From contig CALUYO010000006.1 in NCBI GenBank assembly GCA_944325005.1, positions 1 to 64,000 of the forward strand: a stretch of DNA of 64,000 nucleotides, given 5' to 3'. The notes under the pieces are model-generated. The model was given only the letters and a program-made list of their open reading frames with translations, made no database searches and was not told the origin of the DNA. This document shows positions 1 to 64,000 of the stretch, in pieces; the first letter of the stretch is position 1, and every line of letters begins with the position of its first letter. The stretch is from Candidatus Gastranaerophilales bacterium (GTDB taxonomy: Bacteria; Cyanobacteriota; Vampirovibrionia; Gastranaerophilales; Gastranaerophilaceae). A program made the translations under genes and the position numbers.

Positions 1-2
1 GG

Positions 3-383
3 TACGAAATTATGCTTGAAGAAAACACCCAATGTATTGCAAGTGCCCTAAGAAACGCAATAATAAACCTCGATATATTTCAAGAAGGCTTTGAAAAACT
101 AATGCCAAGCTACGTCGGCTCATCAATTATCAACAAGCCTGCTTACCTAAAAAGAAATGAAAAATTTCACAGAAACTTACACCAAGAATTCGTTCCAACT
201 ATTGATGAGACAATAAAAATGATTGATGTGTGGCTTAAGTTCAAAAACTCTCAACCCTGCACAAATGCACCTAATATGAAAATTGCAGAGGTTTTGGAAA
301 ATCGCAAGAAACAGAATATTGATAAAAATTTGCTTGATGATTTTATGCTTGCAACTGAGGCGAAAACAATTCAGCGAAACGGA
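3..383 (+). pseudogene. Mu-type transposase, C-terminal remnant (runs off window start)
   Basis: The frame is open to the left edge, so no start is visible. The residues resemble the C-terminal part of Mu-like integrase-fold transposases: a stretch like 'VPTIDETIKMIDVWL' (a 'vPTieea...W' pattern), then 'QPCTN', 'IAEVL', 'IDKNLLDDFM' and 'KTIQRNG'. No DDE catalytic residues lie in the window. Near position 372-386 the reading frame passes without a break into sequence that resembles HipA, at the local motif RNG-MGALTY, so the transposase has lost its own end. Family assignment is by pattern only. The rest of the element, if present, lies to the left of this window. Confidence 0.5.
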
Positions 384-946
384 ATGGGTGCTTTGACTTA
401 TAAGCCGGAACACATATTTGAAACGGAAAACAAAATTTATGATTATGATATTCTTGCTCAAGAGTGTTCAAAAATACTGGAATCACAGGATTCTGATAAC
501 TTAGACGAACTTTTTTAGCTTGGAGATTCATCTGGCAGCGAAAGACCAAAAATTTTGACTTCTATAAATGATGAAGACTGGATAATTAAATTTCCGTCAT
601 CAGTTGACCCTAAAAATATTGGTAAAAAAGAGTATCAATACTCATTATGCGCAAAAGATTGCGGAATAAATATGCCAGAAACACGCCTCTTTCCATCAAA
701 AATTTGTTCTGGGTATTTTACTGTAAAAAGGTTTGACCGCACAAATGGAAAAATGGGCAAAAAAGTTCATATGGTATCGGGCAGCGGATTGTTAGAAACA
801 AGTCACGGGCTGCCTAATCTGGATTACAATATATATTGATGAAACTTACGCTTGAGATTACAAGAAATTACAAAGATATTATCTTCCATATTGCCTTAGA
901 TATTCAAGACAAATGTTTTAAATCCCACAATGAGAGCTTTTTATAA
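384..946 (+). pseudogene. HipA-like kinase remnant, truncated and broken
   Basis: HipA-type toxin kinases phosphorylate a tRNA synthetase or a similar target. Here only a middle part survives. It starts in the same frame as the transposase remnant with a 'MGALTYKPE' motif, continues through 'DNLDELF', hits an in-frame TAG at 516-518, and resumes with 'LGDSSGSERPKI', 'DWIIKFP', 'FTVKRFDR', 'MVSGSGLL' and 'LPNLDYN', all in HipA order. A TGA at 837-839 ends that frame. The homology then seems to go on in another frame from 839 ('LTLEITRNYKD' to 'SHNESFL') until a TAA at 944-946. The N-terminal region and the C-terminal catalytic half are missing. No HipB-like antitoxin is next to it. Clearly non-functional. 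Confidence 0.6.
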
Positions 947-2323
947 TTATATATTTTCATTAATTTTATACAAATCTACGCCTCCAACGGCTTTATAAAG
1001 GCCTATTGTAGATATTAATGAATTTATTTTATTTGAAACCTCGTCTTTTTTCACCATCAGATAAGCTTCTTTAGCGTATAGAACATCTAAATCACTTGCA
1101 GATCCGATGTCTTTTTTATCTTTTACTAAAGAATATGTTTGTTTTTGCATATTTAAGCGGCTTAAGCTCTGTTTATAATTGTCCTGCATTTCTTTATATT
1201 CCACAAGTCCTGAATTTATATCTTTTATGCCTGTTAAAATTGCTTTTTGATAATTATTCAAAGCTTCTTCATACTGGAATTTTTTTAATTTGAAGAGTGC
1301 AATTTTTCTTCCTCCCGCAAACAGGTCAATGGAGGGTAAAACGCCTGCGCTGAACATTTGCGAAACAGAATTAAACAATGTATCTAAATGGTATGCATTT
1401 AAGCCTATTTGTCCAAATATTATAAATTTTGGCAGAAATTCTCGTTTGGCAACTCTTACGTCAAAACCTATACGTTTGATATTTGCTTCTTCCTGAAGAA
1501 AGTCGGGGCGGTTTTCAATAATTTCTGTACTATATTCAGACGGAATACCATTTATTAGTGTAATATTATTATAATTGTTTCGAGCAATATCCGCGGAAGA
1601 ATCTGAAAGATAAACGCGCATTGTATTAATTAAAATATCGCGGGTTTTTGTATGTCTGTTATATTCTTCTTTTAATGTGGTAAGAATTCTTTGTTCTGCC
1701 AGTAAATCGTTGATTGAACAAAGTCCTATATCATATTTATCTTTTACTTTTGATACAATTTCTTCCTGCGTTTTTATGAGTTCATTCTGAATTGCCAGAA
1801 ATTCATCCGCTCTTATGAGGTTAAAATAATCAGATGCAAAATCTGATGTCAAAGCAATATAAGTTGCACGTTCAGCCTGTTTAACTATTTCAAGCTGTTG
1901 TTTCATGCTTTTTGTTCTAAGTCTGTTTGTGCCCCATATATCTACCTCATAACTTGCGGTTATAGGAAGATAATAGTTATACTGTGCATAACTGGGAATC
2001 TGCATACTGCCGAACTGCTGCATAGATGATCTTAAATCTCTATATAGCTGGCCAGAAAGTCCGATTTGCGGTAACTCGTTAGCAAATTGTATTTTTACTG
2101 CCTGTTCATTTTCTTTTACTTTTAATGCTGCATTTTTCAGGTCGTAATTATTTTCATATAATTTCAAAAGATTACTTGTAAGATTTTCATCATTGTATTT
2201 CTCCCACCATTCAAGGTTCATATATTCAATATGATTTGCTTTCTGGGGTACGGCCGTTTTTGCAAAAGCCGGAGTTTGAAAAACAGCGGATATTAACAGG
2301 GTAATTATAAAAATTTTTTTCAT
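947..2323 (-). CDS. TolC/NodT-family outer membrane efflux protein
   Basis: This is an outer membrane channel of 458 residues that would complete a tripartite drug pump. It has an N-terminal signal peptide (MKKIF..., hydrophobic to about residue 20, likely cut after AFA). The mature part begins with the 'EWWEKYNDENL' type opening common in OprM/NodT-like factors, followed by two long helical repeats rich in Gln, Asn and Lys, with repeat-like stretches such as 'YDLKNAALKV' and 'SSADIARNNY'. No lipobox cysteine is seen. It is transcribed away from the marR-emrA-emrB operon across a 78-bp gap that holds an inverted repeat, which suggests joint control by the MarR protein. The assignment to the outer membrane factor superfamily is secure; the substrate is unknown. 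Confidence 0.85.
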   Translation of the reverse strand: MKKIFIITLLISAVFQTPAFAKTAVPQKANHIEYMNLEWWEKYNDENLTSNLLKLYENNYDLKNAALKVKENEQAVKIQFANELPQIGLSGQLYRDLRSSMQQFGSMQIPSYAQYNYYLPITASYEVDIWGTNRLRTKSMKQQLEIVKQAERATYIALTSDFASDYFNLIRADEFLAIQNELIKTQEEIVSKVKDKYDIGLCSINDLLAEQRILTTLKEEYNRHTKTRDILINTMRVYLSDSSADIARNNYNNITLINGIPSEYSTEIIENRPDFLQEEANIKRIGFDVRVAKREFLPKFIIFGQIGLNAYHLDTLFNSVSQMFSAGVLPSIDLFAGGRKIALFKLKKFQYEEALNNYQKAILTGIKDINSGLVEYKEMQDNYKQSLSRLNMQKQTYSLVKDKKDIGSASDLDVLYAKEAYLMVKKDEVSNKINSLISTIGLYKAVGGVDLYKINENI

Positions 2324-2341
2324 GACTTGTATCCTATAAAT

Positions 2342-2373
2342 TTTTCTTGTGCTATAATTACATCACAAGAAAA
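2342..2373. promoter_or_regulatory. Perfect inverted repeat covering a -10 box: candidate MarR operator
   Basis: The arms TTTTCTTGTG (2342-2351) and CACAAGAAAA (2364-2373) are exact reverse complements around a 12-base spacer. The spacer contains TATAAT at 2353-2358, a consensus -10 box facing the marR gene. A -35 match is weak (TTGTAT at 2328-2333 with long spacing). MarR-family proteins bind such palindromes and repress both their own operon and neighbours, so this is the natural site for the protein encoded at 2402-2860. Confidence 0.6.
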
Positions 2374-2401
2374 CAAAAATGTAAATAAGGCATTATAAAA
2401 A

Positions 2402-2860
2402 ATGTACAGAGAATATTTAAAAGGAAGAATAGGTTCCCTTATTTTTATTACAGGTACCCTGATTAGAGGCTTATCATCACAAACTTTTACCGAAAAAGGT
2501 TTTGAACTTACCCCTGATCAATATGTAATATTATATTTACTTCTTGAAAATGAAGAAATAGTTTATCAAAGACAGTTGGCCGAAATTATGCTGAAGGATA
2601 GGGCAAATATATCAAGAATTATTGACATCATGCACCAAAATGGACTTGTGGAAAAAATTCCTGATTCAAACGGAAGAAAAATATATAAACTTGTAGTGAC
2701 TGAAAAAGGGAAAAAGTTGAGAGATAAAGTTTTTCCGACAGATATAGATTTGAGGGCCATGATAACACAGGATATAACTGAAGACGAACTCGCTGTTACA
2801 TTTAGTACCCTTGAAAAAATGAATATGAATATAAGAGATAAAGTTAAATTACAAATATAA
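2402..2860 (+). CDS. MarR-family transcriptional regulator
   Basis: A 152-residue winged-helix regulator, the normal size for MarR proteins. The DNA-binding part is seen as 'LTPDQYVILYLL', 'QRQLAEIMLKDRANISRIID' (recognition helix, roughly residues 58-80) and 'GLVEKIPDSNGRKIYKLVVTEKG' (wing; a typical D-x-R-K-like turn). It heads an operon with an HlyD-type adaptor and a 14-helix MFS pump, the same layout as E. coli mprA(emrR)-emrA-emrB. It probably represses the pump and is released by a small aromatic ligand; this comes from family knowledge. An inverted repeat upstream is the probable operator. Confidence 0.85.
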   Translation: MYREYLKGRIGSLIFITGTLIRGLSSQTFTEKGFELTPDQYVILYLLLENEEIVYQRQLAEIMLKDRANISRIIDIMHQNGLVEKIPDSNGRKIYKLVVTEKGKKLRDKVFPTDIDLRAMITQDITEDELAVTFSTLEKMNMNIRDKVKLQI

Positions 2861-2873
2861 AAGGAGATATAAA

Positions 2874-3857
2874 GTGGAAGATAAAAAGAAAGCCGAAGAA
2901 ATAATAGAAGTTGAGGATACACGCCCCGAATATATGAAAAAAAGAGTATTAGTTCCGTGTATTACTGCTGTGATATTTTTGATATGCGGTATTTTTTACG
3001 GGGTTCACACTGTTTATTATAAGTCAACTGATGATGCATTTATTGAAGGTCATGTAATAACAGTTGCTCCGCGTGTTGCAGGACCGGTTTTAAAACTTAA
3101 TATTGAAGATAACCAGGAAGTAAAAAAAGGAGATCTTCTGCTTGAAATAGACCCGAACGATTATGATGCAAAACTAAGAGAAACTAAAGCTAAGCTTGAT
3201 GAGGCAAAGGCATCTCTCGTCAGTGCGGAAAATCAGGTTACAAAAAGTTTATCGGATTTAGACTTTGCAAAAAATGATTATGAAAGATATTCAAAAATGC
3301 GGGAAAAAGGTATATCATCAAAACAGGATTATGAGGCAAGTTTAAATAAACTGACTGTTGCTCAGGCAAACAGCAATTCTGCAAATGCAAGATATAACGA
3401 AATTACCGCATCTATAAAAAGACTTGAGGCCGAAGTTGAACAGGATGAATTAAATCTTTCTTACACAAAAATTTATGCTTCATCTGACGGAAGGATTACA
3501 AATCGTACGGTTGAGCAGGGCAACTATGTTCAGGTTGCGCAGCCAATGTTTGCTATTGTACCTGAAAAAATGTGGATTGTTGCCAATTTTAAGGAGACAC
3601 AGCTTGCAAATATGCAGCCCGGACAGCCTGTAAAAATAAAAATAGACACATACGGCGGTAAAAAATTTCAGGGAAAAGTTGACAGCATACAACGTTCAAC
3701 TGGAGCAAGAGCAAGTCTTTTTCCGCCCGAAAATGCTGTAGGAAGTTATGTAAAAATTGTACAGAGAGTTCCCGTAAAAATCGTGTTTACTGAGGATATT
3801 TCAAAATACAATATAGTTCCCGGTATGTCAGTTGTTCCGGAGGTTAAGGTTAAATAA
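2874..3857 (+). CDS. emrA: EmrA-like membrane fusion protein (HlyD family)
   Basis: The periplasmic adaptor links an inner membrane MFS pump with a TolC channel. The protein (327 residues) starts at a GTG preceded by AAAGGAGAT. It has one membrane segment at about residues 24-44, then the lipoyl/barrel-sandwich half motif 'TDDAFIEGHVITVAPRVAGPV', a coiled-coil hairpin (about 95-190), the second lipoyl half 'IYASSDGRITNRTVEQGNYV' and a beta-barrel region. The 'STDDA(F/Y)' opening is typical of EmrA. It lies 13 bp after marR and shares one base with the downstream pump gene, so the three are co-transcribed and probably translationally coupled. Confidence 0.87.
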   Translation: MEDKKKAEEIIEVEDTRPEYMKKRVLVPCITAVIFLICGIFYGVHTVYYKSTDDAFIEGHVITVAPRVAGPVLKLNIEDNQEVKKGDLLLEIDPNDYDAKLRETKAKLDEAKASLVSAENQVTKSLSDLDFAKNDYERYSKMREKGISSKQDYEASLNKLTVAQANSNSANARYNEITASIKRLEAEVEQDELNLSYTKIYASSDGRITNRTVEQGNYVQVAQPMFAIVPEKMWIVANFKETQLANMQPGQPVKIKIDTYGGKKFQGKVDSIQRSTGARASLFPPENAVGSYVKIVQRVPVKIVFTEDISKYNIVPGMSVVPEVKVK

Positions 3858-5401
3858 TGGCAAAAGTTGTTTATAAACATCATCCTGCGCCTTTATGGCT
3901 TGTCGCATTTTCAATACTTTTACCCACATCTTTTGCATGTCTTGCGACTTCTGCCACAAACGTTGCAATTCCGCATATCTCAGGATATTTCGGGTCAACT
4001 ATTGACGAGGCAAACTGGATTATTACATCATATATGATTGCAAATTCCTGTTTAATTTTGATGTCGGGATGGCTTGAAAATGTACTCGGGAGAAAGCGTT
4101 TTTTAAAAATATTCATAGGAATTTTTACACTTGGTTCGTTGATTTGTGCGATGGCGCCAAACCTTAATTTAATGGTACTCGGCAGATTAATTCAAGGAAT
4201 AGGCGGCGGTCCTATGACCCCCTTGGCCCAATCAATTTTGCTTGCGGCTTTTCCGCAGGAAAAAAGGGGAATTGCAATGAGTTTATACGGAATAGCCGTT
4301 ATGGTTTTTGCAATTTTAGGGCCGACATTTGGCGGATTTATTGTTGACAATGCGGACTGGCAGTGGATTTATCTTGTAAATATTCCGGTCGGAATTCTTT
4401 CAATATCAATGGTTCATGCAAATATTGAAGAGTTGGACTTCAGAAAAGAAATCAGAAAAACAGATTTTCTCGGAATGATTTCACTTGTCCTGTGGCTTCT
4501 TTCAATGCAGGTTGTATTAGATAAAGGGCAGCAGTATAACTGGTTTGACTGCGCATGGATAAGCTGGCTTGCAGGATTTTCCGTATGCATGTTTGTATTT
4601 TTTATCATACGTGAATTAGAGAGCAGCGCGCCTCTGATTAATTTAAGATTATTCAAAGACAGAAACTTTTTAATCGGAACAATTCTTGCATCTTCGGTTA
4701 ATATGATAGTATTTTCATCAATAGTGCTTGTACCTCAGTTTTTGCAGAATATGATGGGTTATACTGCGATGCTAAGCGGTTATGCACTCGCACCTCGTAT
4801 AGTATCATGTGTTTTGATGATGATTGCAATAAATCCGTTGATGAAACTTTTTGATAACAGAATTTTAATTTCTATAGGATTTTTCTTTTTGGGAATTTCG
4901 ATTTTGTTCTTTATTAATTTGAATTTATCTGTTTCATTCATTTATATTGCAATACCTCAGGTTTTGATGGGAATAGGGGTTATAATGACATTTATTCCTA
5001 TATCTTCACTTGTTTTGGGAACATTGCCGAAATCAGAATTAACCAACGGTTCAAGCCTTCATAATTTATGCAAAAGTACTATGACGGCAATTGTTGCATC
5101 AGTTGCATCAACACTCGTTGCAAGACACAGCCAGATGCATCAGGTTTATCTTGTTGAAAATTTGTCTAATTTTAATCTGGTATTCCAGCAAAAATTTGCA
5201 TCTCTCTTGAGTACATTTATGTCAAATGCATCAAGTACATTTGCGGCAATAAAAACAAATTCTTATATGTATAAATCCTTGTTAACCCAATCACGTTTAA
5301 TGGCTTATGTGGATGTGTTTGCAATATTTGCACTTATCGCATTTATATTGATCCCGCTTGCACTGTTTTTCAATACGGGAAATAAGCCCAAAAAAGCCTA
5401 A
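3857..5401 (+). CDS. emrB: EmrB-like MFS drug:H+ antiporter (DHA2, 14 TM)
   Basis: The 514-residue polytopic protein has the length and motif pattern of the DHA2 family. Motif C-like sequence lies near 'YGIAVMVFAILGPTFGGFIVD', motif A-like 'GWLENVLGRKRFL' after the second helix, and 'TNVAIPHISGYF' and 'ANWIITSYMIA' in the first two helices are hallmark EmrB segments. The start codon overlaps the emrA stop (TAATG). Together with EmrA and the divergent TolC-like protein it would form an envelope-spanning exporter for hydrophobic or uncoupler-type compounds. The substrate cannot be read from sequence. Confidence 0.88.
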   Translation: MAKVVYKHHPAPLWLVAFSILLPTSFACLATSATNVAIPHISGYFGSTIDEANWIITSYMIANSCLILMSGWLENVLGRKRFLKIFIGIFTLGSLICAMAPNLNLMVLGRLIQGIGGGPMTPLAQSILLAAFPQEKRGIAMSLYGIAVMVFAILGPTFGGFIVDNADWQWIYLVNIPVGILSISMVHANIEELDFRKEIRKTDFLGMISLVLWLLSMQVVLDKGQQYNWFDCAWISWLAGFSVCMFVFFIIRELESSAPLINLRLFKDRNFLIGTILASSVNMIVFSSIVLVPQFLQNMMGYTAMLSGYALAPRIVSCVLMMIAINPLMKLFDNRILISIGFFFLGISILFFINLNLSVSFIYIAIPQVLMGIGVIMTFIPISSLVLGTLPKSELTNGSSLHNLCKSTMTAIVASVASTLVARHSQMHQVYLVENLSNFNLVFQQKFASLLSTFMSNASSTFAAIKTNSYMYKSLLTQSRLMAYVDVFAIFALIAFILIPLALFFNTGNKPKKA

Positions 5402-5406
5402 AACAT

Positions 5407-6636
5407 TTAAATTTTTGTGATAAATTTCAGATAATAAAATTTTACAAGAAAGATTAATGATGCTGTAAATAATATAGCACCAAATATAATAAAAGTGTTT
5501 GCGATTCCTACCATCTGGGCAACGGAGCCGGCTACGAAGTTGCTTATTGATGTTGCTCCCATAAAGCAAACTGTATAAATACTCATTACCCGGCCGCGCT
5601 TATCATCATCTATAACAGACTGTAAAAGAGTACTGTCAGATGTAAATGCCGAGGTCATACCAAAACCTACAAAAAACATAATTATACATGCCATTATGAT
5701 ATGGTTATTAAACCCGAGTTCAATAAATCCGCTGCTTAAAATTATTGCTCCAAAACTTAGAATGTATTTCATACCTTTCAACGTAGTTCTTGATGCAAGA
5801 AATATTGATGCTGATAAGGCGCCAATTCCGGCACTGCTCATTACATAACCGAGAACACGGGCATCAGCATGCAAAATTTCTCTTGTATAAACAGGCATAA
5901 GCATGGGATATGTCAGTGCTATAAAGCTGAAAACAGCCGAAAACAAAAGAAGTACTAAAATTACGTCAGAATGAACAGAATACTCAATTCCTTCTTTTAA
6001 ACTTTCAAATATGGTCTCATTTTTTACTCTGTCTGATTTTTTATCTTCAAATTTCATCATTCCTACAAGAAAAACACATGGCAGAATACATAAAAAGTTT
6101 ATTGCAAAACACCAGCCGGCCCCGACTGCCGATAACAAAACTCCGGCAATGGCAGGACCTAAAAGACGTGCCATATTAAAGCAGGTTGAATTAAGGGAAA
6201 TTGCATTGCTTAAGTCTTTTTTGTCATCAACCAAAAGAACATAAGTTGACTGTCTTAAAGGGGCATCTATCGCGGCTACAATGTTTAAAAATATACCTAA
6301 AATAATTATATTCCATATTTTTAAAAATCCTCCGAGTGTAAATGCAGCCATTAAAAATGCCTGAAGCGCAAAACATATTTGAATAATCATTAATAATTTA
6401 TGTCTGTTGAATTTGTCTACAATTACCCCGGCAAAAGGTGTAATAAGAAACAACGGAATTGTATTTAAAAACATTATACTACCCATCATAAAAGGAGAAT
6501 GCGTCATATCATATACAACCCAGCTCAGGGCAACATTTTGAATCCAAATCCCAACCTGTGAAGTTATAAGTCCGGGAAAAAATAAACGAAAATTTCTGTA
6601 TTTAAGGGATCTGAATGTTGTTTTCAGGCTGTTCAT
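5407..6636 (-). CDS. MFS transporter, EntS/transmembrane secretion effector type
   Basis: A 409-residue, 12-helix major facilitator protein. The N-terminus ('TFRSLKYRNFRLFFPGLITSQVGIWIQNVALSWVVY' in outline) and the loop motif 'FAGVIVDKFNRHKLL' are typical of the MFS_3/EntS group, which includes siderophore exporters and macrolide efflux proteins. A second signature 'DDKRGRVMSIY' lies in the C-terminal half. It converges on emrB with only a few bases between the stops, and its start overlaps the end of the upstream YkgJ-like gene by 35 bp, so these two are one transcription unit. The substrate is unknown. Confidence 0.75.
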   Translation of the reverse strand: MNSLKTTFRSLKYRNFRLFFPGLITSQVGIWIQNVALSWVVYDMTHSPFMMGSIMFLNTIPLFLITPFAGVIVDKFNRHKLLMIIQICFALQAFLMAAFTLGGFLKIWNIIILGIFLNIVAAIDAPLRQSTYVLLVDDKKDLSNAISLNSTCFNMARLLGPAIAGVLLSAVGAGWCFAINFLCILPCVFLVGMMKFEDKKSDRVKNETIFESLKEGIEYSVHSDVILVLLLFSAVFSFIALTYPMLMPVYTREILHADARVLGYVMSSAGIGALSASIFLASRTTLKGMKYILSFGAIILSSGFIELGFNNHIIMACIIMFFVGFGMTSAFTSDSTLLQSVIDDDKRGRVMSIYTVCFMGATSISNFVAGSVAQMVGIANTFIIFGAILFTASLIFLVKFYYLKFITKI

Positions 6637-7237
6637 TTAATTTTTCACCTTCTTCATCAAGAAACCAATCTATAAGCGGTTTTTTCTCTCCAAATTCAAA
6701 TTTAAATCCGTGTTCAAAATCAGGATCGGTTAAAAATTCATAACTTACATTGAAAGCTACAGGTTCTTCTTTTACGCCCAATGCTTTAAATTTTTCCGCT
6801 GAAATTTTATTGCCGCCGTCTTCCATCACATTTGAATAATTATATCCTTTGAAACAGCAGAACGGCACCTTAATTCTGCCATCATTTCCTTTAGTCATTA
6901 AGCCAAAGGTTCTGCAGATAATCCCCCTGTATTCATAAACAGAACATACATTATTTATTAAAAACGGGCAATCATATCTAAAATTTTCACCTTTAAATTC
7001 AGCTTTTTGCTGTCGAAGCTTTTTTACATTTCCGGCAATAGCTTTTTTTGTCTCCAAATCTACCTGCCAGGCACCTATCATCAGATAATCCATTTCAATT
7101 TTTGAATAAGGGAATTGCGCATTTTGACAGCACATTCCACAGCCTTTCTGGCAGCGGATATATGGCTTTTGCCGTTCAAAAAATTTCTGCAATTTTTCAT
7201 CTATAAATTTTAAATACGCAATATAGTTTTGAAGCAT
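6602..7237 (-). CDS. YkgJ-like CxxCxxCC metal-binding protein
   Basis: A 211-residue soluble protein with the cysteine cluster 'CQKGCGMCC' near residues 29-37 and further cysteines at 'DCPFL', 'NVCSVYEYRGIICRTFG' and 'PFCCFKG'. This pattern defines the YkgJ family (putative zinc/iron-chelating domain). The biochemical role of the family is not established. It lies upstream of, and overlaps, the MFS gene on the same strand. The start at 7237 has a GGGAG ribosome site about 10 bases upstream, next to a long inverted repeat. A shorter member of the same family is encoded at 15051-15449. Confidence 0.7.
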   Translation of the reverse strand: MLQNYIAYLKFIDEKLQKFFERQKPYIRCQKGCGMCCQNAQFPYSKIEMDYLMIGAWQVDLETKKAIAGNVKKLRQQKAEFKGENFRYDCPFLINNVCSVYEYRGIICRTFGLMTKGNDGRIKVPFCCFKGYNYSNVMEDGGNKISAEKFKALGVKEEPVAFNVSYEFLTDPDFEHGFKFEFGEKKPLIDWFLDEEGEKLNEQPENNIQIP

Positions 7238-7251
7238 TGTTATATTTCTCC

Positions 7252-7282
7252 CTAATCTGCTGTTTTTAAAACAGCAGATTAG
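7252..7282. repeat. Perfect 14-bp inverted repeat (strong hairpin)
   Basis: CTAATCTGCTGTTT (7252-7265) and its exact reverse complement (7269-7282) are separated by three bases. It lies between the stop of the broken flavodoxin gene and the ribosome-binding site of the YkgJ-like gene, both read leftward. There is no T-run after the stem in the direction of transcription, so it is not a classical terminator. It could act as a weak terminator, a transcript-end stabiliser or a control hairpin for the next gene. Confidence 0.6.
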
Positions 7283-7298
7283 AAAAATTTGTTAATTT

Positions 7299-7857
7299 CT
7301 AAAATGACAAACCTTTGAGCCATTCTTTTATATCATTATCAGTATTGCTGCCGCCTCGTCCGGATATAACAATCGGTTTAAGAACTTTTGCGCCTTTAGC
7401 AAGTTTTGCCATGTCTTTATCAATTGTATAGCCGCCTCCGCCGCCATGGGTAATAAAAGGAACTATTGTTTTTCCTTCAAAATTATTTTCATCCAGGAAT
7501 GTCATAACAGGCGGAGCCATTGTGTACCACCATGCGGGTGTTCCGACAAAAATAACATCATAAGAGGATATGTCTGTATTTTTTATAGGCGGATGAATAT
7601 TCTTTTCTTTTTGTTCTTTGGCTATACCGTATGCTGTTTCATTATAATCTGCAGGATATGGTGTTACAGGCTCTATTCTTTTCGGCAATATATTTTGTAT
7701 TGCCGCCCCATGAAAAGTAAGCTGTCAATATCTTTTTATCCATAAGTCCTCCTTGGTTAGCTGCCTGCGTTGAGCTGCCATTCATAATTGCATAACCTGC
7801 AGCTGCACATATAACAACCAGCAGCGGTAAAATAATAAATAACAATTTTTTCTTCAT
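7299..7857 (-). pseudogene. Membrane-anchored/exported flavodoxin, frameshifted
   Basis: Two reading frames together give one flavodoxin. The first (7857 leftward) has a signal or anchor segment (MKKKLLFIILPLLVVICAAAGYA) followed by the FMN phosphate loop 'AYFSWGGNTKYIAE'. The second frame carries 'RIEPVTPYPADYNE', 'DVIFVGTPAWWYTMAPPV' and 'FITHGGGG'. In intact family members some 10-15 residues (helix 1, 'I...tGaDlf') sit between 'NTK.IAE' and 'IEP..PYP'. Here they are missing and the frame changes within 'GCCGAAAAGAATAGAG', so a small deletion not divisible by three has broken the gene. It sits in a cluster of flavin/NADPH redox genes. An assembly error is possible but the missing helix argues for a real deletion. 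Confidence 0.75.
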
Positions 7858-7870
7858 AAAATCACCTTTT

Positions 7871-8713
7871 TTATTTTGCTAAACCAATTATCATTTCAAC
7901 AGTTGCAGGGTCATAATGGGAGAAGAATAGACTTTTTCCTGTATCGAGTGCCCTAACTTCATCAAGCTCTGCATCTGTTAATTTAAAATCAAATATATTA
8001 ATATTTTGTTCCATACGTTCTTTTTTCACGGATTTTGGAATTACAATAATACCTTCCTGTGTTAAAAATCTCAAGGCAACCTGGGCAGAAGATTTGCCGT
8101 ATTTTTCGCCGATTGAAACAAGTGTTTCATTTTTAAACATATTGTTTTTACCTTCAGCAAAGGGCCCCCAGGCCATAATTTGTGTATTATATTTTTTCAT
8201 AATTTCGCGTGCTTGTTTTTGCTGTTGGAATACATGGGTTTCAACCTGATTAACTGCCGGCTGGATTTCACAAAAATGAGATAAATCTACAAATCTATCT
8301 GGATAAAAGTTACTTACGCCGATTGCTCTTGCTTTACCGGCTTTGTAAGCCTTCTCCATAGCACGATAAGTCCCGTAGTAATCTCCGAAAGGCTGGTGGA
8401 TTAAAAGCAAATCAACATAATCAGTTTGAAGCTTTCTTAATGATTCATCAATTGATTTTGCGGCTTTTTCTTCTCCTGCATTGGAGATCCAAACCTTTGT
8501 GACAAGAAAAAGTTCTTCTCTTTTTACGCCGGATTTTTTAATTGCACTTCCGACACCTTCTTCGTTAAAATATGCCTGTGCTGTATCAATTAACCTGTAA
8601 CCTGTATCAATTGCGTCTTTAACACATCTTTCGCATTCTGCCGGGTCTACCTGAAAAACACCGTAGCCTAAAATTGGCATTTCTACGCCATTATTTAACT
8701 TTACTGTTTCCAT
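7871..8713 (-). CDS. Aldo/keto reductase (2,5-diketogluconate reductase-like)
   Basis: An NADPH-dependent carbonyl reductase with the (beta/alpha)8 AKR fold, 280 residues. Signatures are '[11 protein letters not shown]' at the N-terminus, '[18 protein letters not shown]' with the catalytic Asp and Tyr, the Lys in 'LFLVTKVWI', His in 'DLLLIHQPF', 'AIGVSNF' and the cofactor-binding '[14 protein letters not shown]'. I chose the ATG at 8713 because AAGGAGAAT precedes it; the frame stays open 17 codons further upstream but without a ribosome site. It is flanked by flavin proteins in one leftward cluster. The substrate is unknown. Confidence 0.88.
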
Positions 8714-8769
8714 TTTTATTCTCCTTATATTTAAACATAACATTTGATAGCAGCTTTCAGTCAAGCTGT

Positions 8770-9405
8770 TTATCTTATAAAATTTGTATATTCAATTTCT
8801 TCGGGTTCGGGAGGATTTATACCTGCTTTTTGAGCAGCTTCTTTACACTTAAGATGATATGCCATATTCCTTGCAAGAATTCTCATATTCTGCATACCTT
8901 CTTTATCCTGCTTAACCTCATCCGGATTTTGTCCATGTACCATATTCCAGTATCTGCCTGAAATTACGGGCATCTGATTGATTTGAAAGTATTTGTTAAG
9001 CTGATCTAAAGTTGCAGTTGTTCCAGCCCGCCTTGCGGAAACTATTGCTGTGCCGGGCTTATGCTTAAACGAATCATGTCCTGACATATAATCAACAAAG
9101 AAAGCTCTATCCAAAAACGGAACAATTGAACCTGATGCAGACCCGTAATGAACAGGCGAGCCGATTACATAACCGTCAAAGTCTCTTGCGAATTCTACAA
9201 AATCATTAACTTTATCTTTAATTACACATCTGCCTATTTCCCCGCATGCCCGGCAGGCATGGCATGGAGCTATCGGGTCTTTGCCGATATAATAAAATTC
9301 TGTTTCTATACCTTCATTGTTTAAAGTTTTCGCAATTTCATTTAACGCCGTATATGTACATCCATGCTCATTAGGTGACCCGTTTATTAATAATACTTTC
9401 ATCAT
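8770..9405 (-). CDS. NADPH-dependent FMN reductase / iron-sulfur flavoprotein family
   Basis: A 211-residue flavodoxin-fold protein beginning '[21 protein letters not shown]', the FMN-binding GSP loop of the NAD(P)H-dependent FMN reductase superfamily. A cysteine cluster '[15 protein letters not shown]' (about residues 47-61) resembles the 4Fe-4S or disulfide motif of iron-sulfur flavoproteins. '[16 protein letters not shown]' is the second flavin loop. AGGAGG lies eight bases before the ATG pair. It is located 57 bp upstream of the aldo/keto reductase and 13 bp downstream of the CMD-cupin gene, in one likely operon. Confidence 0.8.
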
Positions 9406-9417
9406 TTATGATGCCTC

Positions 9418-10455
9418 CTACTTCAATTTACTGTATTCTTTATCTGATACCTTTTCCAGCCACTCAGTAGACGCGCCTTCTGCCGGAACGGAAATTGCTA
9501 TATGAGAAAACCAGCTGTCCTTTGCTGCGCCATGCCAGTGTTTAACTTCCGGCGGAATATTTACGACATCACCGGCTTTAAGTTCTCTTGCTGGTTTACC
9601 CCATTCCTGATAATAACCTCTGCCTTCGGTTACAAGAAGTATTTGACCGTCTTTATGGTGAATATGCCAGTTATTGCGGCAGCCGGGTTCAAATGTTACG
9701 TTGGCCGAAGAAACACCTTCTTTTGTCAACGGATTAAGATAGCTTTTTCCGGTGAAATATTTTTCATTAGCGGTATTATCAGCTCCTAAACCAAAATCAC
9801 CGCCCTTATAAACAGAACTTGTCAGTTTCAAAATTTCATCAACCTGTTCATCGGTTAAGCCGTTATGTTTTCCGACATTGATATGAGAATTTAACTGCGG
9901 CTCAACGCCTTTTATAGTTGATAAGAATGCAATTGTTGCAACTTCTCTTTCCTGATAAGACAAAACTCCTCTTGCAAAAATATCTGCAAACAAATGTTCT
10001 TTTAAGTACCGGTCAATCGCAGGCGCAAATTCAAATACACCGCCTTTAAACTGTTTTCCGGTCAGCTTAAACTGAACATCGTCGCCGTATGTAAATTTAT
10101 CTGTATCCTTTGGCAAAATTTTGCCTTCTTCACCAATTTTATCGTTTTTATCTTTTCTTGAATCCATAACTTGCATAAATGTGGAAAGTCCGTTAAGGCT
10201 TCTCGGGAAACCGCAGTAAGCATAAGCCTGAACAAGGATTTCTTTAATTTCATTTACGGTTAAGCCTTCATCAAGCCCCTTATTTAAAGCTTTTTCAAGA
10301 TTAATTAAATCACCTTTTGCGGTGTAAGATGAAATCATAACAATGTTTTGCTGTTTTTTAGTTAAGACATCTTTTGCCATACATTTTTCTCCTGTAAAAA
10401 TTCCAGCTGCAATAATTAAGGCAATTGCCGCTGTTAACAATTTTTTCAAATTCAT
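9418..10455 (-). CDS. Exported carboxymuconolactone decarboxylase-cupin fusion
   Basis: A 345-residue protein with an N-terminal signal sequence (hydrophobic residues about 5-22), two CMD (AhpD-like) helical domains and a C-terminal cupin. The first CMD domain spans roughly residues 35-110 ('EIKEILVQAYAYCGFPRSLNGL', one cysteine rather than the CxxC of AhpD). The second is at about 150-225 ('SYQEREVATIAFLSTIKGVEPQLNSHINVGKHNG'). The cupin at about 250-330 has metal ligands in 'NWHIHHKDGQILLVTEGRGYY' and 'HWHGA'. Such fusions are common beside flavodoxins and aldo/keto reductases in gut anaerobes. The reaction is unknown. Confidence 0.82.
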   Translation of the reverse strand: MNLKKLLTAAIALIIAAGIFTGEKCMAKDVLTKKQQNIVMISSYTAKGDLINLEKALNKGLDEGLTVNEIKEILVQAYAYCGFPRSLNGLSTFMQVMDSRKDKNDKIGEEGKILPKDTDKFTYGDDVQFKLTGKQFKGGVFEFAPAIDRYLKEHLFADIFARGVLSYQEREVATIAFLSTIKGVEPQLNSHINVGKHNGLTDEQVDEILKLTSSVYKGGDFGLGADNTANEKYFTGKSYLNPLTKEGVSSANVTFEPGCRNNWHIHHKDGQILLVTEGRGYYQEWGKPARELKAGDVVNIPPEVKHWHGAAKDSWFSHIAISVPAEGASTEWLEKVSDKEYSKLK

Positions 10456-10612
10456 AAGACCTCGCTAATTTTAATTACTAAAAGCTTATAATACCATTAT
10501 TAAAGATTTTTTGATTTTATAAAGACCTTATTCTGCTATTTTCTTATCTAATTCTCTCACTTAATTTTGAAAAATTGTATTTTTAAGTTAAAATAAAAAC
10601 AGGAGGTGTGTT

Positions 10613-11492
10613 GTGGAAGCAAAATATAATGCAATTAGAGATATAATTTTAAGAAATATTCCCGATGCCGGTAACTATCCAACCTCCATAAACGGTGTAA
10701 GGATTGTACGCAGGGATGAACCTACGGAATTTTTGAGATGTTTTTATAACCCGAGCTGTATACTTGTCCTTCAAGGTATAAAAAATATGCTTTATGGAGA
10801 AGAAAATATTGTATATACCAGAGGACAGTATGTTGTTTCGTGATATTCCGGTATCAAACCGCGTTGTGGAAGCATCTGTTGATAAACCCTTTGTAGTATT
10901 AATACTTGAACTGGATTCAAATATTATTTCAAATCTTATACTGGAAACAAAATTGCCTAAAAAAATTGATAGTAATGAAAAAGCACTTGCTATATCTGAT
11001 ACGGATGAAGAATTGCTTGATGTGTTTTACAGACTTGCACTTCTTCTTGAAAAGCCCGAATCAGAACAACAGATTATGTCTCCCATTATAATAAAAGAAG
11101 TTTACTACAGACTACTGACAGGACCTCTTGGAAATCAGCTGCAACTGATAAATACAAAAGGTACACGCTCAAACCAGATTGCGCATGCAATTTCTCTTAT
11201 AAAAGACAGTTATAGTGAAAAATTAAACATGGATGAAATTGCCAGAAGTGTAAATATGGCTCCTTCTTCTTTTTACAGGAATTTTAAAAAAGTGACAAAG
11301 GTCAGCCCGCTTCAATACCAGAAACAGTTAAAGCTCTATGAAGCTCAAAGATTGATGCTCTCAGGAAATTATGATGCTGCTACGGCCGGTTATGAAGTTG
11401 GGTACGAAAGCCCTACTCAATTCAGCAGAGAATATAAAAAAATGTTTGGAAATCCTCCAAAAGCTGATATCAGGAAATTGGCCGTCGTTTAA
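10613..11492 (+). pseudogene. AraC-family regulator, frameshifted
   Basis: The first frame (10613-10843) starts at GTG after AGGAGGTG and encodes the opening of an AraC_N sensor domain up to 'GQYVVS' followed by TGA. The homology goes on at once in another frame with 'DIPVSNRVVEASVDKP', the rest of the sensor domain, and a normal AraC double helix-turn-helix ('LNMDEIARSVNMAPSSFYRNFKKVT', 'GYEVGYESPTQFSREYKKMFG'), ending at 11492. The frames meet near 10837-10845. A one-base insertion or two-base loss there explains the break; the latter restores a family-like 'VVSxDIPV'. The C-terminal DNA-binding half could still be made from an internal start. The gene is divergent from the redox cluster it probably controlled. 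Confidence 0.72.
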
Positions 11493-11592
11493 GATGACTG
11501 CTATATTACAAAAAGTTACAATATTTAAAGTTTTTGAAATCCTTTGCCGTTAAATATTTTAATAAATATATATATATAAAAGGTGTTTTGTT

Positions 11593-12504
11593 ATGAGTTT
11601 AGTTATTGATTCTAATCTTGAATATTTACAAAATATTTTGCATATCAGCTCTGTAACATTTGAAGAGAAATATTCAAACATGTCTGTCGATGAAATTATC
11701 GAAGCAGAAGCGGCAGAGGGTAATCAATATGCTATAGCACTTGCTCAGGAACTAACAACTAATACAAGTCTTATAATTGAATTATTTGATCTGGCAGACA
11801 CCAATAACAAATATATGATTTTAAGAGAATTGAGTGCACAGCAGCTTGCGGCTTTTTTACCGGAAATGGAAGAAAGCGACCTGCATCAGGGGCTATTTTT
11901 TTTCACTCAGGATAAATTGATGAAGCTGCTTGAAAATCTCCCTCCGGAACAGCTGGTTAATACAGCTTTTGAATTATTCTCGCAGGATGAAATAGTAAAA
12001 CTTATGCCGGATGAGCAGCTTAATAAATTTCTAACAAGTACTGATATTGATAAAAATAAAATTTTAAAACATATGCAGTCTATTCCTGAAGAATATGTTG
12101 CTCAGGTTTTGGAACAAATTACCGGAGAATCTGCACAGGGATTAAGCAGTTTTGATTTGTCCAAAAGAATAGGCCAGCTAAATCCTCTGGAATATCAGGA
12201 CGCATTAATGGCTTTCCAGCCTACTCAGAAACAACAGCTTGTTTTATCACTCGGAAAAGAACATTCTGAATGGTTTCAATTATTTGATGCTCATGCTTAT
12301 ACAACAATTATGAATAGAGAGAAACACCAGCCGGAAGTAGTAAAGGCTATGTCTGTTATAGAACCTGAATATGTTCAAAATATGATTAAAGAACTTCCTA
12401 ACGATCTGTTATCACTTGTTATAACCCAGATGGATACTGATAAATTCGCAGAAATACTAATGGATAGATTTCCGGAAGTTATTGCAGATATGATAATGAG
12501 ATAA
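11593..12504 (+). CDS. Helical repeat protein of unknown function (MgtE-N/FliG-like pattern)
   Basis: A 303-residue soluble, acidic, mostly helical protein without membrane segments or signal peptide. It contains successive short helical units with a repeated 'L...LP.E.....' pattern, such as 'LRELSAQQLAAFLPEMEESDL', 'LLENLPPEQLVNTAFEL', 'KLMPDEQLNKFL' and 'IKELPNDLLSLVI'. This is reminiscent of MgtE intracellular or FliG-type armadillo-like repeats, but no defined family is recognised. The ATG at 11593 follows AAAAGGTG. It stands alone and converges with the XRE gene, two bases apart. Confidence 0.6.
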   Translation: MSLVIDSNLEYLQNILHISSVTFEEKYSNMSVDEIIEAEAAEGNQYAIALAQELTTNTSLIIELFDLADTNNKYMILRELSAQQLAAFLPEMEESDLHQGLFFFTQDKLMKLLENLPPEQLVNTAFELFSQDEIVKLMPDEQLNKFLTSTDIDKNKILKHMQSIPEEYVAQVLEQITGESAQGLSSFDLSKRIGQLNPLEYQDALMAFQPTQKQQLVLSLGKEHSEWFQLFDAHAYTTIMNREKHQPEVVKAMSVIEPEYVQNMIKELPNDLLSLVITQMDTDKFAEILMDRFPEVIADMIMR

Positions 12505-12505
12505 T

Positions 12506-12724
12506 TTAAAACCTTAATAGGTTTTGAATATTTGTTTCAAGGTAATTTGCGAGTACAGTAATTTTCAATAATGACATATTTTGTATACCCCGCTCAATAC
12601 GGCTTATATATTCACGGTTAACTCCCATTTTCTCTGCGAGGTTTTCCTGTGAATATCCCAACCTTACTCTCTCTGCTTTAACATTTCTGCCAAATTGTTT
12701 TAATATTTCTTTTTCGTTATACAT
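12506..12724 (-). CDS. Small XRE-family HTH regulator
   Basis: A 72-residue single-domain Cro/C1-type protein: 'FGRNVKAERVRLGYSQENLAEKMGVNREYISRIERGIQNMSLLKITVLANYLE'. The helix-turn-helix covers about residues 25-46, with the typical 'S..yiS.iErG' pattern. It is divergent from a small LuxR-type gene, and an inverted repeat overlapping that gene's promoter lies between them, so auto- and cross-repression are likely. A short hairpin, AAAACCT and AGGTTTT around TAAT (12508-12525), lies at its 3' end and may work as a weak terminator for both convergent genes. Confidence 0.75.
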   Translation of the reverse strand: MYNEKEILKQFGRNVKAERVRLGYSQENLAEKMGVNREYISRIERGIQNMSLLKITVLANYLETNIQNLLRF

Positions 12725-12736
12725 TATTTACCTATT

Positions 12737-12774
12737 TTACAAGTATTGACATGATTTTGCTTGTAACTTATAAT
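12737..12774 (+). promoter_or_regulatory. Consensus sigma70 promoter with flanking inverted repeat
   Basis: TTGACA (12746-12751), a 17-base spacer and TATAAT (12769-12774) form a perfect consensus promoter reading into the LuxR-type gene. The inverted repeat TTACAAG (12737-12743) / CTTGTAA (12760-12766) brackets the -35 box and is a fitting operator for the divergent XRE protein. This promoter rules out the ATG at 12751 as the start of the downstream gene. Confidence 0.6.
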
Positions 12775-12810
12775 TATTCTTGTCGGGCACTTATAAGTAT
12801 CATAAAAATT

Positions 12811-13041
12811 ATGAGGACAAAAATATTTACAACTGAACTAACCGAGAGGGAATGCCAAATTTTATATTTAGTTGCAAACGGTTATTCTAATGCTGAAATT
12901 GCAAATTCTTTATGTCTTAGTACAAATACAATTAAAGCAGTAATGGCTGTAATTTTGAAAAAGTTAAATGCCAGAAATCGTGCTCAAGCTGTTTTTGTTG
13001 CAACAAAGAAAAATCTGTTAGACAATGCTCTGGTGCCTTAA
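12811..13041 (+). CDS. Stand-alone LuxR/GerE-type HTH protein
   Basis: A 76-residue protein made of little more than a LuxR-type DNA-binding domain: 'LTERECQILYLVANGYSNAEIANSLCLSTNTIKAVMAVILKKLNARNRAQAV'. There is no receiver or autoinducer domain, as in GerE. The ATG at 12811 is chosen because a consensus promoter lies just upstream and would start transcription near 12781; no clear Shine-Dalgarno sequence is seen. The last 24 bases overlap the 3' end of the convergent pncC gene. The target genes are unknown. Confidence 0.7.
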   Translation: MRTKIFTTELTERECQILYLVANGYSNAEIANSLCLSTNTIKAVMAVILKKLNARNRAQAVFVATKKNLLDNALVP

Positions 13042-13551
13042 TGTATCAAGGACCATTTGTAAAGCTTTTTCTGAAAACATAAATTTCATATTTTTGCGGT
13101 TATAATTCGGATTTAATTCAAATTTTTTTACATTTATATTGTCATTATAACCGCAGGCTGCATACATTAGCCCGACAGGTTTTGTTTCACTTCCGGCTGG
13201 ACCTGCAACTCCTGTTGTACAGATTACAAGATCGCTGCCGGTAAGCCTTAAAAGCCCCTGTGCCATTTCAAGGGCGCATTCCGCACTTACGGCACCGTAT
13301 TTTTTTATTGTTTCGGGTGATACATTTAAAATTTTATGTTTAGCTTCATTTGAATAGGTTACAAAATTAGCCTTAATATAAGCGGAACTTCCCGAGATAT
13401 CAGTAAGTCTTGAGCTGATAAGCCCGCCTGTACAGGATTCTGCAGATGAAATCTGTAAGGCTTCACGCAAAAGAATTTTGCCTATGTCATTCGCAAGCTG
13501 TGATCTGTTACTTAATATAAATGCCTTTAAATTCAGAAATGTTTTTTTCAT
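13018..13551 (-). CDS. pncC: Nicotinamide-nucleotide amidohydrolase (CinA C-terminal domain)
   Basis: The enzyme deamidates NMN to nicotinic acid mononucleotide in the pyridine nucleotide cycle. The 177-residue protein corresponds to the CinA C-terminal domain only, without the N-terminal MoCF/COG1058 part. Hallmarks are 'ISSAESCTGGLISSRLTDISGSSAYIKANFVTYSNEAK' in outline (catalytic Ser in the SAESCTGG motif), 'YGAVSAECALEMAQG' and 'CTTGVAGPAGSETKPVGL'. It is on its own between regulators and dnaB. Confidence 0.87.
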   Translation of the reverse strand: MKKTFLNLKAFILSNRSQLANDIGKILLREALQISSAESCTGGLISSRLTDISGSSAYIKANFVTYSNEAKHKILNVSPETIKKYGAVSAECALEMAQGLLRLTGSDLVICTTGVAGPAGSETKPVGLMYAACGYNDNINVKKFELNPNYNRKNMKFMFSEKALQMVLDTLRHQSIV

Positions 13552-13592
13552 AAATTGATTTTCGAATGATAAAAAATTTTTGTCAATAATTC

Positions 13593-13621
13593 TTTACATG
13601 CAAATTTATTTTTTATGTAAT
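13593..13621 (+). promoter_or_regulatory. Probable dnaB promoter
   Basis: TTTACA (13593-13598) is followed by a 17-base spacer and TGTAAT (13616-13621), about 28 bases before the dnaB start codon. An AGGAG ribosome site lies in between. Each hexamer has one mismatch to consensus. Confidence 0.45.
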
Positions 13622-13649
13622 ATCATGTTATAACAGGAGAATATCTGGC

Positions 13650-15026
13650 ATGGCAGTAAAAGAAAAAGAAAATAATTTTGGAATGCTTCCGCAGAATATT
13701 GAAGCTGAGGAAGCGGTTCTGGGCGCAATTCTTGTTAATCCTAATGTAATTACCAAAGTTGTAGAGACATTAAAACCCGAAAGTTTTTATAAACCTGCAC
13801 ACCGATATATTTATGATGCAATGCTCCAGCTTTTTAACAGTAATGAAAGAATCGATATTGTTTCTGTCTCTGATGTATTAAATTATAACTCAAAACTTGA
13901 GACAATCGGCGGCCGTGCCTTTGTAAATGACCTGTGTTATAAGACAATTACAACTTCAAATATTGAATATTATGCAAAAATCGTTCAGGAAAAAGCAATA
14001 AAAAGGGCATTAATTAACGCAGGTTCGGAAATTGTCTCTTTTGGATATGACGTAAATCCTATTGATCAATCTCTTGACAGTGCTGAAAAACTTATATTTG
14101 ATATAGCTTCTAAGAAGGCTACCTCGGATCTTGTGCATGTTAAAGATCTTGTATTAAATACTTATGAAAAAATTGAATACCGTTATGAACATAAGGATGA
14201 ATTAACAGGCGTTCCGACAGATTTTTACGAGCTGGACGCTATACTAAACGGTTTGCAAAAATCTGATTTGATAATCCTTGCAGCCCGTCCTGCTATGGGA
14301 AAAACGGCTCTGGCTTTGAATATTGCACAAAATGTTGCCCTGAAAGCAAAAGTTCCCGTAGCGATATTCTCTCTGGAAATGTCAAAAGATCAATTGATGC
14401 AGCGTATGTTATGTTCGGAAGCGGAAATTGATTCCCAGAGAGTTAAAACCGGTAACATGCAAAGTAAGGACTGGGAAAAACTTGCAACTGCAATGAACGC
14501 ATTTGCACAGGCGCCGATATATATTGATGATACATCAGGCTGTACTATTACTGATATTCGTGCAAAATGCCGGAGATTAAAGATGGAAGAAAAAAATCTC
14601 GGTCTGGTATTAATCGATTATCTTCAATTAATGGAAAGTGCCGGCAGAGAAGATAGGATGCAGCAAATTTCAGCTATATCAAGAGGCTTAAAAATTCTAG
14701 CCAAAGAACTTGACGTGCCGGTAATTGCTCTTTCGCAATTGTCGCGTGCTGTTGAGTCGAGAACTGATAAACGGCCCATGCTTTCTGATTTGAGAGAATC
14801 CGGCTCTATTGAGCAAGACGCGGATATTGTAATGTTTATTTATCGTGATGAATATTACAGAAAAGCTGAGGATGGCGAGGATGATGCAGCTGCTAAGGCG
14901 CAGTCAAAAGGAGAATCTGAAATTATTATTGCTAAACACAGAAACGGCTCTGTCGGAACAGTAAAACTTCTGTTTCAGGGCAATATTACAAAGTTTAAAA
15001 ATCCTATTAAGACTGACGCTTTTTAA
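13650..15026 (+). CDS. dnaB: Replicative DNA helicase DnaB
   Basis: The hexameric replicative helicase unwinds DNA at the fork. The 458-residue protein has the N-terminal primase-interaction domain ('MLPQNIEAEEAVLGAILVN', about residues 12-110) and a RecA-like C-terminal domain starting with 'TGVPTDFYELDAILNGL'. Walker A is 'ARPAMGKTALAL', followed by 'IFSLEMSKDQLMQRM', Walker B 'LVLIDYLQLM', 'VIALSQLSRAVE' and 'DLRESGSIEQDADIV'. There is no intein. Normal family length and no anomalies. Confidence 0.95.
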   Translation: MAVKEKENNFGMLPQNIEAEEAVLGAILVNPNVITKVVETLKPESFYKPAHRYIYDAMLQLFNSNERIDIVSVSDVLNYNSKLETIGGRAFVNDLCYKTITTSNIEYYAKIVQEKAIKRALINAGSEIVSFGYDVNPIDQSLDSAEKLIFDIASKKATSDLVHVKDLVLNTYEKIEYRYEHKDELTGVPTDFYELDAILNGLQKSDLIILAARPAMGKTALALNIAQNVALKAKVPVAIFSLEMSKDQLMQRMLCSEAEIDSQRVKTGNMQSKDWEKLATAMNAFAQAPIYIDDTSGCTITDIRAKCRRLKMEEKNLGLVLIDYLQLMESAGREDRMQQISAISRGLKILAKELDVPVIALSQLSRAVESRTDKRPMLSDLRESGSIEQDADIVMFIYRDEYYRKAEDGEDDAAAKAQSKGESEIIIAKHRNGSVGTVKLLFQGNITKFKNPIKTDAF

Positions 15027-15050
15027 TTAATTATTTTTATTGCCGTTTTT

Positions 15051-15449
15051 TTATTTATGAAGATAATCTTCAAAAGTTTTTATGTTTACCTTATAACCGC
15101 AGCCTTCATGAAGTTTGGCTGGATAAAATATTCTTTTGGCGGGGTACTTTCTGCACATCGGCAGGCGATGTTTGTAATCAGAGCATAGGCCATCTTTGGT
15201 CACAAGTTTACAGGCAAAAATTAAATTTCCTTCTTCATCTTTCCCTTTTATATAAAATCTTTTGTAAGCGGGGAAAATAAACTGCATAATTCTAAATTCT
15301 TTTTCTGTGTAGGTGTCGTAACTGTACATATAGTTACAGCACTTCCCGCATTTTTTGCAGCTGCCGGTAATCTCATATTTTATCCTTTCCGGCACAAAGT
15401 ACGAGCGTATTTCGTTTATTATCACCATTATAAAATCAATTATATTCAC
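15051..15449 (-). CDS. YkgJ-like CxxCxxCC protein, short form
   Basis: A 132-residue protein with 'GSCKKCGKCCNYMYSY' near residues 30-45 and later cysteines in 'FACKLVTKDGLCSDYKHRLPMCRKYP'. This is the YkgJ zinc/iron-chelating pattern. The N-terminus (MNIIDFIMVIINEIRSYFV) is hydrophobic and may contact the membrane. It is convergent with dnaB and divergent from the PBP gene. The exact role is unknown; a second, larger family member is encoded at 6602-7237. Confidence 0.7.
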   Translation of the reverse strand: MNIIDFIMVIINEIRSYFVPERIKYEITGSCKKCGKCCNYMYSYDTYTEKEFRIMQFIFPAYKRFYIKGKDEEGNLIFACKLVTKDGLCSDYKHRLPMCRKYPAKRIFYPAKLHEGCGYKVNIKTFEDYLHK

Positions 15450-15519
15450 AAAAACAGTATATCATATTTGCCAAAAATTTATTTTATATTAAAATTATAT
15501 AGTTGAAGAGGGAGTGTTC

Positions 15520-17670
15520 ATGTCAAAATATAAAATAAATAAAAATTATACAGCCAAAGAAATGGCAAGAGCCAATATTTCCAAAAAATCCAAAAAAGGC
15601 GGCGGTTTTTTATCAACTCTTAAATTCATTTTTATATTAAGCTGTGCCTGCGCTCTTGCCGGTGTTGTATCGTTAGAACTATATCTTTCTTCTCTCCCTC
15701 CTATTGAAAATTTAGAGCAGTTTAAGCCTAATATTGTTACTAAAATTTATTCTGCTGACGGAGAAATTATAAAGACTTTTACAGCTTATACGTATGAAAA
15801 AATTGAGTTGAAGGATATTCCGGAAAATTTAAAAAAAGCTCTGATAGCAACGGAAGATAAAAATTTTTACCGTCATCACGGCTATGATATTACCGGGCTT
15901 GCCCGTTCTACAATTCAAAATGTTCTTGCCGGTCGTGTTGTTCAGGGTGCAAGTACAATTACACAGCAGCTTGCCAGAGTTTTATTTTTAAATAATGAAA
16001 GAACTTTTGACCGAAAATTAAAAGAATTGTTTATTGCTGCAAGAATAGAAAAGACGATTTCCAAAGATCAGATTCTTGAAATGTATATGAATAATGTATA
16101 TCTCGGGGCAGGTGCATACGGGGTTGAAGGTGCTGCTCAAATATATTTTGATAAACATTTAAAGGAGTGTAATCTTGCCGAACTTGCCCTTATTGCCGGT
16201 CTGCCTCAGGCGCCTTCGGTGTATAATCCTTTTAACAATATGGATTTAGCTGTCCAAAGACGTAATCAGGTTCTTACAAGAATGTTTAAGATGAGATATA
16301 TTACCCGAGAAGAATATGAAAATGCCAAAAAAGAAAAAGTTCATCTCGCAAAAACTCCACAATTTTATACCACAAATAAGGCTCCTTATTTCTGTGATTA
16401 TGTGATGAATGAGCTTGAAAAACTCGGTTTTGATGAAACTGAAATTTCTCAGGGCGGTTATAAAGTTGTTACAACTCTTGACTATAAAGCCCAAAAAGCT
16501 GCAAATGAAGCTATATTGAAAAATCTTAAAAACTGGGGGTTGAATGGGGACAAGAATCAAGCAGCTGTTTTTGCCTATAGCCCTATTGACGGAAAAATAA
16601 TTGTATATTCTGGGGGAAAAGATTATACAAAGAGCCAGTATGACAGGGTTACACAGGCTGTGAGACCTCCGGGATCATCATTTAAGCCTATTGTTTATGC
16701 TGCAGCTATGGAAAAGGGCATAAACCCTAATGATATGATTGAAGACAGACCTATTACAATAGGACAGTGGTCCCCGCATAATTACGGGAACAAATATAGA
16801 GGAAAAATTCCTGTATATACAGCTTTAATGGTATCTTCAAATGTATGTGCGGCAAGATTGATTAAGGAAGTTGGAATTCGCTCGGTAATCCAGACTGCAA
16901 GAGTTTTAGGTATTGAAACTCCTCTAGAATACGATTATACTATCGCTTTAGGATCAAACGGCGTTAAACTTTTTGAGTTTACAAAGGCTTACGGTGCATT
17001 CGCCAACGGGGGCTATGTCGTTCAGCCTTATGCTGTAGAACGTGTTGAAACTTCTCGCGGTAAAGTTGTTTATAAGGCTCCTAAAACAAAGATTACACAC
17101 CAGCTAAGTATGAATACTGCTGCGGAAATGACTGCTATGATGAAAACAGTTTTAACCCATGGTACAGGGAGAGCAGCAAATATTGGAAAACCTGCAGCAG
17201 GTAAAACAGGTACTACGGATGATAATAAAGATGCTTATTTTATGGGTTATACTCCTAATATTGTTGCCGGTGTTTGGGTTGGTAATGATGACAACACCGT
17301 AATGAATAAGTCTATTCAGGGTGGTACTGTTCCCGCATTAATATGGAAAGATGTTATGAAGGTTGCGACAGAACCTTACGGTAAAGCTGAATTTAATTAT
17401 CCCGAAATAGAATTGATGCCTTTTGCGGCCGGAAGTAATGTTAAAATTATAGGAGAACAAAATAAACCTAAAGAGGAAGAAAAATCAGATACTTTACCTG
17501 AGCAGACAGAGCCATTACCATTGGCGCTTCCTGAATCTGTCAAAAATATTGAACAGTCTAAGCCTTCTCCTGTACAAGCTCCATTGCCGGCTGTTCAAAA
17601 ACCTGTTCCTGTAAAACAAACTACTGCTCCGGTACCTGTACCCATGGCTCTTCCGGAAAGTTTGCATTAG
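15520..17670 (+). CDS. Class A penicillin-binding protein (PBP1A-like)
   Basis: A bifunctional peptidoglycan polymerase and crosslinker, 716 residues from the ATG at 15520 (GAGGGAG upstream; a GTG two codons earlier is the alternative). After a basic cytoplasmic tail it has one membrane helix (about residues 30-52). The glycosyltransferase-51 domain shows 'ATEDKNFYRHHGYD', 'GASTITQQLAR', 'KELFIAARIEKTISKDQILEMYMN' and 'GVEGAAQIYFDK' in outline. The transpeptidase domain has 'PGSSFKP' (catalytic Ser), 'SSNV' and 'KTGTTDDNKD'. The C-terminus is a Pro/Glu-rich tail of about 75 residues. It is followed closely by the RNase H gene. Confidence 0.92.
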   Translation: MSKYKINKNYTAKEMARANISKKSKKGGGFLSTLKFIFILSCACALAGVVSLELYLSSLPPIENLEQFKPNIVTKIYSADGEIIKTFTAYTYEKIELKDIPENLKKALIATEDKNFYRHHGYDITGLARSTIQNVLAGRVVQGASTITQQLARVLFLNNERTFDRKLKELFIAARIEKTISKDQILEMYMNNVYLGAGAYGVEGAAQIYFDKHLKECNLAELALIAGLPQAPSVYNPFNNMDLAVQRRNQVLTRMFKMRYITREEYENAKKEKVHLAKTPQFYTTNKAPYFCDYVMNELEKLGFDETEISQGGYKVVTTLDYKAQKAANEAILKNLKNWGLNGDKNQAAVFAYSPIDGKIIVYSGGKDYTKSQYDRVTQAVRPPGSSFKPIVYAAAMEKGINPNDMIEDRPITIGQWSPHNYGNKYRGKIPVYTALMVSSNVCAARLIKEVGIRSVIQTARVLGIETPLEYDYTIALGSNGVKLFEFTKAYGAFANGGYVVQPYAVERVETSRGKVVYKAPKTKITHQLSMNTAAEMTAMMKTVLTHGTGRAANIGKPAAGKTGTTDDNKDAYFMGYTPNIVAGVWVGNDDNTVMNKSIQGGTVPALIWKDVMKVATEPYGKAEFNYPEIELMPFAAGSNVKIIGEQNKPKEEEKSDTLPEQTEPLPLALPESVKNIEQSKPSPVQAPLPAVQKPVPVKQTTAPVPVPMALPESLH

Positions 17671-17686
17671 AGGAGACTTAATTTTG

Positions 17687-18319
17687 ATGACTGAATTTAT
17701 ACCTCATATTGGAACTGATGAATCAGGTAAAGGAGACTTTTTTGGTCCGCTTGTTATAGCAGGTGTTCTGGTTGATGAGAAAAATGCTGAGTACTTTCTT
17801 GAACTCGGCATTAAGGATAGTAAAAAATTGTCTGATAAGAAAATGCTATCTTTGTCTGACGAAATTAAAAAGGCCGCACCCCATTCAATAATTGCAATTT
17901 CTAATTCTAAATATAATGAACTTTATGCAAATATTAAAAATTTGAATAAATTACTTGCCTGGGGGCATGCAAGAGCTATTGAAAATATATTGAACAGCAG
18001 TCACTGTGAATATGCGCTTTCTGATAAATTTGGAGATGAAGGTTTGATAAAATCTGCACTTATGAAAAATGGACGAAGTATCAGACTTGAACAAATGTGC
18101 AAGGCAGAAACTGATATTGCGGTAGCTGCCGCGTCAGTTCTTGCCCGTGCGGCATTTGTCCGGAAAATGCAGATGATGGAACAAACTTACGGAATGAAAT
18201 TCCAGAAGGGATGCTCCGGACTTGTAAAAAATGTAGCATCTGAATTTATTAAGAAATATGGCAAAGACAGACTGAAAGAAGTCTGTAAAGTTCACTTTAA
18301 AACGTATAATGAAGTATAG
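17687..18319 (+). CDS. rnhC: Ribonuclease HIII-type RNase H
   Basis: Hydrolyses RNA in RNA-DNA hybrids. The opening 'IGTDESGKGDFFGPLVIAGV' is the RNase HIII version (DExGxGDxFGP) of the type 2 RNase H active site rather than the 'DEAGRGPLAGP' of RNase HII. Further conserved parts are 'IKDSKKLSDKKM', 'ALSDKFGDE' and 'KAETDIAVAAASVLARAAF'. At 210 residues it lacks the N-terminal TBP-like substrate-binding domain found in Bacillus RNase HIII (about 300 residues). A TTG one codon earlier (17684) is another possible start; AGGAG lies just upstream. Confidence 0.8.
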   Translation: MTEFIPHIGTDESGKGDFFGPLVIAGVLVDEKNAEYFLELGIKDSKKLSDKKMLSLSDEIKKAAPHSIIAISNSKYNELYANIKNLNKLLAWGHARAIENILNSSHCEYALSDKFGDEGLIKSALMKNGRSIRLEQMCKAETDIAVAAASVLARAAFVRKMQMMEQTYGMKFQKGCSGLVKNVASEFIKKYGKDRLKEVCKVHFKTYNEV

Positions 18320-18356
18320 TTTCTCATGCTACGTTCTGCTCACTTTGAAAAACAGT

Positions 18357-18470
18357 GTCAAGCGTAAATTTTTTGCCATAAAAGAGTTAGATGCAAAGTA
18401 TCAGGAACCGGAAAAACGCATCAATGATCTGGAAAAACAAATAGAAGCGCTTGAGAACAAATTAAAATAG
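18357..18470 (+). pseudogene. Coding remnant, coiled-coil tail without a start
   Basis: In one frame this stretch reads as a charged helix ('FAIKELDAKYQEPEKRIND' then 'LEKQIEALENKLK') and ends in TAG. There is no ATG or ribosome site, and the upstream frame looks non-coding. It may be the 3' end of a lost gene. The rest of the gap from 18320 to 18681 shows no other convincing gene; a weak hairpin, CTGAAAA and TTTTCAG, lies at about 18480-18504. Confidence 0.3.
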
Positions 18471-18681
18471 ATTTCATACTGAAAAAAATGGGCGTGTTTT
18501 CAGACACACTTACTTTCATTTCTTCTTCCGCCGTTTGAGCGGGAGTTTTCCTTTTTGAAATTTTATTGATTTTTTTAAAATATCCATTAAATGATTGATG
18601 TGAAGTTCGGGCAATTATTCTATTGTATTTATGGGGAAAGCTCATCATTACAGACTTGAATAAGGGATAGACAATTTAAGT

Positions 18682-19869
18682 ATGGGAAACGAAAAAATCA
18701 ACTCAATAGACTATCACGAATTGTATGCAAAATACAATTGGTTTTCTAATGCTTACCCGCCTGTTGTACAGGCTTCAAGTGATGAATTTTTTCTCCCCGG
18801 TTTGAAATTTATATTACTGGGTATAAGCAAAAATATTAATACATTAATGGATAAGGATGCCTATTTCGTAACTAAAATACGTATTGATAAGTTGCATGAT
18901 ATGTTTTTCAGGACATCTGAAAAGGCTATTGGAATTATATTAGACAGAGCTTTAGGCAAACCGAATTCTAGATTTAATTTAAACAAGCTTACCGATCTGG
19001 AAGCAAAAATTATTACGGCGTTTAATGATTATATGTTCAACGGACTTTCCCAATTTTTAATCCCTTCTCCGCCGACATTAAAACGTACAAATTTTGATGT
19101 TATCCATTTAACTTTTTTGTTAAAAGATGTTGATACAAATGCTGTTGCTAAATTTATAATTACTTTACCCGATGAGCTTTTATCACCGGAAGTTGTTACT
19201 TCAAAAGGTGAAAAATTTGATTACGGCGATTTTTCGACAAGTGTAATCGACGTTGCTGTTAAAATTGGTTCTACAAGGTTTAAGCTTATTGATATTAAGA
19301 ATATTGAAGTTGATGATATTGTAGTCTTTGATAACAGCGATACGAAACGTATGACTTTAAAATTTAAGGATTATGAGAAAGAGATAAATTTGAACCCTAA
19401 TCTCGGACTGGTTTTACCGGTTGATAATGACGGAGGAAATGACGATATGGCAGGAGAAAATACTAATCTCTGGGACAGTATAGAAGTTGAGATGGATGCT
19501 CAATTTGACACTGTTAAAATTACTCTCGGAGAGTTAAAAAATATTGAGGAAGGGTTAGTTGTAGACTTGACTTCAATATATGATAATAAAGTTACTTTAA
19601 GCGTTGAGGGCAAACCTATCGCACGCGGAGAGCTTGTTATTGTGAATGACCGCTACGGCGTTAAAATTGATGAGGTAATTGCTAAAACACCGAAACCTGA
19701 GAATAATACTCAAACTTTACCGCCGCAGAAAGATGATTTAGAAACAGATAACGGTCTAGGTGAACAATATAGCGAGGAATTACCGCAAGCTTCTTCTGCA
19801 GGTCAGGCAGCAGATGAAGAAGATGAATTTGACTATAGTGATTTTGAGCTTGAGGATGAAGATATATAA
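18682..19869 (+). CDS. Flagellar/T3SS C-ring protein with two SpoA domains (FliM/FliN/SctQ-like)
   Basis: A 395-residue soluble protein at the head of a fliOPQR-type operon. The N-terminal ~200 residues resemble FliM/SctQ middle regions only weakly. Two SpoA (surface presentation of antigens) domains follow: about residues 205-250 ('DVAVKIGSTRFKLIDIKNIEVDDIVVFD') and 272-340 ('IEVEMDAQFDTVKITLGELKNIEEGLVVDL', 'GKPIARGELVIVNDRYGVKI'). The second is FliN-like. The last ~50 residues are acidic. The fused double SpoA layout is typical of SctQ or of FliM-FliN hybrids, and forms the cytoplasmic sorting/switch ring. I leave the symbol open. Confidence 0.75.
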   Translation: MGNEKINSIDYHELYAKYNWFSNAYPPVVQASSDEFFLPGLKFILLGISKNINTLMDKDAYFVTKIRIDKLHDMFFRTSEKAIGIILDRALGKPNSRFNLNKLTDLEAKIITAFNDYMFNGLSQFLIPSPPTLKRTNFDVIHLTFLLKDVDTNAVAKFIITLPDELLSPEVVTSKGEKFDYGDFSTSVIDVAVKIGSTRFKLIDIKNIEVDDIVVFDNSDTKRMTLKFKDYEKEINLNPNLGLVLPVDNDGGNDDMAGENTNLWDSIEVEMDAQFDTVKITLGELKNIEEGLVVDLTSIYDNKVTLSVEGKPIARGELVIVNDRYGVKIDEVIAKTPKPENNTQTLPPQKDDLETDNGLGEQYSEELPQASSAGQAADEEDEFDYSDFELEDEDI

Positions 19870-19898
19870 AGATATTTTCATTTTCATGGGGAGGGATA

Positions 19899-20288
19899 AT
19901 GAGTACTTATTTAATTAATTTCATAGTTTATACGGCGGCCATGGTCGGAATTATATTTCTGGCTGTTTTTGTGTATAAAAAGTGCTCTTACAGTGCATCT
20001 TCCAAATCTAAATTTTTAAATGTTGAAGAATGTATAAGTTTGGGCCCGAGAAAAGAACTTTTTGTTGTCAGGGCCGGAAATGAAAGATTTCTTGTTGCAT
20101 CAGACGTCGGCAGAACTTCTCTTATTTCAAAGCTCGAAGATAATGCTCGGAGTATAGCTTCAGAAGATGTAGTATTACATACTGAAAGCAGATGCAGCGT
20201 TGATGATTTACCGACGATAGTCGATTTCCCTAAAAGCAGGAATAATACTCAAAAAAAAGTTTTCAAAAATATAATAAATAACATTTAG
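19899..20288 (+). CDS. fliO: Flagellar export accessory protein FliO
   Basis: A 129-residue protein with one N-terminal membrane helix (about residues 5-27) and a small cytoplasmic domain with the FliO signature 'ECISLGPRKELFVVRAGNERFLVASDV' in outline. FliO helps assemble the FliP ring of the export gate. It sits directly upstream of fliP, as in standard flagellar operons. GGGGAGGG lies before the ATG. Dedicated virulence injectisomes lack FliO, so its presence argues that this export apparatus is of flagellar descent. Confidence 0.8.
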   Translation: MSTYLINFIVYTAAMVGIIFLAVFVYKKCSYSASSKSKFLNVEECISLGPRKELFVVRAGNERFLVASDVGRTSLISKLEDNARSIASEDVVLHTESRCSVDDLPTIVDFPKSRNNTQKKVFKNIINNI

Positions 20289-20299
20289 AGGAATAAAAA

Positions 20300-20941
20300 A
20301 TGGATACGATAATAAAAGATATGAATCCTGTATTACAGATGCTGATATTAATGACTGTATTTTCATTAATACCGCTTATATTTTGTTGTATGACGAGTTT
20401 TTTGAGATTTGTTATAGTATTTTCAATGCTCAAAACAGCAATGGGTACTCAGCAGGTTCCTCCTTCAATTGTAATCGTTGGTCTTGCGATGATTTTGACT
20501 TTTTATACTATGGGCGGAACTTTCCAAAAAATGTATGAAATGGGTTCAGTCCCTTACCATAAAAATCAGAATATTGTTGAGGCTATAAATGAGGGTTCAA
20601 AACCTTTAAAAGAGTTTATGATGAAGCAGACCAGGGAAAGTGATCTTGCATTTTTCATAGAAACTTCAAAGGGACAACCGCCGAAAAGCCCTGATGAAAT
20701 TACAGTCTGGCAGGTTGCTCCGGCATTTATTATAAGCGAGTTGAAAACATCTTTTGAAATCGGATTTATAATATTTGTGCCTTTTATTGTATTAGATCTT
20801 GTAGTTGCAAACATATTGCTTGCACTCGGTATGTTTATGCTGTCGCCTACAATTATTTCTCTGCCGTTTAAACTTTTGATATTTATTGCGGTTGACGGCT
20901 GGGCATTGATTGTTCAAGGGCTTGTCACAAGCTATAACTAA
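20300..20941 (+). CDS. fliP: Flagellar export gate protein FliP/SctR
   Basis: A 213-residue membrane protein and core subunit of the type III export gate. Hallmarks are 'TSFLRFVIVFSMLKTAMGTQQVPP', 'DEITVWQVAPAFIISELKTSFEIGFIIFVPF' and 'LSPTIISLPFKLLIFIAVDGW' in outline. Four membrane segments are seen. It lacks the cleaved signal peptide of enterobacterial FliP and starts directly near the first helix, as in SctR-length proteins. Confidence 0.93.
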   Translation: MDTIIKDMNPVLQMLILMTVFSLIPLIFCCMTSFLRFVIVFSMLKTAMGTQQVPPSIVIVGLAMILTFYTMGGTFQKMYEMGSVPYHKNQNIVEAINEGSKPLKEFMMKQTRESDLAFFIETSKGQPPKSPDEITVWQVAPAFIISELKTSFEIGFIIFVPFIVLDLVVANILLALGMFMLSPTIISLPFKLLIFIAVDGWALIVQGLVTSYN

Positions 20942-20970
20942 GGAAGTTAGCAAAAATTTGTGAGGTAAAA

Positions 20971-21459
20971 ATGGAAGTTTTAGTTGAATACTTAGCAAAA
21001 GGATTTTTGATAATGCTTGCGATATCAATGCCGTGTGTACTTGTAGCAGCGGGTATAGGTCTTGTTGTCGGTATTTTACAGGCTGTTACGCAGGTTCAGG
21101 AACAGACTATTGCGGCTGCTCCTAAAATTCTCGGAGTTTTCCTTGTTATTGTAATCGGCGGAATCGGCTTTATAAATATGCTCAAGGGTTTTGTAATTGA
21201 CGGAATGGCTATGGCGTTTAATCTTGTTTCTAAAAATGACGCTTATGTATTACCGGCAGACTATTTCAAATATACAACTCCTTTTGAACATGAGATGAAT
21301 GACAAGTTTAAAAATCAGCCTTCTATAGATGAGATTATGAAAAATCCGGGCAAGGTTCCTTTTATAGACCAGCAGCAAAAGACAAAATATTATGCAAGCC
21401 CGCAGACACCTATGCCTAAACCTAATTTTGTTGAAACAAATCAGATTCTGGGACGATAA
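20971..21459 (+). CDS. fliQ: Flagellar export gate protein FliQ with C-terminal extension
   Basis: The first ~85 residues are a normal FliQ: two membrane helices around 'GLVVGILQAVTQVQEQTIAAAPKILGV'. Usual FliQ proteins stop at about 90 residues; this one has 162. The extra ~70 residues are soluble, Pro/Lys/Gln-rich ('KNPGKVPFIDQQQ', 'SPQTPMPKPNF') and have no recognised fold. It is four bases upstream of the next gene and part of the fliOPQ-x-fliR run. Confidence 0.88.
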   Translation: MEVLVEYLAKGFLIMLAISMPCVLVAAGIGLVVGILQAVTQVQEQTIAAAPKILGVFLVIVIGGIGFINMLKGFVIDGMAMAFNLVSKNDAYVLPADYFKYTTPFEHEMNDKFKNQPSIDEIMKNPGKVPFIDQQQKTKYYASPQTPMPKPNFVETNQILGR

Positions 21460-21462
21460 ATT

Positions 21463-21798
21463 ATGAAGAAATGTTTGCTAATACTTTCAATATTATCAGT
21501 TCAGCTTCAAGCTTTTGCTTTTGAAGATTATATTTTGACGTCTGACAAACCTGTTAAGTCTGTTTCTTCCAGTGATGAGAGTATTGTATCAGTAATGCCG
21601 TTTTTTACAATTGATAACAACAAAGACAGAATAATTGTTAAATCAAAAAGAGAAGGTAATGCTGAAATTAACGTTAAGCGTTACGATAAAGATATTGTTG
21701 TGAAAGTTCGGGTAACGCCGGAAAAAACTGTTTTTCAGAGTGGGGATGATGTGATATTTTTCCCGCTTGATATGCCCGAAAATGGCGGAGGGAACTAA
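21463..21798 (+). CDS. Exported secretin-type N-domain protein (T2SS/T3SS pil_N-like)
   Basis: A 111-residue protein with a signal peptide (MKKCLLILSILSVQLQAFAF) and one small domain: 'LTSDKPVKSVSSSDESIVSV', '...DRIIVKSKREGNAEINVKRYDKDIVVKVRV'. This matches the pattern of the pilus formation/secretin N-terminal domain ('kpv..v...d..ia.v......i.v....G...i.v') seen at the front of CpaC- and SctC-like secretins. Here the domain stands alone between fliQ and fliR, an unusual place. It would be periplasmic and might link the export gate with an envelope structure. Confidence 0.55.
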   Translation: MKKCLLILSILSVQLQAFAFEDYILTSDKPVKSVSSSDESIVSVMPFFTIDNNKDRIIVKSKREGNAEINVKRYDKDIVVKVRVTPEKTVFQSGDDVIFFPLDMPENGGGN

Positions 21799-21800
21799 CG

Positions 21801-22580
21801 TTGGAACAAATCATTGAAGAATTGATGAAGATGTTTCCGATGCTTAATGCGTATCTTGCTGCCGGCATATTTATATTTGCCCGTCTGCTTGGCTTTTTCA
21901 GGCTTGCTCCTGTTTTTAACAGGAAAGAAATTCCGGGGATGGTAAAGCTGGGCTTGATATTTTTAATGACAATTATACTGACATGTGTTGCAAAACCTGA
22001 TGTTACAATAATAAAAGAATCGTTTGCTCTTTCAATCCTTTTAAATATGGTTGTAGGAGCGATGATTGGTTATATTGCACAGTTAATTTTACTAGCTGTT
22101 GACGCCGGCGGAGATATGATTAATATGCAGATGGGGCTTTCATCCGCAATGGTTTTAGACCCGACAACATCTTCTCAGGTTTCGATTGTAGGTAAATGTT
22201 TTCAGCTTCTCGGAATTTTAATTTTTATACAGCTCGGCGGAGTTTACTGGTTGTTGAGTGCTTTGATAAGAAGTTTTGAGATATTCCCGCTGGATGCTAC
22301 AATTATTCCGCTGCAGCAGATTGTAAATCTGGATTATATGGTAGATTTATCTTCAAATGTTTTGTTTATGGGGCTTCAGATTGCCTCACCGATTCTTCTT
22401 GCAACTCTCGGACAGGATATTATACTCGGCGTGATTTCAAAAACAGCACCTCAGGTTAATGTATTCCAGTTAAGCTTTCTTTTCAAACCGGTTCTTGGAG
22501 CAGCTATTATGGTCTGGATTTTGCCTATGCTTGTAAATATTATTTCTGACTACTTTCTATCATTCGCTAAAATTATTTAA
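21801..22580 (+). CDS. fliR: Flagellar export gate protein FliR/SctT
   Basis: A 259-residue protein with about six membrane helices. FliR features are 'IFARLLGFFRLAPVFNRKEIPGMVKLGL' near the N-terminus and 'VDAGGDMINMQMGLSSAMVLDPTTSSQVSIVGKCF' in outline. The start is TTG at 21801, preceded by GGAGGGAAC. FlhB, which usually follows FliR and gates substrate choice, is not next to it: the next gene is on the other strand and overlaps by eight bases. Confidence 0.9.
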   Translation: MEQIIEELMKMFPMLNAYLAAGIFIFARLLGFFRLAPVFNRKEIPGMVKLGLIFLMTIILTCVAKPDVTIIKESFALSILLNMVVGAMIGYIAQLILLAVDAGGDMINMQMGLSSAMVLDPTTSSQVSIVGKCFQLLGILIFIQLGGVYWLLSALIRSFEIFPLDATIIPLQQIVNLDYMVDLSSNVLFMGLQIASPILLATLGQDIILGVISKTAPQVNVFQLSFLFKPVLGAAIMVWILPMLVNIISDYFLSFAKII

Positions 22581-22959
22581 GGTAATCTTTAAAGAAGTTA
22601 ATATCTATCAGTTCTGCTTCTCTTATCAAATCATTTTCTATCATGTTATGAATATCTTTTTTGTTCGGGAATGAATATGGATCCAGAGCAAAATTCGAGC
22701 TGCATTTTTTATTGAATTGTGCTTTTTTGTTAAATAAGTTTGGAGTTATTTCCTTAATTTTATAAATAAGACCATAATTAAGAACTGTTCCATATTTTTT
22801 CATTGTTTTATTTTTATACTGGCTGATAAAAACATCATAATTAGAACTCAGGTGCTGAATTACCGGAGAGTTTTCAAGGGCTCTTTGAACCTGCGGGGAA
22901 ACTTTTTTGAAATGAAGACCGTTAAAATTCTGTTTGTTATTAAAGTGTTTTATTTCCAT
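22573..22959 (-). CDS. Hypothetical protein with 'NFNGLHFKK' opening
   Basis: A 128-residue soluble, basic protein. I do not recognise a family. The N-terminus carries 'KQNFNGLHFKKVSPQVQ', a short-motif opening that I associate with lineage-specific proteins of Gastranaerophilales. No membrane helix or signal peptide is seen. It is convergent with fliR (eight-base overlap) and upstream of nothing obvious on its strand. Confidence 0.5.
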   Translation of the reverse strand: MEIKHFNNKQNFNGLHFKKVSPQVQRALENSPVIQHLSSNYDVFISQYKNKTMKKYGTVLNYGLIYKIKEITPNLFNKKAQFNKKCSSNFALDPYSFPNKKDIHNMIENDLIREAELIDINFFKDYLK

Positions 22960-22991
22960 ATTTAGATAAAATTTGGACAGAAAATTTTTTG

Positions 22992-24104
22992 CTAATTATT
23001 TAAATTTTTTACAAAGTCACCTATTGCAAACGCTTCGACTGTTCCTACTACTATTTCAAAATCTTTAATTTCTTCTTGAAGTTCGTCTTTCATGTGTGCT
23101 AAAAGACCGGGGATTATAATTTTTCTATTTTTCACCTTATTTGCAAAATCGAATTTTTTTAAAGTTTTTGCAACCATTTTGGCTGTAAATTTTTCCGCGG
23201 ACCAGGCTGTTAAAACGCTCATGCCTTCTGCTGGGGTTACTATCAAATATGATGGAACAGGAAGGCTTTCCAGTTCATTTGCTACAGCAAAAAAAGTTAA
23301 TGCAAAATTTGTTGTCATAAAGATCAATGAATTTTTGTCGGGGTTATTGAATTCGTAAATTTTTGATTCTACCTGCAGCGGCTTTTGTGGGTCAGTAAAA
23401 ATATTTTGTCTCAATGTCATTAAGGTAGTTATAAGATTTTCATCAAAATCTTCAAACACGAGCATATTTGCATATTTACATATATAATATGAAGCTTTTG
23501 CACAGAGTAAATTTAAATCGTCTGTATGTTTAAAATAAACATAAACAGGGTCGGAATAATTTTCATCTTTTTCAAGAACTGCTTTTTTTCTTATTGTAAT
23601 CAGTTCTTCTGCTGTTTTAGAAAACTCTTTGTCGATAATTTCTTTAAGCGGAAGTTTTTGTAACGCATCATAAGTTATGCAATCTGGCAGGTTTCCGTTT
23701 TTTGTAATTATCAAATCTATTTTTAAATGTTCGTTTACACGTGTAATTTCAAAATTTTTAACACGTTCAAATGTTTCTTTCCAATCAGGTTTGGATAAAT
23801 CAATTACAATTGCAATTACTGTTTTATTTATAAATGTTTTTTCGTGTCTGTATAGCACGTTTTCTCCGCCGATTTTAATCCCGTTTATCTCAATTATTTT
23901 TTGGGGCTGTTTCGCATTTTGTTCGCAAATTCTCTTTAAATCTTCAGGCGCATATTTGCATTGTCCGATATCAATGTTATGTTTTGCAAGTTTAAGCGCA
24001 AATGCCATGCATGTTGGGCAGCCGCATTCCTTGCAGTTAGTATGTTCTGTTTTTTTTGCGGCGGGAAGATATTTAAATATTTGCAGGCCTGAAAGTTCTG
24101 TCAT
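22992..24104 (-). CDS. acsC: Corrinoid iron-sulfur protein large subunit (AcsC/CdhE-like)
   Basis: The gamma subunit of the corrinoid iron-sulfur protein (CFeSP), which carries a methyl group on cobalt in the Wood-Ljungdahl pathway. The 4Fe-4S site is clear: C24, C27, C32 and C49 in a Cx2Cx4Cx16C arrangement within 'CKECGCPTCMAFALKLAK'. A TIM-barrel region follows, and the C-terminus ends with a corrinoid-binding half ('IIIPGLLAHMKDELQEEI...VVGTVEAFAIGDFVK'). At 370 residues it is shorter than typical AcsC (about 445). It starts inside the acsD stop (ATGA overlap). No CODH/ACS catalytic subunit (AcsA, AcsB) is nearby, so another methyl acceptor is likely. Confidence 0.82.
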   Translation of the reverse strand: MTELSGLQIFKYLPAAKKTEHTNCKECGCPTCMAFALKLAKHNIDIGQCKYAPEDLKRICEQNAKQPQKIIEINGIKIGGENVLYRHEKTFINKTVIAIVIDLSKPDWKETFERVKNFEITRVNEHLKIDLIITKNGNLPDCITYDALQKLPLKEIIDKEFSKTAEELITIRKKAVLEKDENYSDPVYVYFKHTDDLNLLCAKASYYICKYANMLVFEDFDENLITTLMTLRQNIFTDPQKPLQVESKIYEFNNPDKNSLIFMTTNFALTFFAVANELESLPVPSYLIVTPAEGMSVLTAWSAEKFTAKMVAKTLKKFDFANKVKNRKIIIPGLLAHMKDELQEEIKDFEIVVGTVEAFAIGDFVKNLNN

Positions 24105-24796
24105 TCAAGCCTCCTTAACACCGGTACAGCCTCAGGTTTTGTTAATACTATGTAATCTGCTCCTGCGGCTTTAACTGCTGAAGCTGATGCAATTTCCAGA
24201 TATAGAGACAGATTTGTGTCTTTCGCTTCTTTTGTCTTTGCTGTTTCTTCCGCGGCAAAGGATATTATGGGCATATTAAGATATTTGTCGCCTTTTTTAC
24301 CGCCACTACCTGAGACAGAACCTTCAAGTTTAATTTTTTCCATTATACTGTATCCGTATTCAAAACCGTAACCGAGACCGCCTATATCAGTATCTATCAG
24401 TATTTTATTTAAATTAAGCCCCATATCTGATGTTAATATATTCATTTCTTTTGCAAGATTAATGTCTATTGGTGTCCTTATAATGAGGCTATGACCACCT
24501 TCTATAACTGATGGGACAATACTTTTATAGTTGTTTTCATTTGCAATCCCTATTATACATGCTCTGTCAAGAATTTTTGTTATTTCCGGAATAAGTTTTC
24601 TGTCAAATTCTTCATTGCCTGAGCCTATAATCATCAAAGGTTTTTCAATATGAGGAAGAAGCTTTTTAAAAGCTTCAATCTCATCCTTATCTTCCGTAAA
24701 TTTAAGACCTAAAATATCACAGTCTTTATCTAAATCTTTTTCTGCTTCATTAACGTGCAGTTCCAGAATATATTTAACTTTGTCTTTCACTTTCAA
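24101..24796 (-). CDS. acsD: Corrinoid iron-sulfur protein small subunit (AcsD/CdhD-like)
   Basis: The delta subunit of the CFeSP, a TIM-barrel partner of AcsC. It has the family's most conserved part: 'ANENNYKSIVPSVIEGGHSLI', 'PIDINLAKEMNILTSDMGLNL', 'ILIDTDIGGLGYGFEYGYSIMEKIKL' in outline and 'LNMPIISFAAEE'. The protein is 231 residues against about 310 in acetogens; the N-terminal region is reduced. Its start overlaps the ftsH end by 23 bp and its stop overlaps acsC by 4 bp, so ftsH-acsD-acsC is a tight operon. Confidence 0.82.
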   Translation of the reverse strand: MKVKDKVKYILELHVNEAEKDLDKDCDILGLKFTEDKDEIEAFKKLLPHIEKPLMIIGSGNEEFDRKLIPEITKILDRACIIGIANENNYKSIVPSVIEGGHSLIIRTPIDINLAKEMNILTSDMGLNLNKILIDTDIGGLGYGFEYGYSIMEKIKLEGSVSGSGGKKGDKYLNMPIISFAAEETAKTKEAKDTNLSLYLEIASASAVKAAGADYIVLTKPEAVPVLRRLE

Positions 24797-26675
24797 CTCT
24801 GTTCATAATCTGTTGGAATTCATCGGCATCAATTGTTTCCTTATCAAGAAGCTCTTTTGAAATAGCTTCTAACATATCTCTGTTTTCGCTTAAAAGTTTT
24901 TTAGCTTCTTCATATTTTGTATCAACTATACGTTTCATTTCTTCATCAATTTCAAAAGCTACCTGTTCGGAGTAATCTCTCTGGTGTCCGAAATCTCTGC
25001 CCATAAATACATTTTCTTGATTTTTTCCGTATGCCATATTGCCTAGTCTGTCTGACATTCCCCAGGCTGTAACCATTTTTCTTGCAATATTTGTTACATT
25101 GATAAGGTCTTGAGAAGCGCCGGTGCTTACTCTATCTTTACCGTAAATAATTTCTTCAGCAGCGCGTCCGCCAAGAGATACGGTAATTTGTGCAAGAAGT
25201 TTAGCTTTGTTAGTGTGAACTTTTTCATCCTTTGGTTTGGTCCATGTAACACCAAGTGCATAACCGCGGGGAATAATTGATACTTTATGCAGATCATCTG
25301 CATCATTTAAAAGTTTTGCAAGAAGAGCATGACCGACTTCATGGTATGATGTTAATTCTTTATCTTCATCGGTCATAACTTTGCTTTTCTTTTCAATACC
25401 TGCAATTACTCTGTCAATAGAGTTATCAATATCATCCATTGAGATTTTGTCTTTGTTATTACGGGCGGCAAGTAATGCTGCTTCATTCAATAAATTCTGC
25501 AAATCTGCTCCCGTAAAGCCGGGGGTGCGTTTTGCAAGAGTTTTCAAATCAACCTCAGGCTCAAGCTGTTTATTTTTTGCATGAACTTTCAAAATTTGTT
25601 CTCTTCCTCTTACATCGGGGGCATTAATATAAATTTGTCTGTCAAATCTGCCCGGTCTTAAAAGCGCATTATCTAAAATATCAGGTCTGTTTGTTGCCGC
25701 AATTACAATAATATTTGTATTTTCATCGAAGCCGTCCATTTCAACAAGAAGCTGGTTTAAAGTCTGTTCACGTTCATCATGTCCTCCGCCCATACCGGCG
25801 CCTCTCTGACGGCCTACAGCATCAATTTCATCGATAAATATTATACAGGGCTGATGTTTTTTTGCCTGTTCGAATAAGTCTCTTACACGACTTGCTCCTA
25901 CCCCAACGAACATTTCAACAAAATCAGAACCGCTGATTGAAAAGAACGGAACGCCTGCTTCTCCGGCAACAGCTTTTGCCATCAAAGTTTTACCGGTTCC
26001 CGGAGGCCCTACAAGAAGGACACCTTTGGGGATTCTTGCTCCAAGTTTAATATATTTATCGCCGTTTTTCAAAAAGTCAACTATTTCTTCCAGTTCTTTT
26101 TTCTCTTCATCAATTCCTGCAACATCTTTAAATGTTGTTTTTACTTTGCTGTCAAGAAGCATTTTTGCTTTGCTTTTCCCAAAAGACATTGCCTGAGAAC
26201 CGCCTGCCTGAATACTTTTTGCCATAACTGCAAGAAAAACAATAAATAAAATAGGTAATAATAAATAACTTAAAACATTTCCGAGCATCTTAGAAGAATC
26301 CGTTGCTCTTGTAATAGTTATATCTGCTTTGGATTCGTCGAGTTTGCGCATCAAATCCGGATCAAAAGCAGGTGTAAGAACTTTATATTTTATTGTCTGT
26401 GATTTTTTTTCTATTGTTCCGAAAGGATTTTCTGCAGTCGGGGCAAGGGTTTTTATTTTATTATTTTCTTTTGGCTGTTCTTTAGGTGTTGCAATTAAAA
26501 AGTCATCTGCTTTTTCGACTGTTTTAAATTCATTATTATTTAATTTTTCAAGAAAGTTAGAATATGAAATTTCCTGAATCTTAACTGCCGGTTCTGATAC
26601 AAATACGGATGCCGCAAACAGAAGTACAACTATTGCTAATACAATGTACATCCCTGCTGATTGACTTTTATTCAT
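24774..26675 (-). CDS. ftsH: ATP-dependent zinc metalloprotease FtsH
   Basis: A membrane-anchored AAA+ protease that removes misassembled membrane proteins and regulators. The 633-residue protein has two membrane helices (about residues 9-26 and 132-152) around a periplasmic domain. The AAA+ module has Walker A 'GPPGTGKT' (223-230), Walker B 'IIFIDEIDA', the pore motif '[15 protein letters not shown]' and SRH '[18 protein letters not shown]'. The zinc site is HEVGH at 445-449. It heads the ftsH-acsD-acsC operon; this link with corrinoid genes is not one I know from other genomes. Confidence 0.96.
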
Positions 26676-26796
26676 TGATGACCTCTCTTTTCTATAAAAT
26701 GTACGTTTATTATAACTTAAAAATTCAAAAAATTCTATATGCTGATAAATTTATATACTACTGGCAAAATTTTTTATGTTTGAATTTTAATTGGAT

Positions 26797-27342
26797 ATGG
26801 CTATAGTAAATAAATTAATTTCATCTGTAGGAATGTGTCCGGCCGGAGCAACGTTAAAGACTACGCTTAAATCAGGGACAAAGGTAACTATTACGAAGCT
26901 TGATAAATCTGATAAGGTTCAGGTTGTCCGTAAAAGGCCTGAGCAAAATCCCATTACTACAATTTTGAAAAAATTCAAAGGTATTTATATGCCTGTTAAA
27001 GTTACTGAAGAATACAGATTTGGTGTGATTACAATTGACATAAAAAGAAACGGTTCGCGTACTGTAAGACTGCGTGTCTGTGACAAAAACGGGAGAGCGT
27101 CTTCTGAAAATAACGGGTTTCAAAAAACTGTCCAGGAAGAAAATATTTTTCCGAAAGGAAAGATAATAAGATCTTATTCTGCTGAAAGGAAATTACCGGC
27201 GAAATATCGTAATGTGGCGCTCAGCTTTCTATCTCATATGGAAGATTTAAGAAATAATAAAAGGTTTATGGTTCCTCGTGATAATTATAGTTTCAGGCAA
27301 GATGATATTTACGAGCTGGCGGATTTAAAGAAATGTAAATAA
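26797..27342 (+). CDS. Hypothetical basic protein
   Basis: A soluble, lysine/arginine-rich protein of 181 residues from the ATG at 26797 (a TTG two codons earlier is possible; there is no clear ribosome site). No family is recognised. It contains a beta-rich middle part ('YRFGVITIDIKRNGSRTVRLRVCDKNGRAS' in outline) and a basic helical end ('YRNVALSFLSHMEDLRNNKRF'). It is divergent from ftsH and upstream of a second small gene on the same strand. Confidence 0.5.
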   Translation: MAIVNKLISSVGMCPAGATLKTTLKSGTKVTITKLDKSDKVQVVRKRPEQNPITTILKKFKGIYMPVKVTEEYRFGVITIDIKRNGSRTVRLRVCDKNGRASSENNGFQKTVQEENIFPKGKIIRSYSAERKLPAKYRNVALSFLSHMEDLRNNKRFMVPRDNYSFRQDDIYELADLKKCK

Positions 27343-27405
27343 ATATAAAAGTTCTGAAATTTCTCTTTGTAAAAATTTTTATATATTACAGAGAGAGATT
27401 TTGAT

Positions 27406-27585
27406 ATGAAGATAATAAATTTTGAATCCATTAGAGAGAAGGTAAATAAGCTTGATGCTATGGCAAATACTGATATGACCAAACCTAACAGTATTTTCCC
27501 GCATAAAGAGGATAAGTCCGTAGCTGAAAGAATGCAAAAATTTTTTGAAACTGCTGACGGTGAAAATCCCTCATGGAATGTTTAG
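27406..27585 (+). CDS. Small hypothetical protein, 59 residues
   Basis: The ATG at 27406 opens a 59-codon frame ending in TAG at 27583-27585, preceded by a GAGAGAG purine run. The product is a charged helical peptide ('MKIINFESIREKVNKLDAM ... KSVAERMQKFFETADGE'). Its last four bases overlap the stop of the convergent exbD gene. Codon use looks coding, but no homolog comes to mind. Confidence 0.45.
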   Translation: MKIINFESIREKVNKLDAMANTDMTKPNSIFPHKEDKSVAERMQKFFETADGENPSWNV

Positions 27586-27971
27586 ATTTCGTCTACAGAA
27601 ATTGCTGTAATTCCTGAATTTCTGGCACTGTCCATTACTTTAACCATTGCTCCGTGTGAGGAATCTGCATCGGTTCTTATCATAAGTCCGTCAGGATAAT
27701 TTTTTGCCTGTGATTTTATTACGCTTTCCAGTTTGTCTGCCGGAATTTCTGTGCCCTCAAGAAAAAATCTGTCACTGGCATCAATCATTACAGTCATTAT
27801 TTTGGTTTCTTTTTGAACCTGTTCTTCTGCCACATTCTCGGGAACAGTGAGATTTAAACCCTGCTGGTCAAGCATGGGGGCTATTACCATCATAATAATT
27901 AACAGTACAAGAAAAATATCTGTTAACGGTGTAATATTTATTTCATTAAATGTATCACGATTTCTGCTCAT
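27582..27971 (-). CDS. exbD: ExbD/TolR-family biopolymer transport protein (second copy)
   Basis: A 129-residue protein: short cytoplasmic start, one membrane helix with 'FNEINITPLTDIFLVLLIIMMV' in outline (the Asp in TPLTD is the proton-carrying residue) and a periplasmic domain ('ASDRFFLEGTEIPADKLESVI'). Last gene of a tonB-exbB-exbD-exbD operon, 12 bp after the first exbD. Together with ExbB it would form a proton-driven motor working on TonB. Confidence 0.87.
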   Translation of the reverse strand: MSRNRDTFNEINITPLTDIFLVLLIIMMVIAPMLDQQGLNLTVPENVAEEQVQKETKIMTVMIDASDRFFLEGTEIPADKLESVIKSQAKNYPDGLMIRTDADSSHGAMVKVMDSARNSGITAISVDEI

Positions 27972-27983
27972 TGTTTTTCCTTT

Positions 27984-28439
27984 TTAAGTGGCCGGTGAAC
28001 TGGCACGTTTCAGCTCTTTTTGTTCCTTTTTACTTAACGGTTCGCCTGCAACAATAAGTTTTTTGTATTCGGCATCCTGTGCGGCATTCATAATTTCCAT
28101 TATCTTTGCACTTTTAACCTTTTCGTCGGCTTTTACGACAAGTTCCGGTTTTTCTAGCTGGGCTTTTAATGTTATAAGTTCATTTGTAAGATTTTCATCA
28201 CTTACCGGTGTACCGTTCAGATACATATTTCCGTCTTTTGTAACGGAAACTACTGCATTTTTCTGTTCAATAGATATTCCGCTGTTAATCTCCGGCATTG
28301 TAATAGAACTGTCATGGGACTGAAAAGTCGGAGCTACAACCATCATAATGATTAACAATACAAGGAAAATATCTGTTAACGGTGTAATATTTATTTCTGT
28401 AAAAAGAGCTTCTTTGCCCTTATTTGTTTTCATTGCCAT
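27984..28439 (-). CDS. exbD: ExbD/TolR-family biopolymer transport protein (first copy)
   Basis: A 151-residue paralog of the next gene with the same membrane motif ('FTEINITPLTDIFLVLLIIMMV' in outline). The periplasmic domain differs ('KDGNMYLNGTPVSDENLTNEL') and the C-terminus is longer and basic. The two copies share the helix with the key Asp but diverge elsewhere, so the motor may contain an ExbD heterodimer or serve two partners. It lies 12 bp after exbB. Confidence 0.87.
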   Translation of the reverse strand: MAMKTNKGKEALFTEINITPLTDIFLVLLIIMMVVAPTFQSHDSSITMPEINSGISIEQKNAVVSVTKDGNMYLNGTPVSDENLTNELITLKAQLEKPELVVKADEKVKSAKIMEIMNAAQDAEYKKLIVAGEPLSKKEQKELKRASSPAT

Positions 28440-28451
28440 TATTTTACATCC

Positions 28452-29102
28452 TTATGATAATGAAATATTTGCATTTGAAGGTGTTGTTGATTCATCGTTT
28501 GAATCTACAAAGCTTAAGAATAACAATTTGATTAGCTGGAAATCATCTTCATAACGTTTAACAATTGATTGGAAAGAGTTATAGAAGATAACAGCAACAA
28601 TTGCAACGCCTAAACCGAATGCCGTAGCAATCAAGGCTGATGCGATACCGGATGCGACAGCCGCAGACTGGTTTCCTTGTGATGCCAGATCCTGGAATGT
28701 AAAAAGAATTCTTACAACTGTACCGAACAAACCTAAAAATGGTGCAACACCACCGATTGTTCCGAGAATTGTTAAGTGGCTTTCCAGTTTTCTCGCCGCA
28801 AGAGACGCCGCAATGTCAAAGGATCGTGAAAAGCCGTTTTTTTGTTCTGAGAAAATTCTTACGGCTTCTTCCGTTACCTCTCCGATTACACCACCGCATT
28901 GAACTGCAAGATTTTGTGCTCCGTCAAGATTATTTTTTACAAGTTCCTTCTGTAATCTTGGAATAAAGAGAACAACATCTCTTTTATTTTTCTTGTAAAA
29001 AGAAAATCTGTTAATTACAACGCCGACAACAAGTATTGAACAGATTAAAATAGGTAACAATACCGGCCAGTCCATTTTGATTGATTCTAATAATAGTCCC
29101 AT
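28452..29102 (-). CDS. exbB: ExbB/TolQ/MotA-family proton channel
   Basis: A 216-residue membrane protein with three helices (about residues 12-30, 115-140, 155-178). The MotA/TolQ/ExbB domain is shown by 'LTILGTIGGVAPFLGLFGTVVRILFTFQDLA' and 'GIASALIATAFGLGVAIVAVIFYN' in outline. It lies between tonB and the two exbD genes. Confidence 0.9.
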   Translation of the reverse strand: MGLLLESIKMDWPVLLPILICSILVVGVVINRFSFYKKNKRDVVLFIPRLQKELVKNNLDGAQNLAVQCGGVIGEVTEEAVRIFSEQKNGFSRSFDIAASLAARKLESHLTILGTIGGVAPFLGLFGTVVRILFTFQDLASQGNQSAAVASGIASALIATAFGLGVAIVAVIFYNSFQSIVKRYEDDFQLIKLLFLSFVDSNDESTTPSNANISLS

Positions 29103-29128
29103 AATATATTATCCTCTCTTTTTATTAT

Positions 29129-30331
29129 TTAGTTATAACCTGATGCTCCAAATACGTTATAGTCAAACGTAAATTGAATATCAATACTATTTCCTTTAAA
29201 TTCAGCCGGAAGCGGTCTGAAAGGTGCTGTTGCCTGAACTGCATTTATTGCGGCTTTGTCTGCCCCCGGAAGTCCTGAAGATTTAAAGACACTGCATGAA
29301 AGTAATCTGCCGTCTTTTGCTATTTTGAAAAGTAGAACCACACGTTTACTTTCATTTCCTTTTGGCGGATCCCAGTTCATTTTTATACGTCTTTGCAGTT
29401 CTCTCATGTAAGGTCCGAAATCTGGTTCTCTGATTGCATCAATCCCTGGTCTGCCATTTGGATTCCCCGGTCCGGGGTTTCCATAACCGCCGGTACCTCC
29501 ACCTCCGCTTTTGGCAAGTTTACTCCCTGCTCCACCGGTTGGAGCAAGTGATGGAGCAGGAGCGGTCCCGCTTCCCGCTGAAGTCTTACCGCCTGCGCCT
29601 CCACCTTTTGCTGTTGCTCCCGAACCGCTTATAGGTCCTGTTGTATATCTGCCTGAACCTGTACCGCCTTTCGGAACAGGAACGGTAAAGGATGATGAAG
29701 GTTTTGTAACCGGTCTTGGAGTAGTCGGCGGTTTTATTGATGGTCTTGCTGTCGGCGGTGCCGGTTTTGCCTGTTGAACTTTTTTCGGTGCCGGAGCCGG
29801 CTGCTGTGCTGTTTTTTTAGGTGCAGGAGTTTGTTGTGCCTGCTGTGTTACCTGTTTAACAATTTTCTGCAGCGGATTTTGTGTTGCAGGTGTTTTAGGG
29901 GCAGCCGGTTTTGCTGCCGGTTTAGATGCCGGTTTAGATGCCTGTTTTGGTGCTCCGGGTGCGGGGGAAGGCATTGAAACTTTCCTTTTCGGGTCATGAT
30001 GTCCGCCGGCACGGGAATTTATATCTGCGCGATAAGGAGTTTTCGGGTTAATTGGAGTTTCTTCTTTATCAACCAGTACAAATTCAATATCGTTCACTTT
30101 GGCTTTTGGTTTTTCAAAAATTGTTAAAGTAATACCGAGCATTCCCAGTATAATAACGATTAGCGCCCAGATACCTATTGCCGTGGGATGAAGAATTGTT
30201 GAAATTAAAATTGATTTTTTCAGACTTATAGCTTCATCATCTTTAAGTACGGCAGGTTTAACATAACCTGATCGGGTATCAAGTTCATTATCTTCTATAT
30301 AATTATCTGTGTATTTACCTAATAATGACAT
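29129..30331 (-). CDS. tonB: TonB-family energy transducer with long linker
   Basis: The 400-residue protein has a cytoplasmic N-terminus of about 45 residues, one membrane helix ('PTAIGIWALIVIILGMLGITL', about 49-70), a long Pro/Ala/Lys-rich and Gly-rich periplasmic linker (about 115-310), and a C-terminal TonB domain ('YMRELQRRIKMNWDPP', 'VVLLFKIAKDGRLLSCSVFKSSG', 'AAINAVQATAPFRPLP'). The linker is much longer than in E. coli TonB (239 residues in all). It starts the tonB-exbB-exbD-exbD operon. No TonB-dependent receptor is in the window, so a Tol-like or envelope-tethering role is also possible. Confidence 0.83.
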   Translation of the reverse strand: MSLLGKYTDNYIEDNELDTRSGYVKPAVLKDDEAISLKKSILISTILHPTAIGIWALIVIILGMLGITLTIFEKPKAKVNDIEFVLVDKEETPINPKTPYRADINSRAGGHHDPKRKVSMPSPAPGAPKQASKPASKPAAKPAAPKTPATQNPLQKIVKQVTQQAQQTPAPKKTAQQPAPAPKKVQQAKPAPPTARPSIKPPTTPRPVTKPSSSFTVPVPKGGTGSGRYTTGPISGSGATAKGGGAGGKTSAGSGTAPAPSLAPTGGAGSKLAKSGGGGTGGYGNPGPGNPNGRPGIDAIREPDFGPYMRELQRRIKMNWDPPKGNESKRVVLLFKIAKDGRLLSCSVFKSSGLPGADKAAINAVQATAPFRPLPAEFKGNSIDIQFTFDYNVFGASGYN

Positions 30332-30342
30332 TTTTTTCTTTT

Positions 30343-30358
30343 ACAGTTGATTAACTGT
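30343..30358. promoter_or_regulatory. Palindrome just upstream of tonB
   Basis: ACAGTT-GATT-AACTGT lies 12-27 bp upstream of the tonB start codon. It could be an operator or a hairpin at the start of the transcript. No regulator can be named. Confidence 0.35.
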
Positions 30359-30388
30359 ATCTCTCCCCTATCTTTTATTTGCTGCTTT

Positions 30389-30420
30389 ATAATTTTATTT
30401 TAAAACAAAAATAAAATTAT
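30389..30420 (-). terminator. AT-only inverted repeat behind the exported-protein genes
   Basis: Two exact 13-base arms (30389-30401 and 30408-30420), made only of A and T, are separated by six bases, 12 bp after the stop of the gene at 30432-31175. A stem without GC pairs makes a weak terminator, but position and T-rich flanks fit that role. Confidence 0.35.
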
Positions 30421-30431
30421 TACCCGATTTT

Positions 30432-31175
30432 CTAGTAATTGTTATTAAACATTGCAGGGTTAACAGTAATCGGCTGGGTAAGAACAAGTTCAATTGCTGA
30501 ATTTGCAGGTATTTCTACATCGTTGCCTTTATCCCATATTGATTTAACAAGTCCGCCTCCTGCTCCTACTGCAGTAGCAAGTGCGGTTCCTTTACCGATA
30601 TCGCCGCCTGCAAGAGGTGATATTATAACTCCGGCAAGTGCTCCGGCACCTGCTCCGACGGCAAGATCTTTTCCGTAATCTTTTGCAACGTCGAGTTTTG
30701 TACCACCGATTAAAACGCCTGTATTATCATTTGTTTTAATTACGGCTGAAATAGGGATTTGAAGCCCGTACGGAGTAACTATCTGGGTAAATCTAAGGAG
30801 TAATTTCCCGTTCATACTGCCGTGTTTTGCTTTGGAGACTTCAAGCACGGAACCTGTTATTGAACTTCCTGCCGGAGCAATGAGGTTCCCATTGTAGTAA
30901 AAGTCAGAGCCCAGCGCAAGTGTCACATTTTGCCCCAGAATAAGGCTTGCGGAACTTATTGGTGTTGTTACTACCGCAGGAATATTCTGACCTGCAGGTA
31001 CTGTTACAACGCTTCCTTTAAGAGTTTGATTCCCGCTGACTGTTTGTGCGGGGTAGTAATTCTGTTGAAATGCAGGTGCCGGTGATTGCTGCTGTACGCT
31101 GTAATTTGGTGCTGCATAAGATATACCTGACGTGAACATCGTTGCTGTTAATATTAATCCTAATTTTTTGTTCAT
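30432..31175 (-). CDS. Exported protein of unknown function, glycine-zipper region
   Basis: A 247-residue protein with a signal peptide (MNKKLGLILTATMFTSGISYA). A Gln/Pro-rich stretch is followed by a beta-rich domain ('GQNVTLALGSDFYYNGNLIAPAGSSITGSVLEV' in outline) that resembles the surface-barrel domains of TrbI/VirB10- or flagellar-P-ring-like proteins in style only, then a small-residue glycine-zipper-like segment ('AVGAGAGALAGVIISPLAGGDIGKG'). No firm family. The next gene upstream looks related in the 'PEG/PAGT...G.v' barrel pattern, and the two are probably co-transcribed. Confidence 0.5.
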   Translation of the reverse strand: MNKKLGLILTATMFTSGISYAAPNYSVQQQSPAPAFQQNYYPAQTVSGNQTLKGSVVTVPAGQNIPAVVTTPISSASLILGQNVTLALGSDFYYNGNLIAPAGSSITGSVLEVSKAKHGSMNGKLLLRFTQIVTPYGLQIPISAVIKTNDNTGVLIGGTKLDVAKDYGKDLAVGAGAGALAGVIISPLAGGDIGKGTALATAVGAGGGLVKSIWDKGNDVEIPANSAIELVLTQPITVNPAMFNNNY

Positions 31176-31226
31176 AATCTGCTTTTCTCCTTATTTATTA
31201 TATTTTATTTTACAATTTATTTTAAG

Positions 31227-31811
31227 TCAATCTGTTACGGTATGTGTTACCCAGGCGGGACTTGTGAGTATTATAAGCTCGTTTGACCCTGCAGAAATTG
31301 TTGTATGGGTACCTATTTTTCTTTCTGCAGAAGGAACCATCTGTATTGTAGTTTTTTTTACTCTCTGTTGTCTCTGCGCCATTGGTTTATATTTTACGGG
31401 TTCGGAAATTCCGCCGCCGAATACATTATTGTTCGAGGTGTAAAGATAACCTTTTACCGGCACTTCATAACCATCAGTGTAAATCATTTTGGATATTCTT
31501 ATTTTCATTGCGGCGTTAGTGCCAACAACAGGAGCGTTAATCTTTTCTATATAGCCGTAAAATTCGGTGTCTTTCGGGACAATATTGGTATCATGCAGAT
31601 ATAAATCATTTGTTGATATAAATTTTACCTTGTAACCTTCAGAGCAGGTTTGTGTAGAGATTTCCTGAGTGTTCATAACAGGGATAAATGTTCCTTCAGG
31701 AATTATAATCCCATGGTAGTCTCTTATATCCAGCTGAATATTTGGCAAATCTTCAGCCTTTACACAAACAGGTATCAGTATTAAAAGAAGTAACACGAGT
31801 AATTTTTTCAT
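31227..31811 (-). CDS. Exported protein of unknown function (possible relative of the next gene)
   Basis: A 194-residue protein with a clear signal peptide (MKKLLVLLLLILIPVCVKA). The body is beta-rich: 'IIIPEGTFIPVMNTQEIST', 'IVPKDTEFYGYIEKI' and 'GYEVPVKGYLYTS'. The 'iPeGT.ipv...' and 'vpkdt...Gyi.ki' rhythm matches 'PAGQNIPAVVTTPI' and 'APAGSSITGSVLEV' in the neighbour, which suggests common ancestry. Function unknown. Confidence 0.5.
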   Translation of the reverse strand: MKKLLVLLLLILIPVCVKAEDLPNIQLDIRDYHGIIIPEGTFIPVMNTQEISTQTCSEGYKVKFISTNDLYLHDTNIVPKDTEFYGYIEKINAPVVGTNAAMKIRISKMIYTDGYEVPVKGYLYTSNNNVFGGGISEPVKYKPMAQRQQRVKKTTIQMVPSAERKIGTHTTISAGSNELIILTSPAWVTHTVTD

Positions 31812-31864
31812 AATTAATATTATAACAGTTTTTTATGTATTATCAATATAACGATTTGAAAAAA

Positions 31865-32659
31865 TTATTGTTCATCTTTTTTAGAAGGCGCTTCAACATT
31901 ATTATAACCCTGATTTATGAGCATAAATGCATCTTTTTGGAGTATATTGTTTTTTATACTCCTAATATCAACAGGTTTTTCGGATGTAAGTTCAGGAAGG
32001 TCAAATGATTTATCATATTTAGGGTTATTTATTATATTTTTTAAAATTATTGTTACATCCCCGTTACTTTTTTTATGATATTCATTTAATTTTATGTTAA
32101 ATAGAGCCGGTAAAAAATCATTGGCCTTACTGTACTTTATAAAAACAGGTATGTAATTATCAATACAAATATCAATATTTTTATTATTATCCTTTAATTT
32201 GGCTGTGTACATTGTACATTTTAGCCCCATAGTTATAACTTCTTCTGATGGTTGTATCTTTTTTATTGTGTCTTTATTTAAATCGTCGGATTTAATTTTG
32301 TCCAGCCAGAAAATGCTTTTATCAATCAGAGACTTCTCTCTTGAACCTTCGTAAGTTACGTCTTTGTCAAGAAATCTTATGTTATCTTCTGTAACATTAA
32401 ATACTGTTTTTTCTTTAGAGAGAGGGTTAATCATTATAGCACGGTAATTATCACGATTTTTATACTGTTTTATCGTAATAGTATTGTAAACCATTCCCAT
32501 GTGCTTATATTTAATATCGGCTTCGTAATATAAGTTATCTGATTTTGCAAACTTATCCAGTTTACTTAAAAGTGCTGTTTTCGGATCAACTATATCTTTA
32601 ATCAAATAGCCGATTACCGCAAATGCAATAATCGAAATAATTAGTACCTTTTTTATCAT
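31865..32659 (-). CDS. Membrane-anchored protein, possibly LolA-like fold
   Basis: 264 residues with an N-terminal hydrophobic anchor (about 3-21) and an extracytoplasmic domain. The order of strands ('LYYEADIKYKHMGMVYNTITIKQYKN', 'YRAIMINPLSKEKTVFNV', 'LKCTMYTAKLKDN', 'NIDICIDNYIPVFIKY' in outline) is reminiscent of LolA/LppX-type lipoprotein-binding folds, but this is a structural guess. It ends a leftward group of exported proteins. Confidence 0.45.
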   Translation of the reverse strand: MIKKVLIISIIAFAVIGYLIKDIVDPKTALLSKLDKFAKSDNLYYEADIKYKHMGMVYNTITIKQYKNRDNYRAIMINPLSKEKTVFNVTEDNIRFLDKDVTYEGSREKSLIDKSIFWLDKIKSDDLNKDTIKKIQPSEEVITMGLKCTMYTAKLKDNNKNIDICIDNYIPVFIKYSKANDFLPALFNIKLNEYHKKSNGDVTIILKNIINNPKYDKSFDLPELTSEKPVDIRSIKNNILQKDAFMLINQGYNNVEAPSKKDEQ

Positions 32660-32833
32660 AATATTTTAACCCCTGTTTTTTAGCACTAAACTCTGTAAAT
32701 TATATTATTTTAGAAATTTGATGTCAAGAAACAGTTGAAATATTAAAATTGTAAATATTTAAAAATTTCAAGCAATTTTGGTATAAAAAATTACTTTATA
32801 TAAATGTAGTGTAGTAAAAAAAGGTGAACAACT

Positions 32834-33466
32834 GTGTTTAGTGCGGTAGCATCAGGTTATTTTGCATTAAGAAATGTCGATAAAACACAAAATGGTGAAG
32901 TCGGCAGAAGTGCTGTTGCTTTAGGGCAAACTGCCGGACTTGTACAGGAAGCCGCAAAATATGAAGGTGCAGTTGCAAATACTGCAAGAAGTACTATAAG
33001 TGTTTTTTCAAAACTCGCTAAACAACATAAAGCTTTTGAATATGCAGGAAAGGTTACGCAGTTTGCCGTTAATAATGTTAATCCGTTAATTTGTGCTTCC
33101 GGTGTTGTAAAAACTGCTATGGCTGATGATAAGATTAAAACCGGAGTTACTGAAACTGCTGCATTAGCGACAATGTTCGCCGGAGAGGCACTGGTTAAGG
33201 ACAATTATGATAAAATTGTTAATTCTCCAAAATTCCAGAAAACATTAACTAATATATCTAATAAAAAATTTACCAAACCGCTTTTTGAGTATTTAGAAAA
33301 GCACAAACTTTCAGGTAAAGCAGGTGCTATAGTAAAAGGTCTGACATTTGTTGCCGGCTCTATGACATCATACGCTGTCGGTCAAAAACTGGGCGACAAT
33401 ATTGCAGGAAGAGTTAAAGCAAACCTTCATTTGGCAGATTCTTCAAAAATCGACCGGAAGGCCTAA
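32834..33466 (+). CDS. Hypothetical Ala-rich helical protein
   Basis: A 210-residue protein starting at GTG after AAAGGTGA. It is rich in Ala, Lys and Val with amphipathic helices ('SAVALGQTAGLVQEAAKYEG', 'TAALATMFAGEALVKDNYDKIV') and a small-residue hydrophobic stretch near the C-terminus ('GAIVKGLTFVAGSMTSYAVGQ') that could insert in a membrane. No known family; in style it looks like lineage-restricted proteins of gut Melainabacteria. Its 3' end is 35 bp before the likely start of spoIID. Confidence 0.5.
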   Translation: MFSAVASGYFALRNVDKTQNGEVGRSAVALGQTAGLVQEAAKYEGAVANTARSTISVFSKLAKQHKAFEYAGKVTQFAVNNVNPLICASGVVKTAMADDKIKTGVTETAALATMFAGEALVKDNYDKIVNSPKFQKTLTNISNKKFTKPLFEYLEKHKLSGKAGAIVKGLTFVAGSMTSYAVGQKLGDNIAGRVKANLHLADSSKIDRKA

Positions 33467-33500
33467 TAACATTTATAATATTATATGTTATAATAAGTTT

Positions 33501-34373
33501 GTGAGAAAGATTTTATTAATATTTTTTGTTATTTTATTTAATCTTGCGGCTTGTAATCCTTGTTTTGCCATCAAAATCGGTTTGCAGACGGAAGCATCTT
33601 CATCTGCTATAGGAACATCTGTAAAAGGAACTATTATTGATGCCAATACAAATCACACTATATGCGATCTGGATGCGATGAAGGGTTATGAAATTAAGCC
33701 GTACCATAATCTTATGGCAATACTTTATAATGGTACATATTATAAAATTGATTCGGACAATATTGTAATAAAGACAACTTCTCCAGGGTTTGTCAGTGCA
33801 AAAGGAAAATGGTATCGCGGAATTATTATGATACAAAATAAAAACGGGAAATTGACTGTAATTAATAATGTTCCGCTTGAAGATTATATAAAAGGCGTGG
33901 TCCCGTCAGAAATGCCTTCAAGCTGGGCTACAGAAGCCCATAAAGCTCAGGCAATTGCTGCAAGAAGCTATGCACTTGCCAATTTGGGAAAACGTGCAAG
34001 ATATGGTTATGATTTAAAAGATACGCCGGAAGATCAGGCCTACGGAGGAGCATCCAAAGAGACGCCGGACACTAATTACGCTGTAGAGCAAACTAAAGGT
34101 ATTGTTCTTACTTATAATATGAAAGTTATTAATGCTTATTATTCGGCTTCTGCCGGAGGACAAACTACTGCCGGCGGCTGGGGAGCTGATTTGCCATACC
34201 TTCGTTCTGTGCCGTCCTTTGATGAAAATATCAAAAAGAACGGGCATGGTGTCGGCATGTCGCAGCATGGTGCAAATAATCTTGCAAAACAGGGATATAA
34301 TGCGTATCAGATTTTGCAATATTTCTATAAGGATGTAAAGTTTGCAAAGGTTAATCCATCATCTTATAATTAG
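33501..34373 (+). CDS. SpoIID/LytB-domain protein, shortened
   Basis: SpoIID-domain proteins act on peptidoglycan as lytic transglycosylases or amidase enhancers. I chose the GTG at 33501 because it is followed at once by a signal sequence (VRKILLIFFVILFNLAACNPCFA); the frame is open further upstream inside the previous gene. Hallmarks present: 'VPLEDYIKGVVPSEMPSSWATEAHKAQAIAARSYAL' in outline, 'ASAGGQT', 'DLPYLRSVPSFDEN' and 'GHGVGMSQHGANNLAKQGY'. In usual SpoIID proteins some 70-100 residues separate 'PYL..V...D' from 'GHGVGMSQ'; here only a few do, so a middle part of the domain is missing without frame loss. Confidence 0.8.
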   Translation: MRKILLIFFVILFNLAACNPCFAIKIGLQTEASSSAIGTSVKGTIIDANTNHTICDLDAMKGYEIKPYHNLMAILYNGTYYKIDSDNIVIKTTSPGFVSAKGKWYRGIIMIQNKNGKLTVINNVPLEDYIKGVVPSEMPSSWATEAHKAQAIAARSYALANLGKRARYGYDLKDTPEDQAYGGASKETPDTNYAVEQTKGIVLTYNMKVINAYYSASAGGQTTAGGWGADLPYLRSVPSFDENIKKNGHGVGMSQHGANNLAKQGYNAYQILQYFYKDVKFAKVNPSSYN

Positions 34374-34465
34374 TCTGAAAGCCAATTATTCTTTTAATTT
34401 TTTATTTTTATTTGCCCGAAACTCAATATATATTTAAATTTGTTATATTTTTTTTTGAAAAATAC

Positions 34466-34493
34466 TTGCCAAATTTAAATAAAATGCTATAAT
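34466..34493 (+). promoter_or_regulatory. Promoter of the HU gene (extended -10)
   Basis: TTGCCA (34466-34471), a 16-base spacer, and TATAAT (34488-34493) preceded by TG one base away (extended -10). The HU start codon follows 78 bases later after AAAAGGAGG. This is one of the strongest promoter matches in the window, as expected for an abundant nucleoid protein. Confidence 0.65.
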
Positions 34494-34570
34494 AATCTTT
34501 GTCGAGACACAAGCATGCGGAGAGAGAATGGTTTCAATTACTGTATGCACAAGGTAAAAGGAGGTTCATA

Positions 34571-34843
34571 ATGAACAAAGAAGAATTAGTAAAAGAAGTA
34601 TCAAAGAAAGCAAAAGTTTCTCAAAAAGCTACTGCTGACATCATTGCAGCTACTTTAGAAACTATTGAAAAAACTGTTTCAAAAGGTAAAAAAGTTACAT
34701 TAGTTGGCTTCGGAACATTCGAACCGCGTAAAAGAGCTGCTAGAACAGGCAGAAATCCTCAAACTGGTGCTCCTTTGAAAATCGCTGCTAAAACAGTTCC
34801 TGCTTTCTCAGCCGGTAAAAAATTCAAAGAACTTGTAAAATAG
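34571..34843 (+). CDS. hup: DNA-binding protein HU
   Basis: A 90-residue histone-like nucleoid protein of normal length. It has 'MNKEELVKEVSKKAKVSQK', 'VTLVGFGTFEPRKRAARTGRNPQTG' in outline (the DNA-contacting arm) and 'KTVPAFSAGKKFKELV'. The start is set by AAAAGGAGG ending seven bases before the ATG at 34571. Codon use is more biased than in neighbours, which fits high expression. A strong terminator follows. Confidence 0.95.
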   Translation: MNKEELVKEVSKKAKVSQKATADIIAATLETIEKTVSKGKKVTLVGFGTFEPRKRAARTGRNPQTGAPLKIAAKTVPAFSAGKKFKELVK

Positions 34844-34864
34844 GAGCGTTGATATATTTCAAAA

Positions 34865-34894
34865 GACAGAGCTGATTTTTCGGCTCTGTCTTTT
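34865..34894. terminator. Bidirectional rho-independent terminator after HU
   Basis: GACAGAGC (34865-34872) pairs with GCTCTGTC (34883-34890) around a 10-base loop, followed by TTTT. On the other strand a run of T after the stem (AAAA at 34861-34864) would serve the convergent rsmD gene, whose stop lies at 34893-34895. Confidence 0.85.
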
Positions 34895-35408
34895 ATTTTC
34901 TTAAAAAAGTTATATATTTATCTCCGTATTTTTTCTGTTTCAGCAGCTCAAAATTTGAAAAATCTACTTCTGTTACATGTTCAAGAATTATGATATTTGA
35001 TGCAATTTCCTTTACTGCTTCAAGGCTTTGTTCATAAATTCCCGAAAAATATGGCGGATCAATGTAAATTACATCAAATGTTTTTTCAAGTTTAGGGATA
35101 ATTTTGAGACAGTCGCCGGTAGAAAATTCCGGTGCAGGATTGAATTTTTTGAAATTTGTTCTGACAATTTGAGCCGCTTTTGGGTGTTTTTCAATTGCGG
35201 TAACTGATGAAAAACCTCTTGAAAGAGCTTCAAGTCCCATTATGCCGGAGCCTGCAAACATGTCAAGAAACGAGCATTCTTCAAATTTAATCATTGACTG
35301 TAAGGTATTAAAAATACCCATTCTTACTTTAGAAAGTGTTGGCCTTGTAATACTTTCATCAGGAACTGCTATTTTCTGTCCTTTAAATTTGCCTGCTGTA
35401 ATAATCAT
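34893..35408 (-). CDS. rsmD: 16S rRNA (guanine966-N2)-methyltransferase RsmD
   Basis: A 171-residue SAM-dependent methyltransferase. It shows 'MIITAGKFKGQKIAVP' at the start, the SAM loop 'SFLDMFAGSGIMGLEALSRG', 'VTAIEKHPKA' and the catalytic 'VIYIDPPYFSG' (DPPY, an N6/N2 methylase motif). The length fits the family. It is a single gene between HU and fixC. Confidence 0.9.
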   Translation of the reverse strand: MIITAGKFKGQKIAVPDESITRPTLSKVRMGIFNTLQSMIKFEECSFLDMFAGSGIMGLEALSRGFSSVTAIEKHPKAAQIVRTNFKKFNPAPEFSTGDCLKIIPKLEKTFDVIYIDPPYFSGIYEQSLEAVKEIASNIIILEHVTEVDFSNFELLKQKKYGDKYITFLRK

Positions 35409-35485
35409 ATTAACTATTTTACAATGAATAAAATTTGGTGTATAGTTTTTGATAGGTAATAATATTTGATTGAGTCGGGGCTTTT

Positions 35486-36790
35486 ATGGAAAATCAGGAA
35501 AATAAAACAGAGGTTATAGTTGTAGGCGGCGGGCCTGCAGGAATTTCTTGTGCTGTGACGATTGCCCGCGCGGGGAAGAAAGTTGTTTTAATTGAACGCG
35601 GAAGATTTGCCGGTAGTAAGAATGTATTTGGAGGGGCGATTTATGCGCGTCCGACACGTGAAATTTTCCCTGATTTTGAAAAAACTGCACCGCTTGAAAG
35701 AAAAAATATTGAACACAAATATGCACTTCTCGGGGAAGATGATGCTACAGTAATTTCTTATAGAAAGAAACATGAAATCCCCGAAAGTTATACGGTTATA
35801 AGAGGAAAATTTGACCGCTGGATGGCTGAAGAAGCAAAAAAAGAGGGTGTTATACTTGTTGAAGAAACTGTTGTCAGGGAACTTATAGTAAAAGACGGTT
35901 TTGTAAAGGGAGTTAAAACGGAACTTGAAGACTACTATGCTGATATTGTTGTTCTGGCTGACGGTGTAAACTCGCTGCTTGCAAGACAGATTGGACTCCG
36001 CGGGAATTTAGCACCTGAGGATGTTGCTTTAAGCGTTAAAGAGGTTATAAAACTTCCGTCAGATGTCATTAATGAAAGATTTCATGTTAATGATGATGAA
36101 GGGTGTATTTATGAAATTTTTGGCGGTCCTATGGCAGGGATGTTGGGTTTGGGGTTTATGTATACAAATAAAAGTTCTGTGAGTATAGGACTTGGGGTTA
36201 CTTTGAGCGAGTTAATCCGTAGAGGTTTAAAACCTTATGATTTGCTTGATAAACTCAAACAACACCCTGAAATAGCCCCGCTTCTCAAAGATGGCGAGCT
36301 TCTTGAATATTCTGCACATTTAATTCCCGAGGGCGGTTATAAAAAAATTCCGCTTCTTTTTGGCGCAGGCGTTATGGTCTGTGGCGATGCTGCTATGTTT
36401 GTTAACAATATGCACTGGGAAGGCACAAATCTTGCGATGATTTCAGGTAAACTTGCCGGTGAAACAGCAGTTATAGCACTCGGAAAATGTGATTTTTCAG
36501 AAAATGCTCTCTCTCATTATCAGGAAGAACTTGAAGATTCTTTTATAATTAAAGACCTGCGTACATATAAAGATCTTATGAGCGGTGTCGGCGAAAGGGC
36601 AGAACAGTTTCTGGGATATTATCCGAAAAAAATCAATTCATTCTTTGAAATGTTTACATCTGTAGATAGTGTTCCTAAGAGAGAAAAATATCATAAGTTT
36701 ATAAAGAGTATTTTTACTGATAGAAAAATTCTTGAATTACTTAAAGATGCCTGGTCTGCTGTTAAGTTATTATGGAGTATTTTAAAATGA
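35486..36790 (+). CDS. fixC: FixC-like electron transfer flavoprotein:quinone oxidoreductase
   Basis: A 434-residue FAD protein of the ETF-QO/FixC family. It has the dinucleotide fold 'VVGGGPAGISCAVTIARAGKKVVLIERG' in outline, 'GAIYARPTREIFPDF', 'FDRWMAEEA', 'DIVVLADGVNSLLARQIGL' and 'GVMVCGDAAMFVNNMHWEGTNLAM', all FixC-specific. FixC takes electrons from an FixAB-type flavoprotein and gives them to quinone or, in bifurcating FixABCX, to ferredoxin and quinone. FixA and FixB are not in the window. It is coupled to fixX by an ATGA overlap. Confidence 0.9.
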   Translation: MENQENKTEVIVVGGGPAGISCAVTIARAGKKVVLIERGRFAGSKNVFGGAIYARPTREIFPDFEKTAPLERKNIEHKYALLGEDDATVISYRKKHEIPESYTVIRGKFDRWMAEEAKKEGVILVEETVVRELIVKDGFVKGVKTELEDYYADIVVLADGVNSLLARQIGLRGNLAPEDVALSVKEVIKLPSDVINERFHVNDDEGCIYEIFGGPMAGMLGLGFMYTNKSSVSIGLGVTLSELIRRGLKPYDLLDKLKQHPEIAPLLKDGELLEYSAHLIPEGGYKKIPLLFGAGVMVCGDAAMFVNNMHWEGTNLAMISGKLAGETAVIALGKCDFSENALSHYQEELEDSFIIKDLRTYKDLMSGVGERAEQFLGYYPKKINSFFEMFTSVDSVPKREKYHKFIKSIFTDRKILELLKDAWSAVKLLWSILK

Positions 36791-37065
36791 GTGATTTGGA
36801 AGATAAATTGTATACTGTAAAATATACGCCGGATACTGTTTCACATTTGCAGCCCGTGCAGGAATGCTGCAGGGTTTGTAAATCAAAAATTTGTACAACA
36901 ATTTGTCCTGCAGGTGTTTATGAATGGGATGAAAATATGCAAAAGCTTATTGTAAACTATGAAAATTGTCTGGAATGCGGGGCCTGCAGGATTGCCTGTG
37001 AAAGTTCGTCGCTGGGCTGGGAATATCCGAAGGGTACAAAGGGGGTAACTTTTAAACAAGGCTGA
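36787..37065 (+). CDS. fixX: FixX-like ferredoxin
   Basis: A 92-residue ferredoxin-like partner of FixC. Cysteines lie in 'ECCRVCKSKICTTICPAGVYEWDE' and 'NCLECGACRIACESSSLGWEYPKGTKGV' in outline, the FixX arrangement with one complete 4Fe-4S site. The ATG at 36787 overlaps the fixC stop (ATGA); this is preferred to an upstream in-frame ATG inside fixC. Confidence 0.9.
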   Translation: MSDLEDKLYTVKYTPDTVSHLQPVQECCRVCKSKICTTICPAGVYEWDENMQKLIVNYENCLECGACRIACESSSLGWEYPKGTKGVTFKQG

Positions 37066-37128
37066 GTACTTGACATATTTCGCGAAATTCTTCATAATAG
37101 TTTTAATATTTGTATAAGGAGAAGTATT

Positions 37129-37509
37129 ATGAAAGAAGAGTATACAAATCAGCAAAGACGCTGGTATGATAAAGATCCTGTCCTTTCACAGGCAGTGAAA
37201 ACACTTGAAGAAACTGACGATGAGACTCAGATAAGAATTGCTTTGAATCTTATTAAAATAATTATTGAACACAATATTGAAGATGAAAAATTTGAAGCCG
37301 TAGAGGATATAATAAATGCTGTAGGTTCCGGGCTTGATGAAAACAGAAAAGGGCGCTGGTATGATATTGACAGTACTTTAAGAACTGCTATGAATATGCT
37401 TCAGAACTGTCCTGTTGCTACACAGCGTATAATTGCAAAAGAGATGGCCAATATGGTTCTGGAAAAAATTAAAAAAGACGAAGATAGCGGAGACGACGAG
37501 GAAGCTTAA
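37129..37509 (+). CDS. Hypothetical acidic protein with an internal duplication
   Basis: A 126-residue helical, acidic protein. Two halves start with the same motif: 'QRRWYDKDPVLSQAVKTLEE' (about residues 9-28) and 'KGRWYDIDSTLRTAMNMLQN' (about 75-94), so the gene arose by internal duplication. AAGGAGAAG lies before the ATG. No family is recognised. It follows fixX by 63 bp and may share its transcript; it overlaps the end of a convergent HTH gene by four bases. Confidence 0.6.
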   Translation: MKEEYTNQQRRWYDKDPVLSQAVKTLEETDDETQIRIALNLIKIIIEHNIEDEKFEAVEDIINAVGSGLDENRKGRWYDIDSTLRTAMNMLQNCPVATQRIIAKEMANMVLEKIKKDEDSGDDEEA

Positions 37510-37823
37510 TATATTGCGGCTTTAACAAGTTTATAAATTAATTCAACTTTTTCATCAGATGCTCTTTCAAAGATTTCGTTCATTTCTTTGATAAGTGCAT
37601 CTTTTGATTTTTTATGTTCGCTGTAAAATAAATCGTAAATTTTAACATTAAATATTTTGGCAATTTTTTGTAATGTCTCAAAAGTTGTAAAACACGCTCC
37701 GTTTTCAATCCTGCATATTTGTTTCGGATCAAGTCCTATAATTTCTGCAAGTTGTTCTTGAGTAAGTTTGTGTATTTTTCTAAGCTCTTTTAGTCTTTTC
37801 CCGAATAGTTTTAGTGAATCCAT
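37506..37823 (-). CDS. XRE-family HTH regulator
   Basis: A 105-residue protein: N-terminal Cro/C1 HTH ('FGKRLKELRKIHKLTQEQLAEIIGLDPKQICRIENGACFTTFETLQKIAKIF' in outline, about residues 7-62) and a C-terminal helical part ('FERASDEKVELIYKLVKAAIY'). It is divergent from the glycosyltransferase operon across a 170-bp region with a 13-bp inverted repeat, the likely binding site. Confidence 0.8.
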   Translation of the reverse strand: MDSLKLFGKRLKELRKIHKLTQEQLAEIIGLDPKQICRIENGACFTTFETLQKIAKIFNVKIYDLFYSEHKKSKDALIKEMNEIFERASDEKVELIYKLVKAAIY

Positions 37824-37874
37824 GTTATCTCCGTTTTGTAATTCTAAAATATACTTTTGCGAAAATTAATCCCT

Positions 37875-37919
37875 TTAAATATTAATTAAGCTTGACAAAT
37901 TAATATTTAATGTTAAATT
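37875..37919 (+). promoter_or_regulatory. Inverted repeat enclosing a -35 box upstream of glycosyltransferases
   Basis: TTAAATATTAATT (37875-37887) and its exact reverse complement (37898-37910) flank a 10-base spacer that contains TTGACA (37892-37897). A possible -10 (TAAATT, 37914-37919) follows after 16 bases. This is a good operator/promoter layout for the divergent XRE protein. The rest of the 170-bp gap is AT-rich with no other feature seen. Confidence 0.45.
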
Positions 37920-37993
37920 ATTCATGTTTAATGGTAAAATTTTTAAAAAAATATACCTTTAAATGAGTATTTTTTTATTGTCGGAGTTACTTT

Positions 37994-39265
37994 ATGAAAA
38001 AGATTATTATGTTATACGATGCAACTGTGGTTTGTAATATCCTGACTAAAAATTCGTCGCGCAGCGGTATATTTTTTGTAGCATATAATGTTTTACTCGG
38101 GCTTCTCAAACGTGAAGAGTTTGATATCTATTTGTATGCAGATAATGTTGCAAAACTTCAGCTGGTAATTGATACGTATGCAGAGTTTCAAAAATGCAAA
38201 ATTTATAAATTTTCACCAATGGATAATTTAATTCTTTTGGTTGTACGTTTCAGACTTGATTGTAATAAGAAGAATTTTTTATTTTTAAGTTTTTTACTGG
38301 GCTTTATTCTTTCTATATTAAAAAAAGTCAATAAGTTTTTTCTTAACTTTATAAAAATAAATGACTTAGATGTATATTTTTCTCCAATGAAAGCTGCTCC
38401 GGCTTTTATTGCAAAGCAAAAACATATAAAAAAATATACTATTTTACATGATACAATCCCTTTGATAAATGATTACAGGAATAATGCAGAAAAGCATGAG
38501 TGGTATCATAAATTAATAAAATCAATAAACGGAGATGATAAATATTTTGCAAATTCTCTGAACACAAAGCAGGATTTTATTGAATATGTACATTCAATTA
38601 ATCCGGCGAATATTTATGTTATACCGCTTTCAACAGGTAAGTCGTATTTTAAAATTGAAAATATTAATTATATAAACCAAATAAAAAGAAAGTATGGGAT
38701 TCCAACAGATAAAAAATATATTTTCAGTTTATGTAATTTAGATCCCCGCAAAAATTTAATTTTTGCTTTAAAAAATTTTTTAACATTTGTTGAAAAAAAT
38801 AACCTTGGAAATTTTATATTTGTACTCGGAGGTAGTTCGTTCAAGGATTTTAATGACTGTTTGAACAAAAGTATTGAAAATTTCGGCTATAAAAAGGACA
38901 AAATATTAAGAATAGGTTATGTTGAAGATGAAGATATGTCAGCTTTATACAGTGGAGCTGAGATGTTTGTTTTTCCTTCATTATATGAAGGATTTGGTAT
39001 CCCTGTTTTAGAAGCAATGAAGTGCGGGTTACCGGTCATTTGTTCAAATACAACATCTTTGCCGGAGGTAATAGGAGATTGCGGGATTCAGATAAACCCT
39101 TATTCGGATAAAGAATTAATTGATGCAATGGAAAAAATGTATTTTGACAGAGAATTCAGAGAAGAATGTATAAAAAAAGGGTTTGAACGATCAAAGCTTT
39201 TCAGCTGGAAAAAATGTGTGGATGTTATTACAGATGAAATAACAAAGGATTTTTTCAATGTGTAA
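37994..39265 (+). CDS. Glycosyltransferase family 4-like protein
   Basis: A 423-residue GT-B glycosyltransferase. The C-terminal nucleotide-sugar domain shows 'YIFSLCNLDPRKNL', 'KILRIGYVEDEDMSALYSGAEMFVFPSLYEGFGIPVLEAMKCGLPVICSNTTSLPEVIGDCG' in outline, including the E-x7-E motif. The N-terminal half is poorly conserved and contains a hydrophobic stretch (about residues 92-120) that may touch the membrane. It is co-transcribed with a GT2 gene (eight-base overlap), probably for surface polysaccharide. Confidence 0.85.
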   Translation: MKKIIMLYDATVVCNILTKNSSRSGIFFVAYNVLLGLLKREEFDIYLYADNVAKLQLVIDTYAEFQKCKIYKFSPMDNLILLVVRFRLDCNKKNFLFLSFLLGFILSILKKVNKFFLNFIKINDLDVYFSPMKAAPAFIAKQKHIKKYTILHDTIPLINDYRNNAEKHEWYHKLIKSINGDDKYFANSLNTKQDFIEYVHSINPANIYVIPLSTGKSYFKIENINYINQIKRKYGIPTDKKYIFSLCNLDPRKNLIFALKNFLTFVEKNNLGNFIFVLGGSSFKDFNDCLNKSIENFGYKKDKILRIGYVEDEDMSALYSGAEMFVFPSLYEGFGIPVLEAMKCGLPVICSNTTSLPEVIGDCGIQINPYSDKELIDAMEKMYFDREFREECIKKGFERSKLFSWKKCVDVITDEITKDFFNV

Positions 39266-40247
39266 AGATGCCCGAAAATTATTATCAATATGTATTCCTA
39301 CCTATAACAGAGACTGGTGTTTAAAAGAACTGACCAAGATATTAAAGGAACAGATTTCCGGCGGATTAGAGGATTATGTCGAAGTAATTTTTTCTGACAA
39401 CTGTTCTGATGATGAAACTCAGAATCTTCTTAGAAAATTTGAACTTGAAAACAGTTATGCAAAATATTACAGGAATGAGAAAAATATAGGTTTCGGCAGA
39501 AATTTCCTAAAATCAGCTTCTTACGCCTCAGGTGAATTTACATGGATACTTGGTGATGATGATTTGCCTGCTGACGGTGCGGTCAGAGAACTTATTGATG
39601 TAATAAAAAAAAGCAATAATGATGACATTATTCTTTTTAATTTTACGCAAAAAGATGTTTTAATGAAGAAAACAATAAAGAATTTTCATGCTCTCTTAAC
39701 TGGTGGAGATGACAAGTATTACCTTTCTGATGATAATGAATTATTTAGATATTTAAATAATGCTGAATATTCAAGTATTCTGTTTTCTTACATCAGCTGT
39801 TATATTTTTAGAACTTTAAATTTTTCTGCGGACAATGTTAAAGAAAAATATAAAGATCACCCTTTTACTCATATGTTTTATATTTGGGGTTCAAGGGATA
39901 AAAGACTTAACATATTTTATTTGAATAAATTATTGCTGCTAAACAGAAGCGGTAATGATAGGATTAGTGACAATGTATGTGACGTAATTAACGTATTTTT
40001 GTCGGGAATTTTGGATTTATGTGATGAATACTTTGCTGATAAACCGGTTCTTTATTATACTGTCATAAATATAAGTAAAAAATTTGATGAAGCCTGCAAT
40101 GAAAAATTTATTTTAAAATCGGTTAAATATCTTGATAAAAACAATTTTAAAAGTTTAATAAATAAACTTATAAGGCTTAATTATCCAAAGAAATTTATAT
40201 TACTTATCTATTTAAAAAAGTTTTATTACTTTTTTAGAAAGCGATAA
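39258..40247 (+). CDS. Glycosyltransferase family 2 protein
   Basis: A 329-residue GT-A enzyme: 'LSICIPTYNRDWCLKELTKIL' at the start, 'VEVIFSDNCSDDETQNLL', 'NIGFGRNFLKSASYASGEFTWILGDDDLPADGAV' with the DxD-type metal site (GDDD). The C-terminal ~150 residues vary and are basic at the end. It overlaps the GT4 gene by eight bases. Confidence 0.87.
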   Translation: MCKDARKLLSICIPTYNRDWCLKELTKILKEQISGGLEDYVEVIFSDNCSDDETQNLLRKFELENSYAKYYRNEKNIGFGRNFLKSASYASGEFTWILGDDDLPADGAVRELIDVIKKSNNDDIILFNFTQKDVLMKKTIKNFHALLTGGDDKYYLSDDNELFRYLNNAEYSSILFSYISCYIFRTLNFSADNVKEKYKDHPFTHMFYIWGSRDKRLNIFYLNKLLLLNRSGNDRISDNVCDVINVFLSGILDLCDEYFADKPVLYYTVINISKKFDEACNEKFILKSVKYLDKNNFKSLINKLIRLNYPKKFILLIYLKKFYYFFRKR

Positions 40248-40270
40248 TTTTTTTATTATCATATATTCTC

Positions 40271-40299
40271 GCCGTAGCTGTAAATGTTACGGCTTTTCT
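40271..40299. terminator. Rho-independent terminator after the glycosyltransferases
   Basis: GCCGTA (40271-40276) pairs with TACGGC (40288-40293) around an 11-base loop, followed by TTTTCTT. It lies 24 bp after the GT2 stop and just before the convergent gene's stop, so it may work in both directions. Confidence 0.7.
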
Positions 40300-40863
40300 T
40301 TATAGTTTTATTGTCCGCATTATCATGTAGTATCTGTAATTTCCCCAGTAGATAACCAGTGAAATAAAATTATTTTCTAAATCCGTTGTTTCCAGAAAAG
40401 TATCAGGAGCCGGTTTTCTCTGCGAGCTTCTTATATACTTGCCTACAAAGTCATAGAATTTTATATGAAATTTTTGAGATGGCGTTAATTTGGCTTTAGG
40501 AAGATTTTCATCATAAAAACCCATAGGGACAATTTCTCTGTTGTATGCAGGAATAATATATTTCACCTTTCCTGCCTCTTTAAACAATATGTACCAGTTC
40601 CCTTTATGTTCTCTCGGGGTTAAAAGATAGTAGCCGGGTTCTATTGTTATAGTTTTGAAATACAGCGGTGATGTAAGTCTGAATAATGGATATGGAGACC
40701 ATGATGTATATTGAGTATCATACATTTCCCCGGGATCAATATTATGCACGAACGAAAAATCAGGGACTTCAAGTTCTCTGTAGATTTGTTCGTAATCCAT
40801 ATCTTCTGCGTAGACTGTTATGCCAAGAAGTAATATAAATAGAAGCGATAAAAATTTTTTCAT
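40300..40863 (-). CDS. Exported protein of unknown function
   Basis: 187 residues with a signal peptide (MKKFLSLLFILLLGITVYA). The mature part is rich in aromatic residues and strands ('YPLFRLTSPLYFKTITIEPGYYLLTPREHKGNWYILF' in outline). No family is recognised. It is divergent from speB. Confidence 0.55.
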   Translation of the reverse strand: MKKFLSLLFILLLGITVYAEDMDYEQIYRELEVPDFSFVHNIDPGEMYDTQYTSWSPYPLFRLTSPLYFKTITIEPGYYLLTPREHKGNWYILFKEAGKVKYIIPAYNREIVPMGFYDENLPKAKLTPSQKFHIKFYDFVGKYIRSSQRKPAPDTFLETTDLENNFISLVIYWGNYRYYMIMRTIKL

Positions 40864-40948
40864 ACTTTTTATTTTAATGCTTTAGTTGAAAAAAGCAAGC
40901 TTTTTGTGCTAATATGTTTTATGCAATACAGATTTGACAGGAGGAATT

Positions 40949-43764
<2,816 letters not shown>

Positions 43765-43769
43765 GATTT

Positions 43770-44192
43770 ATGAGAAGAAAAACGAGGATAATACAAATAT
43801 CTGGCTTGCGGGGACTTTGTCTGGCTGTTTTTACTGTTGCCTGTCTGGTTGCAGGTTTTATAGCATTTCCGGCAATTGTTGCAATGCATGCATGGAATTA
43901 TATCGCTGAATTTATTGCAATACCGGTTATAAATGTCTGGCAAGGGTTACTGCTCTGGGCAATAATTGCTATTTCAGGGGTTATTATAAATGATAGAAAA
44001 AAGTTTCTTGTTGCATTTAAAACTCCTGATAGATTGACTGATAAAGAAATGAAAACACTTCTGGAACGGATGAAAATCCAATCTCAAACTCAGGCAATAA
44101 ATTCTATGATTTTAAAGTCCGGTGATATTAAGCCGGTTGAAAAGACAGATAAATCTGATGAAAAATCAGAAGAAAAAAAGGAGAATGTATGA
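43770..44192 (+). CDS. Small membrane protein of unknown function
   Basis: A 140-residue protein with two membrane helices (about residues 14-38 and 45-72) and a charged cytoplasmic tail ending in a Lys/Glu-rich stretch. No family is recognised. It starts five bases after the ligA stop and overlaps the next gene by four bases (ATGA), so speB-ligA-43770-44189 is one operon. Confidence 0.55.
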   Translation: MRRKTRIIQISGLRGLCLAVFTVACLVAGFIAFPAIVAMHAWNYIAEFIAIPVINVWQGLLLWAIIAISGVIINDRKKFLVAFKTPDRLTDKEMKTLLERMKIQSQTQAINSMILKSGDIKPVEKTDKSDEKSEEKKENV

Positions 44193-44929
44193 AAAAAGTA
44201 TTGTTATCTATTACTGTTTTAAGCCTTTTGTTAGGCTGTGCTTCGCTTTCTACACAGGCTGTTTCAGATGGTGTAGAAAGAGGTTTTGTGTCAGTCAGTT
44301 CTTCTGCAAATACAGAAGTTACGCCGGATGTTGCAGATATTTCAATAGCCGTGCAGACTTTTGATACTAAATCTCTGCAAAAGGCTACAACAGAAAATAA
44401 AGAAATTTCTGAAAAAGTTATTTCAGCGTTAAAAGGTATGATTAATCCCGCAAACGGAGATTATGTAAAAACAATGGATTACAGTGCTTCTCCTCTTTAT
44501 ACATATTCTGGAAGTAAAAGAAATTTTGACAAATATCAGGTATCAAATACTGTAATTGTTCACACAAAATCAATTGACAAAGTGGGTTCAATGATTGATA
44601 AGGCAATTTCTCTCGGTGCAACAAATGTTGATAACTTAGCTTTGTCTGTTTCAAAATACGATGATCAGTGTAATGAACTTCTTGTAACTGCAACAAAGAA
44701 AGCTCAAGGCAGAGCAAATTTACTGGCTAAAGCCGCATCAACAACGGTAACAGGTGTTCGTTCATTGAACGTAAGCTGCAGTGCAAACAATTCAATAACT
44801 CCTCAATACCGTATGTTGTCTGCAAATATCGGCGGTGCTGATATGGAAGCAAAAGCGGCTTCAACATCTATTGAAAAGGGTATTGTAAAAATTTATGCAA
44901 CTGTTAACGCTACATTCTTTGTAAAATAA
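44189..44929 (+). CDS. SIMPL-domain (DUF541) lipoprotein
   Basis: 246 residues with a lipoprotein signal ('LSLLLGCASLS', Cys at about residue 17). The body has the SIMPL/DUF541 pattern: 'FVSVSSSANTEVTPDVADISIAVQT', 'KYQVSNTVIVHTKSIDKVGSMIDKAISLGATNVDNLALSVSK' in outline and 'ATKKAQGRANLLAKAA'. Periplasmic-face outer or inner membrane anchoring is expected. The role of the family is unclear. AAGGAG precedes the ATG. Confidence 0.75.
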   Translation: MKKVLLSITVLSLLLGCASLSTQAVSDGVERGFVSVSSSANTEVTPDVADISIAVQTFDTKSLQKATTENKEISEKVISALKGMINPANGDYVKTMDYSASPLYTYSGSKRNFDKYQVSNTVIVHTKSIDKVGSMIDKAISLGATNVDNLALSVSKYDDQCNELLVTATKKAQGRANLLAKAASTTVTGVRSLNVSCSANNSITPQYRMLSANIGGADMEAKAASTSIEKGIVKIYATVNATFFVK

Positions 44930-45119
44930 CATTGACGTATTCATCGTCTATATTTTCAAAAAATTCGGTAAAATTTTTTGTGATAATGTTTGAAAGTGCA
45001 AGCTGATAATACCCTTGCATGCCTTCGTTCCAGTTAAAATTTATCGAATCATGTAAGATAAGTGAAAGCTCAAAAATATTTTTGAGCTTTTCTATTGTTT
45101 TTTCATCATTGATATCCAT
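44910..45119 (-). CDS. Small helical protein, paralog of 53214-53441
   Basis: A 69-residue acidic helical protein from the ATG at 45119. It contains 'LILHDSINFNWNEGMQGYYQLAL' then '...NIITKNFTEFFENID'. The protein encoded at 53214-53441 shows the same pattern: L-x-D-S, 11 residues, Y-Y-Q-x-A, then I..N..E. Both are divergent from a small HTH gene. No known family. It may be the effector or cofactor half of a two-gene regulatory or toxin-antitoxin-like unit. Its end overlaps the SIMPL gene by 20 bp. Confidence 0.55.
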   Translation of the reverse strand: MDINDEKTIEKLKNIFELSLILHDSINFNWNEGMQGYYQLALSNIITKNFTEFFENIDDEYVNVILQRM

Positions 45120-45154
45120 TGTCTTTCCCTTTTTACTTTTGTACATATATTTAT

Positions 45155-45195
45155 CATAATATACATAATAATAAGTACATGTATAACATATTATG
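45155..45195. promoter_or_regulatory. Inverted repeat between small gene and HTH gene
   Basis: CATAATAT (45155-45162) and ATATTATG (45188-45195) are exact inverted copies, with a smaller palindrome TACATGTA between them. A -10 match TATAAT lies at 45218-45223, just before the HTH start. The region is a fitting operator for the divergent HTH protein. Confidence 0.4.
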
Positions 45196-45227
45196 CACAT
45201 TTTGTCAAATATACTATTATAATTTAT

Positions 45228-45437
45228 ATGAGCATTAGAGAAGATATAAAAATTTTAATTACAAAAGAGGCTAAAACATTAACGGAAATTGCCTCAAAAA
45301 TTTATAGTGATAAAGAAAAAAGAAAAGCGGTTAATTGTTTGTCTCAAAAACTTAGATTGAAAACAATTAAATTTGAAGAAGTTCGTGAGATAGCAGATAT
45401 CCTTGGTTATGATATAAAATTTGAAAAAAGAAAATAA
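45228..45437 (+). CDS. Small HTH protein (LLM-like / phage-repressor-like)
   Basis: A 69-residue protein with one helix-turn-helix: 'IREDIKILITKEAKTLTEIASKIYSDKEKRKAVNCLSQKLRLKTIKFEEVREIADILGYDIKFEKR' in outline. The pattern '(L)T.iA.kl....l..KL....i.f.e...IAd.LGydi' is common in small Cro-like regulators of gut anaerobes. It is divergent from the small helical gene at 44910-45119 and ended by a strong terminator. Confidence 0.65.
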   Translation: MSIREDIKILITKEAKTLTEIASKIYSDKEKRKAVNCLSQKLRLKTIKFEEVREIADILGYDIKFEKRK

Positions 45438-45442
45438 TTAAT

Positions 45443-45470
45443 AATTAGTCGGGCTTTAGCCCGACTAATT
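45443..45470. terminator. Bidirectional terminator
   Basis: Two exact 13-base arms around TT (45443-45455 and 45458-45470), with a GGGC/GCCC core and AATT ends. It lies between two convergent genes and overlaps the stop of the NAGPA-like gene. Confidence 0.75.
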
Positions 45471-46272
45471 AATTAACTATTAAAAATGATTTTAAACTTC
45501 TTCCAGCACCGTCCCCCACAGATGTTACGCTATATTTGTCAAGATAATTCATAGAAGTTGAGCTGCCTCCGTCAAATGCCATTGCCCTGTCCCAGCCAAG
45601 ACTTTTTACGTAATCATGCACTTCATACATATCCATCGGATGTTTATCGGTAATGATTAAAATGTGCGCATCATCACCTTTCAGACCGATGATTGTTCTT
45701 GCTGTCTTATGTAGTACAGAACAGCTTTCTCTTACAATTTCACCGGCTTTGTTTTTAGTTATAAAACCTTCTTCCTCAAGTCTTAACTGCGGATATACAA
45801 GCGGTCCTCCCTGAGCCGAAGTTATAATATTACATCCGAAGTCAACAGAGCTTTTGTGCGGGACTATTTCATAGTGAAATTTACGGTTGTCGCATTCCAC
45901 AACTCTGAATTCTGTACGGTTGATAATTTTATCTAAATTCCGCATTAAAAACGGATTTCTTAAAAGATTTTCATTTACAAGCGGATCTTCAACAGTATTT
46001 CTGTCGCTTACTATATAGGAAATTGTTTTTTGATTTTCCGGATCAAAGTAGCCTGCGTTAACTGTTAATTTTGCTTTTGCACGCTGATGAGCCTCTTTAT
46101 TTGTGATTAGACTGTCAGAGCTTACAAATTTAACATGCCGTTTCATTCTTTCACCCTTTAAGACAATATGATAAATTCCGTCATTATATGTTACATCAAT
46201 AGGCGGAACAGCTGCTTTAGCTATGTTCGCTGTTATAAATAGTGTAAAAAACAAAATCAATAATCTTTTCAT
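45469..46272 (-). CDS. Exported phosphodiester glycosidase-like (NAGPA/DUF2233) protein
   Basis: 267 residues with a signal peptide (MKRLLILFFTLFITANIAKA). The NAGPA domain is seen as 'LTVNAGYFDPENQKTISYIV', 'ITSAQGGPLVYP', 'ARTIIGLKGDDAHILIITDKH' and 'AMAFDGGSSTSMNY'. Family members remove or hydrolyse sugar phosphodiesters on envelope glycans. It lies one base downstream of the LptF/G-type gene, in the lptB operon. Confidence 0.8.
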   Translation of the reverse strand: MKRLLILFFTLFITANIAKAAVPPIDVTYNDGIYHIVLKGERMKRHVKFVSSDSLITNKEAHQRAKAKLTVNAGYFDPENQKTISYIVSDRNTVEDPLVNENLLRNPFLMRNLDKIINRTEFRVVECDNRKFHYEIVPHKSSVDFGCNIITSAQGGPLVYPQLRLEEEGFITKNKAGEIVRESCSVLHKTARTIIGLKGDDAHILIITDKHPMDMYEVHDYVKSLGWDRAMAFDGGSSTSMNYLDKYSVTSVGDGAGRSLKSFLIVN

Positions 46273-46273
46273 A

Positions 46274-47389
46274 TTATAAATCCTTTGACTTGTAAAATGC
46301 TATGATTGCGCATAAAAATGCAAACGGAGGAAATATTGCGGTTATAAACGGATGCAATACGCCTTTTTCTGCCAGTAAATCAAAGAAAGGCAGGGTTATA
46401 TAATACAAAAATATACATCCGATTGCAATTGTAAATCCGACTAATCTTTGTTCTCTCGGTTTACTAAAACCTAACAAAGCCCCCATAATTGCAAGCAAAA
46501 CGCATACAAACGGATGGAAAAATCTTTGCAGATATTTGTTTAGCATATATCTGTATTCTTCATTGAGTCCTTCTTTTTTCAGAAGTTTTATGTAATTATG
46601 CAAATCTTGGTTTGTAATTTCACGTTCTTTTTTTACAGAGTACGTCATCAATGTGAACGCATTTTTAGCTGATTCTCCCTGTAAAATATCCATTTTGGGG
46701 AATTTATTTATTTCAGTAAATATTCCGTCATTTGAGATATCATATCTTGTTATGTCATATAATTCCCATTTATCCGGAAAATTTTTGCCTGTTTTGGCGT
46801 AGAATATATTTTGAAGCTGGTGAACATCAGTATAGCGTTTTTTTGAAAAATCTAATACGATTACATTATACATTGTGTCTTTTGAAAATTTTGAAACTAT
46901 AACAGCTTGTACCGGAACGTTATTTTTGTCTTTCTGTGTGTAAATATACTGTGTTGAGATATATCCGCCTTTCAATGCACCCGCTTTGTTTACTGAATAG
47001 GGAATAAGCTTATCACAGGTTATAAAGCAAAGCCATGTAACAATAAGGCTTAAAACAAGAACGGGGGCAATAATCCTTTGAAACGAAAGTCCGACAGCTC
47101 TAAATATTGTGAGCTCAGAATCTTTACTCAATTTATCAAAGGTAAATAATGTTCCTAATAATAGTCCTACAGGAAAAGCCTTTCCAAGAATCTTCGGTAG
47201 TTCATAAAAGATGACAAGTATTGCTGTTTTTATGCCGTATTCTCCGGCAAGTGTTCTTTTAATGGTGTTAAGAAGCATTTCCGGAGCAATCCAGACAACC
47301 GTAAACAGCAAAATTGCAACAAATGTTGCCATCATTACCTGATTGAAAATATATCTGTCATAAATGGTTATTTTCGGAAATATTTTCAT
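46274..47389 (-). CDS. LPS export permease, LptF/LptG family
   Basis: A 371-residue YjgP/YjgQ protein with N-terminal and C-terminal membrane helices (three plus three) around a periplasmic jelly-roll domain. It shows 'YDRYIFNQVMMATFVAILLFTVVW', 'GLLLGTLFTFDKLSKDSELTIFRAVGLS' in outline and 'RFFHPFVCVLLAIMGALLG'. LptF and LptG with LptB2 extract LPS from the inner membrane. Only one permease is here; the partner must be elsewhere or the protein may be a homodimer, as in cyanobacteria-type systems (inference). The start overlaps the lptB stop by one base. Confidence 0.85.
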   Translation of the reverse strand: MKIFPKITIYDRYIFNQVMMATFVAILLFTVVWIAPEMLLNTIKRTLAGEYGIKTAILVIFYELPKILGKAFPVGLLLGTLFTFDKLSKDSELTIFRAVGLSFQRIIAPVLVLSLIVTWLCFITCDKLIPYSVNKAGALKGGYISTQYIYTQKDKNNVPVQAVIVSKFSKDTMYNVIVLDFSKKRYTDVHQLQNIFYAKTGKNFPDKWELYDITRYDISNDGIFTEINKFPKMDILQGESAKNAFTLMTYSVKKEREITNQDLHNYIKLLKKEGLNEEYRYMLNKYLQRFFHPFVCVLLAIMGALLGFSKPREQRLVGFTIAIGCIFLYYITLPFFDLLAEKGVLHPFITAIFPPFAFLCAIIAFYKSKDL

Positions 47390-48114
47390 TACAGGGCAAA
47401 ATCCTTTCCTAAATAGAATTCTTTTGCAACAGGGTCATTTGCGACATCAACACTTTTACCCTGAATTTTGATTTTTCCGTCAAAAATTACATAAGCTCTA
47501 TCTGTAATTGAGAGGGTTGCTTTAGGGTTGTGGTCGGTTATAAGAACTCCGAGCCCTTTTTCTTTAGAGATTTTTCTGATGTTATCTTTAATATCTCCGA
47601 TAGCAATAGGGTCAATACCGGCAAACGGTTCATCTAAAAGCATAAAATCAGGGCTTGCCGCAAGAGCACGTGCTATTTCGACCCTTCTTCTTTCACCGCC
47701 GGAAAGTGATACGGCCGCGTATGAGCGTAATCTTAAAATCCCGAACTCCGTCAAAAGTTCTTCAAGTTTGCGTTTTTTTTCATTGACAGTGAGTTTATCA
47801 TTCATCTCAAGAACGAGTTTGATATTATCTTCGACAGATAATTTTCTAAAAATGGAGGCTTCCTGCGGGAGATAGCCGATACCGGCTCTTGCACGTTCAT
47901 TCATCGGCCAGCTGGAAATATCTTCCCCATCAAGAAAAATATGTCCTTTATTAGGTTTGACAAGTCCTACTACCATATAAAAAGTTGTGGTTTTACCGGC
48001 ACCGTTCGGACCTAAAAGGCAGACAACTTCGCCTTTATTTATATCAAAAGAAACGTCGTTTACTACGCTTCTATCGCCGTATATTTTTATCAGATTTTTA
48101 GCATCAATCCTCAT
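47389..48114 (-). CDS. lptB: LPS export ABC ATPase LptB
   Basis: 241 residues with Walker A 'GPNGAGKTT', signature 'LSGGERRRVEIARALA', Walker B 'FMLLDEPFAGIDPIA' and the LptB-specific 'GIGYLPQEASIFRKLSVEDNI' in outline. It powers LPS transport to the outer membrane and is good evidence for an LPS-bearing envelope. First gene of the lptB-lptFG-NAGPA operon. Confidence 0.95.
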   Translation of the reverse strand: MRIDAKNLIKIYGDRSVVNDVSFDINKGEVVCLLGPNGAGKTTTFYMVVGLVKPNKGHIFLDGEDISSWPMNERARAGIGYLPQEASIFRKLSVEDNIKLVLEMNDKLTVNEKKRKLEELLTEFGILRLRSYAAVSLSGGERRRVEIARALAASPDFMLLDEPFAGIDPIAIGDIKDNIRKISKEKGLGVLITDHNPKATLSITDRAYVIFDGKIKIQGKSVDVANDPVAKEFYLGKDFAL

Positions 48115-48137
48115 ACATACCCCTTCTATATATAAAC

Positions 48138-48166
48138 ATCTTACTTAAAAAATATATTTATTGCAA
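48138..48166 (-). promoter_or_regulatory. Possible lptB promoter
   Basis: Reading leftward: TTGCAA (48161-48166), 17-base spacer, TAAGAT (48138-48143), about 24 bp before the lptB start with AGAAGGGG in between. Each box matches four of six consensus bases. Confidence 0.4.
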
Positions 48167-48407
48167 TTATTTTTCAAAAAAAAGAGTTTTATTTTTTTAT
48201 TAACAATTGTAAATGTATATATCTTATATATGTTTAAGATATCTAAACATGTGGCATACATAAAATATAAACCATTTTCTTTTTCTTTATTTTCTCCTAC
48301 ACACATTAACCTTTTACCAAATATGAAATCGGCCGTGATGAGCGGCTATTTTTATGAAACAATTGAATTTATATAAATACCGCAGGTAATTCATAGTTGC
48401 GGTTTAC

Positions 48408-48448
48408 AGACAGGCACGTTATACTCCGTTTATCATTGGTGCCTGTCT
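48408..48448. repeat. Inverted repeat in a 340-bp gene-free gap
   Basis: AGACAGGCAC (48408-48417) and GTGCCTGTCT (48439-48448) are exact inverted copies around a 21-base loop, 9 bp past the trpS stop (leftward). It may end the trpS transcript, but lacks a T-run. A second small inverted pair (CCGCA / TGCGG) lies at about 48379-48402. The rest of 48115-48456 is AT-rich; no gene is convincing there. Confidence 0.45.
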
Positions 48449-48456
48449 GATAATTA

Positions 48457-49458
48457 TTAATACATGCCAATAATATTTCTTACTTCGGTTAAAATTTTAC
48501 GTGCTTCTGTGCGGGCTTTTTTTGAGCCTTCAAGTATAATTTGTTTGACCTCTTCAGGGTGTGCTTCATAATAACGGCGTTTTTCTCTTATCGGAGTAAA
48601 TTGTTCATTGATTAATGCCCCAAGTTGGCGTTTACAGTCTGCACATCCGCGCAGCCCCTTTTCACATTCGCATTTTACATTTTGAATCTGTTCTTCGTTT
48701 CCAAATATTTTCCAATATTTAAAGGCGACTTCACATTCATCCGGGTGTCCGGGATCATCTTTACGCATTCTGCTTCTGTCTGTTATTGCCGTCATTATTT
48801 TTTTAGCTGTAACTTCTTCCGCATCCGAAATTTTTATATCATTCTGGAAAGATTTTCCCATCTTATTCCCGTCAAGGCCGCAGATTAATGAACAGTTGTT
48901 GAGAAGAGGTTTTGGTTCTTTAAAAAAGTCTGTTTTATATATGTTATTAAAGCGTCTTACAATATCGCGTGTAATTTCTATATGTGCCACCTGATCAATT
49001 CCTACCGGAATAGCTGTTGCGTTAAACATCATTATATCAGCACTCATTAAGACCGGATACCCCATAAGCCCGTAACTTATTTGAGAATTAGCCCCCTCTT
49101 TTGTCCTCAAAATTTTTGCCATATCTTTAAGGCACGGATCCCGTTCTACCCAATTCTGGGGTGTTACCATGCTTAAATATACATTTAACTCTGCAATTTC
49201 AGGAACTAAAGATTGAACATAAATTGTAGCAATATTCGGGTCAATTCCGCAGGCAAGCCAGTCTATTACAACATCTGTTACATCCTGTTTTAAGTTTTCT
49301 GTTTTATCATATTTTGTTGTAAGTGCGTGCCAATCAGCAACAAAAAAGAAACACTCATACTCTTTTTGTAGTTTAACCAGATTTTGAATTACCCCTAAAT
49401 AATGGCCTAAGTGTAATTTACCTGTTGATCTCATTCCTGTTACAATTCTATCTTTCAT
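48457..49458 (-). CDS. trpS: Tryptophanyl-tRNA synthetase
   Basis: 333 residues, class I synthetase. It shows the HIGH-type 'STGKLHLGHYLGVI', 'VADWHALTTKYD', 'GYPVLMSADIMMFNATAIPVGIDQVAHIE' in outline and the KMSKS-type loop 'GNKMGKSFQND'. Between them lies a Cys-rich insert ('VKCECEKGLRGCADCKRQLG') that could bind a metal or cluster, as in some anaerobe TrpRS. It is a single gene. Confidence 0.94.
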   Translation of the reverse strand: MKDRIVTGMRSTGKLHLGHYLGVIQNLVKLQKEYECFFFVADWHALTTKYDKTENLKQDVTDVVIDWLACGIDPNIATIYVQSLVPEIAELNVYLSMVTPQNWVERDPCLKDMAKILRTKEGANSQISYGLMGYPVLMSADIMMFNATAIPVGIDQVAHIEITRDIVRRFNNIYKTDFFKEPKPLLNNCSLICGLDGNKMGKSFQNDIKISDAEEVTAKKIMTAITDRSRMRKDDPGHPDECEVAFKYWKIFGNEEQIQNVKCECEKGLRGCADCKRQLGALINEQFTPIREKRRYYEAHPEEVKQIILEGSKKARTEARKILTEVRNIIGMY

Positions 49459-49616
49459 AACACGCCCTTTCTTTTCTAAACTATTATAGCAAAAAGAAGA
49501 TATTGTTACTGATAGTTATTATGTAAACAAATGTAACAAAAAATGCAGCTTGTGAAATCAGAAAATTTTTAAATACTTTATATGTATAAGAGAGCAAAAA
49601 CATAAGGAGAGATGAG

Positions 49617-49943
49617 ATGACTTTTTTAGCAGTTGATGCACAGAAAAATTTATTTACATTGCAAAAAAGCCAATTGCAATTTGAACAGACCTTAGTAATG
49701 AGCAGAGCAAACTATATTACTAAACAAATGGGTTATAGAGCATCTGAATTAGAGGAGACTGATGTCGATCCGGATGATGATCCGACCTATATCGCACTGC
49801 AACAGCAGGAAGCATATCTTGAAACAAGACAGGATTCACTGGATTCGCAGATAAGTTTGCTGGAAAATGAAATATCAAGCTTGAAAAATCTTGTTACAAG
49901 CAATATTAAATCTTCCTGCACACTGAACTTAATAGGTAACTAA
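49617..49943 (+). CDS. Hypothetical coiled-coil protein
   Basis: 108 residues, soluble, with a long helical segment ('YIALQQQEAYLETRQDSLDSQISLLENEISSLKNLVTSN' in outline) and an acidic patch 'DVDPDDDP'. AAGGAGAG lies before the ATG. The shape (a short coiled coil with Gln-rich N-terminus) recalls small export-apparatus or chaperone proteins, but no family is recognised. It is convergent with folD (four-base overlap). Confidence 0.5.
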   Translation: MTFLAVDAQKNLFTLQKSQLQFEQTLVMSRANYITKQMGYRASELEETDVDPDDDPTYIALQQQEAYLETRQDSLDSQISLLENEISSLKNLVTSNIKSSCTLNLIGN

Positions 49944-50812
49944 TCTTTTCGAATCTGGAGCGCGGCGGCAGATACCGGCGTCCCGGGTGTGAATAACTCT
50001 ACAGTGTTAAGCATCAAAGATGCAATTGTCATCGGGCCAACACCGCCCGGTACCGGCGAAATATATGCGGCGATTTTGGAAGCTTCTTCAAAATTTACAT
50101 CGCCGCGAACCTTCCCGTTCTCATCTTTAAAAATTCCCACATCAATTATTATACAACCAGATTTTAACATTTTTTCCCCTATAACATTTTTCCCTACTGC
50201 TGAAATTACAATATCAGCAGTTTTTGTTATTTCGGAAAGATTTTTTGTATGGCTGTGGCACATTGTAACTGTTGCATTTCTATTCAGCAGCATTTGAGCA
50301 ACAGGTTTTCCGACAAGATTTGAACGCCCTATAACAACAACATGTTTTCCTTCAACATTAATTTTATATTCGTCCAGTAACAGCAAAATTCCTTTCGGGG
50401 TACAAGGGTATACATAAGGTTCTTCACCTGCAAAAAGTTTGCCGAGATTATAAGGGGTTAGACCGTCAACATCTTTTTCAGGCAAAATTGAATCAATAAT
50501 CTTAAATTTATCAATATGCTCAGGTAGAGGAAGTTGTACCAGAATTGCAGTTATAGAATTATCATTATTAAGTTCTTCAATTTTTGCAAGAAGCTCATTC
50601 TGGGAAACACCTGACGGATAGTTTATTACTACAGAATTTATTCCCAGATTTTCTGCCGTTTTCTTCTTGTTGCGGACATAAATAGCACTTGCCGGTTCAT
50701 CTCCTGCAAGAATAACAGCAAGAGTTGGTTTTTGAGGCAAATTATCTAATTTAGTTTTTAAATCTAAAAAGATTTTATCCCTTAATTTTTTACCGTCTAA
50801 AATTACTGCCAT
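49940..50812 (-). CDS. folD: Methylene-THF dehydrogenase/cyclohydrolase FolD
   Basis: A bifunctional C1 enzyme that interconverts methylene-, methenyl- and formyl-THF. The 290-residue protein has 'VGDEPAS'-type active site (here 'LAGDEPASAIYVRNKKKTAENLGI' with the catalytic Lys in YxxxK), 'LVQLPLPEHID', 'EKDVDGLTPYNLG', 'PCTPKGI', 'VVIGRSNLVGKP' and 'PGGVGPMTIASLMLNT'. It is the last gene of an operon with a core methionine synthase-like gene and a CooC-like ATPase. Confidence 0.95.
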   Translation of the reverse strand: MAVILDGKKLRDKIFLDLKTKLDNLPQKPTLAVILAGDEPASAIYVRNKKKTAENLGINSVVINYPSGVSQNELLAKIEELNNDNSITAILVQLPLPEHIDKFKIIDSILPEKDVDGLTPYNLGKLFAGEEPYVYPCTPKGILLLLDEYKINVEGKHVVVIGRSNLVGKPVAQMLLNRNATVTMCHSHTKNLSEITKTADIVISAVGKNVIGEKMLKSGCIIIDVGIFKDENGKVRGDVNFEEASKIAAYISPVPGGVGPMTIASLMLNTVELFTPGTPVSAAALQIRKD

Positions 50813-50817
50813 GACAC

Positions 50818-51570
50818 CTACTCTCTAACCTGGGGAAGATTTAACCTGAAATAAAACTGCTTTATTGCATCCTGAATCAGCCGTGATTCTCTATCCATTG
50901 CATGATATTTTAGTTCATCATCAACAGGAATTACACCGAGAACATCAAGATCAAAACGTTTCAAGAGCTCATAAACAGAAGGCAGATTTGTATTATCAAC
51001 CTTATTTATAACAACACCGAGCTGATTTCCGGCAGCATATTTTGCACTAAATTCTTCAATACGTTTGGCAAGATGCGCGCTTTCATCTGTCGGATTTGCA
51101 ACAATTAGAGTTGTATCAATATCAGTATCCACAAGCTGATTTAAATATTTCAAATCAAATTCACAGTCAAAAATTACAATATCATATCTTTCTATCAGCT
51201 TAAGCACAGCATCATTAATCTGGCCGGTTATAGGGCATCTGCAATCCTTAGATCCGACAAACCATGAAACAATAATATCAACATTTTCATCCAATGAAAC
51301 GACAATATCTTCCATTGCCCATTCAACAAATTCTTGTTTTGACATACCTTCCGGAATTCCGGTCTTATATTCATGTTTTCCGCTTCTAATACCATAAATG
51401 GTATTTCTGATATCAAGCCCGAAGCTATGACCGAGTTCGCTTGTAAGATCATTGTCAAATAAAAGAATTGATTTTTCTGGAAAATATTCTTGAAAAATCC
51501 TCAAAAAGGCTTTTGTAATAGTTGTTTTACCGCTTCCGCTTTTTCCTGTTATCGCTAATTTAAAAGTCAA
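50818..51570 (-). CDS. CooC/AcsF-like P-loop ATPase with CxC motif
   Basis: A 250-residue SIMIBI-class ATPase. It has a P-loop 'TGKSGSGKTT' (residues 8-17, lacking the first Lys of a strict deviant Walker A), 'SILLFDNDLTSELGHSFG', the pair C110/C112 in 'SKDCRCPITG', 'YDIVIFDCEFDLKYL' and 'TLIVANPTDESAHLAKRI'. CooC and AcsF, which insert nickel in CODH/ACS, carry a CxC at about the same place. No CODH is in the window, so the client may be the corrinoid or methyltransferase partner instead. The ATG overlaps the upstream gene's stop by four bases; folD follows after five. Confidence 0.75.
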   Translation of the reverse strand: MTFKLAITGKSGSGKTTITKAFLRIFQEYFPEKSILLFDNDLTSELGHSFGLDIRNTIYGIRSGKHEYKTGIPEGMSKQEFVEWAMEDIVVSLDENVDIIVSWFVGSKDCRCPITGQINDAVLKLIERYDIVIFDCEFDLKYLNQLVDTDIDTTLIVANPTDESAHLAKRIEEFSAKYAAGNQLGVVINKVDNTNLPSVYELLKRFDLDVLGVIPVDDELKYHAMDRESRLIQDAIKQFYFRLNLPQVRE

Positions 51571-52646
51571 ATCAAATACCTTTCTTTAAGAGTTTCAGAC
51601 AATTTTTTAGTCAAATCCATAGCCTTTTGCGCCAGTTCTTCACTTAAAGCTCCTGCCCCGCATGATGGTGTAACAAGTGAATTTTCTATGATAATTTTCT
51701 CATCAATTCCTTTTTTCGTCAAATATTTAACAGCATTGTCAAAAACAGAAATCATAGAATTTAAATCAGCTTTTTCCAGAATTTCCGGATTAAGTGTCGG
51801 TATAACTCCCCAGGCAATTTTTCTTCCCTCTGTAAGATAATTTTTTAAATTCTCGCTGAAAAGACTTAAATTTTGAGCAAACGCATAGGCATCAAGATTT
51901 ATAATATCAACTCCGGCCTCAATAGGAATTTCCCAATCGCATTTTCCACAGCAGTGAATTGCGCTCATCGCACCATTAGATTGTATTATGTCAGATATTT
52001 CTTTTATCATACACATTACTTCATCATTAGAAATTGTTATATAAGCAGATGTTCCAAGCTGTGATATTGAGGGTTCATCAATAAATATTATCGGTGTTGT
52101 GTCGGGACTCGCACATTTTATTTCTTTAATCTGCCATAATGCCTTCAGTGTAAGAGTTTTTATGATAATCTCTTTTAATGTTTCATCGTAAAATGCACAT
52201 TTGCCCGCTTTGTCAACAAGCGTTGTTGAAAGGGTAAACGGTCCGACAATCTGCCCTTTAGCAAAAGCAGGCTTTGTATTTTTTACTATTTTTAGAAATT
52301 CAGGAAATGTACAGGAGCTATTTACTGCATATTTATTAATTGTATCGCAGTTAATATCAGCAGTAATTTCTTCATAATCTGCAAAAAACTGTTCTATATT
52401 CTCAAAGAATTTATCACTCTCAGTTTCAAGGTATGATTTCCCTGAATTTTCATCAATAAAAAACGAAGGCATATTTTCCAAAAATTGAAAAATCATGTCT
52501 TCGTTTTTACTAATTTTTGTTAGCTGAGGCCAGAATGGAATTTTGTTAAAATCTTTTTTAACCAGTTCCATTGCGCTTTCTAAATTGATATGAGGCAAAG
52601 AACCTATTGCTAAGCATTCAAGCGTCAATTTAGAATTTTCAGCCAT
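51567..52646 (-). CDS. Core methionine synthase-like (MetE C-domain/MesB/UROD superfamily) methyltransferase
   Basis: 359 residues, the length of a single MetE catalytic barrel. It begins 'LAIGSLPHINLESAMELV', a MetE/UROD-superfamily opening, with 'IPFWPQL'. A zinc site like that of MetE is seen: H231 and C233 ('AIHCCGKCDW') and a late cysteine C329 ('VTPSCGAGALSEEL'); 'IFIDEPSISQLG' matches the MetE D-E-P segment. There is no N-terminal folate-binding half. Known core synthases (MesA-D, core-MetE) take methyl from corrinoid proteins; MesB occurs in anaerobes with Wood-Ljungdahl genes. Reaction inferred: methyl-corrinoid + homocysteine to methionine. A different methyltransferase of the UROD family is the alternative. 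Confidence 0.65.
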   Translation of the reverse strand: MAENSKLTLECLAIGSLPHINLESAMELVKKDFNKIPFWPQLTKISKNEDMIFQFLENMPSFFIDENSGKSYLETESDKFFENIEQFFADYEEITADINCDTINKYAVNSSCTFPEFLKIVKNTKPAFAKGQIVGPFTLSTTLVDKAGKCAFYDETLKEIIIKTLTLKALWQIKEIKCASPDTTPIIFIDEPSISQLGTSAYITISNDEVMCMIKEISDIIQSNGAMSAIHCCGKCDWEIPIEAGVDIINLDAYAFAQNLSLFSENLKNYLTEGRKIAWGVIPTLNPEILEKADLNSMISVFDNAVKYLTKKGIDEKIIIENSLVTPSCGAGALSEELAQKAMDLTKKLSETLKERYLI

Positions 52647-52653
52647 CTGCCGC

Positions 52654-53154
52654 CTATTCTTCTGTTTCTTCTACGGCTTCTTCGTCAACAGATTCTTTAA
52701 GAACTTCAGATGCTGTAACAACAACTGCTAATTCACATTTAACTTTCGAAGTTAATTTAATAAGCATTGTATATTCACCGATTTTGTTAATCGGAGCATT
52801 TAAAGAAACATTTTTTCTGTCAACTTCAATACCTGATTTGCTTTGAAGTTCTTCAGTCAATTTTTTAGTAGTAATAGTACCAAATAATTTACCTGATTCT
52901 CCTGCTTTTGCAGAAAGTTCAAGTTTGCCGAATTCTTCAATTTTCTTAGCTTTTTCTAAAGCTTCAGCGTGTAATTTTTCCTGTTTAGCTTTAATTCTTG
53001 CCAAATTCTTTTCTCTATTTTCTAAAGCACCTTTAGTAGCAACTTCTGCAATAGATTGAGGAAGCAAGAAATTTCTTGCGTAACCGTCTTTAACATTAAC
53101 GATGTCACCGGCTTCTCCGAGGTTTTGAACATCTTTTTTTAATATAACCTGCAT
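52654..53154 (-). CDS. rplI: 50S ribosomal protein L9
   Basis: 166 residues with the L9 N-domain 'MQVILKKDVQNLGEAGDIVNVKDGYARNFLLPQSIA' in outline, connecting helix and C-domain. The last ~15 residues are Glu-rich. It lies seven bases upstream of the methionine synthase-like gene, so ribosomal and C1 genes may share a transcript. In many bacteria rplI precedes dnaB; here dnaB is about 38 kb away. Confidence 0.95.
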   Translation of the reverse strand: MQVILKKDVQNLGEAGDIVNVKDGYARNFLLPQSIAEVATKGALENREKNLARIKAKQEKLHAEALEKAKKIEEFGKLELSAKAGESGKLFGTITTKKLTEELQSKSGIEVDRKNVSLNAPINKIGEYTMLIKLTSKVKCELAVVVTASEVLKESVDEEAVEETEE

Positions 53155-53213
53155 TTTATATCTCCTTTTCTATTTATATCTCGCAAGTAAGCCTATGGTA
53201 CAATAAACAAAAC

Positions 53214-53441
53214 TTAATGTCGAGTATTTTTTTCAGATTGTAAAGCACAAAGTTTGCAGTCTAAGTTTTCCAGTTTTTCGCAGACTTTGTCAAGATTGTC
53301 CAATATCATTTCAGCAAAGGCGTATTGATAATAATTATCCTTGTCATTTTGAAAAGAAAGCATAAGAGAATCATTCAAAACTTTCATCTGGTTATAGACA
53401 TTAATTGTATTTTCAAGAATATTATTAATTTCTTCTTCCAT
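53214..53441 (-). CDS. Small helical protein, paralog of 44910-45119
   Basis: A 75-residue acidic, helical protein: 'VLNDSLMLSFQNDKDNYYQYAFAEMILDNLDKVCEKLENL' in outline. It shares the spacing L-x-D-S, 11 residues, Y-Y-Q-x-A, I..N with the protein at 44910-45119. The C-terminal part has two cysteines (CKLC). It is transcribed from a perfect consensus promoter that overlaps a palindrome, and is divergent from an XRE gene. Function unknown; a conserved partner of small HTH proteins. Confidence 0.6.
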   Translation of the reverse strand: MEEEINNILENTINVYNQMKVLNDSLMLSFQNDKDNYYQYAFAEMILDNLDKVCEKLENLDCKLCALQSEKNTRH

Positions 53442-53473
53442 ACTAACCTCTTAACTAATAAACTAGGTTATAA

Positions 53474-53524
53474 AACTATTATACTAGTTTGAAATTTATT
53501 TGTCAAGTAACTATTATAGTAGTT
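53474..53524. promoter_or_regulatory. Two overlapping opposed promoters, each with the same palindromic operator
   Basis: Two 16-bp palindromes of the form AACTA-N6-TAGTT lie at 53474-53489 and 53509-53524, 35 bp apart. Leftward promoter: TTGACA (53501-53506 on the other strand), 17-base spacer, TATAAT (53478-53483), a perfect consensus; its -10 is inside the first palindrome. Rightward promoter: TTGAAA (53489-53494), 17 bases, TATTAT (53512-53517); its -10 is inside the second palindrome. The divergent XRE protein is the obvious repressor of both. Confidence 0.7.
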
Positions 53525-53527
53525 AAT

Positions 53528-53758
53528 ATGACTAGAAAAAATGGTGTTAAAAATAATAAAATAGGTCTTAAAATTAAATTAGAACGGACAAAACTTAACA
53601 TATCCCAAGAGGATTTAGCATTTCGTGCGAATGTTAATAAAAATACTATAGGAGCAATTGAACGAGGAGAACAATCTCCGACTTTTGATACATTGGAAGC
53701 TATTGCAGATGCGTTTGAAATGTCTGTTCAAGAATTGTGCAATTTTGATAATATCTGA
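53528..53758 (+). CDS. Small XRE-family HTH repressor
   Basis: 76 residues from the ATG at 53528: 'IGLKIKLERTKLNISQEDLAFRANVNKNTIGAIERGEQSPTFDTLEAIADAFEMSVQELCNF' in outline, a plain Cro/C1 domain. The upstream ATG at 53489 is rejected because it lies in the promoter region. The start codon is only about 11 bases past the -10 box, so the mRNA is leaderless or nearly so; no Shine-Dalgarno sequence is seen. Probably represses itself and the divergent small gene. Confidence 0.75.
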   Translation: MTRKNGVKNNKIGLKIKLERTKLNISQEDLAFRANVNKNTIGAIERGEQSPTFDTLEAIADAFEMSVQELCNFDNI

Positions 53759-54406
53759 TTATTTAATAGCCGGAAAATAGTATTTTACACCGTTATCAGA
53801 ACGCCATCTTACATAACCCGTTTTGGGAGTTCTGTCAATATCAAAAACACTCACCAGTGCCCAATTCCCGCGGATTGCAGTTACATTTATCTTTTGAGGC
53901 ATATTTATTGTTGCTACAATCTGTGATTTATCCTCTGTTGATGTGTGAAGGTCTTTAGCTTCTGCCGGTGCTTCTTTCAACAGATTTAAACCGTATTTTT
54001 TGCCGTACATATTATAAAACATTATCCAGCTCATGAATCTGTAAGGATCATCTTTTTTTATCCAGCCCTTCGCTCCTGTAGAATTATTGTATATTACCTG
54101 AACCCAGTCCTCAGTTTCATCAGTAACAGTAAGAAGTCCCAAATTTTTTGACGGTATTAAAACTGCAAACAGGTCTTGTGCCTTCACACTTTCAGGGAAA
54201 ATTTTCCCCCCGAGCCAGCTTATGCTGTGAACGATATTAGAAGTTTCGGAAGGTTCTTTGTATAAAACAATTTCGCTCGGCGCCTGATAAAGACCTAAAG
54301 TATTTGTCTGCTCAATGCTTACATATTGCGGGACAACATTATCTGCACACAAAGCATTTACAGGCATCAACAGCATTAAAGCTAATATCAAGAGAAATTT
54401 TTTCAT
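53759..54406 (-). CDS. Exported protein with SH3-like domains
   Basis: 215 residues with a signal peptide (MKKFLLILALMLLMPVNALC). Two segments look like bacterial SH3 repeats: one ending 'WVQVIYNNSTGAKGWIKKDDPYRF' (about residues 115-140) and one 'NWALVSVFDIDRTPKTGYVRWRSDNGVKYYFP' near the C-terminus (in outline). Such domains bind peptidoglycan or other wall components. It lies seven bases downstream of pheT on the same strand. Confidence 0.6.
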   Translation of the reverse strand: MKKFLLILALMLLMPVNALCADNVVPQYVSIEQTNTLGLYQAPSEIVLYKEPSETSNIVHSISWLGGKIFPESVKAQDLFAVLIPSKNLGLLTVTDETEDWVQVIYNNSTGAKGWIKKDDPYRFMSWIMFYNMYGKKYGLNLLKEAPAEAKDLHTSTEDKSQIVATINMPQKINVTAIRGNWALVSVFDIDRTPKTGYVRWRSDNGVKYYFPAIK

Positions 54407-54413
54407 ATTGCTC

Positions 54414-56879
54414 CTATTCGCGGAAACTTATTTCCGCATAAGTTTTTTGAAGTTTTGCGCGAACATTATTCATCTGATGTTCTATAACCTCATCAGTTAA
54501 AGTAGCATTTTCATCCTGCATTTTTATGCGAAATGCAAGACTTTTGAAGCCTTTTTCAATGTTATCACCCTGATAAACGTCGAAAACTTCACTTCCTTTA
54601 AATATATTCTGCTGAACAGCCCCTTTAATAACTTTTTGAATATCGTCAAAGCTGACTTCTTCATTTATTACAAAAGCCAAATCACGACGAACTTCCGGGA
54701 ACTGAGGAAGCTTTTTATATCGTACGGTATGTTCTTTTATAATTGATATAAGTTCATCAAGATTGATTTCAAAGATAAATACATCCTGACCTTTAATTTT
54801 CATTTTATCCTTTAGTATCGGATGAATTTGACCGAAATACCCTATATTTGTAAGATTTTTACCCAGAATATTAACTTTTGCACTTCTGTATGGATGCATA
54901 TAATCAATATCTTCACAAGGAGTTAATTTAATTCTTTTTGTAACACCAAGTTCTTCAAACAATTGCTCAATAACTCCTTTGAGAGTATAAAAATCAGTAT
55001 GAGATTTTACCTGCCATTTAGAATTTTCAACTTCTCCTGTCAAAACACCTGCAAGAAATCTTGTTTCTTTAACACCGGTGTTTTTCTCATCAGCTGGAGC
55101 CATAACCTTGTAAGTTTTACCTATCTCATAAGCCCAGAGTGTTTTCTGACCGTTGTCGTAGTTATATTTCATGCAGTTGAGAATACTTCCTGCCATATTT
55201 TGTCTGAGCATTGTACTTTCATCACTTGCAGAGTTTAATACTTTAACCGCTTTTGAATCATCAAAGTTTTGCATATATTTATCAAGCAACGGTTTTCCGA
55301 TAAGAGATGTTGTTATAATTTCGTCCAAACCAGCCGAAAGCATTAATTCATTTACTTTTTTAACAACTTTTTCTTCCAGAGAAATTTCAGGAGTGCTGTT
55401 TTTATTCGGCAGGGTCGGTGTAATTTTATCATAGCCGTTAATTCGTGCAATTTCTTCAATTAAGTCAATTTCTCGGGTAACATCACCTGCTCTGAAAGAC
55501 GGAACAAGAAATTTTGCAGCCAAATCATTACCGCCGAGTTTTTTGAACCCCAGTTTCTCAAGAATTGAAATACATTTATCAGGAGCAATCTCACAGCCCA
55601 ACATTCTTTTAATCTGTGCATATCTCAAAGTAATTTCAACATGTTCAAGTTCATTTTTGCCGGCTTCAACAACTCCATCAATTTGGGCATCCGCAAGCTC
55701 GGTAAATAGCTGCATTGCACGCATTAAAGCCGGTTTTACAGATTCTATATCTACCCCGCGTTCAAATCTTGCTGAAGCTTCTGAGCGGTAGCCCACACTT
55801 CTTGAAGATTTTCTTGTTGTCACAGACGGGAAAAATGCAGCTTCCAACGCAACATTTTTAGTATTATCATCAATTTCTGAATTTTCACCGCCGAAAACAC
55901 CTGCAAGACAAACACCTTTATCTTTATCGGCGATTAAAACGCTGTCAGTCGTCAAAACTCTTTCCGTACCGTCGAGTGTAACGATTTTCTCGCCTTCTTT
56001 TGCACGTCTTATGGAAATATAACCGTTCAATTTATCCAGATCAAATGCGTGAAAAGGTGTTCCGTATTCAAGCATTACATAATTTGTAATATCAACAGCA
56101 TTGTTAATTGCACGGACACCTGATGCTATTAGTCTTTTTTGCATCCAATCCGGAGACGGTTTAATTTTTATATTTTTCAAAATGCCGAGTGAATAGTATT
56201 TGCAAACATCATTATCAATAATTTCAACCTTAAATTCGTCCGTAGACAAATCTCTTGTGCATTCAAGAGGTGAGAATCTTAACGGTTTATCAAAAATTGC
56301 ACTCAATTCTCTGGCAATCCCGATAACAGACATCTGATCTCCCCTGTTTGCAGTCGGAGCGACATCAAGAATATAATCTTTTTCAAATCCAAGAACATTT
56401 TCTACATTTTCACCGATTTTTACATCTGGGAAAATTCTGTTTAAAATAAGAATTCCATCCTCCTCCTGATACCCGCGTTCAGAAACACCAAGTTCATCAG
56501 CAGAGCAAAGCATCCCCTGAGATTCAACGCCGCGTATAACAGCAGGAGTTAAAGTAAACATCTCACCGGTTTTTCTATCAAGCACCTGAGAACCGACAGA
56601 AGCATATGGAACAATCTGACCTTCTGCGATGTTCTGCGCACCACAGACAACCGTTTTCAAACCCGAAGCGGTATTAACAGTTACAAGGTGGAGTCTGTCA
56701 GAATTCGGATGATTGTCAATTTTTTCAATCTTAACAGTTTTTATATTTGTAAAACGCGGTTTTACCTCTTCAACTGCTTCAACCTCCAGACCGCTCATAG
56801 TAAGTTCATGCGCAATCTGTTCAACTTCTATATCTGATAAATCAACAAATTCGTTTAACCAGTTTAATGATACTTGCAT
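54414..56879 (-). CDS. pheT: Phenylalanyl-tRNA synthetase beta subunit
   Basis: 821 residues. Domains in order: N-terminal helix ('MQVSLNWLNEFVDLSDI'), EMAP/tRNA-binding OB fold ('HPNSDRLHLVTVNTASG', 'CGAQNIAEGQIVPYA'), B3/B4 editing domain, B5 ('PSFRAGDVTREIDLIEEIARINGYDKI' in outline), the catalytic-like core and a C-terminal ferredoxin-fold anticodon-binding domain ('FPEVRRDLAFVINEEVSFDDI'). pheS is not adjacent in the window, which is less common. Confidence 0.95.
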   Translation of the reverse strand: MQVSLNWLNEFVDLSDIEVEQIAHELTMSGLEVEAVEEVKPRFTNIKTVKIEKIDNHPNSDRLHLVTVNTASGLKTVVCGAQNIAEGQIVPYASVGSQVLDRKTGEMFTLTPAVIRGVESQGMLCSADELGVSERGYQEEDGILILNRIFPDVKIGENVENVLGFEKDYILDVAPTANRGDQMSVIGIARELSAIFDKPLRFSPLECTRDLSTDEFKVEIIDNDVCKYYSLGILKNIKIKPSPDWMQKRLIASGVRAINNAVDITNYVMLEYGTPFHAFDLDKLNGYISIRRAKEGEKIVTLDGTERVLTTDSVLIADKDKGVCLAGVFGGENSEIDDNTKNVALEAAFFPSVTTRKSSRSVGYRSEASARFERGVDIESVKPALMRAMQLFTELADAQIDGVVEAGKNELEHVEITLRYAQIKRMLGCEIAPDKCISILEKLGFKKLGGNDLAAKFLVPSFRAGDVTREIDLIEEIARINGYDKITPTLPNKNSTPEISLEEKVVKKVNELMLSAGLDEIITTSLIGKPLLDKYMQNFDDSKAVKVLNSASDESTMLRQNMAGSILNCMKYNYDNGQKTLWAYEIGKTYKVMAPADEKNTGVKETRFLAGVLTGEVENSKWQVKSHTDFYTLKGVIEQLFEELGVTKRIKLTPCEDIDYMHPYRSAKVNILGKNLTNIGYFGQIHPILKDKMKIKGQDVFIFEINLDELISIIKEHTVRYKKLPQFPEVRRDLAFVINEEVSFDDIQKVIKGAVQQNIFKGSEVFDVYQGDNIEKGFKSLAFRIKMQDENATLTDEVIEHQMNNVRAKLQKTYAEISFRE

Positions 56880-56972
56880 TTCTGTAATTCCCTCTCACTT
56901 TAATATTCTATACCTGAATAATACAACAAACCTGAATGAATTACAAACCTTTATTTATGTTATAATTCAGTT

Positions 56973-57854
56973 ATGAAAAGAGCAGTAGTATTTGCATATT
57001 ACGACAAAAACGGAATTGTTAAAGATTACGTAATTTACTATTTACGCGAATTAAAAAAAATCGCAGATACTATAATTTTTGCCTCGTGCTGTGATATAAA
57101 AAATCCGGAAGCTTTGAATAATCTGGCAGATAAAATTATTGCAGAAAAACACGATGAGTATGATTTCGGTTCATACAAACGCGGTTTCTTGTATCTTAAA
57201 GACAGACTTGATGAATATGATGAACTTATATTTGCAAATGACAGCTGCTACGGACCGTTGTACCCTCTTGAAAATATTTTCAATTCTATGACTGACTGCG
57301 ATTTTTGGGGTATTACCAAAAACAATTTCGGGTACAAAAAAAGCCTGGGACATTTTTTTATTAAGCGTCCGCATATACAAAGTTATTTTATTGTTTTTAA
57401 ACGTGAAATTTTTACACAAGATTTTTTTGCAGATTTTATACAGTCTGTAAAACATCAGGAGTCAAAAAAACTTGTTGTATCAAACTATGAAATAGGACTT
57501 ACAGAACTCCTTAAAGAAAAAGGATTTAGATACAGAACATTTATTAACGCATATGAAAACATAAATAACATTACAATTCTAAAATGGCGGCAGATTATTG
57601 AAAAACATAAAATGCCTTTTGTAAAAAAATCCCTGTTTGATTTCAGAAACACAGACGCATCTACTATTGAAGGCTATGAAAAACTGCTCGGGAATTATCC
57701 CGCTAATTTGATAGTTCTTCCGAGAAAAATTAATAAAAAAGTCCCTTTTCAAATTAAAAAATTAATATTTGACATACTCGCGAATTTTCCGTTTCCGATA
57801 AGAAAACTTTTTGCAATTACGATTAATAAATTATTTCCCTTTATTAAAGATTAA
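56973..57854 (+). CDS. RgpF-type (rhamnan synthesis F) glycosyltransferase
   Basis: 293 residues. The signature of the rhamnan synthesis protein F family is seen: 'AVVFAYYDKNGIVKDYVIYYLRELKKIADTIIF', 'EYDFGSYKRGFLYL', 'ELIFANDSCYGPLYPLENIF', 'DFWGIT' and 'HIQSYFIVFKRE' (in outline). Members transfer sugars in surface rhamnose-containing polysaccharides. It is convergent with a GT2 gene and overlaps it by 24 bp. Confidence 0.83.
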   Translation: MKRAVVFAYYDKNGIVKDYVIYYLRELKKIADTIIFASCCDIKNPEALNNLADKIIAEKHDEYDFGSYKRGFLYLKDRLDEYDELIFANDSCYGPLYPLENIFNSMTDCDFWGITKNNFGYKKSLGHFFIKRPHIQSYFIVFKREIFTQDFFADFIQSVKHQESKKLVVSNYEIGLTELLKEKGFRYRTFINAYENINNITILKWRQIIEKHKMPFVKKSLFDFRNTDASTIEGYEKLLGNYPANLIVLPRKINKKVPFQIKKLIFDILANFPFPIRKLFAITINKLFPFIKD

Positions 57855-58655
57855 TTTTTTTGAATTCTTTTTAATTTGCTGTAAATACCAGACAAGCTGT
57901 GCGAATGGAATAAATAAAACTACAAAAGGATTCCTATACTTTTTAAAAATCTCATAATATATTTTCATCTGAAGTTGTTGCGGGCAATAATGTTTTGACT
58001 TATAAATATAACTGTCAGTATGTAGACGCCATTTGGTCAATAGCTCTGGGATATAATAAAATTTTCCGGTATATGCCAGCTGAACCCACAGCCACCAGTC
58101 TAAAAGACAGTCCATGGGCGGATTGAAACTTATATTTAATAAATCATTTCGTCTGACCATTACAGACGAAAATGTAAAAATTTTATTACTGAGATAAAAA
58201 TTGTAAAACATGTTTTTGGGGTAATGCTTTTTTCTCAAAAGCGAACGTGTTTTTTTTAGAGCAATAGTAAAATCTTGAACTTTTGCTTTATCACCGAAAA
58301 ATTCACAGTCATTAAAAATTAAATTTACGTCAGAATATTTTTTTGCGATTTCAACTTTTTTTTCAATATTGTCAGGAGCTAAAATGTCATCGCTCTCCAA
58401 AAATACTATCCATTCGCCTGTTGCATTTTCAATTCCGCGTTTTACCGTATCTTTAAGCCCCAGATTTTTTTCGTTTATGAACAGTTTAATTCTTTCATCT
58501 TTGAATGCTCTAATAACATCAACTGAATTATCACTTGAACAATCGTCAATAATTATTAGTTCCCAATTTTCATAAGTCTGATCTAAAACAGACTTTATAG
58601 TTTCTTTTATGTAATCCTCATAATTATAGCTTGCTGTAACAACTGAAATTTTCAT
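57831..58655 (-). CDS. Glycosyltransferase family 2 protein
   Basis: 274 residues from the ATG at 58655: 'KISVVTASYNYEDYIKETIKSVLDQTYENWELIIIDDCSSDNSVDVI' in outline, 'NLGLKDTVKRGIENATGEWIVFLESDDILAPDNI' with the ESDD metal site. The C-terminus is basic and hydrophobic. The upstream in-frame start at 58682 lies in the terminator region and is less likely. Probably adds sugars to the same surface glycan as its neighbour. Confidence 0.86.
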   Translation of the reverse strand: MKISVVTASYNYEDYIKETIKSVLDQTYENWELIIIDDCSSDNSVDVIRAFKDERIKLFINEKNLGLKDTVKRGIENATGEWIVFLESDDILAPDNIEKKVEIAKKYSDVNLIFNDCEFFGDKAKVQDFTIALKKTRSLLRKKHYPKNMFYNFYLSNKIFTFSSVMVRRNDLLNISFNPPMDCLLDWWLWVQLAYTGKFYYIPELLTKWRLHTDSYIYKSKHYCPQQLQMKIYYEIFKKYRNPFVVLFIPFAQLVWYLQQIKKNSKKLIFNKGK

Positions 58656-58671
58656 AAATCTATCATACAAC

Positions 58672-58705
58672 AAAAAAATCACCCTAAAATAAGGGTGATT
58701 TTTTA
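58672..58705 (-). terminator. Rho-independent terminator
   Basis: AATCACCCT pairs with AGGGTGATT around a 6-base loop, flanked by A and T runs on either side. It lies about 30 bp after the stop of the gene at 58734-59513, with a T-run on that strand, and just upstream of the GT2 start. Confidence 0.8.
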
Positions 58706-58733
58706 TTATGTGTAAATTTTAAAATTTATCTTT

Positions 58734-59513
58734 TTATTTTGCCTGGTTGTCTGCAAGCTTTCCAAACTGCTCGTCAATTTTTGCAAATTTTGCTTCTATA
58801 GCATTTACATATCTCTGGCAAGATTCTTTATCTTGAAGCCAGTGTGGAAGAACTGCTTTACGTGCTTTAGTTAATTTGGAATTTTTGCTGGAAGCAGCAT
58901 ATTCTTTAACTGCGTCATATTCTTCTTTTGTTAAGCCGGCATTTTCAAGAGCTTTTGACTTTTTAAATTTAACCGGATCATAATCTGCAAAAGCAGCTTG
59001 AGCATCTGCAATCATATCATCTCTTTGCAAAGATGTCAGTCTTTGACTTTCAAAGTTATTAGCATAATATCTGTGAGCATCATTTGCAGCCTGTTCTTTA
59101 GAATATGTTGCCTGTCTTTTAGACGCTATATCTTCTGATTTACCTGCAATTTTAGCTTTTACTTTATCTTTTGTACTTTTGAACAAATTTTTGATATCTT
59201 CACCGAATTTTTTCCAAGAGAAATCTTTTAAATAATTGCCAATCTGTTTACGGTAAATTATTCCGGTAGTTACAGCTGCTACACCAACTGCAGCTCCTGC
59301 AATTTTTAATCCTTTTTTATCTTTTTTGAATTCAAAATCTTCTCCTGCTTCAATTTTATCAGCATTTTTAATTAATTGTTTTTTAAATTCATCCTGAGAT
59401 AAAGTTTTAATTTTGCCTTGTGGATTAGTAACCTGAATTTTTCCCTGCTGGGTCATTTCGACTTTATTACCGCCGATTGCTAATGCGGGTCCGATTGTCA
59501 TGTTGTCTGCCAT
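58734..59513 (-). CDS. Hypothetical one-helix membrane protein
   Basis: 259 residues. Begins 'ADNMTIGPALAIGGNKVEMTQQGKIQVTN', has one membrane helix at about residues 70-87 ('LKIAGAAVGVAAVTTGIIY'), then a basic, helical C-terminal half. No family is recognised; the layout (short folded N-part, single helix, long lysine-rich helices) looks like lineage-restricted proteins of gut Melainabacteria. Its own terminator follows. Confidence 0.55.
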   Translation of the reverse strand: MADNMTIGPALAIGGNKVEMTQQGKIQVTNPQGKIKTLSQDEFKKQLIKNADKIEAGEDFEFKKDKKGLKIAGAAVGVAAVTTGIIYRKQIGNYLKDFSWKKFGEDIKNLFKSTKDKVKAKIAGKSEDIASKRQATYSKEQAANDAHRYYANNFESQRLTSLQRDDMIADAQAAFADYDPVKFKKSKALENAGLTKEEYDAVKEYAASSKNSKLTKARKAVLPHWLQDKESCQRYVNAIEAKFAKIDEQFGKLADNQAK

Positions 59514-59616
59514 ACACTTTTACCTTTCAAAATTTACACACGTTACTTTGTTTACATGAAAACACGTCAAGAAAATAAAATGCTAATTTTAATTTAAATA
59601 TTAACAAATATTTACA

Positions 59617-59650
59617 AAAAATACTACCCCTTATTTGGGGTAGTATTTTT
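59617..59650 (-). terminator. Terminator downstream of nrdJ
   Basis: Exact 14-base arms with a CCCC/GGGG core (59617-59630 and 59637-59650) around TTATTT, with T-runs on both strands. It lies about 190 bp past the nrdJ stop; the tandem repeat between them would be in the 3' untranslated part. The frame just before it on the nrdJ strand reads like a lost protein end ('VTDIKNAYPKK', stop at about 59661-59663). Confidence 0.75.
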
Positions 59651-59698
59651 AACTCTCAATCTTATTTTTTCGGATAAGCGTTTTTAATATCTGTTACC

Positions 59699-59838
59699 GC
59701 TACACCCTGTCTTTAGTTTAGACTGCATAAGTTTTATACAACACCTGTGTGGTGGATGGAGCGGCTACGCTCTGTCTTTAGTTTAGGCTGTACAAGTTTT
59801 ATGCAGTACCCGAGTGGCGGGTGGAGCGGCTACGCTCC
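59699..59838. repeat. 65-bp tandem repeat, two copies and a partial third
   Basis: Copies at 59699-59763 and 59764-59828 and the start of a third (59829-59838). The two copies share 'CTGTCTTTAGTTTAG' then diverge at single bases; each includes the block GTTTTAT and a GC-rich stretch. GGAGCG-GCTA-CGCTCC (59823-59838) forms a hairpin at the nrdJ end. The GC-rich parts (ACCCGAGTGGCGGGT, palindromic) stand out from the AT-rich surroundings. It begins one base past the nrdJ stop. Confidence 0.7.
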
Positions 59839-61824
59839 CTATGAACAACCGGAATATCCGCATTTCAGACAGATGAAACATCCTTCAGCCATCTGAATTT
59901 CGTTTCCGCATTCAGGACATTTTACTGTTTTAATTTCACCCGTAGGTTCTTCTGTTGTGTCATCCTGAACTTGGTTCAGGATCTCAGTTCCAACCTTTTC
60001 TTCAGTCTTTTTCTTATCATCCAAATTCATAGGCTGGAACTGACGAGAATTATTTCTGTAAACAGTTATACCTTTCAAGTTATTTTCATAAGCAAGAATG
60101 TAAGCTTCTTCAATATCTTTGCGGGTAGCGTGTTCTTCAAAGTTAACTGTTTTAGAAACTGCATTATCAGTATGAAGCTGGAATGCTGCCTGCATTTTTA
60201 CATGCCAGTATGGTGAAACATCATGAGCTGTTACAAAAATATGTTTAGCATCTACAGGAACACCGTTAACATGAGCAACAGACCCTGTTTTTGCAATTTC
60301 TTTCATCAAAGCTTCTGAATAGAAACCGTGTTCAACAGCGTAATCTTTAAATATCGGATTAACTTCAAGCATTTCAGTACCATCCATGATTAATCTTGAG
60401 AATACAAGACCAAACAGAGGTTCTACACCGCCTGATGCTGATGCTATCATAGAAATTGTGCCTGTTGGTGCAATACATGTTGTTGTTGCGTTTCTAATAC
60501 CATATTTTGCAATTTCAGCATCCATTTCTTTCCATTGCTCATCAGAAATTTTTCCGGCAGATTTTCCTTTATATTTGTTATACAAATAGTTTGGAGCATC
60601 ATAAACACTGCCCTTAAAGTTATTAAATCTTCCTCTTTCTTTTGAAAGTTCAATAGATTCGCATTTAGATTCGTAATCGATGAATTCCATAACCTGACCG
60701 GCCAATTTTGTACCTTCTTCTGATGCATAAGAAATACCGAGTTTCATAAGCATATCAGCCCAGCCCATTACACCAAGACCAATTTTTCTGTTATTCTGTA
60801 CCATTTCAGAAATTTGAGGCAACGGGTAGTTATTAACTGCGATTACGTTATCCAAAAATCTGATAGCAGTTCTTGTGGTTTCTGCTAATAAATCCCAGTT
60901 GATTGAACCATTTTCAACCATTCTGCCAAGATTAATCGACCCTAAGTTGCAAGCTTCATAAGCAAGCAGAGGAACTTCTCCGCATGGATTTGTTGATTCA
61001 ATGTCGCCGATTAAAGGAGTCGGGTTATCGGAATTCATTTTATCGATGAAAATAATACCCGGTTCACCGTTTCTCCATGCGCCGTCAACAATCATATCAA
61101 ATACTTTTTTAGCGCTTAATTTACCGGCAACAGTGTTATTTTGCGGATTGATAAGTTCGTAATCAGTACCGTTTTTTAAAGCTTCCATAAACTTATCTGT
61201 AATTGCAACAGAAATATTAAAGTTATTTAACTTGTTGTTATCGCTTTTGCATTCAATAAAGTCTAGAATGTCAGGGTGGTCAACTCTCAAGATACCCATA
61301 TTTGCGCCGCGTCTTGTACCGCCCTGTTTAACAGCTTCAGTTGCAGCGTTAAAAACTTCCATGAAAGATACCGGTCCTGAAGATACACCCATAGTTGACC
61401 TTACAACACTGTTTTTAGGTCTTAATCTTGAGAAAGAAAAACCTGTTCCTCCACCTGATTTATGGATTAAAGCTGTATTTTTAACAGTTTCAAAAATTCC
61501 TTCAAGAGAATCCTCAACGGGAAGCACAAAGCATGCTGCAAGCTGTCCGAGCTCTCTGCCTGCATTCATTAATGTCGGAGAATTCGGCATAAAGTATCTG
61601 TTTGTAATAGCTTTATAAAATCTATCAGATAATTTATCAACATCAGACTGGGATTTTCCAAACTTTAAATCTCCTGACGCAATAGTATCAGCAACTCTTC
61701 TGAACATGTCAGCAGGAGTTTCAATACATTTCCCCTCTTTATCTCTCTTCAAGTATCTTTTTTCAAGAACTTTTACTGCATTTTCGGATAAATCCAATTT
61801 ATCCATACATGTGGTATCTGTCAC
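59839..61824 (-). CDS. nrdJ: B12-dependent (class II) ribonucleotide reductase NrdJ
   Basis: Reduces ribonucleotides using adenosylcobalamin. 661 residues: 'AACFVLPVEDS' (N-terminal catalytic Cys), 'GGGTGFSFSRLRPKNSVV', 'STNPCGEVPLLAYEACNLGSINL' in outline (second catalytic motif NxCxE), 'APTGTISMIASASGGVEPLFGLVF' and a C-terminal zinc ribbon 'CPECGNEIQMAEGCFICLKCG'. Between the catalytic part and the ribbon lies 'EILNQVQDD', the translation of a palindromic repeat. No terminator or riboswitch is evident upstream. It is oxygen-independent and links the cell to corrinoid supply. Confidence 0.94.
   Translation of the reverse strand: MTDTTCMDKLDLSENAVKVLEKRYLKRDKEGKCIETPADMFRRVADTIASGDLKFGKSQSDVDKLSDRFYKAITNRYFMPNSPTLMNAGRELGQLAACFVLPVEDSLEGIFETVKNTALIHKSGGGTGFSFSRLRPKNSVVRSTMGVSSGPVSFMEVFNAATEAVKQGGTRRGANMGILRVDHPDILDFIECKSDNNKLNNFNISVAITDKFMEALKNGTDYELINPQNNTVAGKLSAKKVFDMIVDGAWRNGEPGIIFIDKMNSDNPTPLIGDIESTNPCGEVPLLAYEACNLGSINLGRMVENGSINWDLLAETTRTAIRFLDNVIAVNNYPLPQISEMVQNNRKIGLGVMGWADMLMKLGISYASEEGTKLAGQVMEFIDYESKCESIELSKERGRFNNFKGSVYDAPNYLYNKYKGKSAGKISDEQWKEMDAEIAKYGIRNATTTCIAPTGTISMIASASGGVEPLFGLVFSRLIMDGTEMLEVNPIFKDYAVEHGFYSEALMKEIAKTGSVAHVNGVPVDAKHIFVTAHDVSPYWHVKMQAAFQLHTDNAVSKTVNFEEHATRKDIEEAYILAYENNLKGITVYRNNSRQFQPMNLDDKKKTEEKVGTEILNQVQDDTTEEPTGEIKTVKCPECGNEIQMAEGCFICLKCGYSGCS
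59959..59985. repeat. Palindromic element inside nrdJ (translated in frame)
   Basis: ATCCTGAAC-TTG-GTTCAGGAT (59962-59982), 9-bp perfect arms, within a 27-base block of the 'GTCATCCTGA..TTCAGGATCTC' type that is dispersed in many bacterial genomes. On the coding strand it reads EILNQVQDD and falls in the linker before the zinc ribbon, so the reading frame is kept. Confidence 0.65.
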
Positions 61825-61998
61825 ATTAACCTCCCCTTACTTTATATATTTAATTTATTTCAAAAATCATGTCTATTCTATTATTTTACATCAATAAAAA
61901 CAGGGCATGGAAAAATCTGTTACAAAACTTTTACGAAACGTTACAGGAAATTATACATATGTATATGTTTATAATATAATATTTAATGAGGTATTACA

Positions 61999-63303
61999 TT
62001 GAAACATTCAAAACTCACAGCCCTAATATTTTTAGCGCTAATTTTAGGTGTAATTGTAGGTCATTTTGCCCCTGACTTTGCGGTTAAAATGCGACCTTTT
62101 GCGGTTATATTTTTACGAATGGTAAAAATGATTATTGCACCGTTATTGTTCGCAACGCTCGTTGTCGGGATTGCAGGGCATGGTGACGCCAAAAGCCTTG
62201 GGAAAATAGGGCTTAAAACTATAATTTATTTTGAAATTGTAACAACCCTTGCCCTTATAATCGGGCTCACTATGGCAAATGTATTTAAACCCGGTGTAGG
62301 CTTTGTTACAAGAAATACCCCGCATGCAATACACATGCAGGAAGCCGGACTTATGGCTGCAACTCAGGCTCATACTTCAATCAGTGAAATGGTTACAAGT
62401 ATTTTCCCGACAAGTATTATTGATGCCATGGCTCAGGGAAATTTACTGCAAATTGTAGTTTTTTCAATATTCTTTGCACTTGCAATGGTTGCAGTCGGTA
62501 AAGCAGCAAAACCTGTTATAGATGTCTTGAATTCTGTTTCCCAGATAATGTTTAAATTTACCGAATACGTTATGTATTTTGCTCCTCTGGGGATATTCGG
62601 CGCAATTGCATCCACAATAGGTGCTAACGGCTTATCGGTATTAAAAAGCTACTTCAAAGTAATCGGTGCAATGTATTTTGCTTTAGCAATATTTGTGCTT
62701 TTAGTATTATTTATTGCGTGTAAAATAGTTAAAATTTCGTTCAGAAACTTATTGCGGGCCGTACAAGAACCTGCTTTGCTAGCATTTACAACCGCAAGTT
62801 CAGAGGCAGCTTTTCCTAAAGCTATGGAAATTATGGAGCGCTTTGGAGTTCCGAAAAATATCGTGGGTTTTGTAATGCCTACAGGTTACACATTTAATCT
62901 TGACGGAAGTACAATTTATCTTGCGATGGGCGTTATATTTTCATCGCAAATTGTAGGAATTCATCTTGATTTAAATCAGCAATTAATTATCATGCTTGCA
63001 CTTATGCTTACAAGTAAAGGAATTGCCGGTGCTCCGCGTGTTGCATTAATCGTTCTTGCAGGAACTCTTGCAAGCTTTAATATCCCAATCCTCGGTGTTG
63101 CAATACTTTTAGGTATTGACCAGATTCTTGATATGGGAAGAACTGCAATTAACCTTGTAGGGAATTGCGTTGCAACGGTTGTTATCGCACGCTGGGAAAA
63201 AGCTTTCGATTATAATAAAATGGCCGAGTTTGTAAAACAATCAAAAGAAGAAAGCCTCGGAAACGATATTCATAAAACATTGGAACAATTTAAAGAAGGA
63301 TAA
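61999..63303 (+). CDS. Dicarboxylate/amino acid:cation symporter (DAACS)
   Basis: 434 residues with 8 or so membrane segments and two re-entrant loops. It shows 'KMIIAPLLFATLVVGIA', the Ser-rich hairpin 'AFTTASSEAAFPKAMEIMERFGVPKNIVGFVMPTGYTFNLDGSTIY' in outline and 'LDMGRTAINLVGNCVATVVIARWE', all typical of GltP/DctA. It starts at TTG with GAGG eight bases upstream. The substrate is glutamate, aspartate or a C4 dicarboxylate. Divergent from nrdJ. Confidence 0.92.
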   Translation: MKHSKLTALIFLALILGVIVGHFAPDFAVKMRPFAVIFLRMVKMIIAPLLFATLVVGIAGHGDAKSLGKIGLKTIIYFEIVTTLALIIGLTMANVFKPGVGFVTRNTPHAIHMQEAGLMAATQAHTSISEMVTSIFPTSIIDAMAQGNLLQIVVFSIFFALAMVAVGKAAKPVIDVLNSVSQIMFKFTEYVMYFAPLGIFGAIASTIGANGLSVLKSYFKVIGAMYFALAIFVLLVLFIACKIVKISFRNLLRAVQEPALLAFTTASSEAAFPKAMEIMERFGVPKNIVGFVMPTGYTFNLDGSTIYLAMGVIFSSQIVGIHLDLNQQLIIMLALMLTSKGIAGAPRVALIVLAGTLASFNIPILGVAILLGIDQILDMGRTAINLVGNCVATVVIARWEKAFDYNKMAEFVKQSKEESLGNDIHKTLEQFKEG

Positions 63304-63309
63304 TTTATT

Positions 63310-64000
63310 ATGGCTAACGAAACAAGCACAAAAACAGAGTACAAAGATACTTTAAATCTTCCTCAAACAACTCTTGCAATGAGAGCAAATGCAACTGTCA
63401 GAGAACTTGAAATTCAAAAGTTCTGGGAAGAACATGATATTTATAATAAAATTATAAATAACCGCGATAAAGCAAATAAATTTATTTTGCATGACGGACC
63501 TCCTTATTTGAGTTCTGAAAAAATCCACGTTGGTACGGCTCTTAATAAAATCCTCAAAGATATTCTGCTGAAATACAAAGCTCAGGCTGGATATTATACA
63601 CCTTACGTTCCTGGATATGACGGACACGGGCTTCCTATCGAAAATAAGGTTGTAAAAGAAATTAAAGGCGGAAGAAGCGCCTTAACTCCTTATGAATTAA
63701 GACAAAAATGCAGAGAATTCGCACATAAAAATTTAAAAGGTCAGGAAAGCGAATTTAAACGCCTCGGCGTACTCGGCGATTGGGAACATCCTTATTTAAC
63801 CATTGCTCCGGATTTTGAAGCTGAACAGGTAAGAGTTTTCGGTGATATGTTCAAAAAGGGGTACATCGAAAAAGGTATGAAACCTGTTTACTGGTGTGCA
63901 TCATGTGAAACAGCCCTTGCAGAGGCTGAAGTTGAATATGCCGATCATACTTCAACATCTATTTATGTAAGATTTAAGTTTGACGAAGAAAGCAAGAAAA
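63310..64000 (+). CDS. ileS: Isoleucyl-tRNA synthetase, N-terminal part (runs off window end)
   Basis: The first 230 codons of a class I synthetase; the gene continues beyond the window. 'TLNLPQTTLAMRANATVRELEIQKFWEEHDIY', 'FILHDGPPYLSSEKIHVGTALNKILKDILLKYK', 'YVPGYDGHGLPIENKV' and 'GDWEHPYLTI' (in outline) match IleRS. The HIGH motif reads H-V-G-T: the last His is replaced by Thr, which is unusual. 'KPVYWCASCETALAEAEVEY' marks the start of the editing insertion. ATG is six bases after the symporter stop, so the two are probably one transcript. Confidence 0.93.
   Translation, partial: MANETSTKTEYKDTLNLPQTTLAMRANATVRELEIQKFWEEHDIYNKIINNRDKANKFILHDGPPYLSSEKIHVGTALNKILKDILLKYKAQAGYYTPYVPGYDGHGLPIENKVVKEIKGGRSALTPYELRQKCREFAHKNLKGQESEFKRLGVLGDWEHPYLTIAPDFEAEQVRVFGDMFKKGYIEKGMKPVYWCASCETALAEAEVEYADHTSTSIYVRFKFDEESKK

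Follow-up and report, generated by a model that had tools for sequence, protein, structure and literature searches.

A probable negatively autoregulated divergent module, in which a swappable XRE repressor controls a small helical hairpin protein, in Gastranaerophilales

The window, i.e. the whole stretch of 64,000 nucleotides analysed here, which comes from a gut bacterium (Candidatus Gastranaerophilales), contains at 53.4 kb a gene for a 76-aa XRE protein and, divergent from it, a gene for a 75-aa hairpin protein. We regard the pair as probably a chromosomal, negatively autoregulated module, in which a swappable repressor controls the hairpin protein as output. Sites, promoters, conserved spacing, the association of operator and recognition helix, their joint exchange, the family-wide pairing and the swapping of partners were computed; we infer binding of XRE dimers, repression instead of activation, a leaderless start and the output role of the hairpin protein. 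The features are:

44910..45119, minus strand: second module, paralogous hairpin protein, 69 aa (BLASTP 2e-5 to the 75-aa protein; profile E 1.8e-24, but itself a row of the profile)
45228..45437, plus strand: second module, divergent 69-aa small HTH-like protein of the IADILGYDIKFEKRK type
53214..53441, minus strand: gene of the hairpin protein, 75 aa, acidic (net -7), predicted two-helix hairpin, proposed output gene (ORF, family profile, AF2)
53453-53468, no strand: O3, predicted operator AACTAATAAACTAGGT, 9/10 arm bases matching, at roughly +3 to +18 on the leftward transcript
53474-53489, no strand: O2, predicted operator AACTATTATACTAGTT, exact AACTA-N6-TAGTT, encloses the leftward -10 box
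53478..53506, minus strand: leftward promoter TTGACA-17-TATAAT, 12/12 consensus (-35 at 53506..53501, -10 at 53483..53478)
53489..53517, plus strand: rightward promoter TTGAAA-17-TATTAT, 10/12, 17-bp spacer (-35 at 53489-53494, -10 at 53512-53517)
53509-53524, no strand: O1, predicted operator AACTATTATAGTAGTT, exact AACTA-N6-TAGTT, encloses the rightward -10 box
53528..53758, plus strand: gene of the proposed XRE (HTH_3) repressor, 76 aa, recognition helix NKNTIGAIERG (Pfam HTH_3 1.3e-15)

The sequence-only reading had described two overlapping divergent promoters, each with its -10 box within a palindrome, and had called the leftward one a perfect TTGACA, 17, TATAAT. Both descriptions held, and the leftward promoter matched the sigma-70 consensus in all 12 positions. 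The twin AACTA-N6-TAGTT palindromes claimed for 53474-53524 were also found there and are the only two exact matches in 64 kb, but the inventory was incomplete, because O3 with its single mismatch had been overlooked. The centres of O2 and O3 are 21 bp apart, i.e. two turns. Shuffling gave an expectation of 0.08 exact matches, with two or more in 1 of 100 shuffles; from base composition, about 0.24 sites would be expected in 64 kb, and the estimate for a second site within 60 bp was ~5e-4. A genome search for additional sites, as suggested earlier, yielded one exact match in the rest of the 2.0-Mb genome. It is placed within a 237-aa coding frame and was for this reason rejected as a regulon member. 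A chance origin of the palindromes was rejected on the basis of the shuffle counts, the genome search and a blind search of 383 genomes (see below).

The XRE ATG at 53528 follows the end of the rightward -10 box by 10 nt. The XRE mRNA is therefore expected to be leaderless or to carry a leader of 0-4 nt, and the layout supports the leaderless repressor mRNA that had been suggested. For the hairpin gene a leader of about 30 nt with the Shine-Dalgarno sequence AGAGG is predicted.

Counted back from the XRE ATG, the predicted operators are at 75, 54 and 19 nt in both the window and locus L038, and genome G138 of the same genus has three exact sites at these distances. At the -75 position L038 carries the exact palindrome AACTAGTAAATTAGTT and L126, from another genus, AACTAGTTTACTAGTT. 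In L126 exact sites precede the XRE ATG by 75 and 19 nt, and in L194, from a third genus, by 72 and 16 nt; the small partner in L194 showed only marginal similarity to the hairpin profile (6.8 bits). L048 has near-matches at 73 and 18 nt. The O3-O1 spacing of 55-56 bp recurs in these three loci, all of other genera. L040 has altered arms (AACCTG../ACCTA..TAGGT) at positions 75, 54 and 19. The blind search of the 383 genomes, for which the twin palindrome pattern alone was used, hit six places; at four (the window's own, G138, G206 and G276) there is a divergent module whose XRE protein has an NKN[TS]IG recognition helix. The G276 module had been missed by the protein search, and the XRE protein of G206 retains the NKN[TS]IG helix although it shares only 53% identity with its counterpart in the window. 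The remaining two places (L193, L197) are direct repeats of one palindrome and have no XRE gene in the ORF lists. A reversed control pattern matched in 3 genomes.

Comparison of L037 and L038 gave identities of 97.6% for rplI, 100% for the gap between rplI and the hairpin gene, 96.1% for the hairpin gene and 98.9% downstream. The corresponding values were 57.1% for the intergenic region, 57.9% for the 5'-terminal 141 nt of the XRE gene and 97.1% for its 3'-terminal 69 nt; the swapped XRE portion of L037 is 88.7% identical to L041. Operators and helix-turn-helix were thus replaced as a unit. Because the palindromes recur at constant spacing, are associated with the NKN[TS]IG helix and are exchanged jointly with the helix-turn-helix, they are very probably the operators of the XRE protein. 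A 66% identical XRE relative (L010, genome G171) has no hairpin gene of the family adjacent to it or elsewhere in its genome.

The XRE protein scored 1.1e-10 for PADLOC Control_protein. The source genome has an unusually large set of 50 HTH_3 (XRE) genes in 2.0 Mb, and a second recurrent pairing in it consists of XRE genes divergent from type IV prepilin-like proteins (FTLAEVLITLGIIGVVAA.. in L163, L172, L173, L174, L175, L182, L186 and L191). The 75-aa protein matched no Pfam, NCBIfam or PADLOC family, with only marginal PHROG scores. Its AF2 model (pLDDT 93.7) has helices at 2-31 and 37-73; as modelled, the protein is a two-helix hairpin and so is without a DNA-binding domain. A structure search with the model yielded no specific relative; its matches, at E > 0.5, were generic helical hairpins, designed proteins and CsoR/FrmR-like regulators. 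The PDB sequence matches look spurious.

A family profile was built from the orthologues of the 75-aa protein and the paralogue in the window. At E <= 0.01, with weak matches included, it identified acidic proteins of about 45-90 aa in 89 of the 383 genomes sampled from the order, whereas 292 genomes sampled from the phylum contained no member outside the order; the core alignment is almost gap-free. Of 92 hairpin loci, 82 have a small gene for a DNA-binding protein that is transcribed divergently, in most cases at a distance of 50-200 nt. The count covers distinct loci that no contig end interrupts, excludes the L135 partner, a spurious ORF, and takes L055/L090 as one. The same pairing was seen at 50/59 loci outside the profile-building set, while chance pairing is estimated at about one per cent given 50 HTH_3 genes per 2-Mb genome. 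The 82 partners comprise 49 XRE proteins, 21 of a second small HTH-like type (ending ..IADILGYDIKFEKRK; HTH by sequence pattern, with only weak Pfam matches), 9 AbrB/MazE-like proteins (one with Pfam MazE 0.0017, the others judged by eye) and 3 RHH_5 proteins (two on a Pfam-level basis). The IADILGYDIKFEKRK-ending family (45228-45437, L043, L045, L050, L060) is itself without a Pfam or NCBIfam family.

The source genome has at least five hairpin modules: at 53.4 kb and 45 kb in the window, at C4:146 kb, at C5:81 kb and, more weakly, at C3:72 kb. The two in the window are 8 kb apart and have different controller types; the promoters of the second are a leftward TTGACA-17-TATACA and a -10 box TATAAT that precedes the controller ATG by 4 nt. 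In genome G056 two hairpin proteins (L119/L127) are 81% identical and their XRE partners 26%; a third hairpin, about 45% identical, is paired with a protein of the second small HTH-like type. The hairpin tree shows about a dozen changes of partner class (13 counted, one from a mislabelled locus), few of them forced by well-supported branches. As judged from these sequences, similar hairpins can have unrelated DNA-binding partners. Hairpins of a clade that is usually AbrB-paired were found at L106, L110 and L112 without a controller, beside an apparent glyoxalase-type gene; a loss of the controller is possible at these loci.

The promoter layout is widespread in the family. The leftward promoters had a median score of 11.1 vs 9.0 in shuffles, and TTGTCA, the exact complement of the -35 box, was found in 55/82 intergenic regions, against 3.8 in shuffles, usually at a distance of 23-29 nt upstream of the controller ATG. 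A -10 box ending 3-11 nt before the controller ATG was present in 63/80 modules (shuffles 21), that is in 63/68 with HTH-type and 0/12 with AbrB/RHH-type controllers, and a Shine-Dalgarno-like motif preceded 53/80 hairpin genes and 6/80 controllers. The leaderless-like layout also occurs in 10/24 other XRE genes of the source genome. When the intergenic regions were tested for twin palindromes of any sequence, only 13/80 loci gave a significant result; we therefore rejected twin palindromes as a family-wide signature and consider clear twin sites typical of NKN-type modules, not of the whole hairpin family. Some HTH-like-type modules (L131, L139, L134) have perfect twin palindromes of their own (ACTTAAAnnTTTAAGT type) 20 bp apart.

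We propose that dimers of the 76-aa XRE protein bind the three AACTA-N6-TAGTT operators. On the very strong leftward promoter, XRE at O2 and O3 would overlie the -10 box and the start region and so keep expression of the hairpin gene low, while XRE bound to O1 over the -10 box of its own promoter would hold its own level low. As the promoters overlap, polymerase would use one at a time, and a drop in XRE activity would let the consensus leftward promoter give a burst of hairpin protein. An operator over the -10 box fits repression, but XRE control proteins of restriction systems are able to activate from similar sites. The autorepressed layout put forward in the sequence-only reading is supported by XRE-type predicted operators on both promoters, and since the operator is the same on both, homeostasis, i.e. 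negative autoregulation, is predicted.

The same reading had raised a bistable switch, and bistability of the module is possible. It would require feedback from the hairpin protein because the shared operator alone yields negative autoregulation. The CI/MOR switches of TP901-1 and phi13 have divergent promoters and three operators (PMC8516035). In a switch of this kind the hairpin protein would bind XRE and shift its choice of operator, and the overlapping promoters would then support two self-maintaining states. The anatomy at 53.4 kb, with divergent overlapping promoters, three predicted operators and a small partner expressed from the promoter opposite the repressor, is as expected for this mechanism. 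Yet the partner is a two-helix hairpin without HTH, near-identical hairpins occur beside unrelated controllers that have no obvious shared docking segment, and identical operators on both promoters favour homeostasis. We thus consider a CI/MOR-like switch unlikely. Toxin-antitoxin pairs also combine one constant small protein with exchangeable controllers, and XRE, RHH_5 and AbrB/MazE-like proteins are classes typical of antitoxins; there are several copies per genome and control looks stringent. In that case the hairpin would inhibit growth, and the DNA-binding protein would serve as its controller or antitoxin. This is improbable given that the genes are divergent and not in one operon, that the controllers are bare DNA-binding domains, that the hairpin protein has no catalytic residue and no match to a toxin-antitoxin family, that some hairpins appear to have lost their controller (the three loci above) and that a comparable XRE-DUF397 pair proved non-toxic (PMC6262351).

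A remnant or captured prophage immunity region could account for the similarity of the XRE protein to phage repressors in PHROGs (2.7e-14) and for the phage-like mosaic exchange of repressor and operators. The resemblance to phage immunity regions noted earlier does not extend to origin, however. The module has a fixed place between rplI and an SH3-like/pheT block, which is shared by several species and by another genus. For the left gene no phage relative was found, and members of its family are scattered among core genes (dut, uracil-DNA-glycosylase-like, response regulator). A phage origin was rejected as being without support; the one match to a phage record spans the rplI part, and two weak matches in viral contigs concern XRE only. 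Accordingly, we hold this explanation to be highly improbable.

We therefore return to the autoregulated module with the hairpin protein as its output and the DNA-binding partner as an exchangeable local controller. It is more likely that the hairpin protein acts elsewhere as an output than that it is a dedicated anti-repressor, because the controllers comprise hardly more than a DNA-binding domain and have no obvious common docking tail. Tentatively, the hairpin proteins may be new Gastranaerophilales effectors in plug-in modules, each with a constant output, a strong divergent promoter and an interchangeable controller. If so, controllers drawn from four DNA-binding kinds, with operators moving along, would provide several independently addressed copies per genome. 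The analysis exposes a previously unnamed protein family and a divergent design that is kept while the kind of repressor changes, and it predicts an XRE operator from operator-helix association and joint exchange alone. Separation of controller and output makes the function of the hairpin protein testable. We found no description of such Gastranaerophilales regulator/small-protein pairs in the open-access literature.

Several known systems share parts of this design. The module resembles CI/MOR in its divergent promoters, three palindromic operators and XRE-type repressor with a small divergent partner, here recognised from the DNA alone. In contrast, it is chromosomal and non-phage, its XRE protein lacks the C-terminal dimerisation domain of CI, and its partner is a helical hairpin of no HTH family instead of a MOR-type HTH protein. 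Mosaic phage immunity regions likewise exchange repressor and operators jointly, as seen between L037 and L038, but a CI immunity region belongs to a phage or prophage that also carries lytic and integration genes, whereas the module sits between housekeeping genes. Type II toxin-antitoxin systems also combine one small protein family with interchangeable DNA-binding classes; here, however, the genes are divergent in 82/92 loci and not co-operonic, and there is no known toxin fold and no antitoxin docking tail. C proteins of restriction-modification systems such as C.Csp231I are small XRE proteins with a leaderless mRNA and paired palindromes (C-box CTAAG-N5-CTTAG) over their own promoter (PMC4824078). 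The module probably shares these traits, the leaderless mRNA being deduced from layout, but it has a divergent hairpin gene, its layout predicts repression of both promoters, and no endonuclease or methylase gene adjoins it in the 45-62 kb ORF list (read by eye) or at the rplI-locus orthologues. The XRE-DUF397 pairs of Streptomyces (WhiJ/BldB-like, Scr1/Scr2) are lineage-expanded pairs with small proteins that were tested as non-toxic regulators (PMC6262351; PMC10294661). Like these, the hairpin modules are lineage-expanded combinations of XRE and a small, often acidic protein with many copies per genome, yet the hairpin has no Pfam match and is not DUF397, it is divergent and not downstream, and its DNA-binding partner varies in fold.
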